The translations under genes and the position numbers were made by a program. From Saprospirales bacterium (GTDB lineage: Bacteria; Bacteroidota; Bacteroidia; Chitinophagales; Saprospiraceae), in NCBI GenBank assembly GCA_007695035.1, contig REEO01000037.1, positions 1 to 64,000 on the forward strand: a stretch of 64,000 nt of DNA. Direction: 5' to 3'. Positions within the stretch are counted from its first letter, which is position 1; every line of letters begins with the position of its first letter. Below, one piece after another: positions 1 to 64,000 of this stretch. Under the pieces are notes generated by a model. The model saw nothing but the letters and a program-made list of their open reading frames with translations, was not told where the DNA came from and did no database searches.

Positions 1-333
1 ATTGACAGGAGCTTTACCCTTAACCTTGGTGGTGAAGGAGAAGCAGCTACAAGGCCAATTGTGTTGAATATTTATCTCAGATCCGAGAATGTACTCAATA
101 CCAGAAATATTCTTGGTGTATATTCTTTCACAGGTTCTGCAGAGGATTCAGGATGGCTTAATTCCAGTTTTGGCAGAGACAACATAAGAAACTTAAAGGA
201 TAGTAGAGGAGGTGTGGTTCCCGCAGGCGAAGAGGAACTGGCATTCATCGATCAATACAGAGCCAGATTGTTGGCACCCGGATTTTTTGCATTACCGAGA
301 AGAGTATATCTCGGAGCAGTTATCGAATTTTAA
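1..333 (+). CDS. C-terminal end of an outer-membrane beta-barrel protein, probably a TonB-dependent receptor (partial)
   Basis: The reading frame is open from the first base to a TAA at 331-333, so only the last 110 residues are present and the start lies outside the window. The segment has alternating hydrophobic strands typical of barrel ends (FTLNLGGEG, VLNIYLRSENVLNT) and finishes in YLGAVIEF, with the terminal phenylalanine used as an outer-membrane assembly signal. The N-T-R-N stretch after a strand resembles the last strands of TonB-dependent receptors of Bacteroidota. The receptor identity is inference because plug and carboxypeptidase-like domains are not visible. The next gene starts 28 nt downstream on the same strand, suggesting one transcript with the secreted protein and the PorV-like protein. 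Confidence 0.7.
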   Translation: MDRSFTLNLGGEGEAATRPIVLNIYLRSENVLNTRNILGVYSFTGSAEDSGWLNSSFGRDNIRNLKDSRGGVVPAGEEELAFIDQYRARLLAPGFFALPRRVYLGAVIEF

Positions 334-361
334 TTGAACCATTATTTACAATACATTTACC

Positions 362-3300
362 ATGAAGAAAATATTATTGACCCTAGTAGTATTGAGTTTG
401 GGATCGATAACATCCCTTGAGGCTTATATACCACCGGAACTGGAAGGCGAGCGGCAGAGGCAAATGCAACAAGCCGCTGAACTCCGCGGTGATTGTGCAC
501 AGGCGACCGCCCAAATTGACCTTAACATAAACAATGTAAGAGCCCGGTTGATGACGGGTGGTGATATGTGGTGGAACCTGTCTGAGGCTCGCTATGTGGT
601 ACCCAATGTCCTGCCTCCACAGCCTGAGGTGTCTTCTATCTTTGCCGGTGCAGTATGGGTAGGAGGTATCGATGAAGAGGGCAACCTTAAAATCGCAGCT
701 CAAAGTTACCGTAGCTCCCAGAATAATGACTGGTGGCCCGGTCCCCTTAGACCGGAAGATGGTACCACCAGTGCCGAGAGGTGTCGGGATTGGGACCGTT
801 TTTTCAAAGTTACCAGAGAAGATATTGATGAGCATAAACGCAATATTGAGATCTTTATAGAACAACAGGGCGTGAATATTCCCCCGGAATTGATTCCGGA
901 CAATATAAAATACTGGCCGGCTCTCGGAAATCCATTTTTCAATGAGCGCTTCGATTTTGAGCTCCCATTCAATGATCAGGGACTTGGAAATTACTTCGAT
1001 TTTGAAGGTAATTTTGTTTACGATCCTAGCCAGGGGGATTATCCGAGAATTGACATACGAGGTTGTGAACCGGGGTTCGATACCCGTGACCCGGACGAGA
1101 TGTTCTTCTGGATTTATAACGATGCAGGTGGTACCAAAACCAGAACAAATACAGATCCTGTTCGTATGGAAGTCCAGGTACAGGCATTTGCATACTCCAC
1201 CCAGGATGAAATTAACAACATGACCTTTTACAGGCATAAATTGATCAACCGTTCAAGAGTTGTAATTGACAGTATGTTTTTCGCGATGTGGATTGACCCT
1301 GATTTAGGGTGTCCCTTTGATGATTATATCGGATCTGATACAGCGCTTGATTTGATGTATGTGTACAATGAAGATGCCATAGATGGGAGTGTACCCAATT
1401 CTTGCGAGTGCCCATCAGGAGGTGGACCAATTCCAACCTATTGTAGAAATATCCCCGCACTTGGTGCTGATTATTTCCGCGGACCACTTGATGAGTTTGG
1501 GGAAGAAATTGGCTTGTCTTCCTTCGTTTATTATAACAACCCAGGTGGTTTTGATGGTCCTTCTGCCATGACAGATCCTCAATCAGGACCTGAGTTTTAC
1601 AATTACCTAACCGGCTCGTGGAGGGATGGTAGGCCATTTACTGCCGGGGGGTCCGGTTATAGAGGGACTGGTGGTACACCAATAAAATACGCATTCCCTG
1701 ATCCACCGGATGATACCGAAGGATGGTCAATGTGTACTGCCGGGCTTCAGCAGGCGGATAGGAGGACACTGCAGGCTTCCGGTCCCTTCCGCCTCATACC
1801 TGGTGCGATCAATGAGTTGATAATTGGGGTTGTTTGGGTTCCGGACATCCCACATCCATGTCCTGATCTTACACGTCTTTTCAATGCCGATAGAACTGCA
1901 CAGGCACTGTTTGACAATTGCTTCGACTTCCCTGATGGTCCTGATGCACCGGATATGTTCCCAATTGAGTTGGACAGGGAGATTATTTTTGCTCTTACAA
2001 ATGACACCCTGACTTCCAACAATGCATTTTTGCAGTATGAAGAAAAAGGTCTTAGAATTCCCGATGGAGAACCTGATTCCATGTATGTTTTTGAAGGATA
2101 CCAGGTGTTTCAATTGCGCGATGGAACAGTGGAAGCCATTCGCGAAAGTTTTGAAGATCCGTCCAGAGCCAGATTGGTTTTTCAGGCCGATGTGAGAAAT
2201 GAAATATCGACGCTTTACAATTGGGAGCCTGTTGATGACCCCAATAGCGGCCAATCGATTTTGGTTCCGAAGCAAATGGTGAGGGGAAACAATGAGGGTG
2301 TTCGACATAGCTTTAGAGTAACTGAAGATTTATTTGCGGATGGCGACCGGGATTTAGTTAATCACAAAAAGTACTATTTTGCTGCCGTTGCCTACGGATT
2401 TAATAACTACGACTCCCTTGATTTCACTACGGGAGTTGGCCAGGAGCAAACCTATCTGGAAGGTGGTGGAAATGTCCGGGTCTATACGGTAACTCCCAGA
2501 CCTACGGTTTACAAAAACCTGAATGCTGATTACGGTGATGGAGTGCCGATTACGCGACTTGAGGGTAGTGGAACAGGTCGAAACTTCCTTCAGTTGGAAG
2601 AGGGCATTCGTGAGTCTATTGTTGAAGGAACATTTGATGGAGAATTGCGCTATGCTCCCGGCGGTGGGCCAATTGATATAGCCATTTACAATCCACTCGA
2701 TGTGGTAGATGGTCAATACGAATTAAGGTTCTTTGACGATGAACCCGACACCGATGAGCTTGCAGCCGGTGCACGATGGGAAGTTGTCCACCTCGGCACC
2801 GGCCAAAGGGCACGCTCTGAGTCTTCAATAGATATACTGAATGAAAACCTGGTCGGTAAATTTGGTTTCTCAGTTACCATTGGTCAGGAACTACTCCCGG
2901 GTCAGGATCCGTTTGGTTTGCCCGACAATGGTTTCCTGGGCGGCCAAATTGTCTATGATGATCCATTTGCCGCTCAATGGTTGGACTTTGTGCCCGATGC
3001 TGTTTCTCCGCCGGATGGTACGCCTGATATTCTTGATTATCTAAAGACAGGTCCAGATTCAGATGATTTTGAATTGGACCCGAATAGATCCTTTGTTAAT
3101 AATAATGAGTCCGGGTTTTACCCGTATTGCATGTTTGATTACAGGCCTAGCAACCTACCTATGATAACCGCCGCATGGGTTAATAGTCAAAATATTGGAG
3201 CATGTGTAGGTGCAACTGGTGGAATCAGCAGAGTTAACAATGTGGATATTGTATTTACTTCAGATAGAAGTAAGTGGAGTCGTGTCATGGTGGTTGAAGC

Positions 3301-4342
3301 TGCCAGTCCCGAATACGATGCAACCGGACTTAATTGGAGAGGTCGTTCTATGTTTGATCTGCTTGACAGACCGGCCGCCTCCATTGAAGCAGGTCCCGAT
3401 GGACTCCCAATGGATGATCCCGATGCAGACCGCGGTTTAGCGTGGTTCCCCGGTTACGTTGTTGATGTGGAAACCGGCACAAGACTCAACCTGTTTTTTG
3501 CAGAAAACACAATTTATAGCCCTGATAACCCGAATGGAATTGTAGCGGATCTCGATTCGAGCTTTCTGATAGGTGATGATCGCATCTGGAATCCATCTAT
3601 TGACTTTACTATCGGTGAATTGCCCGGCTTTGCAGATTTGATAGTGGGTGGCCAGCATTTTGTTTACATTACCAATCAGGAGTATGACGGTTGCCAGGAA
3701 TTGAGGGACATACTTGCAGGTCCTCTACCCAATGCAATTAAAAAGCCTCAGGTATTACAGAGAATAACCTGGGCGGGTATGCCCCTTGCTTCCGGATTGC
3801 TGTCTTATGAAGAGGGTTTGATCCCAAATGATGCAATCGTTCAACTTAGGGTAACCAAACCCTATGAGGTTGGTGAGCGCGAAGAAGGTGGCGATAAGGC
3901 GTACAATAGGTACTTCTTTGAAATTGAAGGAATGGAAGCCGACAACCTGTTGGAAGAGGAGTTTGATAATGCGCTGGATCAGATTAAAGTCGTTCCAAAT
4001 CCGTATTACGCTTTTTCTGCATACGAAGAGACCCAGTTTGACAACAGGGTTAAAATCACAAATCTGCCTGACAGGGCTACCGTGACGATTTATACCCTTG
4101 ACGGTAAATTTATTAGAAGATATGAGCGAAATGTCAGCAGGGGAGGTGATCCTGACCTGACCAGCCAACCTCCCACCAAGGGGAGACTTCCGAGTTCCGG
4201 TTTAGATTGGGACTTGAGGAATCACAGAGGTGTTCCCATTGCGAGTGGGGTTTATTTGATACACGTCGAAGCACCCGGATTGGGTGAAAGGGTACTCAAG
4301 TGGTTTGGTGTTGCCAGACAATTTGACCCGTCCGGCTTGTAA
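362..4342 (+). CDS. Large secreted protein with T9SS-like C-terminal sorting domain
   Basis: A 1326-residue protein of unknown function. Residues 1-21 form a Sec signal peptide (MKKILLTLVV...SLEA). The mature N-terminus has a conserved-looking block with NNVRARLMTGGDMWWN and then FAGAVWVGGIDEEGNL, a pattern I associate with large surface proteins of Bacteroidota. The middle is rich in Asp, Gly, Pro and aromatic residues with no recognised catalytic motif. The last ~110 residues resemble a type A T9SS sorting domain: VVPNPYY, then VTIYTLDGKFIRRYE, then GVPIASGVYLIHVEAPG and a final KWFGVARQF strand. Export across the outer membrane by T9SS is therefore likely. It sits between a barrel protein and a PorV/PorQ-family protein on the same strand, consistent with an outer-membrane or surface complex; that link is inference. 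Confidence 0.85.
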   Translation: MKKILLTLVVLSLGSITSLEAYIPPELEGERQRQMQQAAELRGDCAQATAQIDLNINNVRARLMTGGDMWWNLSEARYVVPNVLPPQPEVSSIFAGAVWVGGIDEEGNLKIAAQSYRSSQNNDWWPGPLRPEDGTTSAERCRDWDRFFKVTREDIDEHKRNIEIFIEQQGVNIPPELIPDNIKYWPALGNPFFNERFDFELPFNDQGLGNYFDFEGNFVYDPSQGDYPRIDIRGCEPGFDTRDPDEMFFWIYNDAGGTKTRTNTDPVRMEVQVQAFAYSTQDEINNMTFYRHKLINRSRVVIDSMFFAMWIDPDLGCPFDDYIGSDTALDLMYVYNEDAIDGSVPNSCECPSGGGPIPTYCRNIPALGADYFRGPLDEFGEEIGLSSFVYYNNPGGFDGPSAMTDPQSGPEFYNYLTGSWRDGRPFTAGGSGYRGTGGTPIKYAFPDPPDDTEGWSMCTAGLQQADRRTLQASGPFRLIPGAINELIIGVVWVPDIPHPCPDLTRLFNADRTAQALFDNCFDFPDGPDAPDMFPIELDREIIFALTNDTLTSNNAFLQYEEKGLRIPDGEPDSMYVFEGYQVFQLRDGTVEAIRESFEDPSRARLVFQADVRNEISTLYNWEPVDDPNSGQSILVPKQMVRGNNEGVRHSFRVTEDLFADGDRDLVNHKKYYFAAVAYGFNNYDSLDFTTGVGQEQTYLEGGGNVRVYTVTPRPTVYKNLNADYGDGVPITRLEGSGTGRNFLQLEEGIRESIVEGTFDGELRYAPGGGPIDIAIYNPLDVVDGQYELRFFDDEPDTDELAAGARWEVVHLGTGQRARSESSIDILNENLVGKFGFSVTIGQELLPGQDPFGLPDNGFLGGQIVYDDPFAAQWLDFVPDAVSPPDGTPDILDYLKTGPDSDDFELDPNRSFVNNNESGFYPYCMFDYRPSNLPMITAAWVNSQNIGACVGATGGISRVNNVDIVFTSDRSKWSRVMVVEAASPEYDATGLNWRGRSMFDLLDRPAASIEAGPDGLPMDDPDADRGLAWFPGYVVDVETGTRLNLFFAENTIYSPDNPNGIVADLDSSFLIGDDRIWNPSIDFTIGELPGFADLIVGGQHFVYITNQEYDGCQELRDILAGPLPNAIKKPQVLQRITWAGMPLASGLLSYEEGLIPNDAIVQLRVTKPYEVGEREEGGDKAYNRYFFEIEGMEADNLLEEEFDNALDQIKVVPNPYYAFSAYEETQFDNRVKITNLPDRATVTIYTLDGKFIRRYERNVSRGGDPDLTSQPPTKGRLPSSGLDWDLRNHRGVPIASGVYLIHVEAPGLGERVLKWFGVARQFDPSGL

Positions 4343-4362
4343 AAAATGCGGAAAGAAATAAT

Positions 4363-4391
4363 TCCGGCCGACTTGAATCGGGTCGGCCGGA
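4363..4391 (+). promoter_or_regulatory. Strong GC-rich hairpin in the spacer before the PorV-like gene
   Basis: Perfect 10-bp inverted repeat TCCGGCCGAC (4363-4372) / GTCGGCCGGA (4382-4391) with a 9-nt loop, between the stop at 4342 and the ATG at 4421. No U-tract follows (CATTTCC), so a simple intrinsic terminator is unlikely. It may act as an mRNA-stabilising or attenuating element that sets a different level for the downstream gene. Confidence 0.6.
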
Positions 4392-4420
4392 CATTTCCAA
4401 ACTTTTAATACTCAAATTGA

Positions 4421-5485
4421 ATGAAAAAACTTATACAATCTTTATTTTATACCTCTATCATTCTAATGTTTAGCGGAGTCACCTTGTTTGCAGGTAACCC
4501 GGATCGACAGGGTGAAGCAGGTGCAACTGAATTGCTAATGAATCCCTGGGCTCGTTCTGCTGGGCTTCACAGTATGACTGCCTCCATGGTTGGTGGTGTA
4601 GAGGCGATGAGAATTAATCCTGCAGGGATTGGACGTATTCCTGGCTCTCAGGCTATGTTTGGTCACGCCAGCTATTTACATCCTGCAGATATTAACATGA
4701 ATGCACTGGGATTGTCTCTCCAAATGGGGGACCAGGGAGCACTTGGAATATCCCTTATGACGGTGGATTTCGGTGATCTTGATGTGACGACAACCAACCA
4801 ACCGGAGGGTACCGGTGCGACTTTTTCACCTACTTACTTCAATATTGGACTGGGTTACTCTCACATGTTTGATAATAATATTTCAGTTGGATTTCTTGTC
4901 AGAGGGGTTAACCAGTCCATTACAGATGTTTCAGCCTTTGGTATAGGATTTGACGCCGGTATTCAATATGTAACCGGACCTCAGGACAACTTTAAGTTTG
5001 GCATTGCGCTTAGGAATGTGGGATCTCCTATGCAGTTTAGGGGAGAGGGGCTAAGTTTTCGTGCCCCCAATCCCGAAGACGATTTTAGTTTTGAGCTTAG
5101 ATTCAACCAGCGCTCTGCGACTTATGAACTTCCCTCCTTGCTTCACATTGGAGTGAGCTACGACCTGCTTTTGGGTTTTGGAGATCGACATCGCATCACG
5201 CCTGTAGCAAACTTTACGGCGCACTCTTTCTCAAGAGATGATCTTGGCGCAGGAATTGAATATTCTTTTGCAGAAATGATTATGATCAGAGGAGGTTATA
5301 AGTATGAAATGGGTGCCGGGTCTGCGCTTGAGGATAAAGGTGTTTACACCGGTATTGCTGCAGGTGTCTCATTTTTGCTCAATTGGGGTGAGGATGAAAG
5401 CACCGGACTGGTCATTGACTACGCTTTTCGGGATTCCAATCCCTTTAACGGTACGCACAATATAAGCGTAGGTTTCAACTTCTGA
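4421..5485 (+). CDS. PorV/PorQ-family outer-membrane protein
   Basis: A 354-residue outer-membrane barrel. Residues 1-24 are a signal peptide ending near LFAG. The mature start (GEAGATELLMNPWARSAGLHSM...VEAMRINPAGIGRI) has the hallmark of the PorV/PorQ (UPF0164-like) family: an early A-T-E-L-L-(M/N)-P-x-A-R-S and an N-P-A-G motif. Regular amphipathic strands follow, ending in HNISVGFNF. In T9SS, PorV carries substrates from the translocon to the attachment complex; many Bacteroidota encode several paralogues of unknown role, and I cannot say whether this one is PorV itself. It follows the large T9SS-type protein by 78 nt, which suggests it may serve that protein. Confidence 0.85.
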   Translation: MKKLIQSLFYTSIILMFSGVTLFAGNPDRQGEAGATELLMNPWARSAGLHSMTASMVGGVEAMRINPAGIGRIPGSQAMFGHASYLHPADINMNALGLSLQMGDQGALGISLMTVDFGDLDVTTTNQPEGTGATFSPTYFNIGLGYSHMFDNNISVGFLVRGVNQSITDVSAFGIGFDAGIQYVTGPQDNFKFGIALRNVGSPMQFRGEGLSFRAPNPEDDFSFELRFNQRSATYELPSLLHIGVSYDLLLGFGDRHRITPVANFTAHSFSRDDLGAGIEYSFAEMIMIRGGYKYEMGAGSALEDKGVYTGIAAGVSFLLNWGEDESTGLVIDYAFRDSNPFNGTHNISVGFNF

Positions 5486-5511
5486 CACAAAATACTTGTA
5501 AATCATAGATT

Positions 5512-5533
5512 CCCAAAGTTTTGTATCTTTGGG
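5512..5533 (+). promoter_or_regulatory. greA promoter -7 element embedded in a dyad
   Basis: TATCTTTG at 5524-5531 matches the Bacteroidota housekeeping -7 consensus TAnnTTTG. It overlaps a perfect 7-bp inverted repeat CCCAAAG (5512-5518) / CTTTGGG (5527-5533). No good -33 TTTG is visible at the usual distance. Predicted transcription start about 5535-5538. Confidence 0.6.
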
Positions 5534-5538
5534 CAACG

Positions 5539-5577
5539 GTTGAGAGTTCGAGGTTCTGCTTCGGGTTCTCAACTTTT
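5539..5577 (+). promoter_or_regulatory. Long hairpin plus U4 at the 5' end of the greA leader
   Basis: On RNA, 5539-5553 pairs with 5559-5573 over 15 consecutive pairs (G-U pairs included) around the loop UUCUG, and four U residues follow. It would lie within a few nucleotides of the predicted transcript start. It may be a terminator/attenuator or a 5'-protecting stem; about 60 nt separate it from the greA ATG. Confidence 0.55.
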
Positions 5578-5638
5578 CGTATATAGGGTAGTTACCTGTT
5601 GTCATAGATTTTAGTTTATAACAAAAAGTTTTCTCGAA

Positions 5639-6112
5639 ATGAAAAGTACTTATCTCACCCAGGAAGGATATGATAAACTACGCAGTGAACTCGACGAATT
5701 GAAAACCACCGAAAGGGGTAGAATCGCCAAAGCAATTGCTGAGGCCAGGGAGAAAGGTGATCTTTCTGAAAATGCTGAATACGATGCAGCAAAAGATGCG
5801 CAGGGTATGCTCGAGATGAAGATCAATGAAATGGAGAAAATTCTCATGAATGCCAAAATCCTAGATGAGACCCAAATCGATACATCTAAAGTAGTCCTGC
5901 TCACCAATGTCAAGATGAAAAACCGTAAATCCGGTAAAGTAGTCACCTACAAGATAGTCTCGGAATCTGAAGCTGACCTCAAAGCAGGTAAAATCTCCGT
6001 TACCTCCCCAATCGGTGAAGGCATACTGGGGAAGAAAAAAGGGGAAGTTGCTGAAGTGAAAACTCCCGCCGGCGTGATTGAGTTTGAAATACTCGACATC
6101 TCCATCGACTAA
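5639..6112 (+). CDS. greA: Transcription elongation factor GreA
   Basis: A 157-residue protein, the normal length for GreA. It rescues backtracked RNA polymerase by stimulating cleavage of the nascent transcript. The N-terminal coiled coil (about residues 1-75) carries the tip motif GDLSENAEY with acidic residues Asp41 and Glu44 at the same positions as in E. coli GreA; the C-terminal FKBP-like domain includes SPIGEGILGKKKGEV. It has its own promoter with a leader hairpin. The HIT gene follows 21 nt after its stop and is probably cotranscribed. Confidence 0.97.
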   Translation: MKSTYLTQEGYDKLRSELDELKTTERGRIAKAIAEAREKGDLSENAEYDAAKDAQGMLEMKINEMEKILMNAKILDETQIDTSKVVLLTNVKMKNRKSGKVVTYKIVSESEADLKAGKISVTSPIGEGILGKKKGEVAEVKTPAGVIEFEILDISID

Positions 6113-6133
6113 TCATTATAAACCTTTCTTACT

Positions 6134-6529
6134 ATGGCTACCATTTTCACAAAAATTATAGAAGGTGATATCCCGGCCTACAAAATTGCTGAAGATGATA
6201 GACACCTCGCTTTCCTCGATATCAGGCCGCTGGCCCCCGGACATACTCTCGTAATTCCAAAGAAGGAAACAGATTATATCCTGGATTTAACAGATAAAGA
6301 ACTCAGCGAATTGATGTTGTTTTCTAAAAGGATAGGGCGGGCAATTGAGTCTGTTGTGGATTGTGAGCGCATTGGTATTTCTGTTGTTGGCCTGGAAGTG
6401 CCGCATGTACACATTCACCTGATTCCAATTAATGAAGTCAATGACATGAACTTTGCCAAGGGGCCTGTTACCCTCTCAGAACCTCAAATGCGAAAGTTGG
6501 CTGATGATGTAGCCGCAGCGTTTAAGTAA
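6134..6529 (+). CDS. HIT family nucleotide hydrolase
   Basis: A 131-residue cytoplasmic protein of the histidine-triad family, closest to the HinT-like/purine nucleoside phosphoramidase branch. The start MATIFTKIIEGDIPAYKI, the central DIRPLAPGHTLVIPK block and the triad HVHIHLIP (His91, His93, His95) are all present. HIT enzymes hydrolyse AMP-linked substrates through a histidyl-AMP intermediate; the physiological substrate is unknown. It is probably cotranscribed with greA and converges on the barrel/sigma operon on the other strand. Confidence 0.93.
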   Translation: MATIFTKIIEGDIPAYKIAEDDRHLAFLDIRPLAPGHTLVIPKKETDYILDLTDKELSELMLFSKRIGRAIESVVDCERIGISVVGLEVPHVHIHLIPINEVNDMNFAKGPVTLSEPQMRKLADDVAAAFK

Positions 6530-6662
6530 TGATTTCTGCTGTCCTGATAGGAACTAATATTTATATAACATACCCTCATAGTTCCAGCGAAACAAATCCA
6601 GGATCAGATTTTTAAAAGATCCTAAGGAAACAGCTGCCTTTCAATTTTTCAGAATCGGCCTA

Positions 6663-8150
6663 TCAACGTCGGATCTGATGTCTTACGCCCATTTGCAGGG
6701 TTATGGTATTGATGTGATCGTTATTGGGCCCCAGTTTTTGCTCCAAAAAGTTATACTGGTAACTACCCTGGGCAAATATTCTCCAATCCGGGCTTAATCG
6801 AAAATCTACCCCCAGACCTCCATTGGCACTCAGGTAGCTGTTTTCGCTAAATTTTCCACCCTCAAACAACCCATCTGTAAACCTTTTCTCATCCAACTTG
6901 GCCTCTTGCGAATAATTGATATTGGCGTCAGAAGGAATGGGAGCCGATAAGGACAGGATGTACTCTTCGCGCTGATAATTCGCATTTGTGGCCAGATTGA
7001 GACCAATACCCATTTTCATATAGGGAATCCACCGCCCCTTTGTCGATAGATCGTATCTGAGGGTTAGGGGGATGCTCAGGGTATTCAATTCGATACTTTT
7101 CAAGCTTACCGCGTTGGCCATATCGTTTCCAATGCGGAAAACCTCGAGGATTTCTCTGGGATTGTATTGTTTCATGGAGTAAACCAAACCTAATTCGATT
7201 GCCCAACCATTGCGCATAAGGCCAATTCCCAGACCTCCTCCCATACCAAATTTGGTTTGCTCATAGCCGGCTTTCTGATAAATCTCATCATAAGGGGTGT
7301 GGATAGTGTTGATATCAGCTACCAGAAAAGTGCTCAAAAACCAATTGAGCCCCTCTCCACTTCTATTGGAAATATAATTGTCCCCGATTGGATGATTACG
7401 CAAATCTTCGAAAGTTCTTTCTTCCACCCCAAGTGATGGTTTAATAGCGGCTAAAGGAAATACAGGTGGTTGGAATTTATCTAAAGTGAAGGGCTGAACT
7501 TCTCCGGTAGGCATTTTCGAAGAGTAAAATGATTGAGCTAAGGAATAATCCCTACTTCTATGGTGTAATTGCTCAATAAATCTCACCTCCAGAAGTGCAA
7601 CCGCATCGGACCGCTGTAGGGTAGTTGGTGATTCTAAATTGCTACTGGATCTCTCAAACGCAATGTTACCCGGTTTAACGGATGATTTGGTTGAAGACCG
7701 GATGTCGCTTTTTTCATTAGACGATTGAGACATAGTCACCGGCGCAAATCTGTCACTTTGTGGCTTAGGATTATTCCCATCTAAATAGCGAACGGCATTA
7801 GCTGAGGTATGATCAAAATCTCGCAGGATTTGCCAGTTGTTAGCGGGCAGAATAAGGGCAAGAGCGAGCGTGAGTATAAAAGCTTCCGAAATTTTGTTGT
7901 ACAAAAAATCCACCTTGAGCAATTTAAACAGACTGGACTTGTACAAATACTCCATCCAGTGCGCCGGATTATAAGCCGGTTTCTGACTGGTTAATTTCTC
8001 CTTGACGATTTGGTCAAAATTGTCATCGGCAATTTCCGTTTCAACCAACTTGTCCTCAAAACTTTTCCAATCATGAGGAGGGACATGGCGGTGGCCTTCC
8101 ATCTTTTCGAAAGATTCTCTAATCCACTTGTCAAAGTCCCACTTCTCCAT
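6663..8150 (-). CDS. Membrane-anchored protein with C-terminal outer-membrane-type beta-barrel, partner of the ECF sigma factor
   Basis: 495 residues. Residues ~1-75 are soluble and charged, with two similar segments (FDKWIRESFEK...PPHDWKSFEDKL and FDQIVKEKLTS...NPAHWMEYLYK). Residues ~88-105 (EAFILTLALALILPANNW) form one hydrophobic segment. A Ser/Asn-rich linker runs to about residue 255, and the rest looks like a porin-type barrel of alternating strands (GMGGGLGIGLMRNGWAIELGLVYSM, YLSANGGLGVDFRLS, ITLQMGVRHQIRR). There is no Sec signal at the N-terminus. The gene starts immediately after the sigma factor stop (no gap), so translation is coupled. By position the N-terminal part could be an anti-sigma domain; this is inference. 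Confidence 0.75.
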   Translation of the reverse strand: MEKWDFDKWIRESFEKMEGHRHVPPHDWKSFEDKLVETEIADDNFDQIVKEKLTSQKPAYNPAHWMEYLYKSSLFKLLKVDFLYNKISEAFILTLALALILPANNWQILRDFDHTSANAVRYLDGNNPKPQSDRFAPVTMSQSSNEKSDIRSSTKSSVKPGNIAFERSSSNLESPTTLQRSDAVALLEVRFIEQLHHRSRDYSLAQSFYSSKMPTGEVQPFTLDKFQPPVFPLAAIKPSLGVEERTFEDLRNHPIGDNYISNRSGEGLNWFLSTFLVADINTIHTPYDEIYQKAGYEQTKFGMGGGLGIGLMRNGWAIELGLVYSMKQYNPREILEVFRIGNDMANAVSLKSIELNTLSIPLTLRYDLSTKGRWIPYMKMGIGLNLATNANYQREEYILSLSAPIPSDANINYSQEAKLDEKRFTDGLFEGGKFSENSYLSANGGLGVDFRLSPDWRIFAQGSYQYNFLEQKLGPNNDHINTITLQMGVRHQIRR

Positions 8151-8735
8151 TTATTTCATATCTTTTTTCAACTCTATAATATTCCTCAATTTTGACCTGG
8201 CTTTTACCAGATTGGAGCGAGATGTGCTCTCATTGATATTCAATACATCTGCTATTTCACGATGCGAATACCCCTCGATCACATATAGGTTGAATACCAT
8301 TCTGTAAGCCGGACTGAGGCTTTGAATGGCCTGAAGGATTTCCTTTTCACCCATCTTTGCGATAGCTCCATCTGATGCAGCACTGAGATGGTGTGCGGTT
8401 TCAATATCCTCGGTCCATCTTCGCTTTTCCCTTCGGTAATAATCGATGGAAGTATTTATCATTATCCTCCTCATCCAGGATTCAAAGGATGTGCCAACCT
8501 TGTACTTTGATATGTTCCTGAATACTTTGATGAAGCCATCGTGGAGAATGTCGAGTGCATCCTGGTTGTTGCTGGCATACCTAAGGCAAACCAACAACAA
8601 ATCAGAGTACATTTCTTCATAAACTGCCTTTTGTGCCCACTTTTCACGGTTTATCAGGGCAGTGATAAACTCCTCTTCACTCAGTCCCAGTTGAATAGAA
8701 ATGCCCATAACGCTGTTTTTATGGATTGTTTCCAT
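8151..8735 (-). CDS. ECF-type RNA polymerase sigma factor
   Basis: 194 residues, usual for the extracytoplasmic-function class. Region 2 spans about residues 35-105 (ALDILHDGFIKVFRNI...GTSFESWMRRIMINTSIDYYRR) and region 4 about 135-185 (LSPAYRMVFNLYVIEGYSHREIADVLNINESTSRSNLVKARSKLR), with the helix-turn-helix in EIADVLNINESTSRS. An alternative start is the Met at residue 10. The stop codon abuts the ATG of the barrel protein, a common arrangement in Bacteroidota in which sigma factor and membrane partner are made together. No TAnnTTTG element was found upstream, which would fit autoregulation, but that is not shown. Confidence 0.93.
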   Translation of the reverse strand: METIHKNSVMGISIQLGLSEEEFITALINREKWAQKAVYEEMYSDLLLVCLRYASNNQDALDILHDGFIKVFRNISKYKVGTSFESWMRRIMINTSIDYYRREKRRWTEDIETAHHLSAASDGAIAKMGEKEILQAIQSLSPAYRMVFNLYVIEGYSHREIADVLNINESTSRSNLVKARSKLRNIIELKKDMK

Positions 8736-9057
8736 AAAGATACTAATGAAACGGATAATTGGCCGAATTTGCTTCCTTTTTTCTCGTTATCGTGAAAATG
8801 ATCCGGATCCTTATTTCTATTGAAAAGTTCTATTTTTCAATTCATTAGAGGAAAGTAGCCACAACTTTCTTTACAATATTTGTCCGGAAATCAATTCCAT
8901 ACGGAAGAATGCTTACCTAAACTTCAGGTAATATGGCACAATAGCATGACAGATTATAAAATTTTATATACTACCTTTGTCTCCGGTTACCGGTGATTGG
9001 ATACAAAATATTCAAACCGCTTCCGGGGTTATTGAACATTAATCAAATTTGAGACTG
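8736..9057. other. Divergent intergenic region between the sigma factor and parC
   Basis: 322 bp without a gene. It holds an inverted repeat TTGAAAA/TTTTCAA at 8820-8840 (7-nt spacer), a plus-strand -7 element at 8972-8979 and the palindrome CCGGTTACCGG at 8983-8993, at the predicted parC transcription start. No minus-strand housekeeping -7 element was found for the sigma factor. Confidence 0.6.
8972..8993 (+). promoter_or_regulatory. parC promoter -7 element with palindrome at the start site
   Basis: TACCTTTG (8972-8979) matches TAnnTTTG; transcription would start near 8985. The 11-bp palindrome CCGGT-T-ACCGG (8983-8993) covers that position and could be an operator. Confidence 0.55.
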
Positions 9058-11700
9058 ATGTCGGATAAAAATGCCGTGCATAAAGATATAGATCTTAATG
9101 AGGGTGGCTCGCTCAAGGGGATGTTTAAAAAGTATTTCATTGATTATGCGAGCTATGTGATTTTAGAGAGGGCGGTGCCCGAGGCCAGGGATGGACTCAA
9201 GCCGGTGCAGCGACGGATTTTGCACAGTATGTTTGAAAAGGACGATGGCAGGTACCACAAAGTTGCCAATCTCATCGGGCATTGTATGCAATACCATCCT
9301 CACGGAGACGCCGCTATAGGCGATGCGCTTGTGACACTCGGACAAAAAGAACTTTTGATCGATTGTCAGGGAAATTGGGGAGATATGCGGACCGGAGACA
9401 GTGCTGCTGCCGCGAGGTATATCGAAGCCCGGCTCACTCCCTTCGCCAAAGAAGTTCTTTTTAACAAGGACACCACTGAGTGGCAATTGACTTACGATGG
9501 CAGGAATCAGGAACCGGTTGCTCTTCCCGCAAAATTCCCAATACTTCTTGCAATGGGAACTGAAGGAATCGCAGTGGGTCTCTCAACTCGGGTCTTGCCA
9601 CATAATTTTAAGGAGTTGATAGCGGCCTGTATTGATGTTCTCAAAGGCAAAAAAGTTGCGATATTCCCGGATTTCCTGACAGGTGGTCTTATGGATGCAA
9701 GTGATTACAACCAGGGAAAACGAGGAGGCAGGATTAAGGTGCGAGCCAGAATCGAACAGGTGGATAAAAAGCACATTGCCATTAAGGAAATCCCATACGG
9801 CACCACTACTACTTCACTCATCGACAGCATTGTAAAAGCAGGGGACAAGGGATTGATCAAGATAAAACGCATCATCGACAACACAGCTAAGGATGTGGAA
9901 ATACTGATCGAACTCGCCCCCAATGTCTCTCCGGAGGTTACCATGGATGCGCTGTTTGCTTTTTCCAATTGCGAAGTTTCTGTCTCGCCCAATGCCTGTA
10001 TAATTGTCGATGGGGTTCCCCAATTCCTTGGAGTGGATGAGATCCTCAGAATGGATGCAGAGCGAACCAGACACCTGCTGGGTTGGGAACTGGAAATAAA
10101 ATTGGGAGAACTTGAAGCCAGGTGGTTCCACGCCAGCCTGGAAAAAATATTCATCTCACAAAGGATTTACCGGGACATCGAAGAGTGCGAAAGCTGGGAG
10201 GAGGTTATCGATGTGGTCAGAAAGGGCATGTACAAATACGTGAAATGTCCAGAGAACCAGAATCCCGCGGTAGAAAAAATGCTGATCCTGAACCGCAATA
10301 TTTCCGATGAGGATGTGCATAAATTAACGGAAATTAAGATCAGGCGTATTTCCAAATACAATGAATTTAAGGCGGACCAGTTTATCAGTGATCTTGAGGA
10401 CCAAATTGCCGAGACGGAACACCACATTGAAAATCTTACTGATTACACCATCGCCTACTTTAAAGACTTACTGAAAAAATACGGTAAGGAGCGAGAACGG
10501 AAAACCGAGATCACCAGTTTTGAGAATATTGAAGCTACTCAGGTGGTCGCCAACAATGCCAAATTATACGTCAACTACAAAGACGGATTTATCGGCTCCG
10601 GGCTTAAAAAAGACGAATACGTCTGCGATTGTTCCGATATTGATGACATTATAGTGTTTAAGCGAGATGGGAAGATGCGCGTGACGAGAATTGAGGATAA
10701 ATCCTTCGTAGGTAAGGATATTTTACTGGCCAATGTTTGGAAGAGAGGGGACGACCGCACTACCTATAACATGCTCTACCGGGATGGAAAAACCGGAAAT
10801 ACTTACGCCAAGCGTTTTCATGTAAAATCCATAACTCGCGATAAGGATTACCACATGACCACCGGCGAAAAGGGCTCTAAAGTTCTCTACCTCAGTGAAA
10901 ATCCCAACGGAGAAGCTGAAGTGCTGACCATTTATCTGAGTCCTGCATGTAGGGCACGCAACAAAGTCTTTGAATTTGATTTCGGAGAGCTGAGCATCAA
11001 AGGACGCGGCAGTAAGGGCAATACCGTTACCAAATACCCGGTGAGAAAAGTCTCACTTAAAGAAGTGGGCAAATCCACTCTCGGTGCAATCAAATACTGG
11101 ATGGACGAAGTGAGCGGCCGCATAAATACGGATGAAAGGGGTAAATTCCTCGGTGAATTTGACACCGGTGATCACATCATTGCTCTACACAAAGAAGGAA
11201 CATACCTGGTCACTGCTCCAGATGAAAATACCCGTTTTGATTTGGACCGTCTCATTGAAGTTAAAAAATTTGTGCCTGATCAGGTTGTCAGTGCTGTTTA
11301 TTTCGAAGGAGAGAAAAAGTGGACACTGGTCAAGCGTTTCAATATAGAAACCACTTCCCTGGACCAGGAATTTTCCTTTATTTCCGACCAGAGGTCCAGT
11401 AAGTTGTACTTCGCTAGTTTTGCCCCCAACCCTTTGGTATCGTTTTCACATGGTAAGGGCAAAAATAAAGAGGTCGAAGAGGTGGCACTTGCAGATTTCA
11501 TTGATGTGAAAGGATGGAAGGCACTCGGTAACAGGTTGCACGATGACAAAATCAGTTCGATCAAAATGATTAGCGAAGGGCCTGAACCAAAGGAGGAAAA
11601 GAAGGATGACGATGATTCAGATTCTCGAAGTCTCAAGCCGGGCGATTCCGTTGACCTGGATGTCAATGATGGAAAGCAGGCCAGCCTTTTCGACGATTGA
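9058..11700 (+). CDS. parC: DNA topoisomerase IV subunit A (ParC/GyrA family)
   Basis: 880 residues from the ATG at 9058; a TTG nine bases upstream is in frame but less likely. This is the DNA-cleaving subunit of a type IIA topoisomerase. The breakage-reunion domain shows DGLKPVQRRIL, YHPHGDAAIGDALV (quinolone-determining region) and AAARYIEARL with catalytic Tyr121. The C-terminal half forms the DNA-wrapping beta-pinwheel region, and the tail (~845-880) is acidic. Length and sequence style fit ParC of Bacteroidota better than GyrA; the ATPase partner ParE is not in the window. Confidence 0.93.
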   Translation: MSDKNAVHKDIDLNEGGSLKGMFKKYFIDYASYVILERAVPEARDGLKPVQRRILHSMFEKDDGRYHKVANLIGHCMQYHPHGDAAIGDALVTLGQKELLIDCQGNWGDMRTGDSAAAARYIEARLTPFAKEVLFNKDTTEWQLTYDGRNQEPVALPAKFPILLAMGTEGIAVGLSTRVLPHNFKELIAACIDVLKGKKVAIFPDFLTGGLMDASDYNQGKRGGRIKVRARIEQVDKKHIAIKEIPYGTTTTSLIDSIVKAGDKGLIKIKRIIDNTAKDVEILIELAPNVSPEVTMDALFAFSNCEVSVSPNACIIVDGVPQFLGVDEILRMDAERTRHLLGWELEIKLGELEARWFHASLEKIFISQRIYRDIEECESWEEVIDVVRKGMYKYVKCPENQNPAVEKMLILNRNISDEDVHKLTEIKIRRISKYNEFKADQFISDLEDQIAETEHHIENLTDYTIAYFKDLLKKYGKERERKTEITSFENIEATQVVANNAKLYVNYKDGFIGSGLKKDEYVCDCSDIDDIIVFKRDGKMRVTRIEDKSFVGKDILLANVWKRGDDRTTYNMLYRDGKTGNTYAKRFHVKSITRDKDYHMTTGEKGSKVLYLSENPNGEAEVLTIYLSPACRARNKVFEFDFGELSIKGRGSKGNTVTKYPVRKVSLKEVGKSTLGAIKYWMDEVSGRINTDERGKFLGEFDTGDHIIALHKEGTYLVTAPDENTRFDLDRLIEVKKFVPDQVVSAVYFEGEKKWTLVKRFNIETTSLDQEFSFISDQRSSKLYFASFAPNPLVSFSHGKGKNKEVEEVALADFIDVKGWKALGNRLHDDKISSIKMISEGPEPKEEKKDDDDSDSRSLKPGDSVDLDVNDGKQASLFDD

Positions 11701-11765
11701 TTGATACTGAGAAAAGTGTCCGGATATCATCATATTTGGCCAAAATCGTAGTCAGGGCCATTTTA

Positions 11766-12746
11766 CTACATTTCCCTGTTTACTAACTGCTCACCAAATC
11801 CCTTCAAAAGCCTTGTCTTGTCTTCGGGCAGATTTAGGTCAGAGACCTTCTCAGACACATCGTCAAGTAGCTTAGAGGAGAATTCAAGTATCAATTCATC
11901 GACATTGTACAGTTTGTACAACTCGAGCACGCGATCTACATCTTTTTCACTCACCGGCTTGGTCCTTATTACCTTTTTCAGGAATCCCCGGTCTTCCTCC
12001 TCAGCTGCCTCAATAGCCATTATCCACAGCCATGTTTTTTTACCTTGCCTGATATCACCACCCTTTCTTTTTCCGGTGAGTTTCTCATCTCCAAATGCAT
12101 CCAGCCAATCGTCCATAATTTGGAATGCAACGCCCACCGCGTAGCCGTATTCAAATAGACTGGCTGCTTTTTCCTCCTCTACTCCGGCAATTAGCGCGCC
12201 TGAGTTTAATGCCAATCCAAGTAGAACGGCTGTCTTTAGTCCCACCATTTCCATGTAATCATCACTGGTGATTTCCTCCATACTTTCAAATGCCATGTCG
12301 TAAATCTGCCCTTCGCAAACGCCTCCACCCATTTCAGTGTAGTAATCCATAATGAGGTCCAAATTGACTTCCTCGTCCAACGCCAATAGAATTCTAAAGG
12401 CGTGAATCATCATCACATCGCCTACCAAAATAGCCGTATTGGTTCCGTACTTTTGGTGGATCGATGGCTGCCCTCTCCGCATGTTGGCATCGTCCATGAT
12501 ATCATCGTGAACCAGGGTGAAATTGTGAAAAATCTCAACGGAAAGAGCCATGGGAAGGGCTTGCTCGTAATCTTTCTTGAATAAGTAATATCCCAGCAAG
12601 ACGGCCATGGGTCGCAGCCGCTTGGCCGGCGCTTCCATAGCATACCTAACTGCTCCGTATAGCTGCTCAGGTTTTTCCGGTAGTTCGTCCAAATAGTCTC
12701 TTAGGTATTCGTCGAAATCTCGTCTGAATTGATTCAGAATTTCCAT
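11766..12746 (-). CDS. Polyprenyl diphosphate synthase, short-chain type
   Basis: 326 residues of the trans-isoprenyl diphosphate synthase family, which condenses isopentenyl diphosphate with allylic diphosphates. The first Asp-rich motif is LVHDDIMDD (Asp81, Asp82, Asp85) followed by MRRGQP; the second is QIMDDWLD. AKRLRPM carries the conserved Lys/Arg. Phe76, five residues before the first motif, is a bulky chain-length determinant, which in this family favours short products (C15/C20). A second synthase at 46057-47022 has Ala at the equivalent site. The exact product cannot be fixed from sequence alone. It diverges from the GNAT-like gene. Confidence 0.92.
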   Translation of the reverse strand: MEILNQFRRDFDEYLRDYLDELPEKPEQLYGAVRYAMEAPAKRLRPMAVLLGYYLFKKDYEQALPMALSVEIFHNFTLVHDDIMDDANMRRGQPSIHQKYGTNTAILVGDVMMIHAFRILLALDEEVNLDLIMDYYTEMGGGVCEGQIYDMAFESMEEITSDDYMEMVGLKTAVLLGLALNSGALIAGVEEEKAASLFEYGYAVGVAFQIMDDWLDAFGDEKLTGKRKGGDIRQGKKTWLWIMAIEAAEEEDRGFLKKVIRTKPVSEKDVDRVLELYKLYNVDELILEFSSKLLDDVSEKVSDLNLPEDKTRLLKGFGEQLVNREM

Positions 12747-12968
12747 GGGCTTATGTTTTTTAAGCTATTCCGGCTTTTTGTTACAAAGTCAAATTCTTCC
12801 CGGTGTTTTCTCCCCTTGCAAGCACAAATTAATTCCGGACTGAATAAAGGCGCCAAATTAACAATAGCTGCAATATTGAACCCTACAGATTCTTCAAGAA
12901 TGAGAAAATATTCTTACTTTTAAGGTTTATTTGTGGTTGATTACATTCAAAATATTTTTTCTAGAAAT

Positions 12969-14048
12969 ATGTCAGAAACTGATAAGCAACTGAGTGACAA
13001 AGAGGTACTCTTTGAGGCCGGCAATAAAAAACTGGTGCTTTCCAAAGAAATAAGCGATGAGGTGGTAAAGCTTTTTGACGATGTCTTATGGGGAACCGGT
13101 GAGAATCAATATCAGCACAAAGACTCTAGGCAGCGCCTTGAATTACTGGACAATCCGAATTTTGTAGAGCTTCTTTATGACGACAAAAGAGCAGCTATGT
13201 GCCTGTTTATCAATAGAAAGGTGAAAACAGGCGATCTCGAACACAACTACTTTGCTGTAAGATACCTGTTTGCGGTGCCCGAGTACAGGGAGAAAAAATT
13301 GACTGCCAGGTATTCGATTGAAACTATGAGGATCATGCAGGAGCGTGAAAAAATGCCCACCCTCTTTGTCGGAGTGGTAGAGCACAGAAACAGGCAATCC
13401 TATCGCCTGGTCAACAGCCTCGGTTACGAGCCTTTTTGTCGAATAAAAACCGTGGGTATGAGTCGGTTTTTTCCCCGTAGAAATAAAAGCGTTCAGCGAG
13501 CAGAAAGTCCTGACCTCAAGAAAATGGTACGCCAGGAATTGGAGGCCTTTTATCGCGATTACAGCTTTGTGCACTTTGACTCCATCTTTAAAGAACCCTA
13601 TTACGTCTTTATGAAAAATGGAGAGCCAGTTGCTGGTGTCCAGGTCCAAAAAGCCCGTTGGGTAATAAAAAATGTGGGGGGTAAGGGGCTTAAATTACTA
13701 CTGAGAATAGTCCCCTACATCCCCGTTTTCAAAAAGATTTTCAATCCGAAGAATTTTGTATTTCTCGGCTTGGACGGAATTTATTACAGGCCCGGCTGCG
13801 AGCGGGAGTTTCTCAAATTGGTCAGCCACTTGATGAAGGAACACGATACTAATTCTGCCATGTATTGGGCAGATCAAAATGCCCCGGTGTACAAACAATT
13901 GCACGCAACCGGGGAATTGGGTATTCTAAATCGCTTTACGGACGAAGGTGACAGCTTTATGATGGTTAAGGCAAATGGCATTCCTGAAGAGGAAGTGAAG
14001 GAGTTGGAGTCTCGCCCTGCCTACCATTCAGCCTTTGATTTTTTGTAA
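12969..14048 (+). CDS. GNAT-fold acetyltransferase-like protein
   Basis: 359 residues from ATG 12969 (an in-frame GTG at 12933 would add 12 residues). The N-terminal half resembles a GNAT domain: AVRYLFAVPEYREKKLTARYSIETM is placed like the acetyl-CoA-binding motif, although the classical R-x-x-G-x-G/A loop is only partly recognisable, and RLVNSLGYEP matches the usual 'N...lGf' motif near the end of the domain. The C-terminal half (FLGLDGIYYRPG, LVSHLMKEHDTNSAMYWAD) may be a second, degenerate GNAT-like fold. Substrate unknown. Confidence 0.65.
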   Translation: MSETDKQLSDKEVLFEAGNKKLVLSKEISDEVVKLFDDVLWGTGENQYQHKDSRQRLELLDNPNFVELLYDDKRAAMCLFINRKVKTGDLEHNYFAVRYLFAVPEYREKKLTARYSIETMRIMQEREKMPTLFVGVVEHRNRQSYRLVNSLGYEPFCRIKTVGMSRFFPRRNKSVQRAESPDLKKMVRQELEAFYRDYSFVHFDSIFKEPYYVFMKNGEPVAGVQVQKARWVIKNVGGKGLKLLLRIVPYIPVFKKIFNPKNFVFLGLDGIYYRPGCEREFLKLVSHLMKEHDTNSAMYWADQNAPVYKQLHATGELGILNRFTDEGDSFMMVKANGIPEEEVKELESRPAYHSAFDFL

Positions 14049-14086
14049 AAAACAGTGAAAGCTAACTCTTTTGGTCCTTTTGGACT

Positions 14087-14094
14087 TATCTTTG
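14087..14094 (+). promoter_or_regulatory. -7 element for the secreted esterase gene
   Basis: TATCTTTG matches TAnnTTTG, about 118 nt upstream of the ATG at 14212. The area carries repeated TTTTGG/TTTGG words; no clear -33 element. Confidence 0.5.
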
Positions 14095-14211
14095 GTCAGT
14101 TTGCTGCTCCTTTTTCCTTGAGAAAATGGGATTTGATCCGGCCTTTGTCCGATTACATATATATTTTTTTTAAGTCGATATCTATTATCAAATAAGACAG
14201 AATAGAGAGAT

Positions 14212-15639
14212 ATGATTAGAAGTTCTTTACTTACTGTAGTAATTTTTAGTGGTTTTTTTAGCCTGTTGCAAGGACAGGAATTGCTCACCGTTGAATATCT
14301 TCAATCCCGTTCTCAAGCAGAGTTGGAAGCTCAACTGGATATTGATGCCCGCAATGGAGTCGATTTCTATCGTGTTACCTACCTGACTTTGGGCTCTGAT
14401 GGCCAGCCGGATACCGCTTCCGGATTATTTGTAATCCCCGATTCGGATTTGGAGGCTTACCCCGCAGTAATATATCACCGTGGCACGAGCTCCGCCCCGA
14501 ATCTCGTACCATCCAATCTAAATCTGGATTTTGACGCCTATACAGGCATAGGTGCATCAGGTTACATGACCATCGCTCCCGACTTTTTGGGCATGGGTAC
14601 CAGCCGTGGTTTTCACCCTTATGTGCACCGGGAAACCCAGGCCTCGGCTTCCATCGACTTGCTTCGTGCATTCCGGCAGTGGATTGAAACCCAGCAGTTG
14701 GAGTGGAATGGGCAGTTGTTTTTGACCGGTTATTCTCAGGGAGGACATTCTTCGATGGCGACCCATTGGAAACTCGAAGCCAATTTGCGAGCAGAATTCG
14801 AAGTCACTGCAGCCACCCATCTTTCAGGTCCCTACAGTATTTCGCAAGTCATGTTGGACAATATGTTTGCCGAAGAGGATTACCTTTTTGTCGGATACAT
14901 CCCCTATGTTTTACTTGGCTATCAGGAAGTTTATGGAGATTTATATGACGATTTATCGGAGATATTGAGACCTCAATTTGTCGGTGATGCCATGGCTTTT
15001 TACAATGGCGAAATTGATCTGGTTGCACTGAACATAAGGATGGTCATTTCTATGGGTACTTCCTTTTTCAATCTTCACCCGGTAAATCTCTTTCAACCTG
15101 CCTTTGTGGACAGCATGCAGAACAATCCCGATTACCACATAAACCAAATTCTCAGAGAAAATGACACCTATGATTGGGCTCCGGAAGCACCCTTGCGCAT
15201 AATGTATTGCATGGCCGATGATCAGGTGCCTTTTGAAAACAGCATTCTGGCAGATTCTATAATGAGGGCCAATGGAGCTACTGACATAGAGACAATTGAT
15301 CTGAATCCCAACTTTGACCACGGCCAGTGCGCAAGACCCGCTCTTTTGGAAACAATCGCCTTTTTCGATTCTTTTACCCAAACATCTACGGAGGAAGAGA
15401 TTGCGTTTGACTCCGGCCTATCGGTTTTTCCAAACCCGGCCACAGACCACTTATCTATTTCCGGCCTGGGAGATAGGGTTTTCGAAAGAGTCAATATTTA
15501 CAACATGTCGGGACAGGTCGTTCTGTCAGCCACGAATCATCAATCTATTGATATTTCCAACCTAATAACTGGGATTTATGCTTTGCGTATCACGATAGAC
15601 GGGGCTACTTATTCAAAAACCCTTTCGGTGAATCGATAA
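14212..15639 (+). CDS. Secreted alpha/beta hydrolase (lipase/esterase-like) with T9SS sorting domain
   Basis: 475 residues. Signal peptide 1-20 (MIRSSLL...SLLQG). The hydrolase domain (about 25-385) has the nucleophile elbow LTGYSQGGHSS with Ser175, and likely Asp (MADDQVPFEN) and His (NFDHGQC) partners; the fold resembles the secretory lipase and cell-wall esterase group. The final ~75 residues form a type A T9SS sorting domain: SVFPNPATDHLSIS, VNIYNMSGQVV, ITGIYALRI. The product is therefore probably cell-surface attached or released, where it would cleave ester substrates; the substrate is not evident. It converges with the CDF gene 37 nt downstream. Confidence 0.87.
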   Translation: MIRSSLLTVVIFSGFFSLLQGQELLTVEYLQSRSQAELEAQLDIDARNGVDFYRVTYLTLGSDGQPDTASGLFVIPDSDLEAYPAVIYHRGTSSAPNLVPSNLNLDFDAYTGIGASGYMTIAPDFLGMGTSRGFHPYVHRETQASASIDLLRAFRQWIETQQLEWNGQLFLTGYSQGGHSSMATHWKLEANLRAEFEVTAATHLSGPYSISQVMLDNMFAEEDYLFVGYIPYVLLGYQEVYGDLYDDLSEILRPQFVGDAMAFYNGEIDLVALNIRMVISMGTSFFNLHPVNLFQPAFVDSMQNNPDYHINQILRENDTYDWAPEAPLRIMYCMADDQVPFENSILADSIMRANGATDIETIDLNPNFDHGQCARPALLETIAFFDSFTQTSTEEEIAFDSGLSVFPNPATDHLSISGLGDRVFERVNIYNMSGQVVLSATNHQSIDISNLITGIYALRITIDGATYSKTLSVNR

Positions 15640-15676
15640 TAAACCTGTACTGAATAGAGGAGACCTGAATACCCCA

Positions 15677-16696
15677 TTAGCCACCTTCGGAGCCTTCGTT
15701 TTGCAGGTATATTTTTTTATTGGGGGTGACATTGTCAACGGTCCATTGCACCACTACTTTATGTGGATGCTTTCGATGGGGGCAATTTTGGACGGCGCAC
15801 ATCTTGCACAACTCTGGAGGTTCACAGGGGTCGGTGTGTACGAAGAGCTCCACGCTGTCACCACAGTGGCGGTCCACCTCTCTTTCAAATTCTTCTATGA
15901 GGTCGTGGGCTTCCACCTGATTGAAGTACCAGGGTATGGTCACATGGCAGTCAATGTGGAGTTTGGAACCGTATTTTATCACCCTGAAGTTGTGGAGGTC
16001 TATCCACTCGGGTTTTCTGGTTTTATTGACCTTTTCGACAATTTCTGTAACCAATTTGAGGTCTGCCTCATCCATAATTCCGGCAATTGCCGTGCGGAGT
16101 AATTTGTAGCCAGATCGAAGTATTAATATTCCAATGGCTATCGCAATTAGCTGATCCAGCCAGACCTGACCTGTCAAAAGTATAAGTGTCAATCCAATAA
16201 TTAACCCTACGGAGGTCATCCCATCTGAGATCAAGTGCCTGGCCTCAGACTCTAAAACCAAGTTGTTGAAGATTTTGCTACGCTTTAATAACACCAACCC
16301 CATCAATAGATTTATTCCACCGGAAAATACGGTCAGGGCAATTCCAGCTTCCAATTGAACCACTTCAATGGGGACAACCAGATTGTAGCCCGATTTTACG
16401 ATAATAAATGCGCCCGTTAAACTAATTAAAGCCCCCTCAATGCCCGCGAGCAGAAACTCTATTTTTCCATGGCCATAGGGGTGATTCTTGTCTTTGGGAG
16501 TGTTGGAAATGTAAAGACTGTACAGAGCAAAAAAACCGGTGCCGATATTGAGTATGCTCTCAAGGGCATCAGAGAGAACTGCATTGGAGTTAGTGATCCA
16601 CCAGGTGAAAAACTTCACAAACATCAACAGAATACCCACTCCCAAAATGACCTTGAGATATTTCCTGTGCATCTGGTAGTCGGCAGCGGAACTCAT
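15677..16696 (-). CDS. Cation diffusion facilitator (CDF) metal transporter
   Basis: 339 residues with about six membrane segments in the first 210 residues and a cytoplasmic C-terminal domain. Family marks: SNAVLSDALESILN in TM2, the TM2-3 loop NHPYGHGKIEF, and HLISDGMTSVG (HxxxD) in TM5. CDF proteins export divalent metals such as Zn, Fe, Mn or Co in exchange for protons. In TM2 the usual D-x3-D is D-x3-S, so metal selectivity may differ. The C-terminal domain has an extra cluster, Cys ~291, 297, 300 and 305 followed by HRKHPH, suitable for metal sensing or chaperone-like binding. Confidence 0.92.
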   Translation of the reverse strand: MSSAADYQMHRKYLKVILGVGILLMFVKFFTWWITNSNAVLSDALESILNIGTGFFALYSLYISNTPKDKNHPYGHGKIEFLLAGIEGALISLTGAFIIVKSGYNLVVPIEVVQLEAGIALTVFSGGINLLMGLVLLKRSKIFNNLVLESEARHLISDGMTSVGLIIGLTLILLTGQVWLDQLIAIAIGILILRSGYKLLRTAIAGIMDEADLKLVTEIVEKVNKTRKPEWIDLHNFRVIKYGSKLHIDCHVTIPWYFNQVEAHDLIEEFEREVDRHCGDSVELFVHTDPCEPPELCKMCAVQNCPHRKHPHKVVVQWTVDNVTPNKKIYLQNEGSEGG

Positions 16697-16844
16697 CCTG
16701 AATTTTTCATAAAGGTAATACCTATTGTCATTTAGGAAAAAACAGGGTCAAAAAGTACACTCTTTTTTTGAATGGGTGTCGGCTGAAACTGAAAGAATTA
16801 TCCACCCGAATGCTCAAAAATTTATATCTTGCTAGCAAAAAAAT

Positions 16845-17720
16845 ATGGGACTGAGAGAAATGTTTTTAGACTACTATGGCGATTTGGTTGCGGCCCTGCC
16901 CGCATTTACCTGGGCATTGGTAATTTTCTCCATCTTTGTCTTCCTGGGGTGGATGATTGCTCGTGTTGCAGAAAGGAGATTGAGTAAAAGGAAGCAGGAG
17001 GCGATTATCAGGGTGTTTTTTGTGAATTTTATTAAGTGGGCTTTTTACCTCATGGGTTTTATAGCGGCTATGGATATTCTGGGTATGGGCGGCCTGCTGG
17101 GCGGTATTGTTGCTGGAGCTAGTATTTCTGCTATCATCGTTGGTTTTGCCTTCAAGGATATTGCGGAAAATTTTGTCTCCGGGGTGATTCTGGCTTTTAG
17201 CAGCCCATTTCGAACCGGCGATATTATTGAACTCAATAATTTCCGGGGCAGGGTAACGAGGATCCATTTGAGAATGACCCATATCCGGACCAGTGATGGA
17301 CGGGATGTAATGCTGCCCAATGCGAATATCTTGAAAAACCCACTCACCAATTTTACACGGGATGGTTTCATGCGGTATCAGTTTACCTTTGGAGTGGATA
17401 CTCCGACCGATGTCGGTCAAGTCAGGTCATTGATCATGGATTATTTTACAAACCAGGCTGGTGTGCTTAAAAATCCGGCTCCCTCGGTCATTGTTTATGA
17501 GCTGGGAGATTACAGTGTTGGAGTGCGGGTCGCTTTCTGGGTCGATCTTTTCAGGGAGAAAAAGAAGGATAGAATTGAGTTGGCTGAACCGATTTTGAGC
17601 AGGGTGATAAACGGAGTCAAGGAACTCTTGGTGGAAAATGCTATCAACATGCCCGGGAAAATAGTCGAACTCAAAAACTACGATAACCTGGACCCGATTG
17701 CTGTAAAATCTGTCCAGTGA
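16845..17720 (+). CDS. Small mechanosensitive ion channel, MscS family
   Basis: 291 residues, the size of a minimal MscS. Three N-terminal membrane helices end in the Gly/Ala-rich pore helix (LGGIVAGASISAIIVGFAFKDIAENFVSG), followed by the beta domain (FRTGDIIELNNFRGRVTRIHLR) and the alpha/beta C-terminal domain. Such channels open on hypo-osmotic shock to release solutes. The C-terminal region ends without extra domains. Divergent from the CDF gene, with no convincing TAnnTTTG element in the 148-bp gap (TATCTTGC at 16827-16834 is one base short). Confidence 0.94.
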   Translation: MGLREMFLDYYGDLVAALPAFTWALVIFSIFVFLGWMIARVAERRLSKRKQEAIIRVFFVNFIKWAFYLMGFIAAMDILGMGGLLGGIVAGASISAIIVGFAFKDIAENFVSGVILAFSSPFRTGDIIELNNFRGRVTRIHLRMTHIRTSDGRDVMLPNANILKNPLTNFTRDGFMRYQFTFGVDTPTDVGQVRSLIMDYFTNQAGVLKNPAPSVIVYELGDYSVGVRVAFWVDLFREKKKDRIELAEPILSRVINGVKELLVENAINMPGKIVELKNYDNLDPIAVKSVQ

Positions 17721-17728
17721 GAAGCTTT

Positions 17729-18316
17729 TTAAACCCGGTTGAGATCCTCAGGCCGATTTAGGTTGACCAATTTGTCAGGCTGAACCGGTTTGATCAGATT
17801 TACATCCCCTTTTTGAAGAATTTTTCGAAGGGACCAATTCCCGGCATCCAATTCCTGCTTGAACAACTCCCTGAACGAAGTTTCGTAAATTGCCGGTAGC
17901 GGATGAATTATTTCCTGCTCGGGATGGCTGGTCAAATAAGCTGTTGCCATTTTTTGCGGATCTCGGCGATTGAGTAGGTTTTTAAACAGCTGGTGATTGA
18001 GTAGAGGCATATCACAGGGCACAGCGAGCCAGGCATCCTCTGGATATTTCTCCATAGCAGAAAACAAACCCATCGCAGGGCCTTTGTAGTTTCCATTATC
18101 CATGATGCTGGGATGAGGTACTTCCTGAAGGTGCTTTTGGTCTTCTCTGCAGGATATGTAGGTTTTTAAACCCGTTTTATTCAATTCATCAGCCAGTTTG
18201 AGAAAGAGGAGATCACCTTTGTACTTGATGGTGCTTTTATCAAAACCCATTCGCTTACTGTATCCTCCGCACAAAACCAAACCTTTGACTCCCTTGAGTT
18301 GATCCGTGGCAATCAT
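17729..18316 (-). CDS. mobA: MobA-like molybdenum cofactor guanylyltransferase
   Basis: 195 residues of the MobA-type nucleotidyltransferase family. The N-terminal signature LVLCGGYSKRMGFDKSTI is the GTP-binding loop with its catalytic Lys, and WLAVPCDMPLLNHQL contains the metal-binding D-M-P. MobA attaches GMP to molybdopterin in the cytoplasm. The start overlaps the stop of the sugar dehydrogenase gene by 4 bases, so the two are translationally coupled. No other molybdenum genes are in the window; a related nucleotidyltransferase role remains possible. Confidence 0.82.
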   Translation of the reverse strand: MIATDQLKGVKGLVLCGGYSKRMGFDKSTIKYKGDLLFLKLADELNKTGLKTYISCREDQKHLQEVPHPSIMDNGNYKGPAMGLFSAMEKYPEDAWLAVPCDMPLLNHQLFKNLLNRRDPQKMATAYLTSHPEQEIIHPLPAIYETSFRELFKQELDAGNWSLRKILQKGDVNLIKPVQPDKLVNLNRPEDLNRV

Positions 18317-19440
18317 GCTTCCGGTTTAATTCTGAGAAACATACCGGGTGATTCAGTAAGGATATAAATGTATTCGTCAGGACCTTGTCGCACAGCTCTG
18401 AATCTGGCCAATCCCTCTAACATTTTTTCCGTGTATATTACCTCTTCACCTTCGATTACTACCCTGTGAATGTGTTGACCTGCCAGTGCACCCACGAGAA
18501 TATCCCCATTCCACGAGGGGTATCTTTCACTGGTTACAAAATCCATCCCGCAGGGAGCAATTGATGGGGTCCAATCTAAGATTGGGTCCACCATTCCCGG
18601 CAGGGAAGTGTGCTCAGTAATGGTAGAACCGTCATAATTTATTCCGTGAGTTGCCTTAGGCCATCCGTAGTTTTCACCGGGCCTTATCACATTGATCTCA
18701 TCTCCTCCCCTGGGGCCGTGTTCATGTGTCCACAATGCTCCGGTCTCAGGATGGAACGCCATACCCTGAATATTTCTGCTGCCGTAAGCCCATATTTCCG
18801 GTTTTGCATTCGATTTGTCCACAAAGGGATTATCAGATGGCACTCTGCCGTCGTCGTAAAGCCTTAATACTTTTCCATTGTGGTTATTCAACTCCTGGGC
18901 CATGTCTTGCTGACCCCGGTCTCCAATGGCAAAAAACAAATATCCATCTTCATCAAATACTATTCGCGTACCGAAGTGAACCCGTCCTGAAGTATGAGGC
19001 TCTCCGTGGAATAATACCTCAACATCGGTGAAGCGATTGTTGTCCAGCCTGCCCCTTGCGATGGCAGTATTTCCGTAATTTCCTTGACCCCTTGCTGCAT
19101 ATGCGATGTAAAGCCAGCCATTTTCTTCGTAATCAGGGTGCATCCTGACATCCAATAATCCTCCCTGGCCGTGCGCCCAAATTTCGGGAAGACCCTCAAT
19201 AGGGGCGGACTTCAATTCACCATCTTCAAACACCCGCAATTGCCCCGGTCGCTCTGCAATCAAAATTCGTCCGTCTGGTAAGAATTCAAGCCCCCAGGGA
19301 TTCTGAAGTCCTTCAGCCAGTGGCTCTATCTCGACCTCAAAACTGGTGCTGTTTTCCTCAGAATTTTTCTCATTCATTTGAGTATTTTCACAAGCCGTAA
19401 AATAGAGTACGGCGATCAGCATCAATAATTCGTATTTCAT
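18313..19440 (-). CDS. Lipoprotein PQQ-dependent sugar dehydrogenase (glucose/sorbosone dehydrogenase family)
   Basis: 375 residues from the ATG at 19440; a further in-frame ATG at 19476 is possible but would precede the signal peptide. Lipoprotein signal with lipobox ending YFTAC. The rest is a six-bladed propeller typical of soluble quinoprotein glucose/sorbosone dehydrogenases: LQNPWGLEFLPDGRILIAER, VHFGTRIVFDEDGYLFFAIGDR, WAYGSRNIQGMAFHPETGALWTHEHGPRGGDE, and GENYGWP. These proteins oxidise aldoses in the periplasm with PQQ. Whether the host makes PQQ is not visible. Overlaps mobA by 4 bases. Confidence 0.9.
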   Translation of the reverse strand: MKYELLMLIAVLYFTACENTQMNEKNSEENSTSFEVEIEPLAEGLQNPWGLEFLPDGRILIAERPGQLRVFEDGELKSAPIEGLPEIWAHGQGGLLDVRMHPDYEENGWLYIAYAARGQGNYGNTAIARGRLDNNRFTDVEVLFHGEPHTSGRVHFGTRIVFDEDGYLFFAIGDRGQQDMAQELNNHNGKVLRLYDDGRVPSDNPFVDKSNAKPEIWAYGSRNIQGMAFHPETGALWTHEHGPRGGDEINVIRPGENYGWPKATHGINYDGSTITEHTSLPGMVDPILDWTPSIAPCGMDFVTSERYPSWNGDILVGALAGQHIHRVVIEGEEVIYTEKMLEGLARFRAVRQGPDEYIYILTESPGMFLRIKPEA

Positions 19441-19803
19441 TGCTTCGATGTTTTTATTAAGTATTGTTTTATGCACGTGACCTGAATTGTCCCAAATCTA
19501 AGCGCTAATATATGCATATCAAAATAATTTTCAGACTTAATTGTTTGATGTGGACATTTTATAAGGTCTAAAGATAAAACTTGTTGTTGGACATTTAATT
19601 CATAAAAGTTATTTTGAATAACTCATTTGTTGGCATATTTTGATTACTTTGCGATTTCCTAAAGGCAGGCTCAAATTCATTCACTGATAGGTGAAGAGGG
19701 ATTAGGGTGGTTTAAGTGATTATTAGTTTAAACTGACATTGTAGAATTGCTTTATGTAGCGGCTGTTGAAAGTCATTCCGAAAGCTAAGGTCAATCAGAA
19801 ATT
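19441..19803. other. Divergent intergenic region rich in palindromes
   Basis: 363 bp without a gene. It contains a minus-strand -7 element (19493-19500), adjacent palindromes AGCGCT (19501-19506) and ATATGCATAT (19510-19519), a 17-bp dyad AGTTATT-ttg-AATAACT (19607-19623), the palindrome AGTTTAAACT (19725-19734), and a 9-bp direct repeat TGGACATTT at 19551 and 19588. No plus-strand TAnnTTTG was found; TATTTTG and TACTTTG near 19636-19651 lack one spacer base. Confidence 0.55.
19493..19500 (-). promoter_or_regulatory. Minus-strand -7 element for the sugar dehydrogenase-mobA operon
   Basis: CAAATCTA on the plus strand reads TAGATTTG on the minus strand, matching TAnnTTTG. Transcription would start near 19486, giving a leader of about 45 nt to the ATG at 19440. 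Confidence 0.55.
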
Positions 19804-21003
19804 ATGGTGTTAAAGGAAGTAGTTGAAAAAGTGGATATGGAAGATTTCTTGGAATTCCCCAGGACCCTTTATTCCCATGATCCGAATTGGGTGCCCCCTA
19901 TGGACGACGAGATTAAGGGTGTTTTCGATCCCTCTACGAACAGGCTGCTCAATGAAGGGGGACAATCTGTAAAGTGGCTGGCCATTGACGAGTCTAAAAG
20001 GGTAGTGGGCAGAATTGCCGCTTTTTTTGACGGGAAAGATGCCGGTGGAAATTCAGTGCTTTCCGGTGGAATTGGCTTTTTCGAGTGTATTGACGATCGG
20101 AAGGTGGCTCACGAACTGTTCGATATTGCTGTAGATTGGTTGAAATCCAAAGGTGTTCAGGCAGTGGATGCTCCGGTAAATTTTGGAGAGAACAATGCCT
20201 ACTGGGGGCTCCTTGTGGAGGGGTTTACCCTGCCGGCCTACGGGATGAATTACCACATGCCCTATTATCGCGAGCTTTTCGAGTCTTATGGCTTCAAACT
20301 CTATTTCAAACAATTCAGCTACAGGCTCGACATGACTAAAGAGTTTCCGGAGCGCTTTTGGAAAATAGCCAAGTGGGTTTGCTCAAAACCCCATTACACC
20401 TTCAAACACTTTGAATGGAGTCAAGCAGACAAATTTATCAATGATATGGTAGAGGTTTATAACCAGGCCTGGGCAGATTTTAAAGAGGACTTCACTCCAT
20501 TGAGTCCCAAAGATGTCCGAAATAACATGGAGAAAGCCAAAGCCGTAATCGATAAGGAAATGGTTTGGTTCGCATATTTTAAGGATGAACCCATTGCTTT
20601 TTACATCATGTTCCCGGATGCCAACCAAATCCTCAGGCATCTGAACGGCAAAATGAATCTTTGGAATAAGCTGAAGTTTCTCTACTATAAAAAAACCGGC
20701 GCTATAACACGAGCCAGAGCCCAGGCGGCCGGCGTAGTCCCACGATTCCAAAATTCGGGCGTTGAGTCGGGAATTTTCTGGCAATTAAAACATGTGATGG
20801 ACCGCAAACCCCGATACAAAGAAGTGGAACTCTCCTGGGTGGGAGATTTCAATCCGAGAATGCTCTCAATCTATGAAGCCGTGGGTGCCGAACATTACAA
20901 GACACACCACACCTACAGGTATATGATAGACCAATCCATTCCCTTCGAGAGATACATGCCGGAAAAATTGGACAGTTCGATTGCCAGGAAGGTTATCAAA
21001 TAA
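19804..21003 (+). CDS. GNAT-like N-acetyltransferase family protein
   Basis: 399 residues of a widespread but poorly characterised family with a GNAT-related fold. Its typical opening is visible: VVEKVDMEDFLEFPRTLYSHDPNWVPPMDDEI, then KWLAIDESKRVVGRIAAFFD and IGFFECIDDRKVAHELFDIAVDWLKSKGVQAVDAPVN. The middle has the G-F-x-x-P-x-x-M-N-Y block (GFTLPAYGMNYHMPYYRELFESYGF). A C-terminal second domain ends in VELSWVGDFNPRMLSIYEAVGAEHYKTHHTYRYM, like the last strand-helix of GNAT enzymes. Substrate unknown; no operon partner on either side. Confidence 0.72.
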   Translation: MVLKEVVEKVDMEDFLEFPRTLYSHDPNWVPPMDDEIKGVFDPSTNRLLNEGGQSVKWLAIDESKRVVGRIAAFFDGKDAGGNSVLSGGIGFFECIDDRKVAHELFDIAVDWLKSKGVQAVDAPVNFGENNAYWGLLVEGFTLPAYGMNYHMPYYRELFESYGFKLYFKQFSYRLDMTKEFPERFWKIAKWVCSKPHYTFKHFEWSQADKFINDMVEVYNQAWADFKEDFTPLSPKDVRNNMEKAKAVIDKEMVWFAYFKDEPIAFYIMFPDANQILRHLNGKMNLWNKLKFLYYKKTGAITRARAQAAGVVPRFQNSGVESGIFWQLKHVMDRKPRYKEVELSWVGDFNPRMLSIYEAVGAEHYKTHHTYRYMIDQSIPFERYMPEKLDSSIARKVIK

Positions 21004-21131
21004 TCTGCGGATTCCCAGACTCAATCCATTCATGCTGAACTATCTCATCTCGTATTGTAAGTGGCCAACTGATCCGGCACTTTTAAACACGGAGGCCATT
21101 CGGATGTTAAAATCTTTGTCAAATCATTCTT

Positions 21132-21650
21132 ATGGCCAAGAATCTGGAATTATTTAAACGAATCGATACAGTAGTACTCGATGTAGATGGAGTGCTTACC
21201 AACAGCCAAATGCTAATTACCGAAAGTGGAGAGCTGCTGAGGTCTATGTCAGTCCGGGATGGATATGCCTTAAAGAGAGGACTTATGCACGGACTAAAAA
21301 TGTGTGTCATTACCGGAGGAAGTTCTAAAGGAGTTGAATGGAGAATAAAAAGCCTGGGTATCGAAGACTACTTTCCCGCAGTGAAAAAAAAGATACTGGT
21401 CTTTGATGAGTGGGTGAACCAACACAATGTCAATTTGGACAATACTTTGTATATGGGTGACGACCTACCCGATATGGACGTTATGAACAAGGTGGGCTGC
21501 CCGGTCTGCCCTGCAGATGCCGCCCCGGAAATTATCGAAATAGCTAAATATGTGTCTCCTGTGAAAGGGGGAATGGGCTGCGTCAGAGATGTACTGGAAA
21601 AAGTACTCAAACTTCAGGGTGGTTGGAAAACCATCCAAAAACCGGGCTAA
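21132..21650 (+). CDS. kdsC: KdsC-type HAD phosphatase (KDO 8-phosphate phosphatase)
   Basis: 172 residues, the size of the small cap-less HAD family of KdsC. Motif I is VVLDVDGVLTNSQ with Asp17 (nucleophile) and Asp19; the conserved RDGYALKRG and VITGGSSKGVEWRIKSLGI follow, then motif IV MGDDLPDMDVM. KdsC releases phosphate from KDO 8-phosphate in the synthesis of the lipopolysaccharide inner core. No other KDO genes are adjacent, so a related sugar-phosphate substrate (as in the C-terminal domain of sialic acid synthases) is possible. Confidence 0.88.
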   Translation: MAKNLELFKRIDTVVLDVDGVLTNSQMLITESGELLRSMSVRDGYALKRGLMHGLKMCVITGGSSKGVEWRIKSLGIEDYFPAVKKKILVFDEWVNQHNVNLDNTLYMGDDLPDMDVMNKVGCPVCPADAAPEIIEIAKYVSPVKGGMGCVRDVLEKVLKLQGGWKTIQKPG

Positions 21651-21795
21651 TCCCGGAATTAGTTTCAATTCGAATCTAAGCTGGGAATCTCAAAACTGTG
21701 AAGTTTTCCAATGGAGACTCTAAAATTCTGTGATTCATCGGTTTTGCCTTGTTGTTGTAAACTATCATTTTTTCATCAAGAAAAATTTGCCACTT

Positions 21796-22365
21796 ATGAA
21801 TTTGCCTAAAGTTTTACTTGCTAGCGAGTCCCCGAGACGGAAATTTCTATTGGAGGAGGCGGGTGTTGAGTTTAGGCAAATGAGTCCTAAAGTAGTAGAA
21901 ACCCTGCCGGAGGATATGGAAGTTGATAAAATTCCCGAACACCTGGCACAACTTAAAGCACAATCACTTTTGGATGAGCGGCGGGACGGAGAGGTTATCC
22001 TGGCGGCTGACAGCATAGTGGTGATTTCGGGTGAATTGCTAGGCAAACCCAAAGATAAGGAGGATGCAAAGGAGACGCTCAAAAGGCTTTCAGGCCGATC
22101 CCATCAGGTGATTACCGGTCTTTGTATGATTACTCAGAAGGGGAGCTGGCACCAGTCGGAGGTGTCTGAGGTAATCATGGCAGATCTCAGTGATGAAGAA
22201 GTAGATTACTATGTTGAAAGATGTGTTCCATTGGATAAAGCCGGTTCCTATGGTATTCAAGAGTGGTTGGGACTTTGCCGTGTGTCCCGAATTGAGGGTA
22301 CTTATTCCAACATAATGGGACTTCCCATGTACACCGTTTACGAAATGCTGAAAAAAGTAGAGTAA
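21796..22365 (+). CDS. maf: Maf family nucleotide pyrophosphatase
   Basis: 189 residues from the ATG at 21796, which puts the family's opening KVLLASESPRRKFLLEEAG at the N-terminus; the longer frame from 21730 would add 22 unrelated residues. AADSIVVISGELLGKPKDKEDA, LSGRSHQVITGL and DKAGSYGIQEW are the conserved blocks. Maf proteins hydrolyse non-canonical or modified nucleoside triphosphates, and some act on dTTP/UTP. Same strand as kdsC, 145 nt downstream. Confidence 0.93.
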   Translation: MNLPKVLLASESPRRKFLLEEAGVEFRQMSPKVVETLPEDMEVDKIPEHLAQLKAQSLLDERRDGEVILAADSIVVISGELLGKPKDKEDAKETLKRLSGRSHQVITGLCMITQKGSWHQSEVSEVIMADLSDEEVDYYVERCVPLDKAGSYGIQEWLGLCRVSRIEGTYSNIMGLPMYTVYEMLKKVE

Positions 22366-22386
22366 CTCTTGTGCGGAGGTCCCGTT

Positions 22387-22863
22387 CTATTTCAAAAAAT
22401 ATTTCCCGTCCCACCAATTGGTTTCCAGATGGGCTCCGATTTTTTTGTAGAAATTAATAGCCGGGGTGTTCCAGTCGAGGACCTCCCACTTTATCAATTC
22501 GTAATTATTTCTTCTGGCGTAATCGGTTAGAAACCAAAACATTTGTTCACCAATGCCGCTACGGCGTGCTTGCTCCCGCACTACAAAATCCTCTAACCAA
22601 AGCATTTTTCCTTTCCATGTGGAAAAAGCATCAAAAAATATCATGATGCCAACCGGCTCTTCTTTCCGCTCTGCTATAATAAAGCTGAATAATCCCTCTT
22701 TGTAAACGGTGCGATAGTAGTCAGGGGTAGTAGTTACTTCATCGAGGGCCTTTTCATACTCAGCCAGTTCTCTGACCAGTTCAAAAGCAGATTCAATATC
22801 GCCACCCGTACCCATTCGAATTTGGAGATTTTCGTCAGATGATTGAGGCTTGTTTTCAGTCAT
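22387..22863 (-). CDS. GNAT family N-acetyltransferase, diamine acetyltransferase-like
   Basis: 158 residues with a compact GNAT domain. MGTGGDIESAFELVRELAEYEKALDEV resembles the start of SAT1-type polyamine acetyltransferases; LWLEDFVVREQARRSGIGEQMFWFLTDYA is motif A with the acetyl-CoA loop R-x-S-G-I-G, and WEVLDWNTPAINFYKKIGA is motif B. Thialysine or polyamine acetylation is the likely class of reaction. It converges on maf and diverges from the ribosomal operon. Confidence 0.88.
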   Translation of the reverse strand: MTENKPQSSDENLQIRMGTGGDIESAFELVRELAEYEKALDEVTTTPDYYRTVYKEGLFSFIIAERKEEPVGIMIFFDAFSTWKGKMLWLEDFVVREQARRSGIGEQMFWFLTDYARRNNYELIKWEVLDWNTPAINFYKKIGAHLETNWWDGKYFLK

Positions 22864-22952
22864 GATTTTTTAAAACTTATTATAAAAAAATAAATATGAG
22901 GAAATTCCAAAAAATATTTAATCCTATGGGGTTCCGTTTCCGAAAATAGCTG

Positions 22953-22960
22953 TATATTTG
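22953..22960 (+). promoter_or_regulatory. Main promoter (-7 element) of the ribosomal superoperon
   Basis: TATATTTG is an exact TAnnTTTG match. Transcription would start near 22966, giving an ~88-nt leader before rpsL. The leader contains a small stem (22983-23001, loop CACT with one bulge) and a second AT-rich stem (23024-23038). Confidence 0.7.
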
Positions 22961-23054
22961 CGGTCTCATTTTCGGGACGGGTCGATTTTGCACTCAAAAC
23001 GTTCAAATTCAATCTGATCTGAAATATTTTGTGAATATACATTTTTAGTAAAAT

Positions 23055-23426
23055 ATGCCAACAATAAATCAATTGGTGAAAAAGGGTCGCAAAAAAATTG
23101 CGGCGAAGAAAAAATCCAGAGCTTTGGAAGGTTGTCCCCAACGCCGAGGAGTTTGTACCCGTGTTTATACAACCACTCCCAAAAAGCCGAATTCGGCTCT
23201 GAGGAAGGTTGCAAAGGTACGACTTACGAATGGTATTGAGGTGATCGCCTACATTCCGGGAGAGGGCCATAACCTTCAGGAGCACTCTATAGTGTTGCTT
23301 CAGGGGGGAAGGGTGAAAGACCTGCCCGGTGTCCGATATCGCATAGTGCGCGGTGCACTGGATACAGCCGGTGTACAGGACAGGAAGCAAAGCCGCTCGA
23401 GATACGGCGCAAAGCGCCCCAAGTAA
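23055..23426 (+). CDS. rpsL: 30S ribosomal protein S12
   Basis: 123 residues, first gene of the cluster. S12 sits at the decoding centre. The signature [18 protein letters not shown], where streptomycin-resistance substitutions occur, is intact, as is [20 protein letters not shown] with the Asp that is often methylthiolated. The basic C-terminus ends RYGAKRPK. The 88-nt transcribed leader and the 49-nt gap to rpsG suggest rpsL-rpsG-fusA are expressed together, as in the classical str operon. Confidence 0.98.
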
Positions 23427-23475
23427 CACCTTAAACATTAATACGCATAAGTTTTTAATAGAGTAGTTTAGAAAA

Positions 23476-23943
23476 ATGAGAAAGAGAAAGCCAAAGTTAA
23501 AAGCCATACAGCCTGATCCGCGTTACAATGACGTGATGGTTAGTAGGTTTGTGAATAACCTCATGCTCCAGGGCAAGAAGAGTGTATCCTACCAGATATT
23601 TTACGATGCTCTTGATATCGTGAAGGAGAGAACAGGTGAGGATGAACTCGAGATTTGGAAAAAGGGCCTCAATAACGTAATCCCCCAGGTGGAGGTGCGT
23701 TCAAAGCGAATCGGAGGTGCCACCTTCCAAATACCAACCGATATTCCCGCCAACCGAAAGGTTTCTATTGGAATGAAGTGGATGATCAAATTTGCCAGAC
23801 AAAGAGGCGGTAAAGGAATGGCCGATAAACTGGCGGCTGAAATTTTAGCAGCAAGTAAAGGTGAAGGTGCTGCGGTTAAGAGAAAAGAGGACACCCACAA
23901 GATGGCTGAGTCTAACAGAGCTTTCGCACACTTTAGAGTTTAA
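23476..23943 (+). CDS. rpsG: 30S ribosomal protein S7
   Basis: 155 residues, normal for S7, the primary 16S rRNA-binding protein that nucleates the 30S head. Recognisable blocks are MRKRKPK at the start, [23 protein letters not shown], and the helix region [19 protein letters not shown]; the C-terminus has [20 protein letters not shown]. In E. coli S7 is the translational repressor of the str operon; no obvious S7-site hairpin is present in the short rpsL-rpsG gap here. Confidence 0.98.
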
Positions 23944-23985
23944 TTCGCACATATTATTTAATAGATTAAAATTGTATCTTTTACA

Positions 23986-26118
23986 ATGTCAAAAGACTTA
24001 ACCAAAACCCGAAATATAGGTATCGCTGCACACATTGATGCAGGTAAAACCACTACCACTGAAAGAATTTTGTTCTACACCGGACTGAGCCACAAAATCG
24101 GTGAGGTACACGATGGTGCTGCCACCATGGACTGGATGGAACAAGAACAGGAAAGGGGTATTACCATTACCTCAGCTGCTACGAAAACCAGCTGGAAGTG
24201 GAAGGATGAAGACTATGTTGTAAATATTATTGATACGCCAGGACACGTGGATTTTACCGTGGAAGTTGAGCGCTCACTTAGGGTGCTGGATGGTGTTGTG
24301 GCCCTGTTTTGTGCCGTTAGTGGTGTGGAACCCCAATCCGAGACGGTTTGGAGACAGGCAGATAGATATAAAGTGCCCAGACTGGGCTTTGTAAATAAAA
24401 TGGACCGCTCAGGTGCTGATTTCTTCGAAGTTGTAAAGCAAGTCAAGGAAATGCTCGGTGCCAACCCGGTTCCAATGCAGGTGCCTATCGGTGCTGAGGA
24501 TTCGTTTAAAGGTGTGGTTGATTTGATCACCAATAAGGCTATTATCTGGAATGAAGAGGATATGGGGATGACTTATGAAACGGTTGATATCCCTGCCGAT
24601 CTTCAGGACACTGTGGATGAGTATCGCGAAAAGCTATTGGAAAGTGTGGCTGAATATGATGAAAGCCTCATGGAAAAGTTTTTTGACGATCCCAACTCTA
24701 TCACTCCCGACGAAATCCGCTCTGCCATCCGTGCCGCTGTAATTGATATGAGTATTACTCCTATCTTCTGCGGTTCTGCCTTTAAAAACAAAGGGGTACA
24801 GGCGGTGCTGGACGCGGTTTGTGCTTTCTTGCCCTCTCCCCTGGATGTGGAGGCTATCGATGGTATCGACCCGAGAACGGAAGAGCCTATCAAGAGAGAG
24901 CCTAGAATAGATGAACCGTTTTGTGCACTGGCATTTAAAATCGCCACCGACCCTTACGTGGGAAGACTCTCTTTCTTCCGCACTTATTCCGGTGTGCTTG
25001 ATGCAGGTTCTTATGTATTAAATACCAGAAGTGGTAAAAAAGAGCGACTCTCCAGACTTTACCAAATGCACTCCAACAAACAGAATGCAATTGATAAAGT
25101 GGAAGCGGGTGATATCGCTGCAGGTGTGGGTTTCAAAGATCTCAAAACCGGTGATACCATTTGTGATCTGGATCACCCAATTGTACTTGAAAATATTTCA
25201 TTCCCCGATCCTGTAATTGGATTAGCAGTAGAGCCTAAAACCCAGAAAGACCTGGAAAAACTCGGAATGGGTTTGGCCAAACTGGCTGAGGAAGATCCCA
25301 CTTTCCGCGTCAGATACGATGAGGAAACCAACCAGACTGTTATTAGTGGTATGGGTGAGCTCCATCTTGAAATCATCGTCGATCGATTGAGGAGAGAGTT
25401 TAAAGTGGAGATCAATCAAGGTGCTCCACAGGTGAACTACAAAGAGGCTCTTACCAAAAAAGTCTCTCACAGAGAGAAGCTGAAGAAGCAAACTGGTGGT
25501 TCCGGTCTCTTTGCCGATATGGAATTCGAACTCGGTCCTGCCGATGAAGAATTTTTGGAGAGTGACGAATTCAAAACCGGTAAGGTTAAAATGCAGTTTG
25601 TCAATGACATCGTCGGAGGTTCTATTCCCCGGGAATTGATCCCTGCTGTCCAAAAGGGATTCCAGGAAATGATGAACAATGGTATCCTCGCAGGATATGC
25701 CATCGACAGCATGAAAGTCAGGGTTTATGACGGATCTACCCACACGGTGGATTCCAAGCCCATCGCCTTTGAACTCTGTGCCAAAGAGGGCTTCAAAGTG
25801 GCAGCAAAGCAAGCCAATCCGGTCTTGTTAGAACCCATAATGAAGCTTGAAGTAACAACTCCTGAAGAGTACACTGGTAACGTAATCGGTGACCTCAACA
25901 AGAGAAGAGGATTGATCAAAGGACAGGAAATGAAGACCAATGCTGTGGTGGTTAAAGCTCAGGTACCTCTGGCCGAGATGTTCGGCTATGTGACGCAGCT
26001 TAGAACCATTACCTCAGGTCGTGCAGCCTCCTCAATGGAGTTTTCGCACTACGCACCTGCTCCTTCAGGAATTGCAGATGAAGTAATTGAAAAAGCCAAA
26101 GGCGAGGTGAAAGTCTAA
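23986..26118 (+). CDS. fusA: Elongation factor G
   Basis: 710 residues, standard EF-G length. It is the GTPase that drives translocation on the ribosome. The P-loop AHIDAGKT (15-22), switch [11 protein letters not shown] and NKMDRSG are present; domains II-V follow, with the tip loop of domain IV and the C-terminal [20 protein letters not shown] block. tuf, which follows fusA in proteobacteria, is absent; rpsJ comes next after 58 nt, as usual in Bacteroidota. Confidence 0.98.
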
Positions 26119-26176
26119 TGGACGGACACCACTTCAGTGACATAAATTATTTTATTAAGTATTCTCAAACGAGGCC

Positions 26177-26485
26177 ATGAATCAAAAAATCAGAATCAAG
26201 CTCCGCTCTTACGACCACAATTTGGTTGATAAATCGACGGAGAAGATTATAAAGACAGTACGCAACAGCGGCGCCGTTGTTGCGGGTCCGATTCCGCTGC
26301 CAACCGAGAAAGAAATCTTCACCGTGTTGCGTTCGCCACACGTCAACAAGAAATCTCGAGAGCAGTTTCAGATCCGCACCCACAAGCGCCTTATCGAGAT
26401 TTACACTCCAACCCCCAAAACGGTTGATGCTCTATCTAAATTGGAGTTGCCTAGTGGAGTGGATATTCAGGTTAAGTTGACGTAA
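26177..26485 (+). CDS. rpsJ: 30S ribosomal protein S10
   Basis: 102 residues. S10 (NusE) is a head protein of the 30S subunit and also part of the Nus antitermination complex. [20 protein letters not shown] and [35 protein letters not shown] are diagnostic. It is followed by an unusually long, structured 128-nt spacer before rplC. Confidence 0.98.
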
Positions 26486-26531
26486 TATTTACCGTCGGTT
26501 TTTTACGGGGCTGCAAAGTGCTGACCCCTTG

Positions 26532-26587
26532 ATGATTGTGTGATTTGGAATGCGGGAACTTTTTCCCCTTCTACACACGTAGATCAT
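26532..26587 (+). promoter_or_regulatory. Structured rpsJ-rplC spacer (candidate ribosomal-protein leader RNA)
   Basis: By hand, ATGAT (26532-26536) pairs with ATCAT (26583-26587), GTGTG (26538-26542) with CACAC (26574-26578), and an apical hairpin GGGAA-CTTT-TTCCC spans 26554-26567. This makes one long interrupted stem ending about 26 nt before the rplC start. Upstream, GGGG (26507-26510) can pair with CCCC (26525-26528). No promoter match was seen here. Confidence 0.5.
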
Positions 26588-26613
26588 ATTATTAACTTTT
26601 AAAATTGCCAAAA

Positions 26614-27234
26614 GTGAACGGATTAATAGGACGCAAAATAGGCATGACCAGTATTTTTAACCAGTTTGGCGAGAACATTGCCTGTACAGTGGTAGAGGCC
26701 ACTCCCAATGTTGTGACCCAAATCAAAAGTGAGGATGTAGATGGCTACAGTGCTTTCCAGCTTGCATTTGGTAGTGCCAAAGCAAAAAATACGTCGCAAC
26801 CGCTACAGGGCCATCTGGATAAAGCAAGCACCGGACCGAAACAAAAAATTCGTGAATTCCGTGACTTCAATCTGGACAAAGCTGTCGGTGATGAAGTGCG
26901 GGTTGAGGAAGTTTTCAGCGAGGGCGATATTATCAGCGCCATTGGTGTGAGCAAAGGAAAGGGCTTTCAGGGAGTTGTCAAAAGACACGGCTTTAGAGGT
27001 GTAGGTGACGCTACCCATGGTCAGCACAACAGACAAAGACATCCCGGTTCTATTGGAGCTGGTTCAGATCCATCCAAGGTATTCAAGGGGATGAGAATGG
27101 CCGGAAGAACCGGAGGTGATAGGGTTAAGATTAAAAATCTCCGGGTTGTGAAAATCCTCCCGGAAAAGAATCTCGTTTTGGTTAAAGGCGCTATTCCAGG
27201 CCAAAAAGGTGGACTGGTAATGCTGGAAAAATAA
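26614..27234 (+). CDS. rplC: 50S ribosomal protein L3
   Basis: 206 residues from the GTG at 26614, which gives VNGLIGRKIGMTSIF, the usual L3 N-terminus; an in-frame TTG at 26605 would add three residues. There is no ATG upstream of the conserved RKIGM in this frame, so L3 is read from a non-ATG codon, possibly limiting its translation. Other marks are GFQGVVKRHGFRGVGDATHGQHNRQRHPGSIG and GMRMAGRTGG. L3 is an early 23S rRNA-binding protein near the peptidyl-transferase centre. Confidence 0.96.
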   Translation: MNGLIGRKIGMTSIFNQFGENIACTVVEATPNVVTQIKSEDVDGYSAFQLAFGSAKAKNTSQPLQGHLDKASTGPKQKIREFRDFNLDKAVGDEVRVEEVFSEGDIISAIGVSKGKGFQGVVKRHGFRGVGDATHGQHNRQRHPGSIGAGSDPSKVFKGMRMAGRTGGDRVKIKNLRVVKILPEKNLVLVKGAIPGQKGGLVMLEK

Positions 27235-27249
27235 ATACACTTATTGATC

Positions 27250-27320
27250 GGACCGAGGTCCTAGCAGTAACTTATGGAGGGAGTTATCCCGAAGTATTTA
27301 ACAACCGGGAGATCGCCCGG
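27250..27320 (+). promoter_or_regulatory. Three tandem hairpins in the rplC-rplD spacer
   Basis: GGAC-CGAG-GTCC at 27250-27261; a 7-pair stem 27267-27273 / 27281-27287 with loop AUGGAGG; CCGGG-AGATCG-CCCGG at 27305-27320, followed by an A-run and the rplD start at 27337. The spacer is 102 nt in a region where most gaps are 10-40 nt. L4, encoded next, is the autoregulator of the S10 operon in enterobacteria, so an L4-binding site is a reasonable guess. Confidence 0.5.
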
Positions 27321-27336
27321 AAAAAAATAATGAACA

Positions 27337-27960
27337 ATGAAACTTGATGTACTGGATATTCAGGGTCAAAAAACCGGCAGGCAGATAAACCTGCCCGATG
27401 AAATATTTGGAGCGGAATCCAATGATCATGTCATCTATCTCGCTGCTAAAGCCGCACAGGCCAACCGCAGACAGGGAACCCATGCAAGCAAAGAGAGAAA
27501 TGCAGTTAAGGGTTCTACTAAGAAGATCAAAAAACAAAAGGGTACCGGTACGGCCAGAGCAGGTGATATTAAAAACCCTCTTTTCCGGGGAGGTGGTAAA
27601 ATTTTTGGCCCCAGCCCCAGATCATACCACCAAAAGGTGAATAAGAAGACGAAAAAGATCGCTCGTAACGCTGTACTTTCAGGGAAAGTTAAGGCTGAAA
27701 AAGTGGTGGCACTTGAAGATTTTTCTTTTGATAAGCCAAATACCCGTGAATTCAGAACCGTAATCAAGAACCTGGATCTCGACGGCCGCAAAACACTGGT
27801 TTTGCTTTCAGATTACGATCAAAATCTCTACCTGAGCAGTAGAAATTTGCCCAAGTGCAAGGTGCTTAATATTAAAGATGCCGGCATACTTGACTTTATG
27901 GAATCGGACACCATAGTTCTATCCGAAGGCTGCGAAAAGCATTTTAATCAACTTGTTTAA
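27337..27960 (+). CDS. rplD: 50S ribosomal protein L4
   Basis: 207 residues. L4 binds 23S rRNA and lines the peptide exit tunnel through its extended loop, seen here as QANRRQGTHASKERNAVKGSTKKIKKQKGTGTARAGDIKNPLFRGGG. The C-terminal globular part (KVVALEDFSFDKPNTREF, TLVLLSDYDQNLYLSSRNL) is typical. The three-hairpin leader ahead of it and the 12-nt gap to rplW suggest L4 and L23 share regulation. Confidence 0.98.
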   Translation: MKLDVLDIQGQKTGRQINLPDEIFGAESNDHVIYLAAKAAQANRRQGTHASKERNAVKGSTKKIKKQKGTGTARAGDIKNPLFRGGGKIFGPSPRSYHQKVNKKTKKIARNAVLSGKVKAEKVVALEDFSFDKPNTREFRTVIKNLDLDGRKTLVLLSDYDQNLYLSSRNLPKCKVLNIKDAGILDFMESDTIVLSEGCEKHFNQLV

Positions 27961-27972
27961 TTAATAATTATC

Positions 27973-28269
27973 ATGGCTAAACGCGTATTGATAAAACCGA
28001 TAATCTCCGAAAAATCTGAAATGTTGACTGAAGCTGTCAACCAGTACTCCTTTGTAGTGGATAAAAAAGCCACCAAGGGTCAGATAAAAAATGCGGTGGA
28101 GGAATTGTACGAAGTGAAAGTGAAAGGGGTCAATACCCTTATCATGCCCTCTAGGAGTAAGAATAGAAATACCAAGAGGGGATTTATCAGAGGTAGTGTG
28201 CCATCTTTCAAAAAGGCTGTGGTTACAGTCGCTGAGGGTGAAGTCATTGACTTTTTCGGAGACGTTTAA
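27973..28269 (+). CDS. rplW: 50S ribosomal protein L23
   Basis: 98 residues. L23 sits at the tunnel exit and docks trigger factor and SRP. The N-terminal LIKPIISEKSEMLTEAVNQYSFVVDKKATKGQIKNAVEELYEVKV is the family signature; the extended loop KNRNTKRGF and the C-terminal strand KKAVVTVAEGEVIDFF follow. Twelve nt after rplD. Confidence 0.97.
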   Translation: MAKRVLIKPIISEKSEMLTEAVNQYSFVVDKKATKGQIKNAVEELYEVKVKGVNTLIMPSRSKNRNTKRGFIRGSVPSFKKAVVTVAEGEVIDFFGDV

Positions 28270-28295
28270 TTTGTGGATTACTAAAATAGCGAACA

Positions 28296-29132
28296 ATGCC
28301 TGTAAAAAAGTTTAAACCAATAACTCCCGGAACCCGGAACAGAATGGGACTTGACTATTCTGCCGTGACCACGGATAAGCCTGAAAAGAGCTTGTTGGGC
28401 TCTAAAAAGCGCACCGGTGGTAGAAACAACGCGGGAAAGATGACTGTGAAACACCGCGGTGGTGGACATAAACGTCGTTACAGAATCATCGATTTTAAGA
28501 GGGATAAAGACGGAGTACCCGGTACCATCAAATCCATCGAATACGATCCGAACAGGACCGCATTTATAGCACTTGTCTTTTACGCCGATGGGGAGAAGCG
28601 ATATATCATCGCTCCCAATGGGATTAAAGTTGGCGATAAAATTGTTTCAGGTGAGGGGGCAGAACCGGAAACTGGCAATGCACTCTTCCTCAAGGAAATT
28701 CCTTTGGGATCCATGATCCACGCCATTGAGTTGACTCCTGGAAAAGGTGCATCTTTGGCAAGAAGTGCAGGAACTTATGGTCAGTTGATGGGCCGCGAAG
28801 GAAAATACGCCTCTGTTAAGTTGCCATCCGGTGAGGTGAGAAGGATACTTCTGACTTGTAAAGCCACCATTGGCACAACCTCCAATCCCGACCACACACA
28901 ACAGGTGCTCGGTAAGGCAGGTCGCAAGCGTTATCTTGGTAGAAGACCAAGGGTGAGACCCGTCGCTATGAACCCGGTTGATCACCCGATGGGTGGTGGA
29001 GAAGGTAGAGCTTCAGGAGGGCATCCGAGAAGTAAGAAGGGATTGAAAGCCAAAGGTTTCAAAACCCGTAATAATAAGAAGCATTCAACCAAATTGATAG
29101 TTTCTAAACCGAAGAAGAGGGCAAAGAAATAA
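28296..29132 (+). CDS. rplB: 50S ribosomal protein L2
   Basis: 278 residues, normal for L2, which is needed for subunit association and peptidyl-transferase activity. [22 protein letters not shown] at the start, [27 protein letters not shown], and the catalytically important [22 protein letters not shown] (with the conserved His of NPVDHP) are present; the tail is KKRAKK. Gap of 26 nt to rplW and 22 nt to rpsS. Confidence 0.98.
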
Positions 29133-29154
29133 TAAACCCAAATAAGTTTTAACA

Positions 29155-29421
29155 ATGGCAAGATCTATTAAAAAGGGACCTTACGTTTTTCACAAACTTC
29201 TTAGAAAAGTAGAAAAGGCGCGTGAGACCAAGAAAAAATCAGTGATCAAAACCTGGTCCAGAGCCTCTATGGTCATTCCCGATATGGTGGGCCTGACAAT
29301 AGCAGTTCACAACGGCAAAACATTTGTACCGGTTTACATCACCGAAAATATGGTGGGGCACAAATTGGGCGAATTCGCCCTGACCCGAAGTTTCAGAGGT
29401 CACGCCGGAAACCGTAAATAA
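29155..29421 (+). CDS. rpsS: 30S ribosomal protein S19
   Basis: 88 residues. S19 forms a complex with S13 in the 30S head and contacts the A-site finger. [20 protein letters not shown] and the C-terminal [19 protein letters not shown] are the family pattern. Tightly packed between rplB and rplV. Confidence 0.98.
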
Positions 29422-29451
29422 TATTAACTAAAGAAAATAAATTTCGACACC

Positions 29452-29898
29452 ATGGAAGCAGTAGCTAAACTGAAGAATTGTGGAATGTCAGCCAGGAAAA
29501 TGCGACTGGTCGCTGACCTGATAAGAGGGAAGGGGGTGGACGAAGCTCTTGATATACTTCGATTTACTAAAAAAGAGGCCACTTATCATATCGAAAAAAC
29601 CCTGTTGTCAGCCATTGCCAATTGGGAGCAGAAAAACGATATGATGGAGAACGCCGATGATTACGACCTCGTCGTCTCCAGAATTCAGGTGGACGATGCA
29701 CCTCAGCTGAAAAGAATCAGAGCCAGAGCTCAGGGACGGGCTCATCGCATCAGAAAGAGATATTGCCATATTACCCTGATGGTGGAGAATAAAATCCCGC
29801 TTCCGTCCGAGATGGAAGATGAGGAAGAATACGAAGAGGACTACGAAGAAGAATACGAGGAAGAATTGGAAGAGGAGACAACTGAAAACTTAGAATAA
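29452..29898 (+). CDS. rplV: 50S ribosomal protein L22 with acidic C-terminal tail
   Basis: 148 residues against about 110-115 in most bacteria. The normal domain (1-~118) has VAKLKNCGMSARKMRLVADLIRGK and the tunnel-lining hairpin RIRARAQGRAHRIRKRYCHITLMV. The extra ~30 residues are almost entirely Glu, Asp and Tyr in EEEYEEDYEEEYEE-like repeats. The tail would emerge near the tunnel exit or solvent side; its role is unknown. It is in frame and followed by a normal 20-nt gap to rpsC, so it is not an assembly error by appearance. Confidence 0.96.
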   Translation: MEAVAKLKNCGMSARKMRLVADLIRGKGVDEALDILRFTKKEATYHIEKTLLSAIANWEQKNDMMENADDYDLVVSRIQVDDAPQLKRIRARAQGRAHRIRKRYCHITLMVENKIPLPSEMEDEEEYEEDYEEEYEEELEEETTENLE

Positions 29899-29918
29899 TA
29901 ATTCAATACATTTAATCA

Positions 29919-30638
29919 ATGGGTCAAAAAACTAATCCGATAGGCAATCGCCTTGGCATCATCAGAGGATGGGAATCCAATTGGTACGGTGGTCACGATT
30001 TCGCTGATAAGGTAATCGAGGATGAAAACATCAGAAAATACCTCGAAGCCAGAATCCAAAAGGGCGGCATCGCAAGAATCATCATTGAGCGAACGCTCAA
30101 GAGAATTACCATTACCATCCACACATCGCGTCCCGGTATTATCATTGGTAAGGGCGGCTCAGAAGTCGATCTTATTAAGGAGGAGTTGAAAAAAATTACC
30201 GGTAAGGATGTGCAGATCAATATTGTCGAGGTGCGCAAACCAGAACTGGATGCCAATATTGTTGCTGAAAGTATAGCGCGGCAAATTGAGTCCAGGATTA
30301 ATTTCCGTCGGGCAGCCAAAATGGCTATCCAAAGCACCATGAGAGGTGGTGCAGAGGGAATTAAGGTGAGAATCGCAGGCCGTCTTAACGGAGCTGAAAT
30401 GGCTAGAACCGAGGAGTACAAAGAGGGTAGAACTCCCCTGCACACCTTTAGGGCCGATATCGATTACTCCCTCAAAGAAGCCAATACCGTTTACGGAAAG
30501 ATAGGTGTCAAGGTTTGGATTTGTAAAGGTGAAGTACTTGGAAAGAGAGACCTTTCTCCACATATTGGAGTTGACCAAAAAACCAAACGACCCAAAAGGG
30601 GCGGTGGTGGACGCAGAGGTGGCGGCGGAAGACGTTAA
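29919..30638 (+). CDS. rpsC: 30S ribosomal protein S3
   Basis: 239 residues. S3 forms part of the mRNA entry helicase site. [22 protein letters not shown] starts the protein, the KH domain GXXG is in [21 protein letters not shown], and [21 protein letters not shown] is the C-terminal domain signature. The tail is Gly/Arg-rich ([12 protein letters not shown]). A 114-nt gap with an internal promoter separates it from rplP. Confidence 0.98.
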
Positions 30639-30697
30639 TATTTGCCGCGCAGCGTTTTTTTATTGATTTTGAGAGACAAAGATTTATTGAAATAACG

Positions 30698-30705
30698 TAC
30701 CTTTG
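30698..30705 (+). promoter_or_regulatory. Internal promoter (-7 element) before rplP
   Basis: TACCTTTG matches TAnnTTTG in the 114-nt rpsC-rplP spacer, 48 nt before the rplP ATG. A short GC stem followed by seven T residues (around 30645-30661) lies just after rpsC and could cause partial termination. Together these would reset expression of the downstream genes. Confidence 0.5.
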
Positions 30706-30752
30706 CGACTCTTTTGCAAAAAGCGTTGCACAAGTGACAAAATAGACCAGAA

Positions 30753-31172
30753 ATGTTACAGCCAAAAAGGACAAAATACAGAAAGCAACAAAAGGGCAGG
30801 GTTAAAGGTCTTGCCCACAGAGGAAGTACGATCTCATTCGGCTCCTTTGGGTTGAAATCCATGGATACCTCCAGGATTACAAGCAGGCAAATTGAATCTG
30901 CCAGGGTTGCTCTCACCAGGTTTATGAAAAGGGAAGGAAAGGTTTGGATCCGCATTTTCCCGGACAAACCCATTACCAAGAAACCCCAGGAAGTTCGTAT
31001 GGGTAAAGGTAAAGGTCCTCTCGATCACTACGTGGCCGTAGTAAAACCCGGTCGAATTATTTTTGAAATGGATGGTGTGCCCCGCAAAACAGCAGAAGAG
31101 GCACTCAGACTGGCAGCGCAAAAATTGCCGGTCAAAACTAAGTTCGTGGTCAGACCCGATTACGTGGAATAA
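30753..31172 (+). CDS. rplP: 50S ribosomal protein L16
   Basis: 139 residues. L16 organises the A site of the large subunit. [73 protein letters not shown] and [14 protein letters not shown] are all conserved; the Arg of the KGKG region is the hydroxylation region in proteobacteria. Second in possible control by the promoter at 30698. Confidence 0.98.
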
Positions 31173-31199
31173 ATTTATAACCGTTAAAGCCACCATCTT

Positions 31200-31457
31200 A
31201 TGGCAACTAAGAAATTTTTAGAGTTAAAAGAGTTCAATGACGAGGAGCTCGCTAACGAATTGAAAGAGACAGAAAAACAGTATCTCAAACTAACTTTTGA
31301 CCACTCAGTCAAAGGTATCGACAACCCCATGCTCGTGCGTGATATGAGAAGGGATATTGCCAGGTTGAATACAGAGATACGGCGTAGAGAAATAAACAAC
31401 ATGTCTGAGGAGGAGTTGGCCAAAAGGTCCAAAATCCGACAGAGACGAAGAAAGTAA
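31200..31457 (+). CDS. rpmC: 50S ribosomal protein L29
   Basis: 85 residues; somewhat longer than the 60-70 of many bacteria because of a basic C-terminal extension (EELAKRSKIRQRRRK). The helical hairpin ELKEFNDEELANELKETEKQYLKLTFDHSV...NPMLVRDMRRDIARLNTEIRRRE is the family core. L29 lies by the exit tunnel next to L23. Order rplP-rpmC-rpsQ is standard. Confidence 0.96.
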   Translation: MATKKFLELKEFNDEELANELKETEKQYLKLTFDHSVKGIDNPMLVRDMRRDIARLNTEIRRREINNMSEEELAKRSKIRQRRRK

Positions 31458-31493
31458 AGGATCAAATTATAATTACCTATTCATTTTTGAATC

Positions 31494-31751
31494 ATGACTG
31501 AAAGAAAATCGCGAAAAACCAGAGTTGGTGTTGTCTCCAGTAATGCAATGGACAAGAGTATTTCTGTCTTGGTCGAGCGCCGTTTGCGCCACCCCATGTA
31601 CGGTAAATTCGTAAAGAAGTCCAAGAAATTTATCGCTCACGATGAGTCAAATGACTGCAATGTGGGAGACAAGGTGAAGATTATGGAGACGAGACCTTTA
31701 AGCAAGACCAAGAAATGGCGTGTGGTCGAGATTCTTGAAAAAGCGAAGTAA
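31494..31751 (+). CDS. rpsQ: 30S ribosomal protein S17
   Basis: 85 residues with the OB-fold of S17, a primary binder of 16S rRNA in the body. [40 protein letters not shown] and the [24 protein letters not shown] block are diagnostic. 36 nt after rpmC. Confidence 0.98.
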
Positions 31752-31791
31752 TTATATACCATTAAGAAAGACCGAGTAAAATTACGCAATC

Positions 31792-32160
31792 ATGATACAG
31801 CAGGAAAGTCGGCTCTCAGTAGCTGATAATAGCGGTGCAAAAGAAGTGCTTTGTATAAAAGTACTGGGTGGTAGTAAAAAACGATATGCCACTATTGGTG
31901 ATCAGATCGTGGTCACTGTAAAGCATTCCACTCCAAGTGGTAGTGTGAAGAAAGGTACCGTCAGCAAGGCCGTCATTGTACGTACCAGAAAGGAGATCAG
32001 AAGAAAGGATGGATCCTATATCCGCTTCGATGACAATGCCGTGGTACTGCTCAACGCAGCCGATGAGCCCAGAGGTACGCGTATCTTTGGCCCAGTGGCC
32101 AGGGAATTGAGAGAAAGAGACTACATGAGGATTGTATCACTGGCACCCGAGGTGCTCTAA
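31792..32160 (+). CDS. rplN: 50S ribosomal protein L14
   Basis: 122 residues, exact usual length. L14 lies at the subunit interface and is a contact of the silencing factor Rsf[29 protein letters not shown] and [28 protein letters not shown] are conserved nearly throughout the family. 13 nt separate it from rplX. Confidence 0.98.
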
Positions 32161-32173
32161 ATATCATTAAGTT

Positions 32174-32521
32174 ATGTCTAACAATAGCAATAAAAGGTTC
32201 AAACCTAAGAGCAAAATAAAGAAGGGAGACAAAGTGTTTGTCGTTGCCGGTAGTTATAAAAATCCGGATAAACCACGCAATGTGCTGGAAGTCCTCAATA
32301 GTAAAGGCAAAGTAATTGTCGAGGATGTAAATATTGTGAAAAAACACGTCAAACCAACCAATGAAAGCCCCGGGGGAATCCAGGAAAAAGCAGCACCAAT
32401 TGATATTTCAAATGTGATGCTGGTCGATCCCAAAACCGGAGAGCCAACCAGGGTCGGAAGGAAAATTGTCGATGGAAAAATCGTCAGATACGCCAAAAAA
32501 TCAGGAGAAATTATTCAGTGA
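32174..32521 (+). CDS. rplX: 50S ribosomal protein L24
   Basis: 115 residues, containing the KOW motif ([45 protein letters not shown]) and the C-terminal [18 protein letters not shown]24 starts assembly of the large subunit. Its stop TGA at 32519-32521 overlaps the rplE ATG by one base, so L24 and L5 are translationally coupled. Confidence 0.97.
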
Positions 32522-33072
32522 TGAGCTATATACCGAATTTAAGGAGAAAGTACAACGAGGAAATCATACCTAAACTAACCGAACAGTTTGGTTATGAATC
32601 CGTCATGGAGGTTCCAAAACTTCGTAAGATATCAATTAATCAGGGACTGGGTGATGCCACGCAGGACAAGAAGATTGTGGACAATGCCTTTAATGATCTG
32701 GCTGTTATTGCAGGTCAAAAGCCTGTTACCACCATTGCCAAAAAATCCGTTTCTAACTTTAAACTTAGAGAGGGAATGCCAATTGGTTGTAAGGTGACCC
32801 TGAGAAAGAACAGGATGTACGAATTCCTCGAGCGTTTGATAGCCGTAGCCCTTCCGAGGGTGAGGGATTTCAGAGGCATCAACGATAAGAGCTTCGATGG
32901 CAGGGGTAATTATACGCTTGGAATAACTGAGCATATTATTTTTCCTGAAATCGATATGGACAAAGTGACCAGGATCAACGGAATGGACATAACTTTCGTA
33001 ACCACCGCGCAGACGGATGCTGAAGCCCTGGCCCTTTTGAAGGAATTCGGTATGCCTTTTAAGAATCAGTAA
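32521..33072 (+). CDS. rplE: 50S ribosomal protein L5
   Basis: 183 residues from ATG 32521 (TGATG junction with rplX; the GTG one codon earlier is less likely). L5 binds 5S r[54 protein letters not shown], and [19 protein letters not shown] are the conserved blocks. Confidence 0.98.
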
Positions 33073-33100
33073 ATTTTATAATCCAGAATAGTTACTAAAC

Positions 33101-33370
33101 ATGGCAAGGAAATCACTAATAGCCAGAGACAAAAAAAGAGAGCGACTCGTTAAAAAGTATGCCGAATTGAGAAAACAGCTCAAGGAGGAGGGCCGCTACG
33201 ACGAATTGGATAAGCTGCCGAGAAACGCATCACCTGTGCGCTTGCACAATAGATGCCGGCTTACCGGCCGTCCTAAAGGCTACATGAGAAAATTCGGACT
33301 CTGTAGAGTCAAATTCAGAGAGATGGCACTGGAAGGAAAAATTCCAGGCGTAACCAAAGCAAGTTGGTAA
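33101..33370 (+). CDS. rpsN: 30S ribosomal protein S14, zinc-independent form
   Basis: 89 residues, the long form without the CxxC...CxxC zinc ribbon: only two Cys occur, in [23 protein letters not shown]. The N-terminal helix [26 protein letters not shown] and the end [17 protein letters not shown] are typical. S14 assembles late in the 30S head. Confidence 0.98.
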
Positions 33371-33389
33371 TTATTTAAATAAGAGTATC

Positions 33390-33794
33390 ATGACACATTC
33401 AGATCCGATAGCTGATTATCTGACCAGAATTCGAAATGCCCAATTAGCAGGGCATCGCATGGTGGAAGTGCCCATGTCGAAAATGAAGAAGAAAATAACC
33501 GAGATCCTCTTTGATCAAGGCTATATCTTTAGATATAAACTGGAACCGGAAAACGGACCCCAGGGCACTATTAAAATTGCTCTGAAGTACGATCAGGAAA
33601 CCAAAGTGCCCGCCATACGAGAGCTCGGACGTATTAGCAGACCCGGTCTGAGGAAGTACAGCGGTTCTGACGAAATACCCCGAATCATCAATGGTCTCGG
33701 AATTTGTTTGGTATCGACATCCGAAGGAGTAATGACCGATAAAGAGGCCAGGAAAAAGAATCTCGGTGGAGAGCTTATTTGTTACGTATATTAA
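33390..33794 (+). CDS. rpsH: 30S ribosomal protein S8
   Basis: 134 residues. S8 binds the central domain of 16S rRNA; in E. coli it also represses the spc operon. MTHSDPIADYLTRIRNAQLAGHRMVEVPMSKMKKKI and the C-terminal GLGICLVSTSEGVMTDKEARKKNLGGELICYVY are diagnostic. No S8-site-like hairpin was recognised in the short flanking gaps. Eleven nt to rplF. Confidence 0.98.
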   Translation: MTHSDPIADYLTRIRNAQLAGHRMVEVPMSKMKKKITEILFDQGYIFRYKLEPENGPQGTIKIALKYDQETKVPAIRELGRISRPGLRKYSGSDEIPRIINGLGICLVSTSEGVMTDKEARKKNLGGELICYVY

Positions 33795-33805
33795 ATCTTA
33801 AAACC

Positions 33806-34360
33806 ATGTCCCGAATAGGAAATGCGATTATAGAAATACCTGAAAAGGTCGAAATATCTGTGAGTAAAGGTAATGAAGTGACTGTAAAAGGCCCCAAGGG
33901 TACCATCAGCAGACAACTTGATCATGACATGATTATAGATGTGGAAGATGGACAAATCCAGGTTAAAAGGCCCACGGATTCCAAGCGCCATCGATCCATG
34001 CACGGCCTTACGCGCTCATTGGTTTTCAATATGATAACAGGTGTTTCTGAGGGATTCAAGAAGGAATTGCAGTTGGTGGGTGTCGGTTACAGAGCGGCCA
34101 ATACTGGCAACTTGCTGGAATTGACCATTGGCTATTCACACCCGGTCTATTTCTATGTTCCTGATGATATTAAGGTAGAGACCAAATCAGAGAAGGGTAA
34201 AAACCCCACCATTTGGCTGGAGTCCTGCGACAATGAAATGCTAGGCCTGGTTGCCAATAAGATTAGGTCCTTCCGCAAACCGGAACCCTATAAAGGGAAG
34301 GGGATTCGATTTGCCGATGAATACTTGAGAAGAAAAGCCGGTAAAGCAGCCGCAAAGTAA
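33806..34360 (+). CDS. rplF: 50S ribosomal protein L6
   Basis: 184 residues from the ATG at 33806, giving MSRIGNAIIEIPEKVEISVSKGNEVTVKGPKGT, the standard start; the frame is open nine codons further upstream into rpsH but that is not expected. The C-terminal RSFRKPEPYKGKGIRFADEYLRRKAGK is the L6 signature. L6 lies near the factor-binding site. Followed by a 69-nt spacer with a hairpin. Confidence 0.97.
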   Translation: MSRIGNAIIEIPEKVEISVSKGNEVTVKGPKGTISRQLDHDMIIDVEDGQIQVKRPTDSKRHRSMHGLTRSLVFNMITGVSEGFKKELQLVGVGYRAANTGNLLELTIGYSHPVYFYVPDDIKVETKSEKGKNPTIWLESCDNEMLGLVANKIRSFRKPEPYKGKGIRFADEYLRRKAGKAAAK

Positions 34361-34371
34361 TAATATTGTTA

Positions 34372-34400
34372 GGCGAATATAACCAGTTATTTATTTCGCC
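34372..34400 (+). promoter_or_regulatory. Hairpin in the rplF-rplR spacer
   Basis: GGCGAA (34372-34377) pairs with TTCGCC (34395-34400), and inside it ATAA (34379-34382) pairs with TTAT (34387-34390) around the loop CCAG. It begins 11 nt after the rplF stop and ends 29 nt before rplR. No U-tract; candidate processing or regulatory stem. Confidence 0.5.
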
Positions 34401-34429
34401 AGAAGCATGAATTTTAAAATGCACAAGTC

Positions 34430-34774
34430 ATGAAACTGACAAGAAGAAAGAGAATCAAATACCGCGTCAGGAGCAAAGTTAAAGGCACTCCTGATAGACC
34501 GAGGTTGACTGTTTACAGAAGTAATAAAAACATTCACTGCCAGGTGATTGACGACGTAAATGGTACTACTTTGGTCCATGCATCATCTGTTGAGGAAGGA
34601 ATCCCCACGGACCTTCCTAAAGGTGATACGGCCAAAAAGGTCGGTGAAGTCATCGCTCAAAGAGCTAAAGATGCCAATATAGAGAAGGTAGTATTTGATA
34701 GAGCGGGTTATCGCTATCATGGAAGGGTTAAAGCCCTCGCCGACGGTGCTCGTGAAGGAGGTCTTATATTTTAA
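34430..34774 (+). CDS. rplR: 50S ribosomal protein L18
   Basis: 114 residues. L18 binds 5S rRNA with L5. [49 protein letters not shown] and the ending [24 protein letters not shown] are conserved. Preceded by the hairpin-bearing spacer. Confidence 0.97.
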
Positions 34775-34799
34775 AAATTTTTAATCATCAATTACAGAG

Positions 34800-35315
34800 A
34801 TGAGAGATAATCAGAAAAGGATTAAGCCGGCAGAAACTGAATTGCAGGATAAATTGGTAGCCGTAAACAGGGTGGCCAAGGTAACCAAAGGTGGTAGAAC
34901 CTTCGGGTTTAGCGCCATAGTGGTTGTCGGTGACGGAAAAGGTACTGTCGGACACGGTTTGGGTAAAGCAAGGGAAGTTTCCTCAGCTATAGCCAAGGCG
35001 ATTGACGATGCCAAAAAGAACCTCGTCCGCTTCCCAATTATCAATGGGACCATCCCACACGAACAAAACGGTAAATTTGGTGCAGGTAAGGTGTATATCA
35101 AGCCCGCATCAGATGGTACCGGGGTTATTGCAGGTGGTGGGATGCGCGCAGTACTGGAAACAGCCGGAGTGCAAAATGTACTGGCCAAATCGCTCGGTTC
35201 AGCAAACCCACACAATGTGGTAAAAGCTACAATCGATGCCCTGACCAAACTCAGGGACCCTAGGACGGTTTCCAGAACCAGAAGGATCCCCGTCAAAAAA
35301 GTTTTCAACGGTTAA
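34800..35315 (+). CDS. rpsE: 30S ribosomal protein S5
   Basis: 171 residues. S5 takes part in mRNA entry and accuracy (ram mutations). The double-stranded RNA-binding domain [46 protein letters not shown] is clear, followed by [38 protein letters not shown]. Between rplR and rpmD as expected. Confidence 0.98.
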
Positions 35316-35342
35316 TCTATAGACCCTCAAATAGTTTTTGCA

Positions 35343-35525
35343 ATGGAAAAAGTTAAAATCACCCAGGTTAAGAGTATGATCGACAGGACCAAAAGACAGA
35401 AGGATACGCTCGTGGCACTCGGTTTGGGTAAAATTAATAAGTCATCTCAGCATACGCTGACGGATCAGATTAAGGGGATGATTGGAAAAGTGAGCCACCT
35501 GGTTGTGGTCGAGGAAGTGAAGTAA
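35343..35525 (+). CDS. rpmD: 50S ribosomal protein L30
   Basis: 60 residues, the whole of the short bacterial L30: KVKITQVKSMIDRTKRQKDTLVALGLGKINKS and a C-terminal IGKVSHLVVVEEV strand. L30 binds 23S rRNA near the base of the central protuberance. Gaps of 27 and 34 nt to rpsE and rplO. Confidence 0.97.
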   Translation: MEKVKITQVKSMIDRTKRQKDTLVALGLGKINKSSQHTLTDQIKGMIGKVSHLVVVEEVK

Positions 35526-35559
35526 TTTTATATTTGCACCCACTTAAAGATATTTCGTT

Positions 35560-36006
35560 ATGGAACTACATAAACTAAAACCGGCCAAAGGGTCTAATAA
35601 AAAGCGCAAGATCGTTGCCAGAGGTGTTGGCTCAGGACGCGGAAGGTCCGCTACAAGAGGTACCAAAGGTGCACAGTCTCGCTCGGGATATAAGTACAGA
35701 AGGAATTTTGAAGGTGGGCAGACTCCACTTCAAATCAGGGTTCCTAAGATTGGTTTTAACAACCCCAACAGAACTGAATTCTACCCGATCAATCTCGATC
35801 TGCTGGATCACTTTTGCGAGAAATTTGGCACTGATGAGATATCGACAGAACTGTTGGTGGAGAAAAAGGTCATTAAAAAGTACCATAAGGTTAAAGTACT
35901 TGGCAGAGGTGAATTGGACAGGGCTGTGAAGATCAAAGTGAATGCCATTTCCGAAGCGGCTAAAAAACATATTGAAAACAAAGGCGGTTCTGTGACCCTG
36001 CTGTAA
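35560..36006 (+). CDS. rplO: 50S ribosomal protein L15
   Basis: 148 residues. MELHKLKPAKGSNKKRKIVARGVGSGRGRSATRGTKGAQSRSG is the long flexible N-terminal arm that penetrates the 23S core; the globular part follows with KKVIKKYHKVKVLGRGELDRAVKIKVNAISEAAKKHIE. Stops nine nt before secY, so the two are likely coupled. Confidence 0.98.
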   Translation: MELHKLKPAKGSNKKRKIVARGVGSGRGRSATRGTKGAQSRSGYKYRRNFEGGQTPLQIRVPKIGFNNPNRTEFYPINLDLLDHFCEKFGTDEISTELLVEKKVIKKYHKVKVLGRGELDRAVKIKVNAISEAAKKHIENKGGSVTLL

Positions 36007-36015
36007 AATTTTAAG

Positions 36016-37383
36016 ATGAAGAAGTTTATAGAGACCCTCCAGAATATTTGGAAAATCCCCGAACTCAGACAGCGCATCATCTTTACGCTCGGTATGCTGG
36101 CTGTGTTTCGCTTTGGTTCCTATGTCGTGCTGCCCGGTGTTATGCCGGAAGTGCTTCAGGCTGCTACAGCCGAGCGATCTGCTCACGATATCCTTGGATT
36201 GATTAACATTTTTACCGGTGGTGCATTTAATAATGCCGCCGTTTTTGCATTGGGGATCATGCCCTATATCACCGCTGCGATTATTGTGCAGCTCCTTGGT
36301 TTTGCTGTCCCTTACTTTCAAAGACTGCAGCAAAAAGAAGGAGAGAGTGGTCGAAAAAAGCTTACTCAGATAACCAGGTTGCTGACTGTGGCCATTACCC
36401 TTGTTCAGGGTGGTGGATATCTCAGTTTGGTAGCTTCATTCGGTGCAATCGACCCGAATGTTCCACCGGGCATATTCTGGATTTCCAATATTATCATCTT
36501 GAGTACCGGTACCACTTTTGCAATGTGGCTCGGTGAGCGAATAACCGATCGGGGTATTGGAAATGGTATATCGCTCCTCATTACCATAGGTATCATTGCG
36601 ATGCTCCCACAGGCATTTGCCTTCGAGGTGGTTGCACAGGTTGAAACCAGTGGATTCTTTATACTCGTATTGGAGCTCGCCTGTCTCTTCCTGGTGGTTA
36701 TGGCCACCGTACTGATAGTACAGGGGGTGCGAAAAATTCCAATCCAGTTTGCCAAGCGAATGGTTGGAAGGGGAGATGCCAATATGCCGGTCAGTGGTGC
36801 CAGAGATTATATCCCACTGAAAGTAAATGCCTCTGGTGTGATGCCGATTATCTTTGCCCAGGCACTGATGTTCCTGCCCATGACATTGGCGCAGTACACC
36901 ATGCAAGACGGAGAAATGGCCGCTACCGGATGGTTGAGTGAATTGAATGACCCCTTCTCGCTGCTATACTCTATAATCTACTTTGTACTCGTAGTTGTCT
37001 TTACTTACGTCTACACTGCATTGATTGTGAATCCCAAGCAGTACGCTGAATACCTGAAGCGTCAAAATGCATTTATTCCGGGAATTAAACCCGGGAAAGC
37101 AACTGAGGAGTTTATCGACTCCACGACCACTAGAGTGACGCTCCCAGGATCTATATTCCTGGGTATTATTGCGATACTACCGGCTGTCGCCGTTGCCATG
37201 GGCGTGAATCCTTCCTTTGCATTGTTCTTCGGAGGTACATCGCTGCTGATTTTGGTTGCTGTGGTACTGGATACCTTGCAGCAAGTGGAGAGCTACCTGT
37301 TGATGCGCAAATACGACGGTCTGGTGAAGAGCGGTCGAATAAAAGGACGAAGCCAGGGAATGCAGATTGGTGCAAGTATGTAA
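36016..37383 (+). CDS. secY: Protein translocase subunit SecY
   Basis: 455 residues with ten predicted membrane helices, the pore of the Sec translocon in the inner membrane. Family blocks: LGIMPYITAAIIVQLLG (TM2), GERITDRGIGNGISLLI (cytoplasmic loop/TM4), NASGVMPIIFAQALMFLP (TM7 region), and QNAFIPGIKPGKATEEFI in the last loops. Encoded inside the ribosomal cluster as in most bacteria; adk, which follows secY elsewhere, is missing, and map comes 15 nt later. Confidence 0.98.
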   Translation: MKKFIETLQNIWKIPELRQRIIFTLGMLAVFRFGSYVVLPGVMPEVLQAATAERSAHDILGLINIFTGGAFNNAAVFALGIMPYITAAIIVQLLGFAVPYFQRLQQKEGESGRKKLTQITRLLTVAITLVQGGGYLSLVASFGAIDPNVPPGIFWISNIIILSTGTTFAMWLGERITDRGIGNGISLLITIGIIAMLPQAFAFEVVAQVETSGFFILVLELACLFLVVMATVLIVQGVRKIPIQFAKRMVGRGDANMPVSGARDYIPLKVNASGVMPIIFAQALMFLPMTLAQYTMQDGEMAATGWLSELNDPFSLLYSIIYFVLVVVFTYVYTALIVNPKQYAEYLKRQNAFIPGIKPGKATEEFIDSTTTRVTLPGSIFLGIIAILPAVAVAMGVNPSFALFFGGTSLLILVAVVLDTLQQVESYLLMRKYDGLVKSGRIKGRSQGMQIGASM

Positions 37384-37398
37384 ATCCCTATAGTTTCC

Positions 37399-38211
37399 AT
37401 GGTTTTTGGACCCAAAATTCGCGCTAAGACTGAAGAGGAAATCGGGTATTTGAAAGAGAATTGCCTGCTGGTCTGCGAAACCCTCGCATTGATCGCAAGT
37501 CATATAAAACCCGGAATTACCGGGATGGACCTGGATGAAATAGCCGAGGAGTTTATAAGGAGCAAAGGCTCTGTTCCCGGCTTTAAAGGACTTTATGATT
37601 TTCCCGCCACACTCTGCATCTCCCCCAATTCAGCAGTTGTTCACGGAATTCCTCATAACCAGCCTTTCAGTGAGGGTGACATAATATCCATTGACTGCGG
37701 TACATATAAAAATGGGTTTTATGGAGACGCTGCATACACTTTTGCAATCGCTCCCGTAAAACCCCCGGTCGAAAAACTATTGAAAGTTACCAGGCAGGCT
37801 CTTCAACTGGGAATAGACATGGCCAGACCCGGCAAAAGAGTCGGAGATATTGGTTTCGCTATACAAAATCACTGCGAGCGGGTGAACCGCTTTTCAATCG
37901 TTCGACAGCTGGTCGGGCACGGAATAGGCAGCAAATTGCATGAACCCCCGGAAATACCAAACTTTGGTAAAAAAGGCAGAGGGGCAAAATTGATACCCAA
38001 TATGACCATTGCTATTGAGCCCATGGTCAATATGGGGCGGAAAGAAATAAAACAGGATCCCGATGGCTGGACCATTTACACCCGCGACGGGAGCCCAAGT
38101 GCACACTTCGAACACTCGATTGTTGTCCGCGAAGAAGGCGCTGAATTACTCAGCGACCATAAAATTATTGATGAATCTGTAAAAAATAATGAATTTCTTG
38201 CACTTATCTAA
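37399..38211 (+). CDS. map: Type I methionine aminopeptidase
   Basis: 270 residues; removes the initiator methionine from nascent proteins. The five metal ligands are recognisable: Asp in SIDCGTYKNGFYGDAAYTF (two), His in GHGIGSKLHEPP, Glu in IEPMVNMG, and Glu in AHFEHSIVV; the substrate-site His is in VVHGIPH. Insertion MGRKEIKQDPDGWTIYTRDGS before the last ligand is common in the family. Located between secY and infA. Confidence 0.97.
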   Translation: MVFGPKIRAKTEEEIGYLKENCLLVCETLALIASHIKPGITGMDLDEIAEEFIRSKGSVPGFKGLYDFPATLCISPNSAVVHGIPHNQPFSEGDIISIDCGTYKNGFYGDAAYTFAIAPVKPPVEKLLKVTRQALQLGIDMARPGKRVGDIGFAIQNHCERVNRFSIVRQLVGHGIGSKLHEPPEIPNFGKKGRGAKLIPNMTIAIEPMVNMGRKEIKQDPDGWTIYTRDGSPSAHFEHSIVVREEGAELLSDHKIIDESVKNNEFLALI

Positions 38212-38247
38212 CAAAATAGTCCGATATTTGCAGTCCGAAAATTGAAT

Positions 38248-38466
38248 ATGGCCAAACAAGAGGTAATAAAGCAAGACGGAATCATTGAAGAAGCGTTGTC
38301 TAACGCAATGTTCAGGGTTCGTTTGGAGAATGATCACGAAATAATCGCCACCATCTCCGGAAAAATGCGGATGAACTACATTCGTATCTTACCGGGTGAC
38401 AAAGTGGCCGTAGAAATGTCTCCTTACGATCTGACCAGAGGTAGGATTACCTACCGTTATAAATAA
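38248..38466 (+). CDS. infA: Translation initiation factor IF-1
   Basis: 72 residues from ATG 38248, the canonical length and start ([17 protein letters not shown]); the frame's TTG two codons earlier is not needed. OB fold with [49 protein letters not shown]. It occupies the A site during initiation. GATATTTG at 38223-38230 is one mismatch from a -7 element and might give extra transcription from the map-infA gap. Confidence 0.98.
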
Positions 38467-38494
38467 TTCTATAACGCACATAATATCAATAGTC

Positions 38495-38611
38495 ATGAAA
38501 GTACGTGCATCTGTAAAGAAGCGTTCTGCCGATTGTAAGATCATTCGCAGAAAAGGTAAAATTTACGTTATTAATAAAAAGAATCCCCGGTTCAAACAAC
38601 GTCAGGGGTAA
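38495..38611 (+). CDS. rpmJ: 50S ribosomal protein L36, zinc-free form
   Basis: 38 residues, [19 protein letters not shown] then [19 protein letters not shown], with stop TAA at 38609-38611. In the zinc-binding form positions 11, 14, 27 and 33 are Cys, Cys, Cys and His; here they are Ser, Cys, Asn and Phe, so it cannot form the zinc site. This is the usual form in Bacteroidota. It lies between infA and rpsM in the standard place. Confidence 0.96.
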
Positions 38612-38636
38612 TTCATAATATTTAGGACATTATAAT

Positions 38637-39014
38637 ATGGCACGAATAGTAGGTGTAGATCTTCCGAGACACAAAAGGGGCGTTATAGCGCTCACTTATA
38701 TTTACGGAATTGGGAAAACCAGATCTGAAAAAATCCTCGATCTGGTGAATGTTGATCACAGCATTAAGGTTCAGGATTGGTCTGATGAGCAAATCAGAGC
38801 CATTGCATCCCTTATACAGGACGAGATCAAGGTAGAGGGTGAGCTTCGCGGTGAAGTGCAAACCAACATCAAGCGCCTGATGGATATCGCATCCTACAGG
38901 GGTCTCAGACACAGAAAGGGGTTGCCCGTTCGTGGTCAGCGCACCAAAACCAATGCCCGTACAAGAAAAGGACGGAAGAAAACTGTTGCTAACAAGAAAA
39001 AGGTGACGAAGTAA
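38637..39014 (+). CDS. rpsM: 30S ribosomal protein S13
   Basis: 125 residues. [34 protein letters not shown] and [25 protein letters not shown] are diagnostic; the tail [12 protein letters not shown] reaches toward the P site. S13 forms bridges with the large subunit. The 47-nt spacer to rpsK may be folded over the rpsK start. Confidence 0.98.
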
Positions 39015-39018
39015 TTGG

Positions 39019-39071
39019 CTTTGCACCATTGTTTTATCTTATTGCTTAAGATTTTTACCAAATGGCTAAAG
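39019..39071 (+). promoter_or_regulatory. rpsM-rpsK spacer with a stem covering the rpsK start codon
   Basis: CTTT (39019-39022) can pair with AAAG (39068-39071) and CCATT (39026-39030) with AATGG (39061-39065), which contains the rpsK ATG. Inside, ATCTTA (39036-39041) pairs with TAAGAT (39047-39052). The motif TGGCTTTGCACCA (39016-39028) recurs at 12 of 13 positions in the rpsD-rpoA spacer. Confidence 0.4.
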
Positions 39072-39451
39072 GAAGAAAAATAGTTAGAAAGCGAAAGGTT
39101 AAAGTGGATCCGAGAGGAATCGCGTTCATTCAAGCCTCTTTCAACAATATTATTATTTCGCTCACAAACAAGCAGGGCGATGTGATAGCCTGGTCTTCTG
39201 CTGGTAAGGCCGGTTTCAGAGGGTCCAAGAAAAATACCCCATATGCCGCTCAGGTCGCTGCATCTGAAGCTGCACAAAAGGCATTTGATGCCGGCATGCG
39301 CTCGTGTACAGTTTACGTCAAAGGCCCCGGCTCGGGACGTGAATCTGCAATCAGGGCAATTGACAATGGCGGAATAAAGGTTTCAAAGATCAAGGATGTT
39401 ACTCCGCTGCCGCACAATGGCTGCAGACCACCCAAGAAAAGAAGGGTTTGA
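39062..39451 (+). CDS. rpsK: 30S ribosomal protein S11
   Basis: 129 residues. S11 lies on the platform near the mRNA exit. [47 protein letters not shown] and [17 protein letters not shown] are the classical signatures. The start codon falls in a potential stem with the upstream spacer, which could reduce its translation unless a protein or the ribosome opens it. Confidence 0.98.
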
Positions 39452-39486
39452 TCGATTATTTTATCTGAAAGAAAGATTTTTAGAAA

Positions 39487-40098
39487 ATGGCAAGATATAC
39501 CGGACCAATCACGAAAAAGGCAAGGGCAATTGGAGAGCCTATATTCGGTTACGACCGCGCTTTTGAAAGAAAAAAACACCCCCCGGGTCAGCATGGTCCC
39601 TCAAAGAGAAGAAAGCAAAAATCCGATTACGCTATTCAGCTGAGAGAGAAGCAGAAGGCTAAATATACCTATGGTTTGCTGGAAAGACAATTCCGCAACC
39701 TGTTTAATAAAGCGAATAGCAAGTCGGGTGTTACCGGTGAGTTACTCCTTCAACTTCTGGAAGCTCGCCTGGATAATGTAGTCTTTAGATTGGGATTGGC
39801 ACCCACCCGAAGAGCTGCCAGACAGCTTGTAAATCACAAGCACATCGCTGTAAATGGTAGGTTGTCCGATATCCCGTCTCATACATTGAGACCCGGCGAT
39901 GTGATAACTGTTCGCGGTAAATCCCGCAACCTGAATATCATTCAATCCAGCATCAACCAAAAAGCTGATGTTCGAAAGTTTGGCTGGCTGGAATGGAATC
40001 CTGACAAACTCCAGGGAAAATTTTTGGAATACCCCGAGCGGGAAGCTATTCCAGAGAACATCAACGAACAGCTCATCGTTGAACTCTATTCAAAATAA
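39487..40098 (+). CDS. rpsD: 30S ribosomal protein S4
   Basis: 203 residues. S4 is a primary 16S rRNA binder and in many bacteria regulates its own operon. [37 protein letters not shown], the S4 RNA-binding domain [30 protein letters not shown], and the C-terminus [11 protein letters not shown] are clear. The N-terminal zinc-knuckle Cys residues of some S4 proteins are absent. A strong hairpin follows its stop. Confidence 0.98.
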
Positions 40099-40103
40099 AA
40101 CTC

Positions 40104-40138
40104 AGCTGGCTTTGTACCACATCAAGTGCAAAGCCGCT
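40104..40138 (+). promoter_or_regulatory. Strong hairpin in the rpsD-rpoA spacer
   Basis: AGC-GGCTTTG (40104-40114, one bulged T) pairs with CAAAGCC-GCT (40129-40138); after a 3-nt bulge, CAC (40118-40120) pairs with GTG (40126-40128) around loop ATCAA. About 13 base pairs in total. It starts 5 nt after the rpsD stop; the rpoA ATG is 46 nt further on. No U-tract. Confidence 0.55.
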
Positions 40139-40184
40139 GCTATTTTCTGTCTTTTGGCATTCATACACTTCAAGAGTCTAAATT

Positions 40185-41183
40185 ATGCAATTATTAAATT
40201 TCCATAAACCAGATAAAATCATTCTGCAAAAGGCTAACGATTTCGATGGTCAATTCGAATTCAAGCCTTTGGAACCGGGATTTGGTCAGACGATAGGAAA
40301 CTCTCTTCGTAGGGTTTTGCTTTCTTCGCTGGAGGGCTGTGCCATATCTGCTGTCAGAATTGCAGGTGTGGAACACGAATTCTCCACAATTAAGGGGGTC
40401 GTCGAAGATGTGGTTGATATAGTGCTAAACCTCAAACAGGTAAGATTTAAGTACCTCCTTGATGCCGAAGATTTTGAAGAGGAAATTATCTACCTGACAA
40501 TCTCGGGAAAAGAAGTTTTTACCGGTGCGGATATTCAGGGCAATACCAATGTATTTGAAGTGATGAATCCCGAGGTCGAGATTTGCCACATGGATACTTC
40601 AGTCAGTCTTGAAATGGAATTGACCATCTCCAAGGGAAGGGGTTATGTGCCCGCAGAGGAACACAAATCAAAGGACATGCCCATTGGAGTGATTCCCGTT
40701 GATGCCATCTACACCCCAATTAAGAATGTGGCCTACAAAATTTCCAATACCAGGGTTGGTCAGCGCACAGATTATGAAAAACTGGATATCAATGTGGTTA
40801 CCGATGGAACGGTCCACCCGGAAGAAGCAATTAAAGAAGCTTCCAGGATTTTGATCCAGCACCTGATGCTCATCACCGATGAGAATATTACCTTCGATGA
40901 TGTAGCAGGACGCCAGGATGATATTGTGGATGAGCACGTATTGCACATGCGTAAACTACTCAAAACGGCACTCGAAGACCTCGATCTGTCCGTAAGGGCC
41001 TACAATTGCCTTAAAGCTGCAAAGATTAATACACTCGGAGAACTCGTTCAATACGAACCTCACGAACTGCTGAAATTTAGGAATTTCGGTCGCAAATCGC
41101 TGGTGGAAATAGAGGAATTGTTACAAGATAAAAATCTCGAGTTTGGAATGGACCTCGGTAAGTACCGACTCGAAGAAAATTAA
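40185..41183 (+). CDS. rpoA: DNA-directed RNA polymerase subunit alpha
   Basis: 332 residues. The N-terminal dimerisation domain (about 1-235) includes FEFKPLEPGFGQTIGNSLRRVLLSSLEGCAISAVRI and the assembly block TPIKNVAYKISNTRVGQRTDYEKLDINVVTDG. The alpha-CTD (about 255-325: ALEDLDLSVRAYNCLKAAKINTLGELVQYEPHELLKFRNFGRKSLVEIEE) is intact. Sits between rpsD and rplQ, each side with a structured spacer. Confidence 0.98.
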   Translation: MQLLNFHKPDKIILQKANDFDGQFEFKPLEPGFGQTIGNSLRRVLLSSLEGCAISAVRIAGVEHEFSTIKGVVEDVVDIVLNLKQVRFKYLLDAEDFEEEIIYLTISGKEVFTGADIQGNTNVFEVMNPEVEICHMDTSVSLEMELTISKGRGYVPAEEHKSKDMPIGVIPVDAIYTPIKNVAYKISNTRVGQRTDYEKLDINVVTDGTVHPEEAIKEASRILIQHLMLITDENITFDDVAGRQDDIVDEHVLHMRKLLKTALEDLDLSVRAYNCLKAAKINTLGELVQYEPHELLKFRNFGRKSLVEIEELLQDKNLEFGMDLGKYRLEEN

Positions 41184-41200
41184 AAAACTATATTAGTTCA

Positions 41201-41237
41201 TTGCATTTACCGTCGATACAATTATCCGGTGATGCGA
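41201..41237 (+). promoter_or_regulatory. Hairpin in the rpoA-rplQ spacer
   Basis: UUGCAU...ACCG (41201-41212) pairs with CGGU-G-AUGC-GA (41227-41237) with one bulge; within it GATA (41215-41218) pairs with TATC (41223-41226) around loop CAAT. About 15 pairs. It ends 16 nt before the rplQ ATG. Confidence 0.5.
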
Positions 41238-41253
41238 AGTTAAAAAATTGATC

Positions 41254-41787
41254 ATGAGACACGGAAAGCGTTTTAATCAGCTAAAGAGAAAGAAAGGCCA
41301 CAGGGACGCCACTCTAATGAATATGTCCAATGCTCTTATAAAGCATAAGCGCATTTTTACAACCCTGGCCAAAGCCAAGGCCCTCAGGAAACATGTAGAG
41401 CCTATCATTACAAAAAGTAAAACCAATACCACGCATTCGAGAAGGGTGGTGTTCAGCTACCTGAAGAATAAAAATTCCGTGGATGAGTTATTTTCCATAA
41501 TCGCCGCTAAAATTGGTGATCGCCCCGGTGGTTACCTCCGCGTAATGAAGACCGGTTTCAGACCAAGTGATGGAGCAGAACTCGCTATGATTGAATTTGT
41601 GGACTTCAATGAACTGTACACCGGCAAGCATGAAGCTGCAGAGACCGGTGGAAGACGTCGCAGAAGAAGAACCAGAAGAGGTGGATCCGGTGTTAGCAGC
41701 TCAGGTGGTGCAGTTAAAACTGCCGCATCAGCCACAGCAGTCGCTGCTGCAGCGACCAAAGCGGGTGGTTCAGACGAGGAAGAATAA
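41254..41787 (+). CDS. rplQ: 50S ribosomal protein L17 with C-terminal extension
   Basis: 177 residues from ATG 41254 (a TTG two codons upstream is in frame); the E. coli protein has 127. The core MRHGKRFNQLKRKKGHRDATLMNMSNALIKHKRIFTTLAKAKALRKHVEPIIT and RPGGYLRVMKTGFRPSDGAELAMIEFV is normal. The extra ~50 residues begin with a basic patch (GGRRRRRRTRRGG) and continue as Ser/Ala/Gly/Thr-rich low complexity ending SDEEE. Such tails are common in this phylum. Last gene of the superoperon. Confidence 0.96.
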   Translation: MRHGKRFNQLKRKKGHRDATLMNMSNALIKHKRIFTTLAKAKALRKHVEPIITKSKTNTTHSRRVVFSYLKNKNSVDELFSIIAAKIGDRPGGYLRVMKTGFRPSDGAELAMIEFVDFNELYTGKHEAAETGGRRRRRRTRRGGSGVSSSGGAVKTAASATAVAAAATKAGGSDEEE

Positions 41788-41852
41788 TTACTCCTCAGTT
41801 CTCTACTTGCGGTCGTTTATTTATTAGCAAGAGAATTTCAGACAAATATTTT

Positions 41853-41886
41853 AAGGGATGGTGGCATGTGCTTCCATCCCTTTTTC
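41853..41886 (+). terminator. Intrinsic terminator of the ribosomal superoperon
   Basis: Perfect 9-bp stem AAGGGATGG (41853-41861) / CCATCCCTT (41874-41882) with a 12-nt loop, running into TTTTTC. It lies 65 nt after the rplQ stop and before the carA promoter. Confidence 0.85.
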
Positions 41887-41933
41887 TGTTTCCCCTTTTC
41901 CCGAATAGGGACCATCCATTTTTAGGGAATGAT

Positions 41934-41941
41934 TATCTTTG
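41934..41941 (+). promoter_or_regulatory. carA promoter -7 element
   Basis: TATCTTTG matches TAnnTTTG, ending 18 nt before the carA ATG, so the leader would be only about 12-15 nt. Confidence 0.6.
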
Positions 41942-41959
41942 CCCTAAATTGGTATAATT

Positions 41960-44361
<2,402 letters not shown>

Positions 44362-44639
44362 ACCCACTGTACGGGGGAAAGTGTATTGACTTACCGGCCC
44401 CTTGAAGGGGTATCTTCGTACTTTTTTGTCAGCTTTTTTCCTCTTGGCTTTATGTCGAATGAGAAAATCGGTGACTCATCTTCGTATAGGTTAATTTTTA
44501 TTTGTAAATTACTGATTAAGTGTATTCTACAAATACAGATAAAAAAATTATTAAAACACATTAAAAAAAAGTATAATATGTTTGCCTGAATTATCCCTCA
44601 CTGACTACCTTTGCCAAACATATTAAATAAAACTGTAAT
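44362..44639. other. eno-ftsB intergenic region
   Basis: 278 bp. Small stem CCCC-TTGAA-GGGG (44398-44410), with a T-run 15 nt later that could end eno transcription weakly; a stem TGTATT/AATACA (44521-44537); a very A/T-rich stretch; and the ftsB promoter with its repeats from 44574 on. Confidence 0.5.
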
Positions 44640-44646
44640 ATGTTTA
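44574..44646 (+). repeat. Three-copy repeat TAATATGTTTG around the ftsB-like promoter and start codon
   Basis: TAATATGTTTG at 44574-44584, its exact reverse complement CAAACATATTA at 44615-44625, and TAATATGTTTA at 44636-44646 (10 of 11). Copies 2 and 3 can form a perfect 10-bp RNA hairpin (44616-44625 / 44636-44645, loop 10 nt) that buries the ATG at 44640. Confidence 0.8.
44581..44613 (+). promoter_or_regulatory. ftsB-like gene promoter, -33 and -7 elements
   Basis: TTTG (44581-44584) and TACCTTTG (44606-44613) with 21 bp between them; the best full match to the Bacteroidota consensus in this window. Transcription would start near 44617-44620, about 20 nt before the ATG. Confidence 0.65.
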
Positions 44647-44945
44647 GGAAGAAGTGGGATAAAATATGGGGGAGCATTCCTTTGCCGCTCAGGAACAAAT
44701 ACATTTTGGTTGTATTGGTTTTCGGCATTTGGATGATCTTTTTTGACAAGCAGAGCGTGATTAAGCACTACAAGTTGCAAAAGCAATTGAGCAACATGCA
44801 CAATGAGATGGATTACTACCGGGAGGAGATAGATAGAATTGAGATGGAACGCGCTGAAATGGAGGAAGATATAGAGCGATATGTCAGGGAGCGGTATTTT
44901 ATGTCAAAAGAAAATGAAGATGTTTTTGTGATCAAAAGAAAATAA
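44640..44945 (+). CDS. FtsB/DivIC-family septum formation initiator
   Basis: 101 residues. One membrane helix at about 20-38 (YILVVLVFGIWMIFFD), a short basic cytoplasmic N-terminus, then a periplasmic coiled coil (IKHYKLQKQLSNMHNEMDYYREEIDRIEMERAEMEEDIERYVRERYFM) and the family's E-R-Y-x-M-x-x-x-x-E-D-V-F ending. FtsB-type proteins join FtsL and FtsQ in the divisome. The start codon lies inside a potential 5' hairpin, suggesting tight control. sucD follows 43 nt later. Confidence 0.9.
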   Translation: MFRKKWDKIWGSIPLPLRNKYILVVLVFGIWMIFFDKQSVIKHYKLQKQLSNMHNEMDYYREEIDRIEMERAEMEEDIERYVRERYFMSKENEDVFVIKRK

Positions 44946-44988
44946 TTCAGAACTTCACGGCTTCATTTAGGAAAATACAGAACGTGAT

Positions 44989-45858
44989 ATGTCAGTATTA
45001 GTTAATAAGAATTCAAGAGTAATTGTCCAGGGATTTACTGGAAAAGAAGGCTCCTTTCATGCCGAACAGATGATAGAATACGGAACTCCTGTAGTAGGTG
45101 GTGTTACGCCGGGAAAAGGAGGAAAAGAGCATCTTGGAAAGCCGGTTTTCAATACAGTTTCTGAGGCAGTTGAGAAAGAGGGGGCCGATACCTCTGTGAT
45201 TTTTGTACCGCCTCCTTTTGCGGCCGATGCCATTATGGAAGCTGCTGAGGCGGGCATTAAAGTAATTGTGTGTATCACAGAAGGTATTCCCGTGCAGGAC
45301 ATGCTCAAGGCCTCCTCGTATATTGCCAATAAGGATTGCAGGCTGGTGGGCCCAAATTGTCCGGGTGTGATCACTCCGGGTGAGGCCAAGGTCGGAATCA
45401 TGCCGGGCTTTATTCACAAGCGTGGAAATGTAGGGATTGTTTCCAGGTCTGGTACATTGACCTATGAGGCGGTGGACCAGGTGACCAAAGCAGGTTTGGG
45501 TCAATCGACTTGTATTGGAATTGGTGGAGACCCTGTCGTTGGAACGACCACGAGGGATGCCATTGAGTTGCTGATGAACGACGACGAGACTGCGGGAATC
45601 ATTATGATTGGTGAGATTGGTGGTAACATGGAAGCCAATGCTGCTCACTGGGTCAGAGAAAACGGTACCAAACCCGTAGTTGGTTTTATCGCCGGACAAA
45701 CTGCACCCAAAGGGAGGACCATGGGTCATGCCGGAGCGATTATTGGAGGGAAAGACGATACAGCCGAGGCCAAAATGGGTATCATGCGCGAATGCGGTAT
45801 ACATGTGGTGGAATCACCCGCACATATTGGTAAAACGATGGCTGACTTACTCAAGTAA
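44989..45858 (+). CDS. sucD: Succinyl-CoA synthetase alpha subunit
   Basis: 289 residues. Interconverts succinyl-CoA and succinate with substrate-level phosphorylation. [29 protein letters not shown] is the CoA-binding start, [20 protein letters not shown] the middle signature, and [12 protein letters not shown] carries the phosphorylated His247. The beta subunit gene sucC is not adjacent. Likely cotranscribed with the ftsB-like gene. Confidence 0.97.
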
Positions 45859-46056
45859 GGATCCCATCTATTGATCGGGACTTCATTTTCCAAAAGTTTT
45901 CCTTATTGAATCCACCGAATAAAATGCCATTGCTCATAGGGGCCTTTTGGTTCTGAGATGTCAATTGTATTCACCTCAAAAAGGGACTCCATTAGCGAGG
46001 TATTTTCAGGAATAATTGGTAGAATTACTCACAAATGGGGTAGAGGTTCGTTGGGT

Positions 46057-47022
46057 TTACTTCTTCCTCTCGGTCACAAACATAACCAGAGTTTCTAAAG
46101 ATTCGCGATAGGTGCTTTCCGGAAAAGTGTGGAGAAGGTCAAGTGCTTCTGACCGGTATTGCAGCATTATTTCACGGGCATAATTCAATCCTCCGTTCTC
46201 TGTCACGAGATCGATTACCTCATTGACTTTTTTACTGTCACTTCCATAGTGCTTTACTACCCTGATTATCCGCTTTTTGGTTTTTCTGTCCACTTTGTTG
46301 AGGGTGTAGATTAGTGGCAGGGTCATTTTTTTCTCCTTGATGTCTATACCGGTGGGCTTGCCAATGGTGTCCTCTCCGTAGTCGAACAAATCATCCTTGA
46401 TTTGAAAGGCAATTCCTATTTTTTCTCCAAAGAATCGCATCCGCTCAATGTTTTCCTTTGAAGCTCCGGAGGCGGCAGCTCCGGCCTTACAAGCAGCGGC
46501 AATTAGGGACGCTGTTTTTTGGCGGATGATATCAAAGTACACCTCCTCGCTGATGTCCAGTCTTCTGGCTTTTTCTATTTGGAGAAGCTCTCCTTCGCTC
46601 ATGTTTTGGACCGCCTCCGAGAGAATTTGAAGTTGATCGTACTCCTGGTTTTTCAGGGCGATAAGCAGGCCCCTTGACAACAGGTAGTCGCCGACCAGTA
46701 CGGCAATTTTGTTTTTCCACAGTGCATTGATGGAAAAAAGGCCCCTGCGCTTCATACTGTCATCAACCACGTCATCGTGAACAAGGGAGGCGGTGTGCAA
46801 AAGTTCCACCATGGCAGCAGCAATGTAGCTGCGGTCATTGATTTTTCCCGCTATGGCTGAACAGAGAAAGACAAACATCGGACGTAGTTGTTTTCCCTTG
46901 CGCTTTACTATATAGTAGGTAATCCGGTCGAGGAGTGGGACCCGGCTTCTCATGCTCTCCCTGAACCGATTTTCAAATTCGGCGAGTTCTGACTTGATAG
47001 GTTTTTTGATCTTGCTAAGCAC
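46057..47022 (-). CDS. Polyprenyl diphosphate synthase, long-chain type
   Basis: 321 residues. First Asp-rich motif LVHDDVVDD (Asp83, Asp84, Asp87) followed by KRRG, and second motif QIKDDLFDYG; GKQLRPMF is the conserved Lys/Arg block. Ala78, five residues before the first motif, is small, as in octaprenyl/heptaprenyl synthases, so a long chain for the menaquinone tail is the likely product. This contrasts with Phe76 in the paralogue at 11766-12746. Own promoter at 47108-47115. Confidence 0.93.
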   Translation of the reverse strand: MLSKIKKPIKSELAEFENRFRESMRSRVPLLDRITYYIVKRKGKQLRPMFVFLCSAIAGKINDRSYIAAAMVELLHTASLVHDDVVDDSMKRRGLFSINALWKNKIAVLVGDYLLSRGLLIALKNQEYDQLQILSEAVQNMSEGELLQIEKARRLDISEEVYFDIIRQKTASLIAAACKAGAAASGASKENIERMRFFGEKIGIAFQIKDDLFDYGEDTIGKPTGIDIKEKKMTLPLIYTLNKVDRKTKKRIIRVVKHYGSDSKKVNEVIDLVTENGGLNYAREIMLQYRSEALDLLHTFPESTYRESLETLVMFVTERKK

Positions 47023-47107
47023 CCCTGGTAAGTTGATTTTGTTTGGTTTGGAACCTTACTGTATAACTGTATAACAGCCGAACCGTAAAAAGGTCTGAAA
47101 ACCGGCC

Positions 47108-47115
47108 CAAATTTA
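47108..47115 (-). promoter_or_regulatory. Minus-strand -7 element for the long-chain prenyl synthase
   Basis: Plus strand CAAATTTA reads TAAATTTG on the minus strand, an exact TAnnTTTG match, about 86 nt upstream of the ATG at 47022. Confidence 0.55.
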
Positions 47116-47248
47116 AGGCCCTCAATGGTATTTAAAGCATTAATCTCCAAAAAGGTCGCAGGTATTTTGTGGTTGGCCCCAATAAAAATTGGTCTATTAT
47201 GACCTTATCAGGGCGATTTGGTCACTGATTTTACTCTACATGAAAATT

Positions 47249-48607
47249 TTATCTCTGATCGTTGACTGCCAATTGATGTTGATCTATCTCCTGCAGGCTT
47301 TCTATAGCCTCTGCAACGGTAAAAATACTCCCGCAGACCAACACCAATTCTTCGCTCTTTGCCTTGTCAATTGCAGCGATACAGGCGTCTTTCACTGAAG
47401 GAAAGGCTTCCCCTGCCAACTGAAAAATTTTGGCATGGTTTTGTAAATCTTCGGCTGGCATTCCGCGTGGTATATCGGCTTTGGCAAAGTAGAAGGCAGC
47501 ATTTTTGGGAAAGAGACTCAGCAAGCCGTCAGGGTCTTTGTCATTCACCAGGCCGGTTACAATGTGAAGCTTGCGGTGATCTATATGCCTGAGTTCATCC
47601 ATTAACAATCGCATTCCATCGGCATTGTGAGCACTGTCGGCCAGCACCACCGGGTTCTTGCGCAGGATTTGCATTCGACCGTAAAAATTAGTTTTTCCCC
47701 TGACAGACCGCAGCCCATCTTCCACCTGCCGGTCGGTTATTTTCCAGCCATTTTTCCTCAGCTCCAAAACGGTGGCAAGGGAGGTATTTATGTTTTCGGC
47801 ATGCCAGCTCCCAGTGAGGTCGGTAACTGCCTGATTCAGCCACTTTTCCCCATGCAACCAAACGTCAATGCTGCTTTCCTCAAGTGACTTTCGGCTGCAT
47901 TTTGTTCTGAGATGTTCTTCTGCAAAAATCAATGGTGCGTTCTTATCAAAGGCCATTTTCTCGAATACCGGTTTTGTCTCTGGTTGGATTTTTCCTATGA
48001 CCACTGGTTTTTCCCGTTTGATTATTCCCGCTTTTTCAGCCGCAATTTTGGGAAGGGTGTCACCCAGGAAGTGGGTGTGATCAAAACCGATATTAGTGAT
48101 TGCTGCAATTTCAGGTATAATAATATTGGTTGAGTCAAGGCGTCCTCCAAGGCCTGTTTCGACTATTGCGATGTTGATTTCTGATCTGCTGAAATAGTCA
48201 AAGGCCATGGCTACACTTATCTCAAAAAATGAGGGTTTTAACCTGAGGGTGAGTTCCCTGATGCGGTGGACGAATTCACAAACAAATTCTTTTGAAACTG
48301 GTTGTCCATTGATTTTAATCCGTTCCCTGAAATCCAGGTAATGTGGTGAGGTGTAAAGTCCGGTCTTGTATCTTGCAGATTGAAGAATGGCAGAGGTGAT
48401 ATGGGCCACTGAGCCTTTACCATTGGTGCCGGCTATATGAATGGATTTAAACTTTCGCTCCGGTCTGCCAAGCGCTTCGGAAAGTTCATGAATGTTGTCG
48501 AGGTTAGTTTTAAAGGCTTTGGGACCCACGCGCTGAAACATCGGCAACTGGCTATACAGAAAGCGAATAGCATCCCGGTATTCGGCTTCAGTTTTTAAAT
48601 GGGACAT
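47249..48607 (-). CDS. folC: Folylpolyglutamate synthase / dihydrofolate synthase
   Basis: 452 residues, Mur-ligase fold. The P-loop IHIAGTNGKGSVAHI, YTSPHYLDFRERIKING and ETGLGGRLDSTN are the FolC signatures; DSAHNADGMRLLMDEL is the C-terminal domain motif. It adds glutamate to dihydropteroate or to folates. Lies 69 nt downstream of the M28 peptidase gene on the same strand and may be cotranscribed with it. Confidence 0.95.
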   Translation of the reverse strand: MSHLKTEAEYRDAIRFLYSQLPMFQRVGPKAFKTNLDNIHELSEALGRPERKFKSIHIAGTNGKGSVAHITSAILQSARYKTGLYTSPHYLDFRERIKINGQPVSKEFVCEFVHRIRELTLRLKPSFFEISVAMAFDYFSRSEINIAIVETGLGGRLDSTNIIIPEIAAITNIGFDHTHFLGDTLPKIAAEKAGIIKREKPVVIGKIQPETKPVFEKMAFDKNAPLIFAEEHLRTKCSRKSLEESSIDVWLHGEKWLNQAVTDLTGSWHAENINTSLATVLELRKNGWKITDRQVEDGLRSVRGKTNFYGRMQILRKNPVVLADSAHNADGMRLLMDELRHIDHRKLHIVTGLVNDKDPDGLLSLFPKNAAFYFAKADIPRGMPAEDLQNHAKIFQLAGEAFPSVKDACIAAIDKAKSEELVLVCGSIFTVAEAIESLQEIDQHQLAVNDQR

Positions 48608-48676
48608 TCGGGCTGGGCTTTGTTGGCTGAGTAATTAAATGGAGTTAAAGTGACCGGAAAATTTTTCATCCTCCTG

Positions 48677-49945
48677 TCAAAACTGCACCGTTGCTGTGTT
48701 GTTTTCTCCATCTCTTTTGTACTCTATCTCGGCCTTGTCTCCGGATTTAAAATCGCTCAGGGCCTCCATATAATCGTAAATGGTTTCAATTTTAAAGTCA
48801 CCGAGGCGCGTGATGATGTCTCCTCTTTGCAAACCTGCTTTTTCTGCGGGGCGATCGGTAGTGACCCCTTCGAGCTTCAACCCGCCACCGCTGTACATAT
48901 AGTCGGGAAGAACACCGAGACTCACGGTATATCTCGGAGCGGAGCGCGAATCTTCCTGGACGGTTTCTGAGAAAATAAGTTTGCCATCACCCTGCAATTC
49001 ACCAATGAGGTTAAATGCCATGGATCCTATTTCCAACATGCCGTTATAATTGATCTTGTCGGGAGTATCAGCCGGCCGGTGGTAGTCGTCGTGAAGACCG
49101 GTAAAGAAGTGAATGGCCGGTATTTCTTTAAGGTAGAATGATGTGTGGTCGGAACCACCGATTCCCGATTGTGAGAATGCCAGGTTGAGATTGGCGCGAT
49201 TGGCACGTTCCAGTCTTCTCTCCCAAATGGGGGATGTTCCTGTCCCGTTAATCATAAGATTTCTGTCCTCGTCAAGCCTACCCACCATATCAAAATTCAG
49301 CATGTAGGAGATTTCATCCATGCTACTGACCACAGTTGGGTTTTTGGTCCAGTAGCCGGAGCCCCACAACCCTTTTTCCTCCCCTGAAAAAGCAATGAAA
49401 ATATAATTGGTGGCTGTGTGGGCATTTTTCAACCGGTCTGCCAGATACAAAATCATAGCCACACCGCTGGCATTGTCATCAGCTCCGGGATGGATGGCTG
49501 AATCACCTCGATGGAGTGAGCCGTGTCCTCCCCAACCCAGGTGGTCATAGTGGGCCCCAATGACAACTGTATATTCTGCCTCGTGATTTATAAAGCCGAT
49601 CACATTTACACCTTCTATGGTTTCACCTTCCTCCGGCCGCGCATGGGGGTGAGGGAGTTGATTTCCTTCAAATTTTTGGTAAAAAGTACCCATATCTCCT
49701 CCGGGATCTAGCCCTATGGCTTCAAAGCGGTCCGAAATGTAAGCTGCAGCAAGTAGCTCTCCCTGGGTACCGGTCTCCCTGCCCTCCAGTTCATCAGATG
49801 CCAGGTATTCTATGTCAGCCTTGAAAAGCTCTCCGGGACTAAAGGCTTCCGTGGTTGGAATTGTTGCCGGAGTAGAGCATGCCTGAAAAAATATTATATA
49901 CCCAAACAGGGCAGCAATTGTCAAAAATCGGTAAAGTGGATTCAT
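48677..49945 (-). CDS. Lipoprotein M28-family metallopeptidase with C-terminal PDZ domain
   Basis: 422 residues. Signal with lipobox ending FFQAC, so lipid-anchored in the envelope. The catalytic domain (about 40-315) has all zinc-site motifs: GAHYDHLGWG, HPGADDNASGVAMIL, AFSGEEKGLWGS, NFDMVGRL and GGSDHTSFY. The last ~80 residues form a PDZ domain (GGLKLEGVTTDRPAEKAGLQRGDIITRLGDFKI). Such enzymes are aminopeptidases or carboxypeptidases that process exported peptides. Divergent from the propeller lipoprotein across only 51 bp. Confidence 0.94.
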   Translation of the reverse strand: MNPLYRFLTIAALFGYIIFFQACSTPATIPTTEAFSPGELFKADIEYLASDELEGRETGTQGELLAAAYISDRFEAIGLDPGGDMGTFYQKFEGNQLPHPHARPEEGETIEGVNVIGFINHEAEYTVVIGAHYDHLGWGGHGSLHRGDSAIHPGADDNASGVAMILYLADRLKNAHTATNYIFIAFSGEEKGLWGSGYWTKNPTVVSSMDEISYMLNFDMVGRLDEDRNLMINGTGTSPIWERRLERANRANLNLAFSQSGIGGSDHTSFYLKEIPAIHFFTGLHDDYHRPADTPDKINYNGMLEIGSMAFNLIGELQGDGKLIFSETVQEDSRSAPRYTVSLGVLPDYMYSGGGLKLEGVTTDRPAEKAGLQRGDIITRLGDFKIETIYDYMEALSDFKSGDKAEIEYKRDGENNTATVQF

Positions 49946-49970
49946 TCTTATGTTTTTTAGTAGTTAACAA

Positions 49971-49982
49971 CGTAAATTTACG
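49971..49982. promoter_or_regulatory. Palindrome in the 51-bp divergent M28/propeller promoter region
   Basis: Perfect 12-bp palindrome CGTAAATTTACG. Its core TAAATTTA is one base from TAnnTTTG on both strands, so it could be a shared promoter core or an operator serving both genes. It ends 14 nt before the ATG at 49997 and 25 nt from the one at 49945. Confidence 0.45.
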
Positions 49983-49996
49983 GCAAATTATAGATT

Positions 49997-51136
49997 ATGT
50001 ACTTCAAAGAGATTGTTTTCTTTCTGTCATTTGTATTATTATTTGGAGCTTGTCAGGAAGCAACCGAAGAGCAAGTGGATGATTCCCCCATTTGGATTCC
50101 CAATGCCAATGAGCACATTGATGAGAATGAAAAATTCTTTAAAAGCCTTCATCAAATGACTTTTGGCGGCTCCAACGCCGAGGCTTATTTCAGCTTTGCT
50201 GATGACCGCCTCGTTTTTCAGGCATCCAATGACGCCTGGGATGTTGAGTGTGACCAGATATTTTTGATGGACCTGACTGAAACCTATTCCAATGAGCACA
50301 TGCCACCAAGAATCAGTACAGGCCTGGGGCGTACCACCTGCTCTTATTTTCTGCCGGGTGATTCACTTATACTGTACTCATCAACTCATCTCGGTGGAGA
50401 CCCGTGTCCCCCACCTCCTGAGCGAGGTGGAGGTCAGTACATTTGGCCGATTTACAGGACCTTTGATATTTTTATTGCTGACCTCGAGGGCAATGTTGTA
50501 AACCAACTCACCGACAATCCGGGTTATGACGCGGAGGCTACGGTTTCTCCCAAAGGAGATAAAATTGTCTTCACAAGTTTCAGAGAAGATACCAGAGACC
50601 TCAATCTCTACACCATGGACCTTGACGGAGGTAATTTGAAGCAGATTACCCACGAGAGGGGATATCAGGGAGGTGCTTTTTTCTCTCCCGATGGATCGCA
50701 AATTGTCTTTCGCGGGTCCGCATTTACCACGGATGAGGAAGTAGAGCACTACAAGGAAATGTTGGGTCGGGATTTGGTTCAGCCCACCAAAATGGAGATT
50801 TTTGTAGTGGATGCTGATGGTTCAAATCTAAGGCAGGTGACCGATCTGGGTGGAGCCAATTGGGCCCCGTTTTTTCATCCATCTGGTGATAAGATCATAT
50901 TTTCTTCCAATCACCATACGGAGCGAGGCCACCCTTTCAATCTTTTCATGATCAATGTGGATGGCACGGGTTTGGAACAGATTACTTTTGGTGAAACATT
51001 TGAGTCATTTCCCATGTTCTCTCACAACGGAGATTATCTCGTCTTTTCGTCCTCCAGAAACAATATAGAGGGCACGAGAGATATTAATGTATTCATAGCA
51101 GAATGGGATCATGAAAGAGAAACAAGGGAAGATTGA
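49997..51136 (+). CDS. TolB-like beta-propeller lipoprotein (PD40/WD40-like repeats)
   Basis: 379 residues with a lipoprotein signal (lipobox LLFGAC). PD40-type repeats are clear from the middle on: AEATVSPKGDKIVFTSFRED..LNLYTMDLDGGNLKQIT, GAFFSPDGSQIVFRGS, FVVDADGSNLRQVTDLGGANWAPFFHPSGDKIIFSSN, FMINVDGTGLEQITFGETFESFPMFSHNGDYLVFSSSR. The blades resemble TolB, but there is no Tol-Pal neighbourhood; a scaffold or binding role in the envelope is likely. Its last 26 bases overlap the next gene. Confidence 0.9.
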   Translation: MYFKEIVFFLSFVLLFGACQEATEEQVDDSPIWIPNANEHIDENEKFFKSLHQMTFGGSNAEAYFSFADDRLVFQASNDAWDVECDQIFLMDLTETYSNEHMPPRISTGLGRTTCSYFLPGDSLILYSSTHLGGDPCPPPPERGGGQYIWPIYRTFDIFIADLEGNVVNQLTDNPGYDAEATVSPKGDKIVFTSFREDTRDLNLYTMDLDGGNLKQITHERGYQGGAFFSPDGSQIVFRGSAFTTDEEVEHYKEMLGRDLVQPTKMEIFVVDADGSNLRQVTDLGGANWAPFFHPSGDKIIFSSNHHTERGHPFNLFMINVDGTGLEQITFGETFESFPMFSHNGDYLVFSSSRNNIEGTRDINVFIAEWDHERETRED

Positions 51137-51707
51137 TTGCGGGACAGGGAAAAGCCAATTAGTTGACTCTAGCCAAATCCCAACTGGCGAGTCCGCAGAA
51201 GATCGCAGTCCGTCAGAAACATGTTCATTCCGCCCGGAAGTTACTGATCGAAAATCAGAAACGGAGGAAAATTTTAACTGGAGACCTGGAGATGTCAAGC
51301 GATGGTCGTTGGCTGGCCTCGGTGTGTTTTGCGTAGGTCTTGGTGCCCTGGGTACAGTTGTGCCGGGACTCCCGACAACTATTTTTGTTATCATAGCCGC
51401 ATGGAGTTTTTCAAAAAGCTGTCCCTGGCTGGAGCAAAGGTTGCTCAGAAACAAGATGTTCGGTCCATCTATGGAAATTATTGATGGGAAGCGCCCCTTT
51501 ACGCGAAGGGCCAGGATAATCGCCATGTCCATGATGTGGTTTTTTGGATCTACCAGTATTGCATTTCTATATTTTACCAATGCGACACCTAATTATGTCC
51601 TTTTGATCATCTTTCTCGCACTAATTGCAGGGACTGTTTCCATAGTGAAGTTCAATCCGAGATCAAAAGAAGTCCTCCAAACCAGTGAAGAGGAGAGAGC
51701 AGATTAA
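51111..51707 (+). CDS. DUF454 (YbaN-family) inner-membrane protein
   Basis: 198 residues. The conserved part (about 63-185) has three hydrophobic segments: LAGLGVFCVGLGALGTVVPGLPTTIFVIIAAWSFSKSCPWLE, then MSMMWFFGSTSIAFLYF and YVLLIIFLALIAGTVSIV, the DUF454 pattern with the hallmark PGLPTT and FGP motifs. The first ~60 residues are a charged, Ser/Glu-rich extension not seen in the short members (~125 residues). The start overlaps the previous gene by 26 bases; no later ATG precedes the conserved domain. Function unknown. Confidence 0.85.
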   Translation: MKEKQGKIDCGTGKSQLVDSSQIPTGESAEDRSPSETCSFRPEVTDRKSETEENFNWRPGDVKRWSLAGLGVFCVGLGALGTVVPGLPTTIFVIIAAWSFSKSCPWLEQRLLRNKMFGPSMEIIDGKRPFTRRARIIAMSMMWFFGSTSIAFLYFTNATPNYVLLIIFLALIAGTVSIVKFNPRSKEVLQTSEEERAD

Positions 51708-51769
51708 CATTTTTAAGAATATTTTATGCTCGTATATCCTGCCGACCATGCCAGTCTTTCATAGCTTTG

Positions 51770-51777
51770 TATATTTG
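51770..51777 (+). promoter_or_regulatory. -7 element before the DUF4249-like lipoprotein gene
   Basis: TATATTTG matches TAnnTTTG exactly, 25 nt before the ATG at 51803. Confidence 0.6.
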
Positions 51778-51802
51778 AGACAATACACTAATTTTAATCA
51801 CC

Positions 51803-52792
51803 ATGATTAAGCGCCTTTTTATTCTCGCCCTTGTTGCTGCTCTTATGCCTGCCTGCTCGAATGATTTTGAGTTGTTTGCGGATAAAGAGGACATTCCTGT
51901 AGTTTACGGATTGTTGTCAAAGTCAGAGGATACTCAGTTTGTGAGATTAGAGAGGGCCTTCCTTGATAAAGATCAAAGCGCGAGAGTAATTGCCGGAGAA
52001 CCGGATTCGGTTTTTTACAATGATGCTGTAGTTGAATTGGTGCACCTGCCTACCGGTGATCGATTTGAAATGGAGCGCATCAATGCTGCAGATATTGGAT
52101 TGCCGCGAGATGAAGGAGATTTTCCCACCGATCCCAATTACATTTACACCATGGATAGTGAGGTAATCAATCTTACAGGTGGAGATACGTACGGCATTGA
52201 AGTTAGAAGAGAAGGAGGTGATAATATCGCATACTCGGAAGCTTTAGTAATCGGGGATCTGCGTATTTTGACCCCCAGCGACCCGACTATACAACGACTC
52301 AATTATCAGGGAAGCAGCTCACAGCGAATTCGGTGGAGAGAGGCCAATGAAGTGGAGTTTTTCAATGTCCGACTCCGGTTTAACTATGAAGAACGATCTT
52401 CAGCAACAGGGGGCGAATGGGTACAAGATGAACTTTTATGGGTGGTCTCCAACAGAGTTCGAGCCAATACCGTAACCTTCGTTGGGGATGAATTTCTTCA
52501 GTTCATTGGCAATGCACTGGTCGAAGATCCTACTATCGACAGGAGGTTCCGGTCAATTGATATACGACTGGATGCTGTAGGATCAGAATTGGCAGCATAC
52601 ATCGACGTTGGACTTGCTAACCTGGGCATCACCTCCTCCAATGAAATTCCCCTTTACACCAATGTAGATGGAGGATTGGGTGTATTCAGTTCAACCAACT
52701 TCACAGAGGTTCAAGGATTTAATCTGACAAGCACAGCTATTGACAGTCTGCTCGATGGCAGATTTACAGAGCAATTGAACTTTATCCGCTGA
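51803..52792 (+). CDS. Putative lipoprotein, DUF4249-like
   Basis: 329 residues with a lipoprotein signal (LALVAALMPAC). After it comes DIPVVYGLLSKSEDTQFVRLERAFLDKDQSA, a beta-rich protein with GDTYGIEVRREGGDNIAYSEALVIGDLRIL, resembling the DUF4249 surface lipoproteins that often accompany TonB-dependent receptors in Bacteroidota. The family assignment rests on the general pattern and is tentative. Monocistronic by appearance, between the DUF454 gene and dnaK. No function can be proposed beyond an envelope location. Confidence 0.6.
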   Translation: MIKRLFILALVAALMPACSNDFELFADKEDIPVVYGLLSKSEDTQFVRLERAFLDKDQSARVIAGEPDSVFYNDAVVELVHLPTGDRFEMERINAADIGLPRDEGDFPTDPNYIYTMDSEVINLTGGDTYGIEVRREGGDNIAYSEALVIGDLRILTPSDPTIQRLNYQGSSSQRIRWREANEVEFFNVRLRFNYEERSSATGGEWVQDELLWVVSNRVRANTVTFVGDEFLQFIGNALVEDPTIDRRFRSIDIRLDAVGSELAAYIDVGLANLGITSSNEIPLYTNVDGGLGVFSSTNFTEVQGFNLTSTAIDSLLDGRFTEQLNFIR

Positions 52793-52846
52793 CCACTGCC
52801 TATTTGTCAGTTTTTCCTGCCAGATATCCTTCATTTACTCCCTAAA

Positions 52847-52870
52847 GTGTCACAAATTTCCACGTGGCAC
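52847..52870 (+). promoter_or_regulatory. Inverted repeat upstream of dnaK
   Basis: GTGTCAC (52847-52853) and GTGGCAC (52864-52870) can pair on RNA over seven positions with one G-U; spacer 10 nt. It lies 51 bp before the dnaK ATG. Neither a CIRCE element nor a TAnnTTTG match was found here, so it is only a candidate heat-shock control site. Confidence 0.35.
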
Positions 52871-52921
52871 AATGGTTGATTAGTTGGTGGTAAATTACTT
52901 TAAAGATACAAAATCAACATT

Positions 52922-54868
52922 ATGGGTAAAATAATAGGCATTGATCTTGGAACGACCAACTCCTGTGTGGCAGTTATGGAAGGTAACGAGCCACAGGTCA
53001 TTTCAAATGAAGAAGGAAGGAGAACCACTCCATCCATAGTCGCATTTATGGACAATGGAGATAGAAAAATAGGAGACCCTGCTAAGCGCCAGGCAATCAC
53101 CAATCCCGCTAAAACCATAGCTTCAATCAAACGATTTATGGGCGGAAGATACGGTGAAATGTCGGACGAAATTGACAATGTTTCCTACAAAATTGTAAAG
53201 GGGGACAACGATACAGTACGCGTTCAAATCGATGATCGCACTTACACACCTCAGGAAATTTCAGCCATGGTTCTTCAAAAAATGAAGAAGGTCGCTGAGG
53301 ACTTTTTGGGACAGGAAGTGACGGAAGCGGTGGTTACCGTACCTGCGTATTTCAATGACTCCCAGCGTCAGGCCACCAAGGAAGCCGGTGAAATTGCAGG
53401 ATTGACGGTAAAGCGGATAATCAACGAGCCAACAGCGGCAGCTTTGGCATATGGAATGGACAAAAAAGGCGAAGACCAAACCGTAGCAGTTTACGACCTC
53501 GGTGGTGGTACTTTCGATATCTCCATTCTCGAACTGGGAGATGGTGTTTTTGAAGTAAAATCTACGAATGGTGATACCCATCTCGGTGGTGATGACTTCG
53601 ACCGGGTATTGATCAATCACCTGGCTGACTCCTTCAAAGAGCAGGAGAACATCGACCTGACAAAGGATCCAATGGCTCTGCAGCGCTTGAAAGATGCTGC
53701 CGAAAAAGCCAAAATTGAGCTGTCCGCATCTACGGAGACGGAAGTAAATCTTCCCTATATAACTGCAGTCGATGGAGTACCCAAGCACCTCGTTCTCAAA
53801 ATAACGCGCTCGAAGTTTGAGCAACTGGCAGACCACCTGGTTGAGAAAACCCTCAAGCCATGTGAAATTGCCCTCAAGGATGCGGGATTGTCCAAAGGTG
53901 ATATTGACGAGGTGATTTTGGTAGGAGGATCTACGCGAATTCCGCGCATCCAATCTGCTGTGGAAGAGTTTTTTGGTAAAAAAGCGAATAAAACAGTTAA
54001 CCCGGATGAGGTGGTCGCTATCGGTGCTGCCATTCAGGGCGGTGTTTTGAGCGGTGATGTACAGGATGTACTTCTGCTTGATGTAAGTCCACTCTCGCTC
54101 GGTATTGAGACAATGGGTGGTGTCTATGATGTGATCATCGAGGCCAACTCTACCATCCCGGCCAAAAAATCTAAATTGTATTCAACTGCAGCCGACAATC
54201 AGGCCAGCGTGGAAATCCACGTTTTGCAGGGTGAACGCCCAATGGCACAGGACAACAGATCCGTAGGTCGTTTTATCCTTGATGGGATACCCCCGGCTCC
54301 GCGAGGAACTCCTCAGATTGAAGTGACCTTTGACATCGATGCAAACGGTATTTTGAACGTGAGTGCGAAAGACAAAGGCACCGGCAAGGAGCAGAATATC
54401 CGCATCGAGGCTTCTACAGGCTTGAGCAAGGACGAGATTGAAAAGATGAAGAATGAGGCCAAAGCCAATGCAGAGTCTGACAAAAAGGCCAAAGAGCGTA
54501 TCGAAAAGCTCAATTCAGCGGATACACTTGTTTTCCAAACTGAGAAGCAACTCAAGGAGTACGGAGATAAAATTCCCGCCGACAAGAAGAGTGCCATCGA
54601 AGCAGCTGTTGCCGAGGTGAAAGAAGCTCACAAAGCTCAGGACCTCGAGAAGTTGGACCCGGCTATGGAGAAACTGAACCAGGCGTGGTCTGCTGCAAGT
54701 CAGGATATTTACCAGGCCGCTCAGCAACAACAGCAGCAAGGTCAGGATCCCGCCGGTAATGGTGCCGGCCCGGAAGGAGGTGAATCCACCGCTGACGATT
54801 CCACAGGAGGTGACGATGTGACCGATGCGGAATACGAAGAAGTGGATGACAACAAAGACAATAAGTAA
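52922..54868 (+). CDS. dnaK: Molecular chaperone DnaK (Hsp70)
   Basis: 648 residues. The ATPase domain opens [17 protein letters not shown], with [34 protein letters not shown] and [12 protein letters not shown]; the substrate-binding domain includes [17 protein letters not shown] and GDNRSVGRF-like strands. The tail is Gln-rich then acidic, ending [14 protein letters not shown]. grpE and dnaJ are not adjacent. A strong terminator follows, so the gene stands alone. Confidence 0.98.
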
Positions 54869-54891
54869 TAGCTAAGCTTGTTTTTGAGACT

Positions 54892-54920
54892 AAAAAGGGA
54901 ACCCGCGGGTTCCCTTTTTT
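54892..54920 (+). terminator. Intrinsic terminator of dnaK
   Basis: Perfect palindromic stem: AAAAAGGGAACCCG pairs with CGGGTTCCCTTTTT (54892-54919), ending in a T-run. 23 nt after the dnaK stop. The A-run on the 5' side makes it usable in both directions. Confidence 0.9.
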
Positions 54921-54991
54921 AATGCCCGGATGAATTCAGCGGTTTAGGCTGAGGCGCTAAACAAATAACAGATCACCTCCGTTTTTTTCAT

Positions 54992-55894
54992 ATGTTAAAA
55001 ATTGCCTGGTCTCCCGTTTACAAATACGATTTGCCCGAAGGCCACCGGTTCCCAATGGAGAAATACGAATTGCTCCCTGAACAACTGATGTATGAGGGGA
55101 CCGTTGATTCATCTAATTTTTACCATCCGCCGGCCCTCAACAGGGATGAAATTTTACTGACGCACAAGCCCAGTTACTACGACAGTCTTTTAAAGGGGCA
55201 ACTCAGCCGGAAAGAACAGCGGAGAATTGGATTTCCGGTGACGAGAAAACTGGTGGAACGGGGTAGGTATATAGCCGGTGGAACACTAAAATGCATCGAT
55301 TACGCGCTGGAATACGGTATATCCATGAACATAGCGGGTGGAACACATCATGCTTATCCCGACAGGGGAGAGGGCTTTTGTGTATTCAATGATTTTGCGC
55401 TTGCATCCAACATTGCACTGCAAAGAAAAATATTGAGCAAGATATTGATTGTCGATCTGGATGTGCATCAGGGGAACGGCAATGCCTTTATTTTTCAAAA
55501 TGAGGACCGCGTGTTCACCTTCAGCATGCACGGAGCCAAAAATTACCCCTTAAAAAAAGAGAAATCTGACCTGGATATTCCCCTCCCGGATGGCCTGGAA
55601 GACAGAAATTATCTCAGGATTTTAAATGAAACCCTTCCTAAACTAATGGACGATGTCGAGCCTGATTTGGTGTTTTACCAGGCAGGAGTGGATATATTGG
55701 AGTCCGATAAACTCGGTAGATTGAAGGTCAGTAAAAATGGGGTGTTGGAGAGGGATAGATTTGTTTTGGAGACCTGTAAGAAAAATGGAGTGCCACTGGT
55801 GGCCAGCATGGGAGGTGGTTATCCTCATAAGTTGAGTGACTTAATCGATGCCCATGCCAATACTTACCGGGTGGCCACTGAGTTGTTTTTTTAA
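54992..55894 (+). CDS. Histone deacetylase-family hydrolase
   Basis: 300 residues of the arginase/deacetylase superfamily (AcuC/acetylpolyamine amidohydrolase-like). Active-site blocks: AGGTHHAYPDRGEGFCVFNDFALA (His-His pair), IVDLDVHQGNGNAFIFQ (metal-binding D-x-H), and FYQAGVDILESDKLGRLKVS (third metal ligand Asp). The conserved catalytic Tyr/Gly-Gly-Gly-Tyr region is MGGGYP. The likely reaction is removal of acyl groups from lysine or polyamines in the cytoplasm. Monocistronic, between the dnaK terminator and priA. Confidence 0.93.
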   Translation: MLKIAWSPVYKYDLPEGHRFPMEKYELLPEQLMYEGTVDSSNFYHPPALNRDEILLTHKPSYYDSLLKGQLSRKEQRRIGFPVTRKLVERGRYIAGGTLKCIDYALEYGISMNIAGGTHHAYPDRGEGFCVFNDFALASNIALQRKILSKILIVDLDVHQGNGNAFIFQNEDRVFTFSMHGAKNYPLKKEKSDLDIPLPDGLEDRNYLRILNETLPKLMDDVEPDLVFYQAGVDILESDKLGRLKVSKNGVLERDRFVLETCKKNGVPLVASMGGGYPHKLSDLIDAHANTYRVATELFF

Positions 55895-56015
55895 GGAATG
55901 CCAGCTTTTTTTCGGAATGGAGATTTCGGCTACTTATTAATGCTTTTATCATCTCTGTTTTTTGGCATAATCCATTGGCTAAAATACATTATATTGGCCC
56001 TTTAATCGACTAAAC

Positions 56016-56034
56016 TCCCGGATATTTGCCGGGA
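56016..56034 (+). promoter_or_regulatory. Dyad upstream of priA
   Basis: TCCCGG (56016-56021) / CCGGGA (56029-56034) with a 7-nt loop ATATTTG; a perfect 6-bp arm pair, 70 nt before the chosen priA ATG. GATATTTG within it is one base from a -7 element, so it may mark a promoter overlapped by an operator. Confidence 0.35.
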
Positions 56035-56103
56035 TTATTACAGGATGGGGAAACGATTTCTCTCCCATTCATCCGGAAAAAATCCAGTGGAAAACCCACA
56101 AAA

Positions 56104-58545
56104 ATGGCTCAAGAGGTACAGTATATTCAAGTATTGCTCCCACTTCCTCTCAAGGGGACATTTACCTATTTTGTGCCCGGTGAACTGCGGCAGATGGTTA
56201 GAATCGGCTGTAGGGTAGAGGTCCGTTTTGGGCGCTCAAAGATATACTCCGGTCTCGTAGAGAGTTTCACAGAGGAACCACCCACAGACTACAAAATAAA
56301 ACCCATACTGGATGTCCTCGATGACAGACCCATAGTAGGGGACTTGCACCTCCGGTTTTGGAAATGGATGGCGGATTATTACGGATGTAGCATGGGCGAG
56401 GTAATGGCTGCAGCACTACCCGGCCCCATGAAACTCCACAGCCAGTCCATTCTTGTCAGGGCTTTCGCATGGGACGAGGAGCACGACCACCTCTCAGACG
56501 AAGCCTGGCTGATTAGGGAGGCACTGACAGACCACAGTGAGATTGATCTGGATGAAGCGAGGGCCATTGCAGGACGCAAAAACATCGGAAAATTTCTCGA
56601 GGAGCTGATCTACAACGGTGTGGTGGAACTCAAAGAAGAGCTGAAGGAAAAATTCAAGCCCGTTTCAATGCGGCATTATTCCATAGTGCCAAAGTACCTT
56701 AAAGACCCCGGTAGGGCCCTTGATGCCGCCAAAAGCTCCAATCCACAGACTGCTGTGCTGCTCACGCTTTTTCAAAAAAAGGACGAGCCCGTTCCCATTT
56801 CCAGACTGAAGAAAAACCCTGAAATAAAGAGACATGCCCTGGATGCCCTGGAGAAAAAAGGCATTGTTGAATCCAAAAAAATGCAGGTCAGCAGGCTGTC
56901 TTCGGAAAACAAATCCTTTAAAGAAGTCCCAAAACTTTCCGAAGAACAAACTCGGGCCATTCGGCAGATTAAAGAAAGTTGGAGGGATAAAGACGTTACC
57001 CTGCTGCACGGAGTGACGGGAAGCGGAAAAACCGTTCTGTACATCGAATTGATGAAAGAGGTATTGGAACAGGGTGGACAGGTTCTCTATTTGCTACCCG
57101 AAATTGGCCTGACCCAGCAGATTATTAAGCGCATTGAGGCCTCTCTCGATCACCCCGTTCACGTCTTTCACTCCAGAGAAAATGTACAGAAGAAAGTGGA
57201 GGTTTGGAAGGCAGCCATGGATGATAAGGGATTGATCATAGGGGCGAGGTCCTCTGTCTTTCTGCCCTGCACCAATCTCAAACTCATTGTGGTAGATGAG
57301 GAGCACGACCCCTCCTACAAACAACAAAACCCAGCCCCCCGCTACCACGGCCGCGATGCTGCCATTTACCTGGCGCGACTTACCGGCGCAAAGTTGTTGC
57401 TAGGCACGGCAACCCCTTCATTGGAGAGTTTTTTCAATGTGCGTAAGAAAAAATACGGATACTGCCTTTTGGAAAACCGCTACGGAGAAGCTGTACTTCC
57501 CGAAACGCAACTTGTCAACATTAAAAAAGCGCGACTGGAAAAGCGGATGAAGGGTCCCTTTTCGGATGAATTGCTGGAAGAGATTAAATCCTGTGTGGCG
57601 GATCAGAAGCAGGTGATACTTTTTCAAAATCGACGTGGATATTCACCAAGTATTCAATGTGCGCAATGCTCCTGGATTCAGGAATGCCATCAGTGCGATG
57701 TGTCCATGACACTGCACATGCGGATGAATGAAATGAAGTGCCATTATTGTAGCCACACAGCCAGTGTGCCCCCGGAATGCCCTGCCTGTGGATCCACCCG
57801 GCTTGAGGCCATTGGGTTTGGAACTGAAAAAGTGGAGGATGAGCTAAGCCTGCTGATGCCGGACCTCAAAATGGCCCGCATGGACCAGGATACGACCCGG
57901 TCAAAAAAAGCACTGCACAAATTGCTGTACGACTTTGAGACCGGTGTGATCGATGTGCTCGTCGGTACCCAGATGGTGACCAAGGGACTGGACTTTGAAA
58001 ATGTCGGCCTGGTCGGCGTCCTGAATGCTGACCAGTTGTTCAACTTCCCGGACTTCAGGGCTTCGGAAAGAGGCTTTCAGATGTTGACCCAGGTCAGTGG
58101 AAGGGCAGGAAGAAGCCACTCTCCCGGCAAGGTGCTCATTCAAACAGGAAATCCGGGGCACCCCATATTGCAGGATGTCCTCAATGCGGACTTTAAAAAC
58201 TTTTTTTACAGAGAATTGCGCGACAGGGGAAAGTACCGCTATCCGCCTTTTTACAGAAACATCAAACTCGAGATAAAACACAAGGACTTGCAAGTAGTCT
58301 GGAAGGCTGCGCGAATCATTAAGGACAAACTGGAAGAAAAATTTGGCAATCGCGTCCTCGGTCCTGCTGAACCCATGATCCCCAGGATTCGGCTGCATTA
58401 CCTGCTGGAGTTTATGTTCAAAGTCGAAAAAGATGCCGAATTGCTCACTGCCACCAAGGTGTTTACGACTGCACTCCTTGATCACGTTCGAACTAAGGAC
58501 CCGTTTAAGTCCTTGAAATATAAACTGGACGTTGATCCGGTATAA
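56104..58545 (+). CDS. priA: Primosomal protein N' (replication restart helicase PriA)
   Basis: 813 residues from ATG 56104, where MAQEVQYIQVLLPLPLKGTFTYFVP matches the normal start; a TTG at 56026 would add 26 unrelated residues. N-terminal DNA-binding domain, then helicase core with Walker A GVTGSGKT (~303-310), DEEHDPSYKQ (~395), and motif VI region QVSGRAGR. A zinc-binding insert between about 519 and 565 carries eight Cys in CxxC pairs (CAQC, CHQC, CHYC, CPAC). PriA reloads the replisome at collapsed forks. Confidence 0.96.
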   Translation: MAQEVQYIQVLLPLPLKGTFTYFVPGELRQMVRIGCRVEVRFGRSKIYSGLVESFTEEPPTDYKIKPILDVLDDRPIVGDLHLRFWKWMADYYGCSMGEVMAAALPGPMKLHSQSILVRAFAWDEEHDHLSDEAWLIREALTDHSEIDLDEARAIAGRKNIGKFLEELIYNGVVELKEELKEKFKPVSMRHYSIVPKYLKDPGRALDAAKSSNPQTAVLLTLFQKKDEPVPISRLKKNPEIKRHALDALEKKGIVESKKMQVSRLSSENKSFKEVPKLSEEQTRAIRQIKESWRDKDVTLLHGVTGSGKTVLYIELMKEVLEQGGQVLYLLPEIGLTQQIIKRIEASLDHPVHVFHSRENVQKKVEVWKAAMDDKGLIIGARSSVFLPCTNLKLIVVDEEHDPSYKQQNPAPRYHGRDAAIYLARLTGAKLLLGTATPSLESFFNVRKKKYGYCLLENRYGEAVLPETQLVNIKKARLEKRMKGPFSDELLEEIKSCVADQKQVILFQNRRGYSPSIQCAQCSWIQECHQCDVSMTLHMRMNEMKCHYCSHTASVPPECPACGSTRLEAIGFGTEKVEDELSLLMPDLKMARMDQDTTRSKKALHKLLYDFETGVIDVLVGTQMVTKGLDFENVGLVGVLNADQLFNFPDFRASERGFQMLTQVSGRAGRSHSPGKVLIQTGNPGHPILQDVLNADFKNFFYRELRDRGKYRYPPFYRNIKLEIKHKDLQVVWKAARIIKDKLEEKFGNRVLGPAEPMIPRIRLHYLLEFMFKVEKDAELLTATKVFTTALLDHVRTKDPFKSLKYKLDVDPV

Positions 58546-58580
58546 ATAAAAAGCGAGATGCCGGAAACGGACACCTCGCT
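58543..58580 (-). terminator. Intrinsic terminator for the minus-strand lipoprotein gene
   Basis: On the minus strand AGCGAG...CTCGCT (58575-58580 / 58552-58557) with inner TG/CA and CCG/CGG pairs around a TTTC loop, followed by TTTTTATTT. The T-run exists only on the minus strand, so it ends the gene at 58614-59036; it overlaps the end of priA. Confidence 0.75.
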
Positions 58581-58613
58581 AAAATGTGTGGAAATTATTA
58601 GTAAGCTTTTTAA

Positions 58614-59036
58614 TCACTCTCCCACTGAGAAATGACTTTGTGAATGCTCGTATTCATCACAGTCGTGATCGATACAAGCAGTCACCTCAATTCGGAATTT
58701 TGTGCCGGCCTCAAAAGAACTTAAATCCAGGGGTTCGTTAAACTCTATCAATGCGACATGACGGTGCAAATGCCAGTCCGCAATTTTGTCGCCGGGCTCA
58801 TCCTCCAAGAATACCTCAATATCAATATCGTGGTTTTCATCCGTGGCCTCTATCATCACATATATATCAACCTCCTCTGCTTCTGCCATCGGAATGACTT
58901 CACCATCGTGGGGAGATACAATCGTTATTTCTATCTCATTGCCAGGTTCGGGCCCGTTGTCATCATCGCTGTCACAGGCCTTGAACAGCAAAGAAAATCC
59001 AGCGAGGAATAACAGGAGAAACAATAACTTTTTCAT
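58614..59036 (-). CDS. Small His/Asp-rich lipoprotein of unknown function
   Basis: 140 residues from the second Met (MKKLLFLLLFLAGFSLLFKAC), a lipoprotein signal with the Cys followed by an acidic DSDDD. The mature part looks like one Ig-like beta domain (ITIVSPHDGEVIPM...VDIYVMIEATDENHDIDIEVFLED) and contains a HLHRH cluster plus CIDHDCDEYEHSQSH near the end, a possible metal site. It weakly recalls DUF4625-type lipoproteins. Neighbours give no hint; it has its own terminator. Function unknown. Confidence 0.7.
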   Translation of the reverse strand: MKKLLFLLLFLAGFSLLFKACDSDDDNGPEPGNEIEITIVSPHDGEVIPMAEAEEVDIYVMIEATDENHDIDIEVFLEDEPGDKIADWHLHRHVALIEFNEPLDLSSFEAGTKFRIEVTACIDHDCDEYEHSQSHFSVGE

Positions 59037-59231
59037 GGACATAAGTTTAGATTATTTAATGCAACACTGTTGCAAATTAACGGAGAGATTGTGGAAAAGA
59101 TGGCAAATCGGTCCGTTTTTTTGCTTTCATGACAGTAAAATGACAATTGGATATGCTATAGGAAAGCATTTGGAAGACTTAGCGCGAGAAAAAAAGTGCT
59201 ATTATGCTACCCAATTATAAAAAGTATAGCC

Positions 59232-59252
59232 AGATATGCAAAAGGCATATCT
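59232..59252 (-). terminator. Probable terminator for the coiled-coil secreted protein gene
   Basis: Perfect 8-bp stem AGATATGC (59232-59239) / GCATATCT (59245-59252), 5-nt loop. On the minus strand a T5 tract follows after eight bases. Located about 40 nt after the stop at 59292. Confidence 0.45.
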
Positions 59253-59291
59253 CAAGCAGCTAAATTATCAGCAGTAATGTACTTGCACTGT

Positions 59292-59972
59292 TTATTGCTC
59301 GAATTCCCTAAGTTTTTGTTTGGTCTGCTCTATTTTGTTGCGTTGGTTTTGAATGGAGACCTCAGCTTCAGCTTGATTTTGAAGGTTCTTTTCAATGTTT
59401 TTGCGGGCCTCCTTTATCTCTTCCTCTGCATCGCGAATGTCTCCTTCATATCCGTCTTTGTCGCGCTTCAGCCTTCTGAGCTGTCGTTCCAGAGACTGGA
59501 GTTCATCTTCCTGGTTGGAAAGGATTTCCTTGGTTTTTTCACGGAGGAGCGCTCTTTTAAAATCCTCCATAAAAACGTTGATGCCCTCTTCTGTATGTGG
59601 GTATTTTTCCGTTGAAATAAAATCGTCACCCATTTCGAACCAGACTCTGACCTCCACAGATCCGCCCGCTTCGTTGAATTTGGCATAGAGATTCAGTTCG
59701 TTGGTAGGGTGGATGGACATAATATTTACTTCTGATGCAGTAAATTCATCTTCTCTGCGATCCCTTCTCACCCGGCTGCGGTATTCACTTCTCACAAAGC
59801 TTCTGAACGTCTGAAAAGCTGTTCGCTCATCCATTTCAGCCATGGTAAAACTGAAGCAGGGATGGCTGCCCTTGCTCATAACTCCGGTACACTGAGTGAT
59901 CTGTGCTATACCGATTGTTGAAATCAGTAAAAAAAAGGCAGCTGACAAAACTAAGTATTTGAAAATCTGCAT
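59292..59972 (-). CDS. Exported protein with C-terminal coiled coil, unknown function
   Basis: 226 residues. Signal peptide 1-23 (MQIFKYLVLSAAFFLLISTIGIA). Residues ~35-140 are a small mixed domain with many Arg (FVRSEYRSRVRRDRRED) and a strand VEVRVWFEMGDDFIST; residues ~140-226 form a long uninterrupted coiled coil (DELQSLERQLRRLKRDKDGYEGDI...QNQRNKIEQTKQKLREF). No lipobox, so probably periplasmic. It starts 63 nt downstream of the lipid kinase gene on the same strand and may be cotranscribed. No family recognised. Confidence 0.75.
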   Translation of the reverse strand: MQIFKYLVLSAAFFLLISTIGIAQITQCTGVMSKGSHPCFSFTMAEMDERTAFQTFRSFVRSEYRSRVRRDRREDEFTASEVNIMSIHPTNELNLYAKFNEAGGSVEVRVWFEMGDDFISTEKYPHTEEGINVFMEDFKRALLREKTKEILSNQEDELQSLERQLRRLKRDKDGYEGDIRDAEEEIKEARKNIEKNLQNQAEAEVSIQNQRNKIEQTKQKLREFEQ

Positions 59973-60035
59973 GCTAATATATTTTGGTTAAGCTAATCAA
60001 TATTTTTTTCGAAAAAGAGACCTAAATATACGGAA

Positions 60036-60968
60036 TTATGCCGGGTTAACAATTTTCCACCGCAAAGAATTTTCAACTTCCACCTTCAGTTTGACGGACC
60101 GATAGTACTCACCGTCAATTTCAACCGGGAATTCATTTTGTTCTCCCTCGATGGACATTTGTTCAAAGCAAAAGCAATTGACCTCCTTTTTTGCAGTAGA
60201 AATATCCCCAAGGTACAGTTTCCAGATAAGTTTGGGAATGGCGGTTCCGGAGGGTTTTTCAATTATGGTGCACTTTAACTTGCCGACTTCTTCATCCTGG
60301 GGAAAAAGCCGCATACCCCCTCCCGTGGTTTCATTCAGTCCGATATTGATAGAGAGAGGGCGTGAACGAATAATGGTTCGATTGGTTCTGCAATTAAATT
60401 GAGGGTAAGTGTACTTGAAGTAGTGCTTTAGTGCGAGCAGCAGGTATTGGGCCTGTTTGTTGTTGCCCGCTCTGGAGTCATTGAGCGATTCTGCGATTTG
60501 GCCCGTGAGTGCGATTCCCAGGGAATTTACCTTCAGTACTTCTGTGAGTCCTTCGTTCCCCTCCGCTGCAATCTCCACCTTCCCCAATTTGCCGGATGTA
60601 ATCCTTCCGCTCAATACTTTTTTTATCCACTTTTTAGGATTGGACGGGATTTTATGGGTGCCTGCCCAGTCGTTTCCGGAACCAATGGGAAATACTGTCA
60701 TTGCCGGCCACTCATCCGGTGGTAAATCGCTTTGATAAAACCAGTTGACCGTCTGGTGTATGCTGCCGTCACCACCCGCTATCACCAAAAGTGTGTTCCG
60801 GAAAAATTTCTGCTGGCCAAGTTGTTGCCACGTTTCCTCCTCCAGGCAATTGAACAGTTCCCACGGAATGGATTTCTCATCCAGTAACTTCAGTAGTTTT
60901 TTTAACCGGGTAGCAGAGCGACCGCCACCGGCACATGGGTTAAACAGGATGATAAGTTTCCACCTCAT
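60036..60968 (-). CDS. Diacylglycerol/sphingosine kinase-family lipid kinase
   Basis: 310 residues of the DagK catalytic family (YegS/BmrU-like). LIILFNPCAGGGRSATRLKKLLK is the N-terminal P-N-P-x-(A/S)-G-x-G block, LLVIAGGDGSIHQTVNWFYQ the GGDG nucleotide-binding motif, and AMTVFPIGSGNDWAG the P-x-G-T/S-x-N-D motif. It phosphorylates a membrane lipid with ATP on the cytoplasmic face; the substrate is not determined. Its ATG is divergent from the ABC operon, with its own promoter at 61016-61023. Confidence 0.92.
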   Translation of the reverse strand: MRWKLIILFNPCAGGGRSATRLKKLLKLLDEKSIPWELFNCLEEETWQQLGQQKFFRNTLLVIAGGDGSIHQTVNWFYQSDLPPDEWPAMTVFPIGSGNDWAGTHKIPSNPKKWIKKVLSGRITSGKLGKVEIAAEGNEGLTEVLKVNSLGIALTGQIAESLNDSRAGNNKQAQYLLLALKHYFKYTYPQFNCRTNRTIIRSRPLSINIGLNETTGGGMRLFPQDEEVGKLKCTIIEKPSGTAIPKLIWKLYLGDISTAKKEVNCFCFEQMSIEGEQNEFPVEIDGEYYRSVKLKVEVENSLRWKIVNPA

Positions 60969-61015
60969 TGAGCAGGTGTTTTATGGTATTGGTACAAAAT
61001 ACACAGACTTTCGTC

Positions 61016-61023
61016 CAAATATA
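61016..61023 (-). promoter_or_regulatory. -7 element of the lipid kinase gene
   Basis: Plus strand CAAATATA reads TATATTTG on the minus strand, an exact TAnnTTTG match, 48 nt upstream of the ATG. Confidence 0.65.
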
Positions 61024-61046
61024 TCCACTCATTCTAATATACGGAC

Positions 61047-61054
61047 TACTTTTG
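61047..61054 (+). promoter_or_regulatory. -7 element of the ABC transporter operon
   Basis: TACTTTTG matches TAnnTTTG. It lies between the two genes, 67 nt before ATG 61121, and supports that start over the in-frame TTG at 60968, which would place the promoter inside the gene. Confidence 0.65.
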
Positions 61055-61120
61055 TTCAATCATTTTAAAAAAAATACTTCTGCCGGGGGAGTAATTCCGG
61101 TTAATGGTAAATCAAAATTC

Positions 61121-62047
61121 ATGGGTATGGATGTGCCTGCATTACAGGTTGACGGAGTGACAAAAAAGTACGAGAAGCATCTCGCTGTGGACAATATCAG
61201 CTTTGAGGTTGAAAGGGGGGTCCTGTTTGGAATGCTCGGACCCAATGGCGCGGGGAAAACTTCAACCATTCGCATGATTACGGGCATTACACTGCCCGAC
61301 AGCGGTAAAATTTTTCTCAATGGAAAGCGGGTGGATGGAAGTCTCACCCCCGGAATTGGATATCTGCCTGAAGAGCGTGGATTGTACCGGAAAATGACGG
61401 TCGGAGAACACCTGATGTATCTGATTAGGTTGAGGGGTTTTTCCTCCTCGGAAGGCCGAAAATTGGTCGATGATTGGGTCGAGCGTTTTGACATTGGCAG
61501 TTGGTGGAAGAAAAAAATTGAAGAGCTCTCCAAGGGGATGCAGCAAAAGATCCAATTTATTGCCGCTGTCATGCACAACCCTGATCTGATGATTTTGGAC
61601 GAACCTTTTTCGGGCCTGGACCCGGTCAATTCCAATTTGATAAGGGAGGAAATCCGCCGCTTGAGCAGCCTTGGAAAGGGTGTGATATTGTCCACTCATA
61701 GAATGGAGCAGGTAGAGGAATTGTGTGAAAAAATTGTACTGATTAACCGTGGGAGGATCGTTTTGACGGGGAATCTGGATGAGATCAAGGAAAGCTACTG
61801 GAAAAATGAATTTCTACTCGATTTTGAAAACAGTGACCAGCAGCCCGATTGGAACGGACTTGAAGAGGTGGAAAGAGACCATAAAGGGCGATGGAAGATC
61901 AGATTAAAAGAAGGGCAGAGTACTGGTGAGATGCTCAATGGATTGATCAACTCAGGGCGAGAAATCATCCATTTTGAAAAAAGCCTGCCCTCGTTGAATG
62001 ACATCTTTATACAGGTGACCGGAGAGGACCTTATCCGGGAGGAATAA
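61121..62047 (+). CDS. ABC transporter ATP-binding protein, NatA-like
   Basis: 308 residues from ATG 61121 (MGMDVPALQVDGVTKKYEKHLAVDNIS). Walker A GPNGAGKTS, Q-loop region GYLPEERGLYRKMTVGEHLMYL, signature LSKGMQQKIQ, Walker B LMILDEPFSGLDP and the switch His in STHRMEQ are complete; the C-terminal ~90 residues are the extra domain typical of the NatA/DrrA group. With the permease 58 nt downstream it forms a two-gene exporter, similar to sodium-extruding NatAB; the substrate is uncertain. Confidence 0.95.
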   Translation: MGMDVPALQVDGVTKKYEKHLAVDNISFEVERGVLFGMLGPNGAGKTSTIRMITGITLPDSGKIFLNGKRVDGSLTPGIGYLPEERGLYRKMTVGEHLMYLIRLRGFSSSEGRKLVDDWVERFDIGSWWKKKIEELSKGMQQKIQFIAAVMHNPDLMILDEPFSGLDPVNSNLIREEIRRLSSLGKGVILSTHRMEQVEELCEKIVLINRGRIVLTGNLDEIKESYWKNEFLLDFENSDQQPDWNGLEEVERDHKGRWKIRLKEGQSTGEMLNGLINSGREIIHFEKSLPSLNDIFIQVTGEDLIREE

Positions 62048-62105
62048 AAGAGGTAGTGAATAAGTTTACTAATTTGATCGACAAGCACTTAAAGTTATTG
62101 AAGGT

Positions 62106-63434
62106 ATGAAAAAAGTTGGGATAATTGCGGGTAGGGAGTACTTCAGCAGGGTAAAAAAACCTCAGTTCATTCTTTTGACGCTGGGAGCTCCCATTTTGTT
62201 CGGCCTTTTTATCCTTATCGTGGGACTGATTTTTAGCTACACGGGCAGTGAGGAAAAGAAAATCCTGGTCTCCGATCCCTCGGGGATCCTTGAGCAACGC
62301 TTTGAACCGTCGGGCAACATAGTTGCTGAATTTCGCCTCGGGAGTCGCACTGAATTGCTGGAGGTAAAATCAGAGGAGGGATTTGATGGGATTTTACTGG
62401 TGCCTGAGGTGGAGGACCCTCAGGTTGAGGAAGTTACTCTGAGATACATTTCGGATCAGCGGCTCAATATCGATCTGGATCAGCGCTTTTCAAGCTATTT
62501 TAACAATCGACTCAGAGACTGGAAAATCAAACGACTCGGTCTGGACGAAATGTTGCTCGATAGGTTGAACACCCGGGTTAGAATCTCTTCTTCTACTGAT
62601 TTGGTAGCTGCTGCTTCTGACGAGGACGATTCGGATGTGGGTTCCAGTATTGCACCCTATGTGGCAGGAGGTATTGGTCTGGTGATCGCCATGTTGATTT
62701 ACTTTATGGTGTTTATTAATGGTACGATGATTATGCGCTCCGTTATGGAGGAAAAGGTCAACAGAATTGTGGAAATAATGATTTCCACTGTGCGACCTTT
62801 TGATCTGATGATGGGTAAATTGCTCGGTGTGGGCGCAGTGGGAGTGACCCAAATACTAATTTGGCTCATTTTTATCCCGCTGGTCTATTTTGGAATAATT
62901 GCATTCTTCGGCAGCTCCATGGACATGAGCGGCACTGGCATGAGTGCGGAGGATGCACCAGAGGTTGATGCCGGTACCATTGCCATGGTCATGAGGGAAC
63001 TCGCAGGATTCAACTGGGTGCTTATATCAGTTTCCTTTATTTTTTACTACCTCGGTGGATTTTTTCTCTACTCCTCGCTTTTCGGTGCGCTGGGGGCCAT
63101 GATGGGCGATGATCTCGGTGAGAACAACAGTCTTTCACTGGTAGTGACCATCCCTATTATTTTGGCCATCTATATCGGGATAGTAGCAGTGCAGTCCCCC
63201 AACAGTACGCTGGCAGTGTGGAGTTCAATGTTTCCTTTATTTTCACCCATCGTCATGCCCTGCCGGCTGGCATTTGACCCACCACTGTGGCAGGTTGGTG
63301 TTTCATTTATCACCCTCATTGTTTTTACGCTGCTGATTGTATGGTTTTCAGGTAAGATATATAGAGTGGGTATTTTGATGTATGGAAAAAAAGCCACTGT
63401 TAAGGAACTAATCAAGTGGTTGAGAACCAGGTGA
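62106..63434 (+). CDS. ABC-2 type transporter permease, NatB-like
   Basis: 442 residues. One membrane helix near the N-terminus (PQFILLTLGAPILFGLFILIVGLIFSY), a large extracytoplasmic domain (~50-190) and then five further helices, including IMRSVMEEKVNRIVEIMISTVRPFDLMMGKLLGVGAVG, the signature loop of the NatB/ABC-2 group. Works with the ATPase encoded just upstream to export a substrate, possibly Na+ or a drug. Confidence 0.93.
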   Translation: MKKVGIIAGREYFSRVKKPQFILLTLGAPILFGLFILIVGLIFSYTGSEEKKILVSDPSGILEQRFEPSGNIVAEFRLGSRTELLEVKSEEGFDGILLVPEVEDPQVEEVTLRYISDQRLNIDLDQRFSSYFNNRLRDWKIKRLGLDEMLLDRLNTRVRISSSTDLVAAASDEDDSDVGSSIAPYVAGGIGLVIAMLIYFMVFINGTMIMRSVMEEKVNRIVEIMISTVRPFDLMMGKLLGVGAVGVTQILIWLIFIPLVYFGIIAFFGSSMDMSGTGMSAEDAPEVDAGTIAMVMRELAGFNWVLISVSFIFYYLGGFFLYSSLFGALGAMMGDDLGENNSLSLVVTIPIILAIYIGIVAVQSPNSTLAVWSSMFPLFSPIVMPCRLAFDPPLWQVGVSFITLIVFTLLIVWFSGKIYRVGILMYGKKATVKELIKWLRTR

Positions 63435-63508
63435 TTCGTTTGGGGTAGAAAATGGCCTTCCCCTATTTTCTGGAGAATCAGTATGTGAGAACTTGCGCAG
63501 CCTGGGTA

Positions 63509-64000
63509 TTAATCAGCGGCCACTCCTTTGCTTAGATTAGCAATTACATGTTCGTTGCCGAGTACCTTATCCCCATTTTTCACAAGGACCTCGGCATCGG
63601 TTGGCAATAAAATATCGACCCGCGACCCAAACGTAATAAATCCAATTTGATCACCCTGAGTCACTTTTTGACCCTCTGAGGGGTAAAATTTTATTCTCTT
63701 GGCCATCATTCCGGCAATTTGGCGTAACAATATGGTCTGATTTTCTCCCTTAATTACCACTGTGGTACGTTCGTTCAGCTCACTTGATTTTGGATGCCAG
63801 GCTACGAGGTATTTGCCTTTGTGGTATCTAAAAAAGTCGATAACTCCGCTTATGGGTGCTCTGTTTACATGTACATTGACCGGCGACATGAAAATGGATA
63901 CCTGTATTCTCCGGTCTTTAAAATATTCCTTTTCTTCAGTATCTTCCACAGCTACCACCTTCCCATCTGCAGGTGCATACACCAGGTGCTCCCCCCGGAT
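63509..64000 (-). CDS. psd: Phosphatidylserine decarboxylase family protein (partial, N-terminus outside window)
   Basis: The frame runs off the right edge: 163 residues are visible, starting IRGEHLVYAPADGKVV. Pro-enzymes of this family cut themselves to make a pyruvoyl group and convert phosphatidylserine to phosphatidylethanolamine in the inner membrane. Visible marks: APADGKVVAVED, IFMSPVNVHVNRAPISG, the conserved His in AWHPKSSELNERTTVVI, and the autocleavage site GFITFGSRVDILLP with the Gly-Ser. The short form fits the archaetidylserine-decarboxylase-like class. Converges with the ABC operon. Confidence 0.93.
   Translation of the reverse strand: MRGEHLVYAPADGKVVAVEDTEEKEYFKDRRIQVSIFMSPVNVHVNRAPISGVIDFFRYHKGKYLVAWHPKSSELNERTTVVIKGENQTILLRQIAGMMAKRIKFYPSEGQKVTQGDQIGFITFGSRVDILLPTDAEVLVKNGDKVLGNEHVIANLSKGVAAD

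Follow-up and report, generated by a model that had tools for sequence, protein, structure and literature searches.

The window, i.e. the whole 64-kb stretch of DNA that was analysed, carries a gene for a septum formation initiator of the divIC/ftsB type, located between eno (43078-44361) and sucD (44989-45858), both of which were named by eye from the sequence; the same gene order is repeated in the loci L227 and L228. The region upstream of divIC holds a -7 box and three copies of an 11-mer, TAATATGTTTG, which the first-pass annotation had described as framing the promoter, with a -33 TTTG in copy 1, the predicted +1 in copy 2 and the ATG in copy 3. Together with the two dyads described below, the features are:

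44556-44581, + strand: dyad A, ACACATTA-N10-TAATATGT (halves 44556-44563 and 44574-44581), exact match, predicted -62 to -37
44574-44584, + strand: copy 1 of the 11-mer, exact
44581-44584, + strand: putative -33 TTTG, inside copy 1
44606-44613, + strand: -7 box TACCTTTG, Bacteroidota consensus TAnnTTTG as given in PMC6847099
44615-44625, - strand: copy 2 of the 11-mer, exact
44616-44645, + strand: possible leader hairpin, 44616-44625 paired with 44636-44645 (shortened to 8 bp by a start at 44618)
44618, + strand: predicted transcription start, first base of dyad B, placed from the -7 box numbering
44618-44643, + strand: dyad B, ACATATTA-N10-TAATATGT (halves 44618-44625 and 44636-44643), exact match, predicted +1 to +26
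44636-44646, + strand: copy 3 of the 11-mer, 10 of 11 positions, with the ATG at 44640 inside
44640-44945, + strand: divIC/ftsB-like septum formation initiator, 101 aa (PF04977, 34.1 bits against a cut-off of 28.9)

The numbering of the -7 box reported for Flavobacterium, T-12 to G-5 (PMC6847099), was applied to 44606-44613 and therefore places the predicted +1 at 44618, which leaves a predicted divIC leader of 22 nt with the ATG at +23; leaders of Flavobacterium psychrophilum have a median length of 24 nt (PMC9723704). All three copies are real, and copies 2 and 3 contain the predicted start and the ATG as described. The TTTG in copy 1 is likewise present in the source, but it is kept in only two of six aligned genomes of the genus (the source and G006).

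A fourth half-site, ACACATTA at 44556-44563, had been overlooked by the first-pass annotation. Given its presence, copy 1 is half of one dyad, and copies 2 and 3 form a second dyad of like design, so that the four half-sites make up two dyads of 26 bp each, following the pattern ACAYATTA-N10-TAATRTGT. The dyads lie 62 bp apart and flank the divIC promoter, an arrangement like that of paired operators, with two like sites on either side of one promoter, and the right half of dyad B holds the divIC start codon. The earlier suggestion of a regulator site is therefore very probably right in so far as the repeats would be regulator sites on the promoter of a division gene, but copies 1 and 2 do not make up a single site, since the conserved symmetry joins 44556-44563 to copy 1 and copy 2 to copy 3, in both cases with a 10-bp spacer. 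A reading of the dyads as recombination sites was rejected, as their spacers differ from each other.

In the whole source genome (3.35 Mb), the 11-mer has three exact occurrences, two of them at divIC, versus one occurrence of the reversed control. Its four matches with at most one mismatch in the window compare with a mean of 1.68 after shuffling, and at least four were reached in 7 of 100 shuffles. This count alone is unremarkable; what exceeds chance at divIC is the clustering and the fixed geometry of the copies. Apart from dyads A and B, every match to the dyad pattern in the window has at least three mismatches.

The upstream regions of divIC were aligned for six genomes of the genus (the source, G002, G003, G005, G006 and G007). 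The DivIC proteins of four of these show 49-67 % identity to that of the source and that of G002 is identical, so that the six genomes represent about five lineages. The regions align without gaps over 140 columns. Dyad A is present in all six genomes, with one mismatch in one of them, and so is dyad B, whose right half is invariant and whose left half shows 0-2 changes, while the -7 box reads TA-N-CTTTG throughout and the distance between the dyads is always 62 bp. The interval from dyad A to the -7 box is mostly variable, unlike the half-sites and the box itself. No DivIC match was found in the other two of the eight genus genomes (G001 and G004), which are only 67 % and 74 % complete.

Outside the genus, 30 Saprospiraceae genomes with and without exact dyads were chosen by hand, and DivIC was detected in 28 of them (all except G023 and G025). 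A dyad with at most three mismatches lies near the start of five of these 28 genes, i.e. in G011 and G088 (one mismatch each, the two with at most one) and in G056, G058 and G093 (three each), and was not found near the start of the other 23. Conservation of the repeats upstream of the gene in relatives, on which the first-pass annotation had made its idea depend, is thus seen in all six aligned genomes of the genus but in a minority beyond it. In G011 and G088, and more weakly in G056 and G058, the dyad is placed like dyad B, and the divIC ATG again lies inside the right half in G011, G088 and G056. A -7-like box is located immediately 5' of the dyad in G011 and G088 (TACATTTG, TATATTTA), overlaps its left end in G058 and replaces its left half in G056. 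Dyad A was not seen at any of the 28 divIC genes outside the genus.

Four places in the source genome match the dyad exactly, two of them at divIC. When up to three mismatches are allowed, 70 matches are found versus 50 for the control; therefore, only near-exact sites carry weight, and single sites with two or three mismatches may be chance matches. Across the eight genus genomes, matches with at most one mismatch occur at 35 places versus none for the reversed control. At the level of the family, 89 of 248 genomes contain exact dyads, with up to 16 in one genome (G115), and 159 contain none; the reversed control was found in 6 of the 248. A class-wide set of 296 Bacteroidia genomes, all at least 90 % complete, has the exact dyad in three of five Saprospiraceae and in none of the 291 others (control: 7/291). 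The exact dyads are patchy by genus, several genomes of 7-11 Mb having none (e.g. G010, G020 and G024) and some of 3-5 Mb having up to 16, and in the genera without the dyad the putative regulator, or its specificity, may have been lost or changed.

The spacing is also constrained. With any spacer from N0 to N30 allowed in 25 selected genomes, there were 134 forward matches versus 5 for the control, and among the matches listed the N10 spacer was present in 66 of 75 (five of the 66 being identical copies in G154), the other nine being scattered over other lengths. A fixed N10 favours a protein dimer on DNA, which needs a fixed spacer, over a hairpin, the loop of which does not. The five identical copies in G154, ACATATTATGTATAATTTTAATATGT, are a repeated element bearing the dyad, found on contigs C14, C73, C84 and C100, and four of them lie within about 180 bases of contig ends.

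For the genomic context of the dyad, we examined 125 distinct exact sites from 41 genomes of 19 genera. Exact dyads sit between genes: only 6 of the 114 sites with enough flanking sequence fall inside ORFs of at least 100 aa, versus 86 % of random positions. The -7 boxes were recounted over 114 exact sites, excluding the divIC sites of the genus (an earlier count took 84 sites). At offsets of +5 to +50 from the dyad start, there were 68 consensus boxes (1.5 per offset), and at 136 outer offsets 41 (0.3 per offset); 59 of the 114 sites have a box in the former range, i.e. the dyad lies over or upstream of it. The offsets peak at +10 (9 boxes), +21 (6, partly generated by the motif itself), +25 (7) and +38 (6). 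A peak at +50 in the earlier count consisted of the genus's divIC sites themselves and hence gives no independent support. None of the 114 other exact sites has a consensus box 12 bases before the dyad, as at dyad B, so that divIC alone shows this placement among exact sites.

The promoter of a giant secreted protein (L030:3085-3199, source contig C6; also L093 and L083) mirrors the divIC layout: a dyad lies upstream, and another, more diverged one follows the -7 box directly. In the source and in G002 this second dyad has three mismatches and the two are 89 bp apart; no start codon is located there.

Genes starting at most 400 bp downstream of exact sites were grouped by BLAST, and representatives were named by Pfam. 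The widest class is formed by T9SS/HYR secreted proteins (seven genera, a group that shared repeats may inflate), followed by a glucosaminidase in four genera and by nrdB, ftsK, ruvA and a DegP-type protease in three genera each. By chance, a mean of 0.02 families would recur in three or more genera, rising to 0.12 (maximum 3) when the assumption is made harsher. An alanine-dehydrogenase-like group from at least three genera mixes two enzyme types and was not counted as a target. In two genera ftsK and ruvA share their site with a divergent gene, and the third genus has only ftsK or ruvA. An SLT transglycosylase follows the dyad in two genera (four genomes). Single cases with exact sites are mraZ, a Xer-like tyrosine recombinase, a gyrase-B/ParE-type subunit, a Mur ligase, undecaprenyl diphosphate synthase, glmS, an NlpC/P60 protein and a DAP epimerase, the last at a site in common with a DegP-type gene; an Amidase_3 protein of the source's genus has a site with one mismatch. 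With T9SS surface proteins as its broadest group of targets, the regulon need not concern division.

At glmS, the start of which was set by the N-terminus MCGIVAYIG with the catalytic Cys2, the ATG lies within the right half-site of the dyad and no -7 consensus is found 12 bases upstream of the dyad. Therefore, a dyad reaching the start codon is not unique to divIC. An exact site precedes a large histidine kinase in two genera (G070 and G088), and an NtrC-type response regulator has an exact site upstream in G056 and diverged ones (two or three mismatches) in the source and G006, suggesting that signalling genes may belong to the regulon. Another gene, encoding a protein of 327-340 aa (L033:3126-4112, source contig C93; no Pfam match) with orthologues in L082, L092, L094 and L098, lies between a leucine/glutamate-dehydrogenase-like gene and a murF-like gene (named by eye), and in five genomes of the genus the end of its dyad abuts a -7 box, TATATTTG. 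A distantly similar protein in G215 (L141) has a like dehydrogenase neighbour and a dyad too.

Considering the two dyads at divIC and their conservation in the genus, together with the constrained spacer, the restriction to the family, the association with promoters and the recurring downstream genes, we read the repeats as two operators of one dimeric DNA-binding protein, a putative repressor specific to part of the Saprospiraceae, and put the probability of this reading at roughly 70 %. Such a protein would bind the dyads as a dimer, repress, and serve a regulon tied to growth or the cell cycle. On dyad B, which extends over the predicted start to the start codon, a dimer would block RNA polymerase. 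Dyad A, which ends shortly before the core promoter, may add cooperative or looped binding, the 62 bp between the dyads corresponding to about six helical turns. Since the distance to possible second sites at other promoters (at most three mismatches, some perhaps due to chance) ranges over 49-116 bp, looping would be no general rule. Many dyads at other genes cover the -33 region or adjoin or overlap the -7 box, and a dimeric repressor appears to be the most likely mode of the putative regulator. Its regulon would comprise division, chromosome/dNTP, cell-wall and T9SS-surface genes.

It is tempting to go further and to regard ACAYATTA-N10-TAATRTGT as the operator of a Saprospiraceae-specific master regulator uniting division (divIC, mraZ/dcw and ftsK), dNTP supply (nrdB), chromosome (ruvA, the xer recombinase and the type II topoisomerase subunit), wall and T9SS surface genes; at divIC its operator would be double, beginning ahead of the promoter and extending as far as the start codon. 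We consider this wider proposal possible, if somewhat short of probable.

An activator or a two-way protein would recruit RNA polymerase from dyad A and feed back through dyad B. Dyad A does lie directly upstream of the -33 region, and many dyads elsewhere begin 27-50 bases before the -7 box, so that all or part of the dyad precedes the core promoter; as the position of the dyad varies relative to the -7 box, activation at some promoters is possible. This reading is nevertheless unlikely, because 27 boxes are found at +6 to +26, an overlap or contact with the dyad that suits blocking, the +50 peak of the first count was the genus's divIC itself, and the like-placed sites at divIC outside the genus match dyad B and not dyad A. 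If the dyads had no dedicated regulator and were simply an AT-rich motif that accompanies promoters, or a family of repeats, this would account for the AT-rich spacers of the dyads and for the five identical copies in G154, four of them near contig ends. It is nevertheless extremely improbable, given that the reversed pattern of equal composition is nearly absent, the spacing is fixed at N10, the half-sites are kept while the flanks differ, and the dyad is missing from the 291 other Bacteroidia genomes although the -7 promoter type is phylum-wide according to PMC6847099.

The remaining alternative places the function in the RNA. According to the first-pass annotation, copies 2 and 3 would form a perfect 10-bp stem at the very 5' end of the transcript that hides the AUG, the repeats thus serving in both DNA and RNA. 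The stem does have 10 bp if transcription starts at or before 44616, but from the predicted +1 at 44618 it has 8 bp and a folding energy of -3.4 kcal/mol (-0.6 to -3.4 at the matching start in the relatives), and a fold of 87 nt gave a z of -1.71, with 13 of 200 shuffles folding equally well. Regulation of divIC translation by this hairpin would fit the AUG in its 3' arm, the AUG in the right arm at divIC of G011 and G088 too, the invariant codon 2 (UUU) where residues 3-6 vary, and the pairing of 95 % of the cells of dyad B in the six genomes, partly via C-to-U and A-to-G wobble (one-sided changes at two pairs, three unpaired cells). The C-to-T half-site variant, however, also occurs at the operator C11:78753, so tolerance at the DNA level can explain these wobble changes. 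Moreover, no pair is altered on both sides in either dyad among the six sequences, a number small enough to make this a weak argument, and dyad A, upstream of the promoter, is conserved to an equal degree; 85 % of its cells pair, the loss being mostly one constant A/C mismatch. Elsewhere the N10 dyad overlies a -7 box or precedes it and is transcribed in part or not at all. Translational control through a hairpin masking the AUG is therefore very unlikely. The proposed dual use found no support, as 59 of 114 dyads lie over or upstream of a -7 box and none in the position of dyad B, N10 is fixed, compensatory changes are lacking and the stem is weak; the idea that the element serves primarily as an RNA thermosensor or as a hairpin over the start codon was rejected on account of the weak stem, the lack of compensatory changes and the placement of the dyads elsewhere. 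The hairpin is probably a by-product of dyad B. Since structure near the start codon is described as tuning translation in Bacteroidota (PMC6847099), a modest secondary effect on the translation of divIC is possible.

Several candidates for the protein that would bind the two operators were considered. HrcA and its CIRCE operator were tried for the equal half-site distance of 18 bp and rejected: the HrcA protein was found in 0 of 25 genomes searched (7 of 14 control genomes were positive), and a scan of the window for the CIRCE half-sites TTAGCACTC/GAGTGCTAA that allowed three mismatches gave no match. A MerR gene (C21:10113), which has a site with two mismatches, has no match in the dyad-bearing genomes G115, G129, G215, G154 and G095, and at the 10 of 21 orthologous loci scanned there was no exact or one-mismatch site and one with two mismatches (L241). 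Nor does the dyad take the fixed place in the -35/-10 spacer of MerR-type sites, its offsets being +6 to +50, and -12 at divIC. The NtrC-type response regulators (L035:12196-13467, source contig C26, and L192:1603-2877 in G056) are proteins of 424-425 aa with a receiver and a sigma-54 AAA+ domain that stop at the position expected for a Fis-type helix-turn-helix, with no Pfam match for one; as no DNA-binding domain was detected in the source and G056, they were rejected as binders and are read as targets.

No master regulator of cell division or of the cell cycle is known to us in Bacteroidota, and nothing relevant on the dyad motif or on such a regulon in Saprospiraceae was found among the open-licence PMC papers listed; those listed for the half-site string are unrelated by title. 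Operators and regulons of this kind are known as such; the dyad operator itself was not found in print within these listings. An operator common to genes of division, replication, the wall and the surface would be of interest in Bacteroidota, and the 26-bp operator and the recurring downstream genes provide a bait for the protein and a testable target list in an environmental bacterial family. The divIC site thus points to a control network not previously described rather than to a special RNA hairpin.

In LacI/GalR-style repression, two operators flank the promoter, and the divIC locus resembles this in that its core promoter lies between two like putative operators, which are separated by about six helical turns, whereas the possible second sites elsewhere (at most three mismatches, some perhaps due to chance) are 49-116 bp away. 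In CtrA-type cell-cycle regulons, one operator serves genes of division, chromosome and envelope throughout a lineage, as the dyad may do, and the differences are in motif and lineage. NrdR boxes have another form and spacing than the Saprospiraceae dyad; the likeness is an operator upstream of nrdB, seen for the dyad in three genera, but the target list of the dyad is much wider. CIRCE/HrcA (TTAGCACTC-N9-GAGTGCTAA) differs in the sequence of its half-sites and in its regulator, HrcA not having been found in any of the 25 genomes searched, and is alike in being a long-armed dyad with half-sites 18 bp apart from centre to centre. In Campylobacter jejuni, CIRCE overlaps the transcription start, and repression is thought to act by steric hindrance (PMC7464140).
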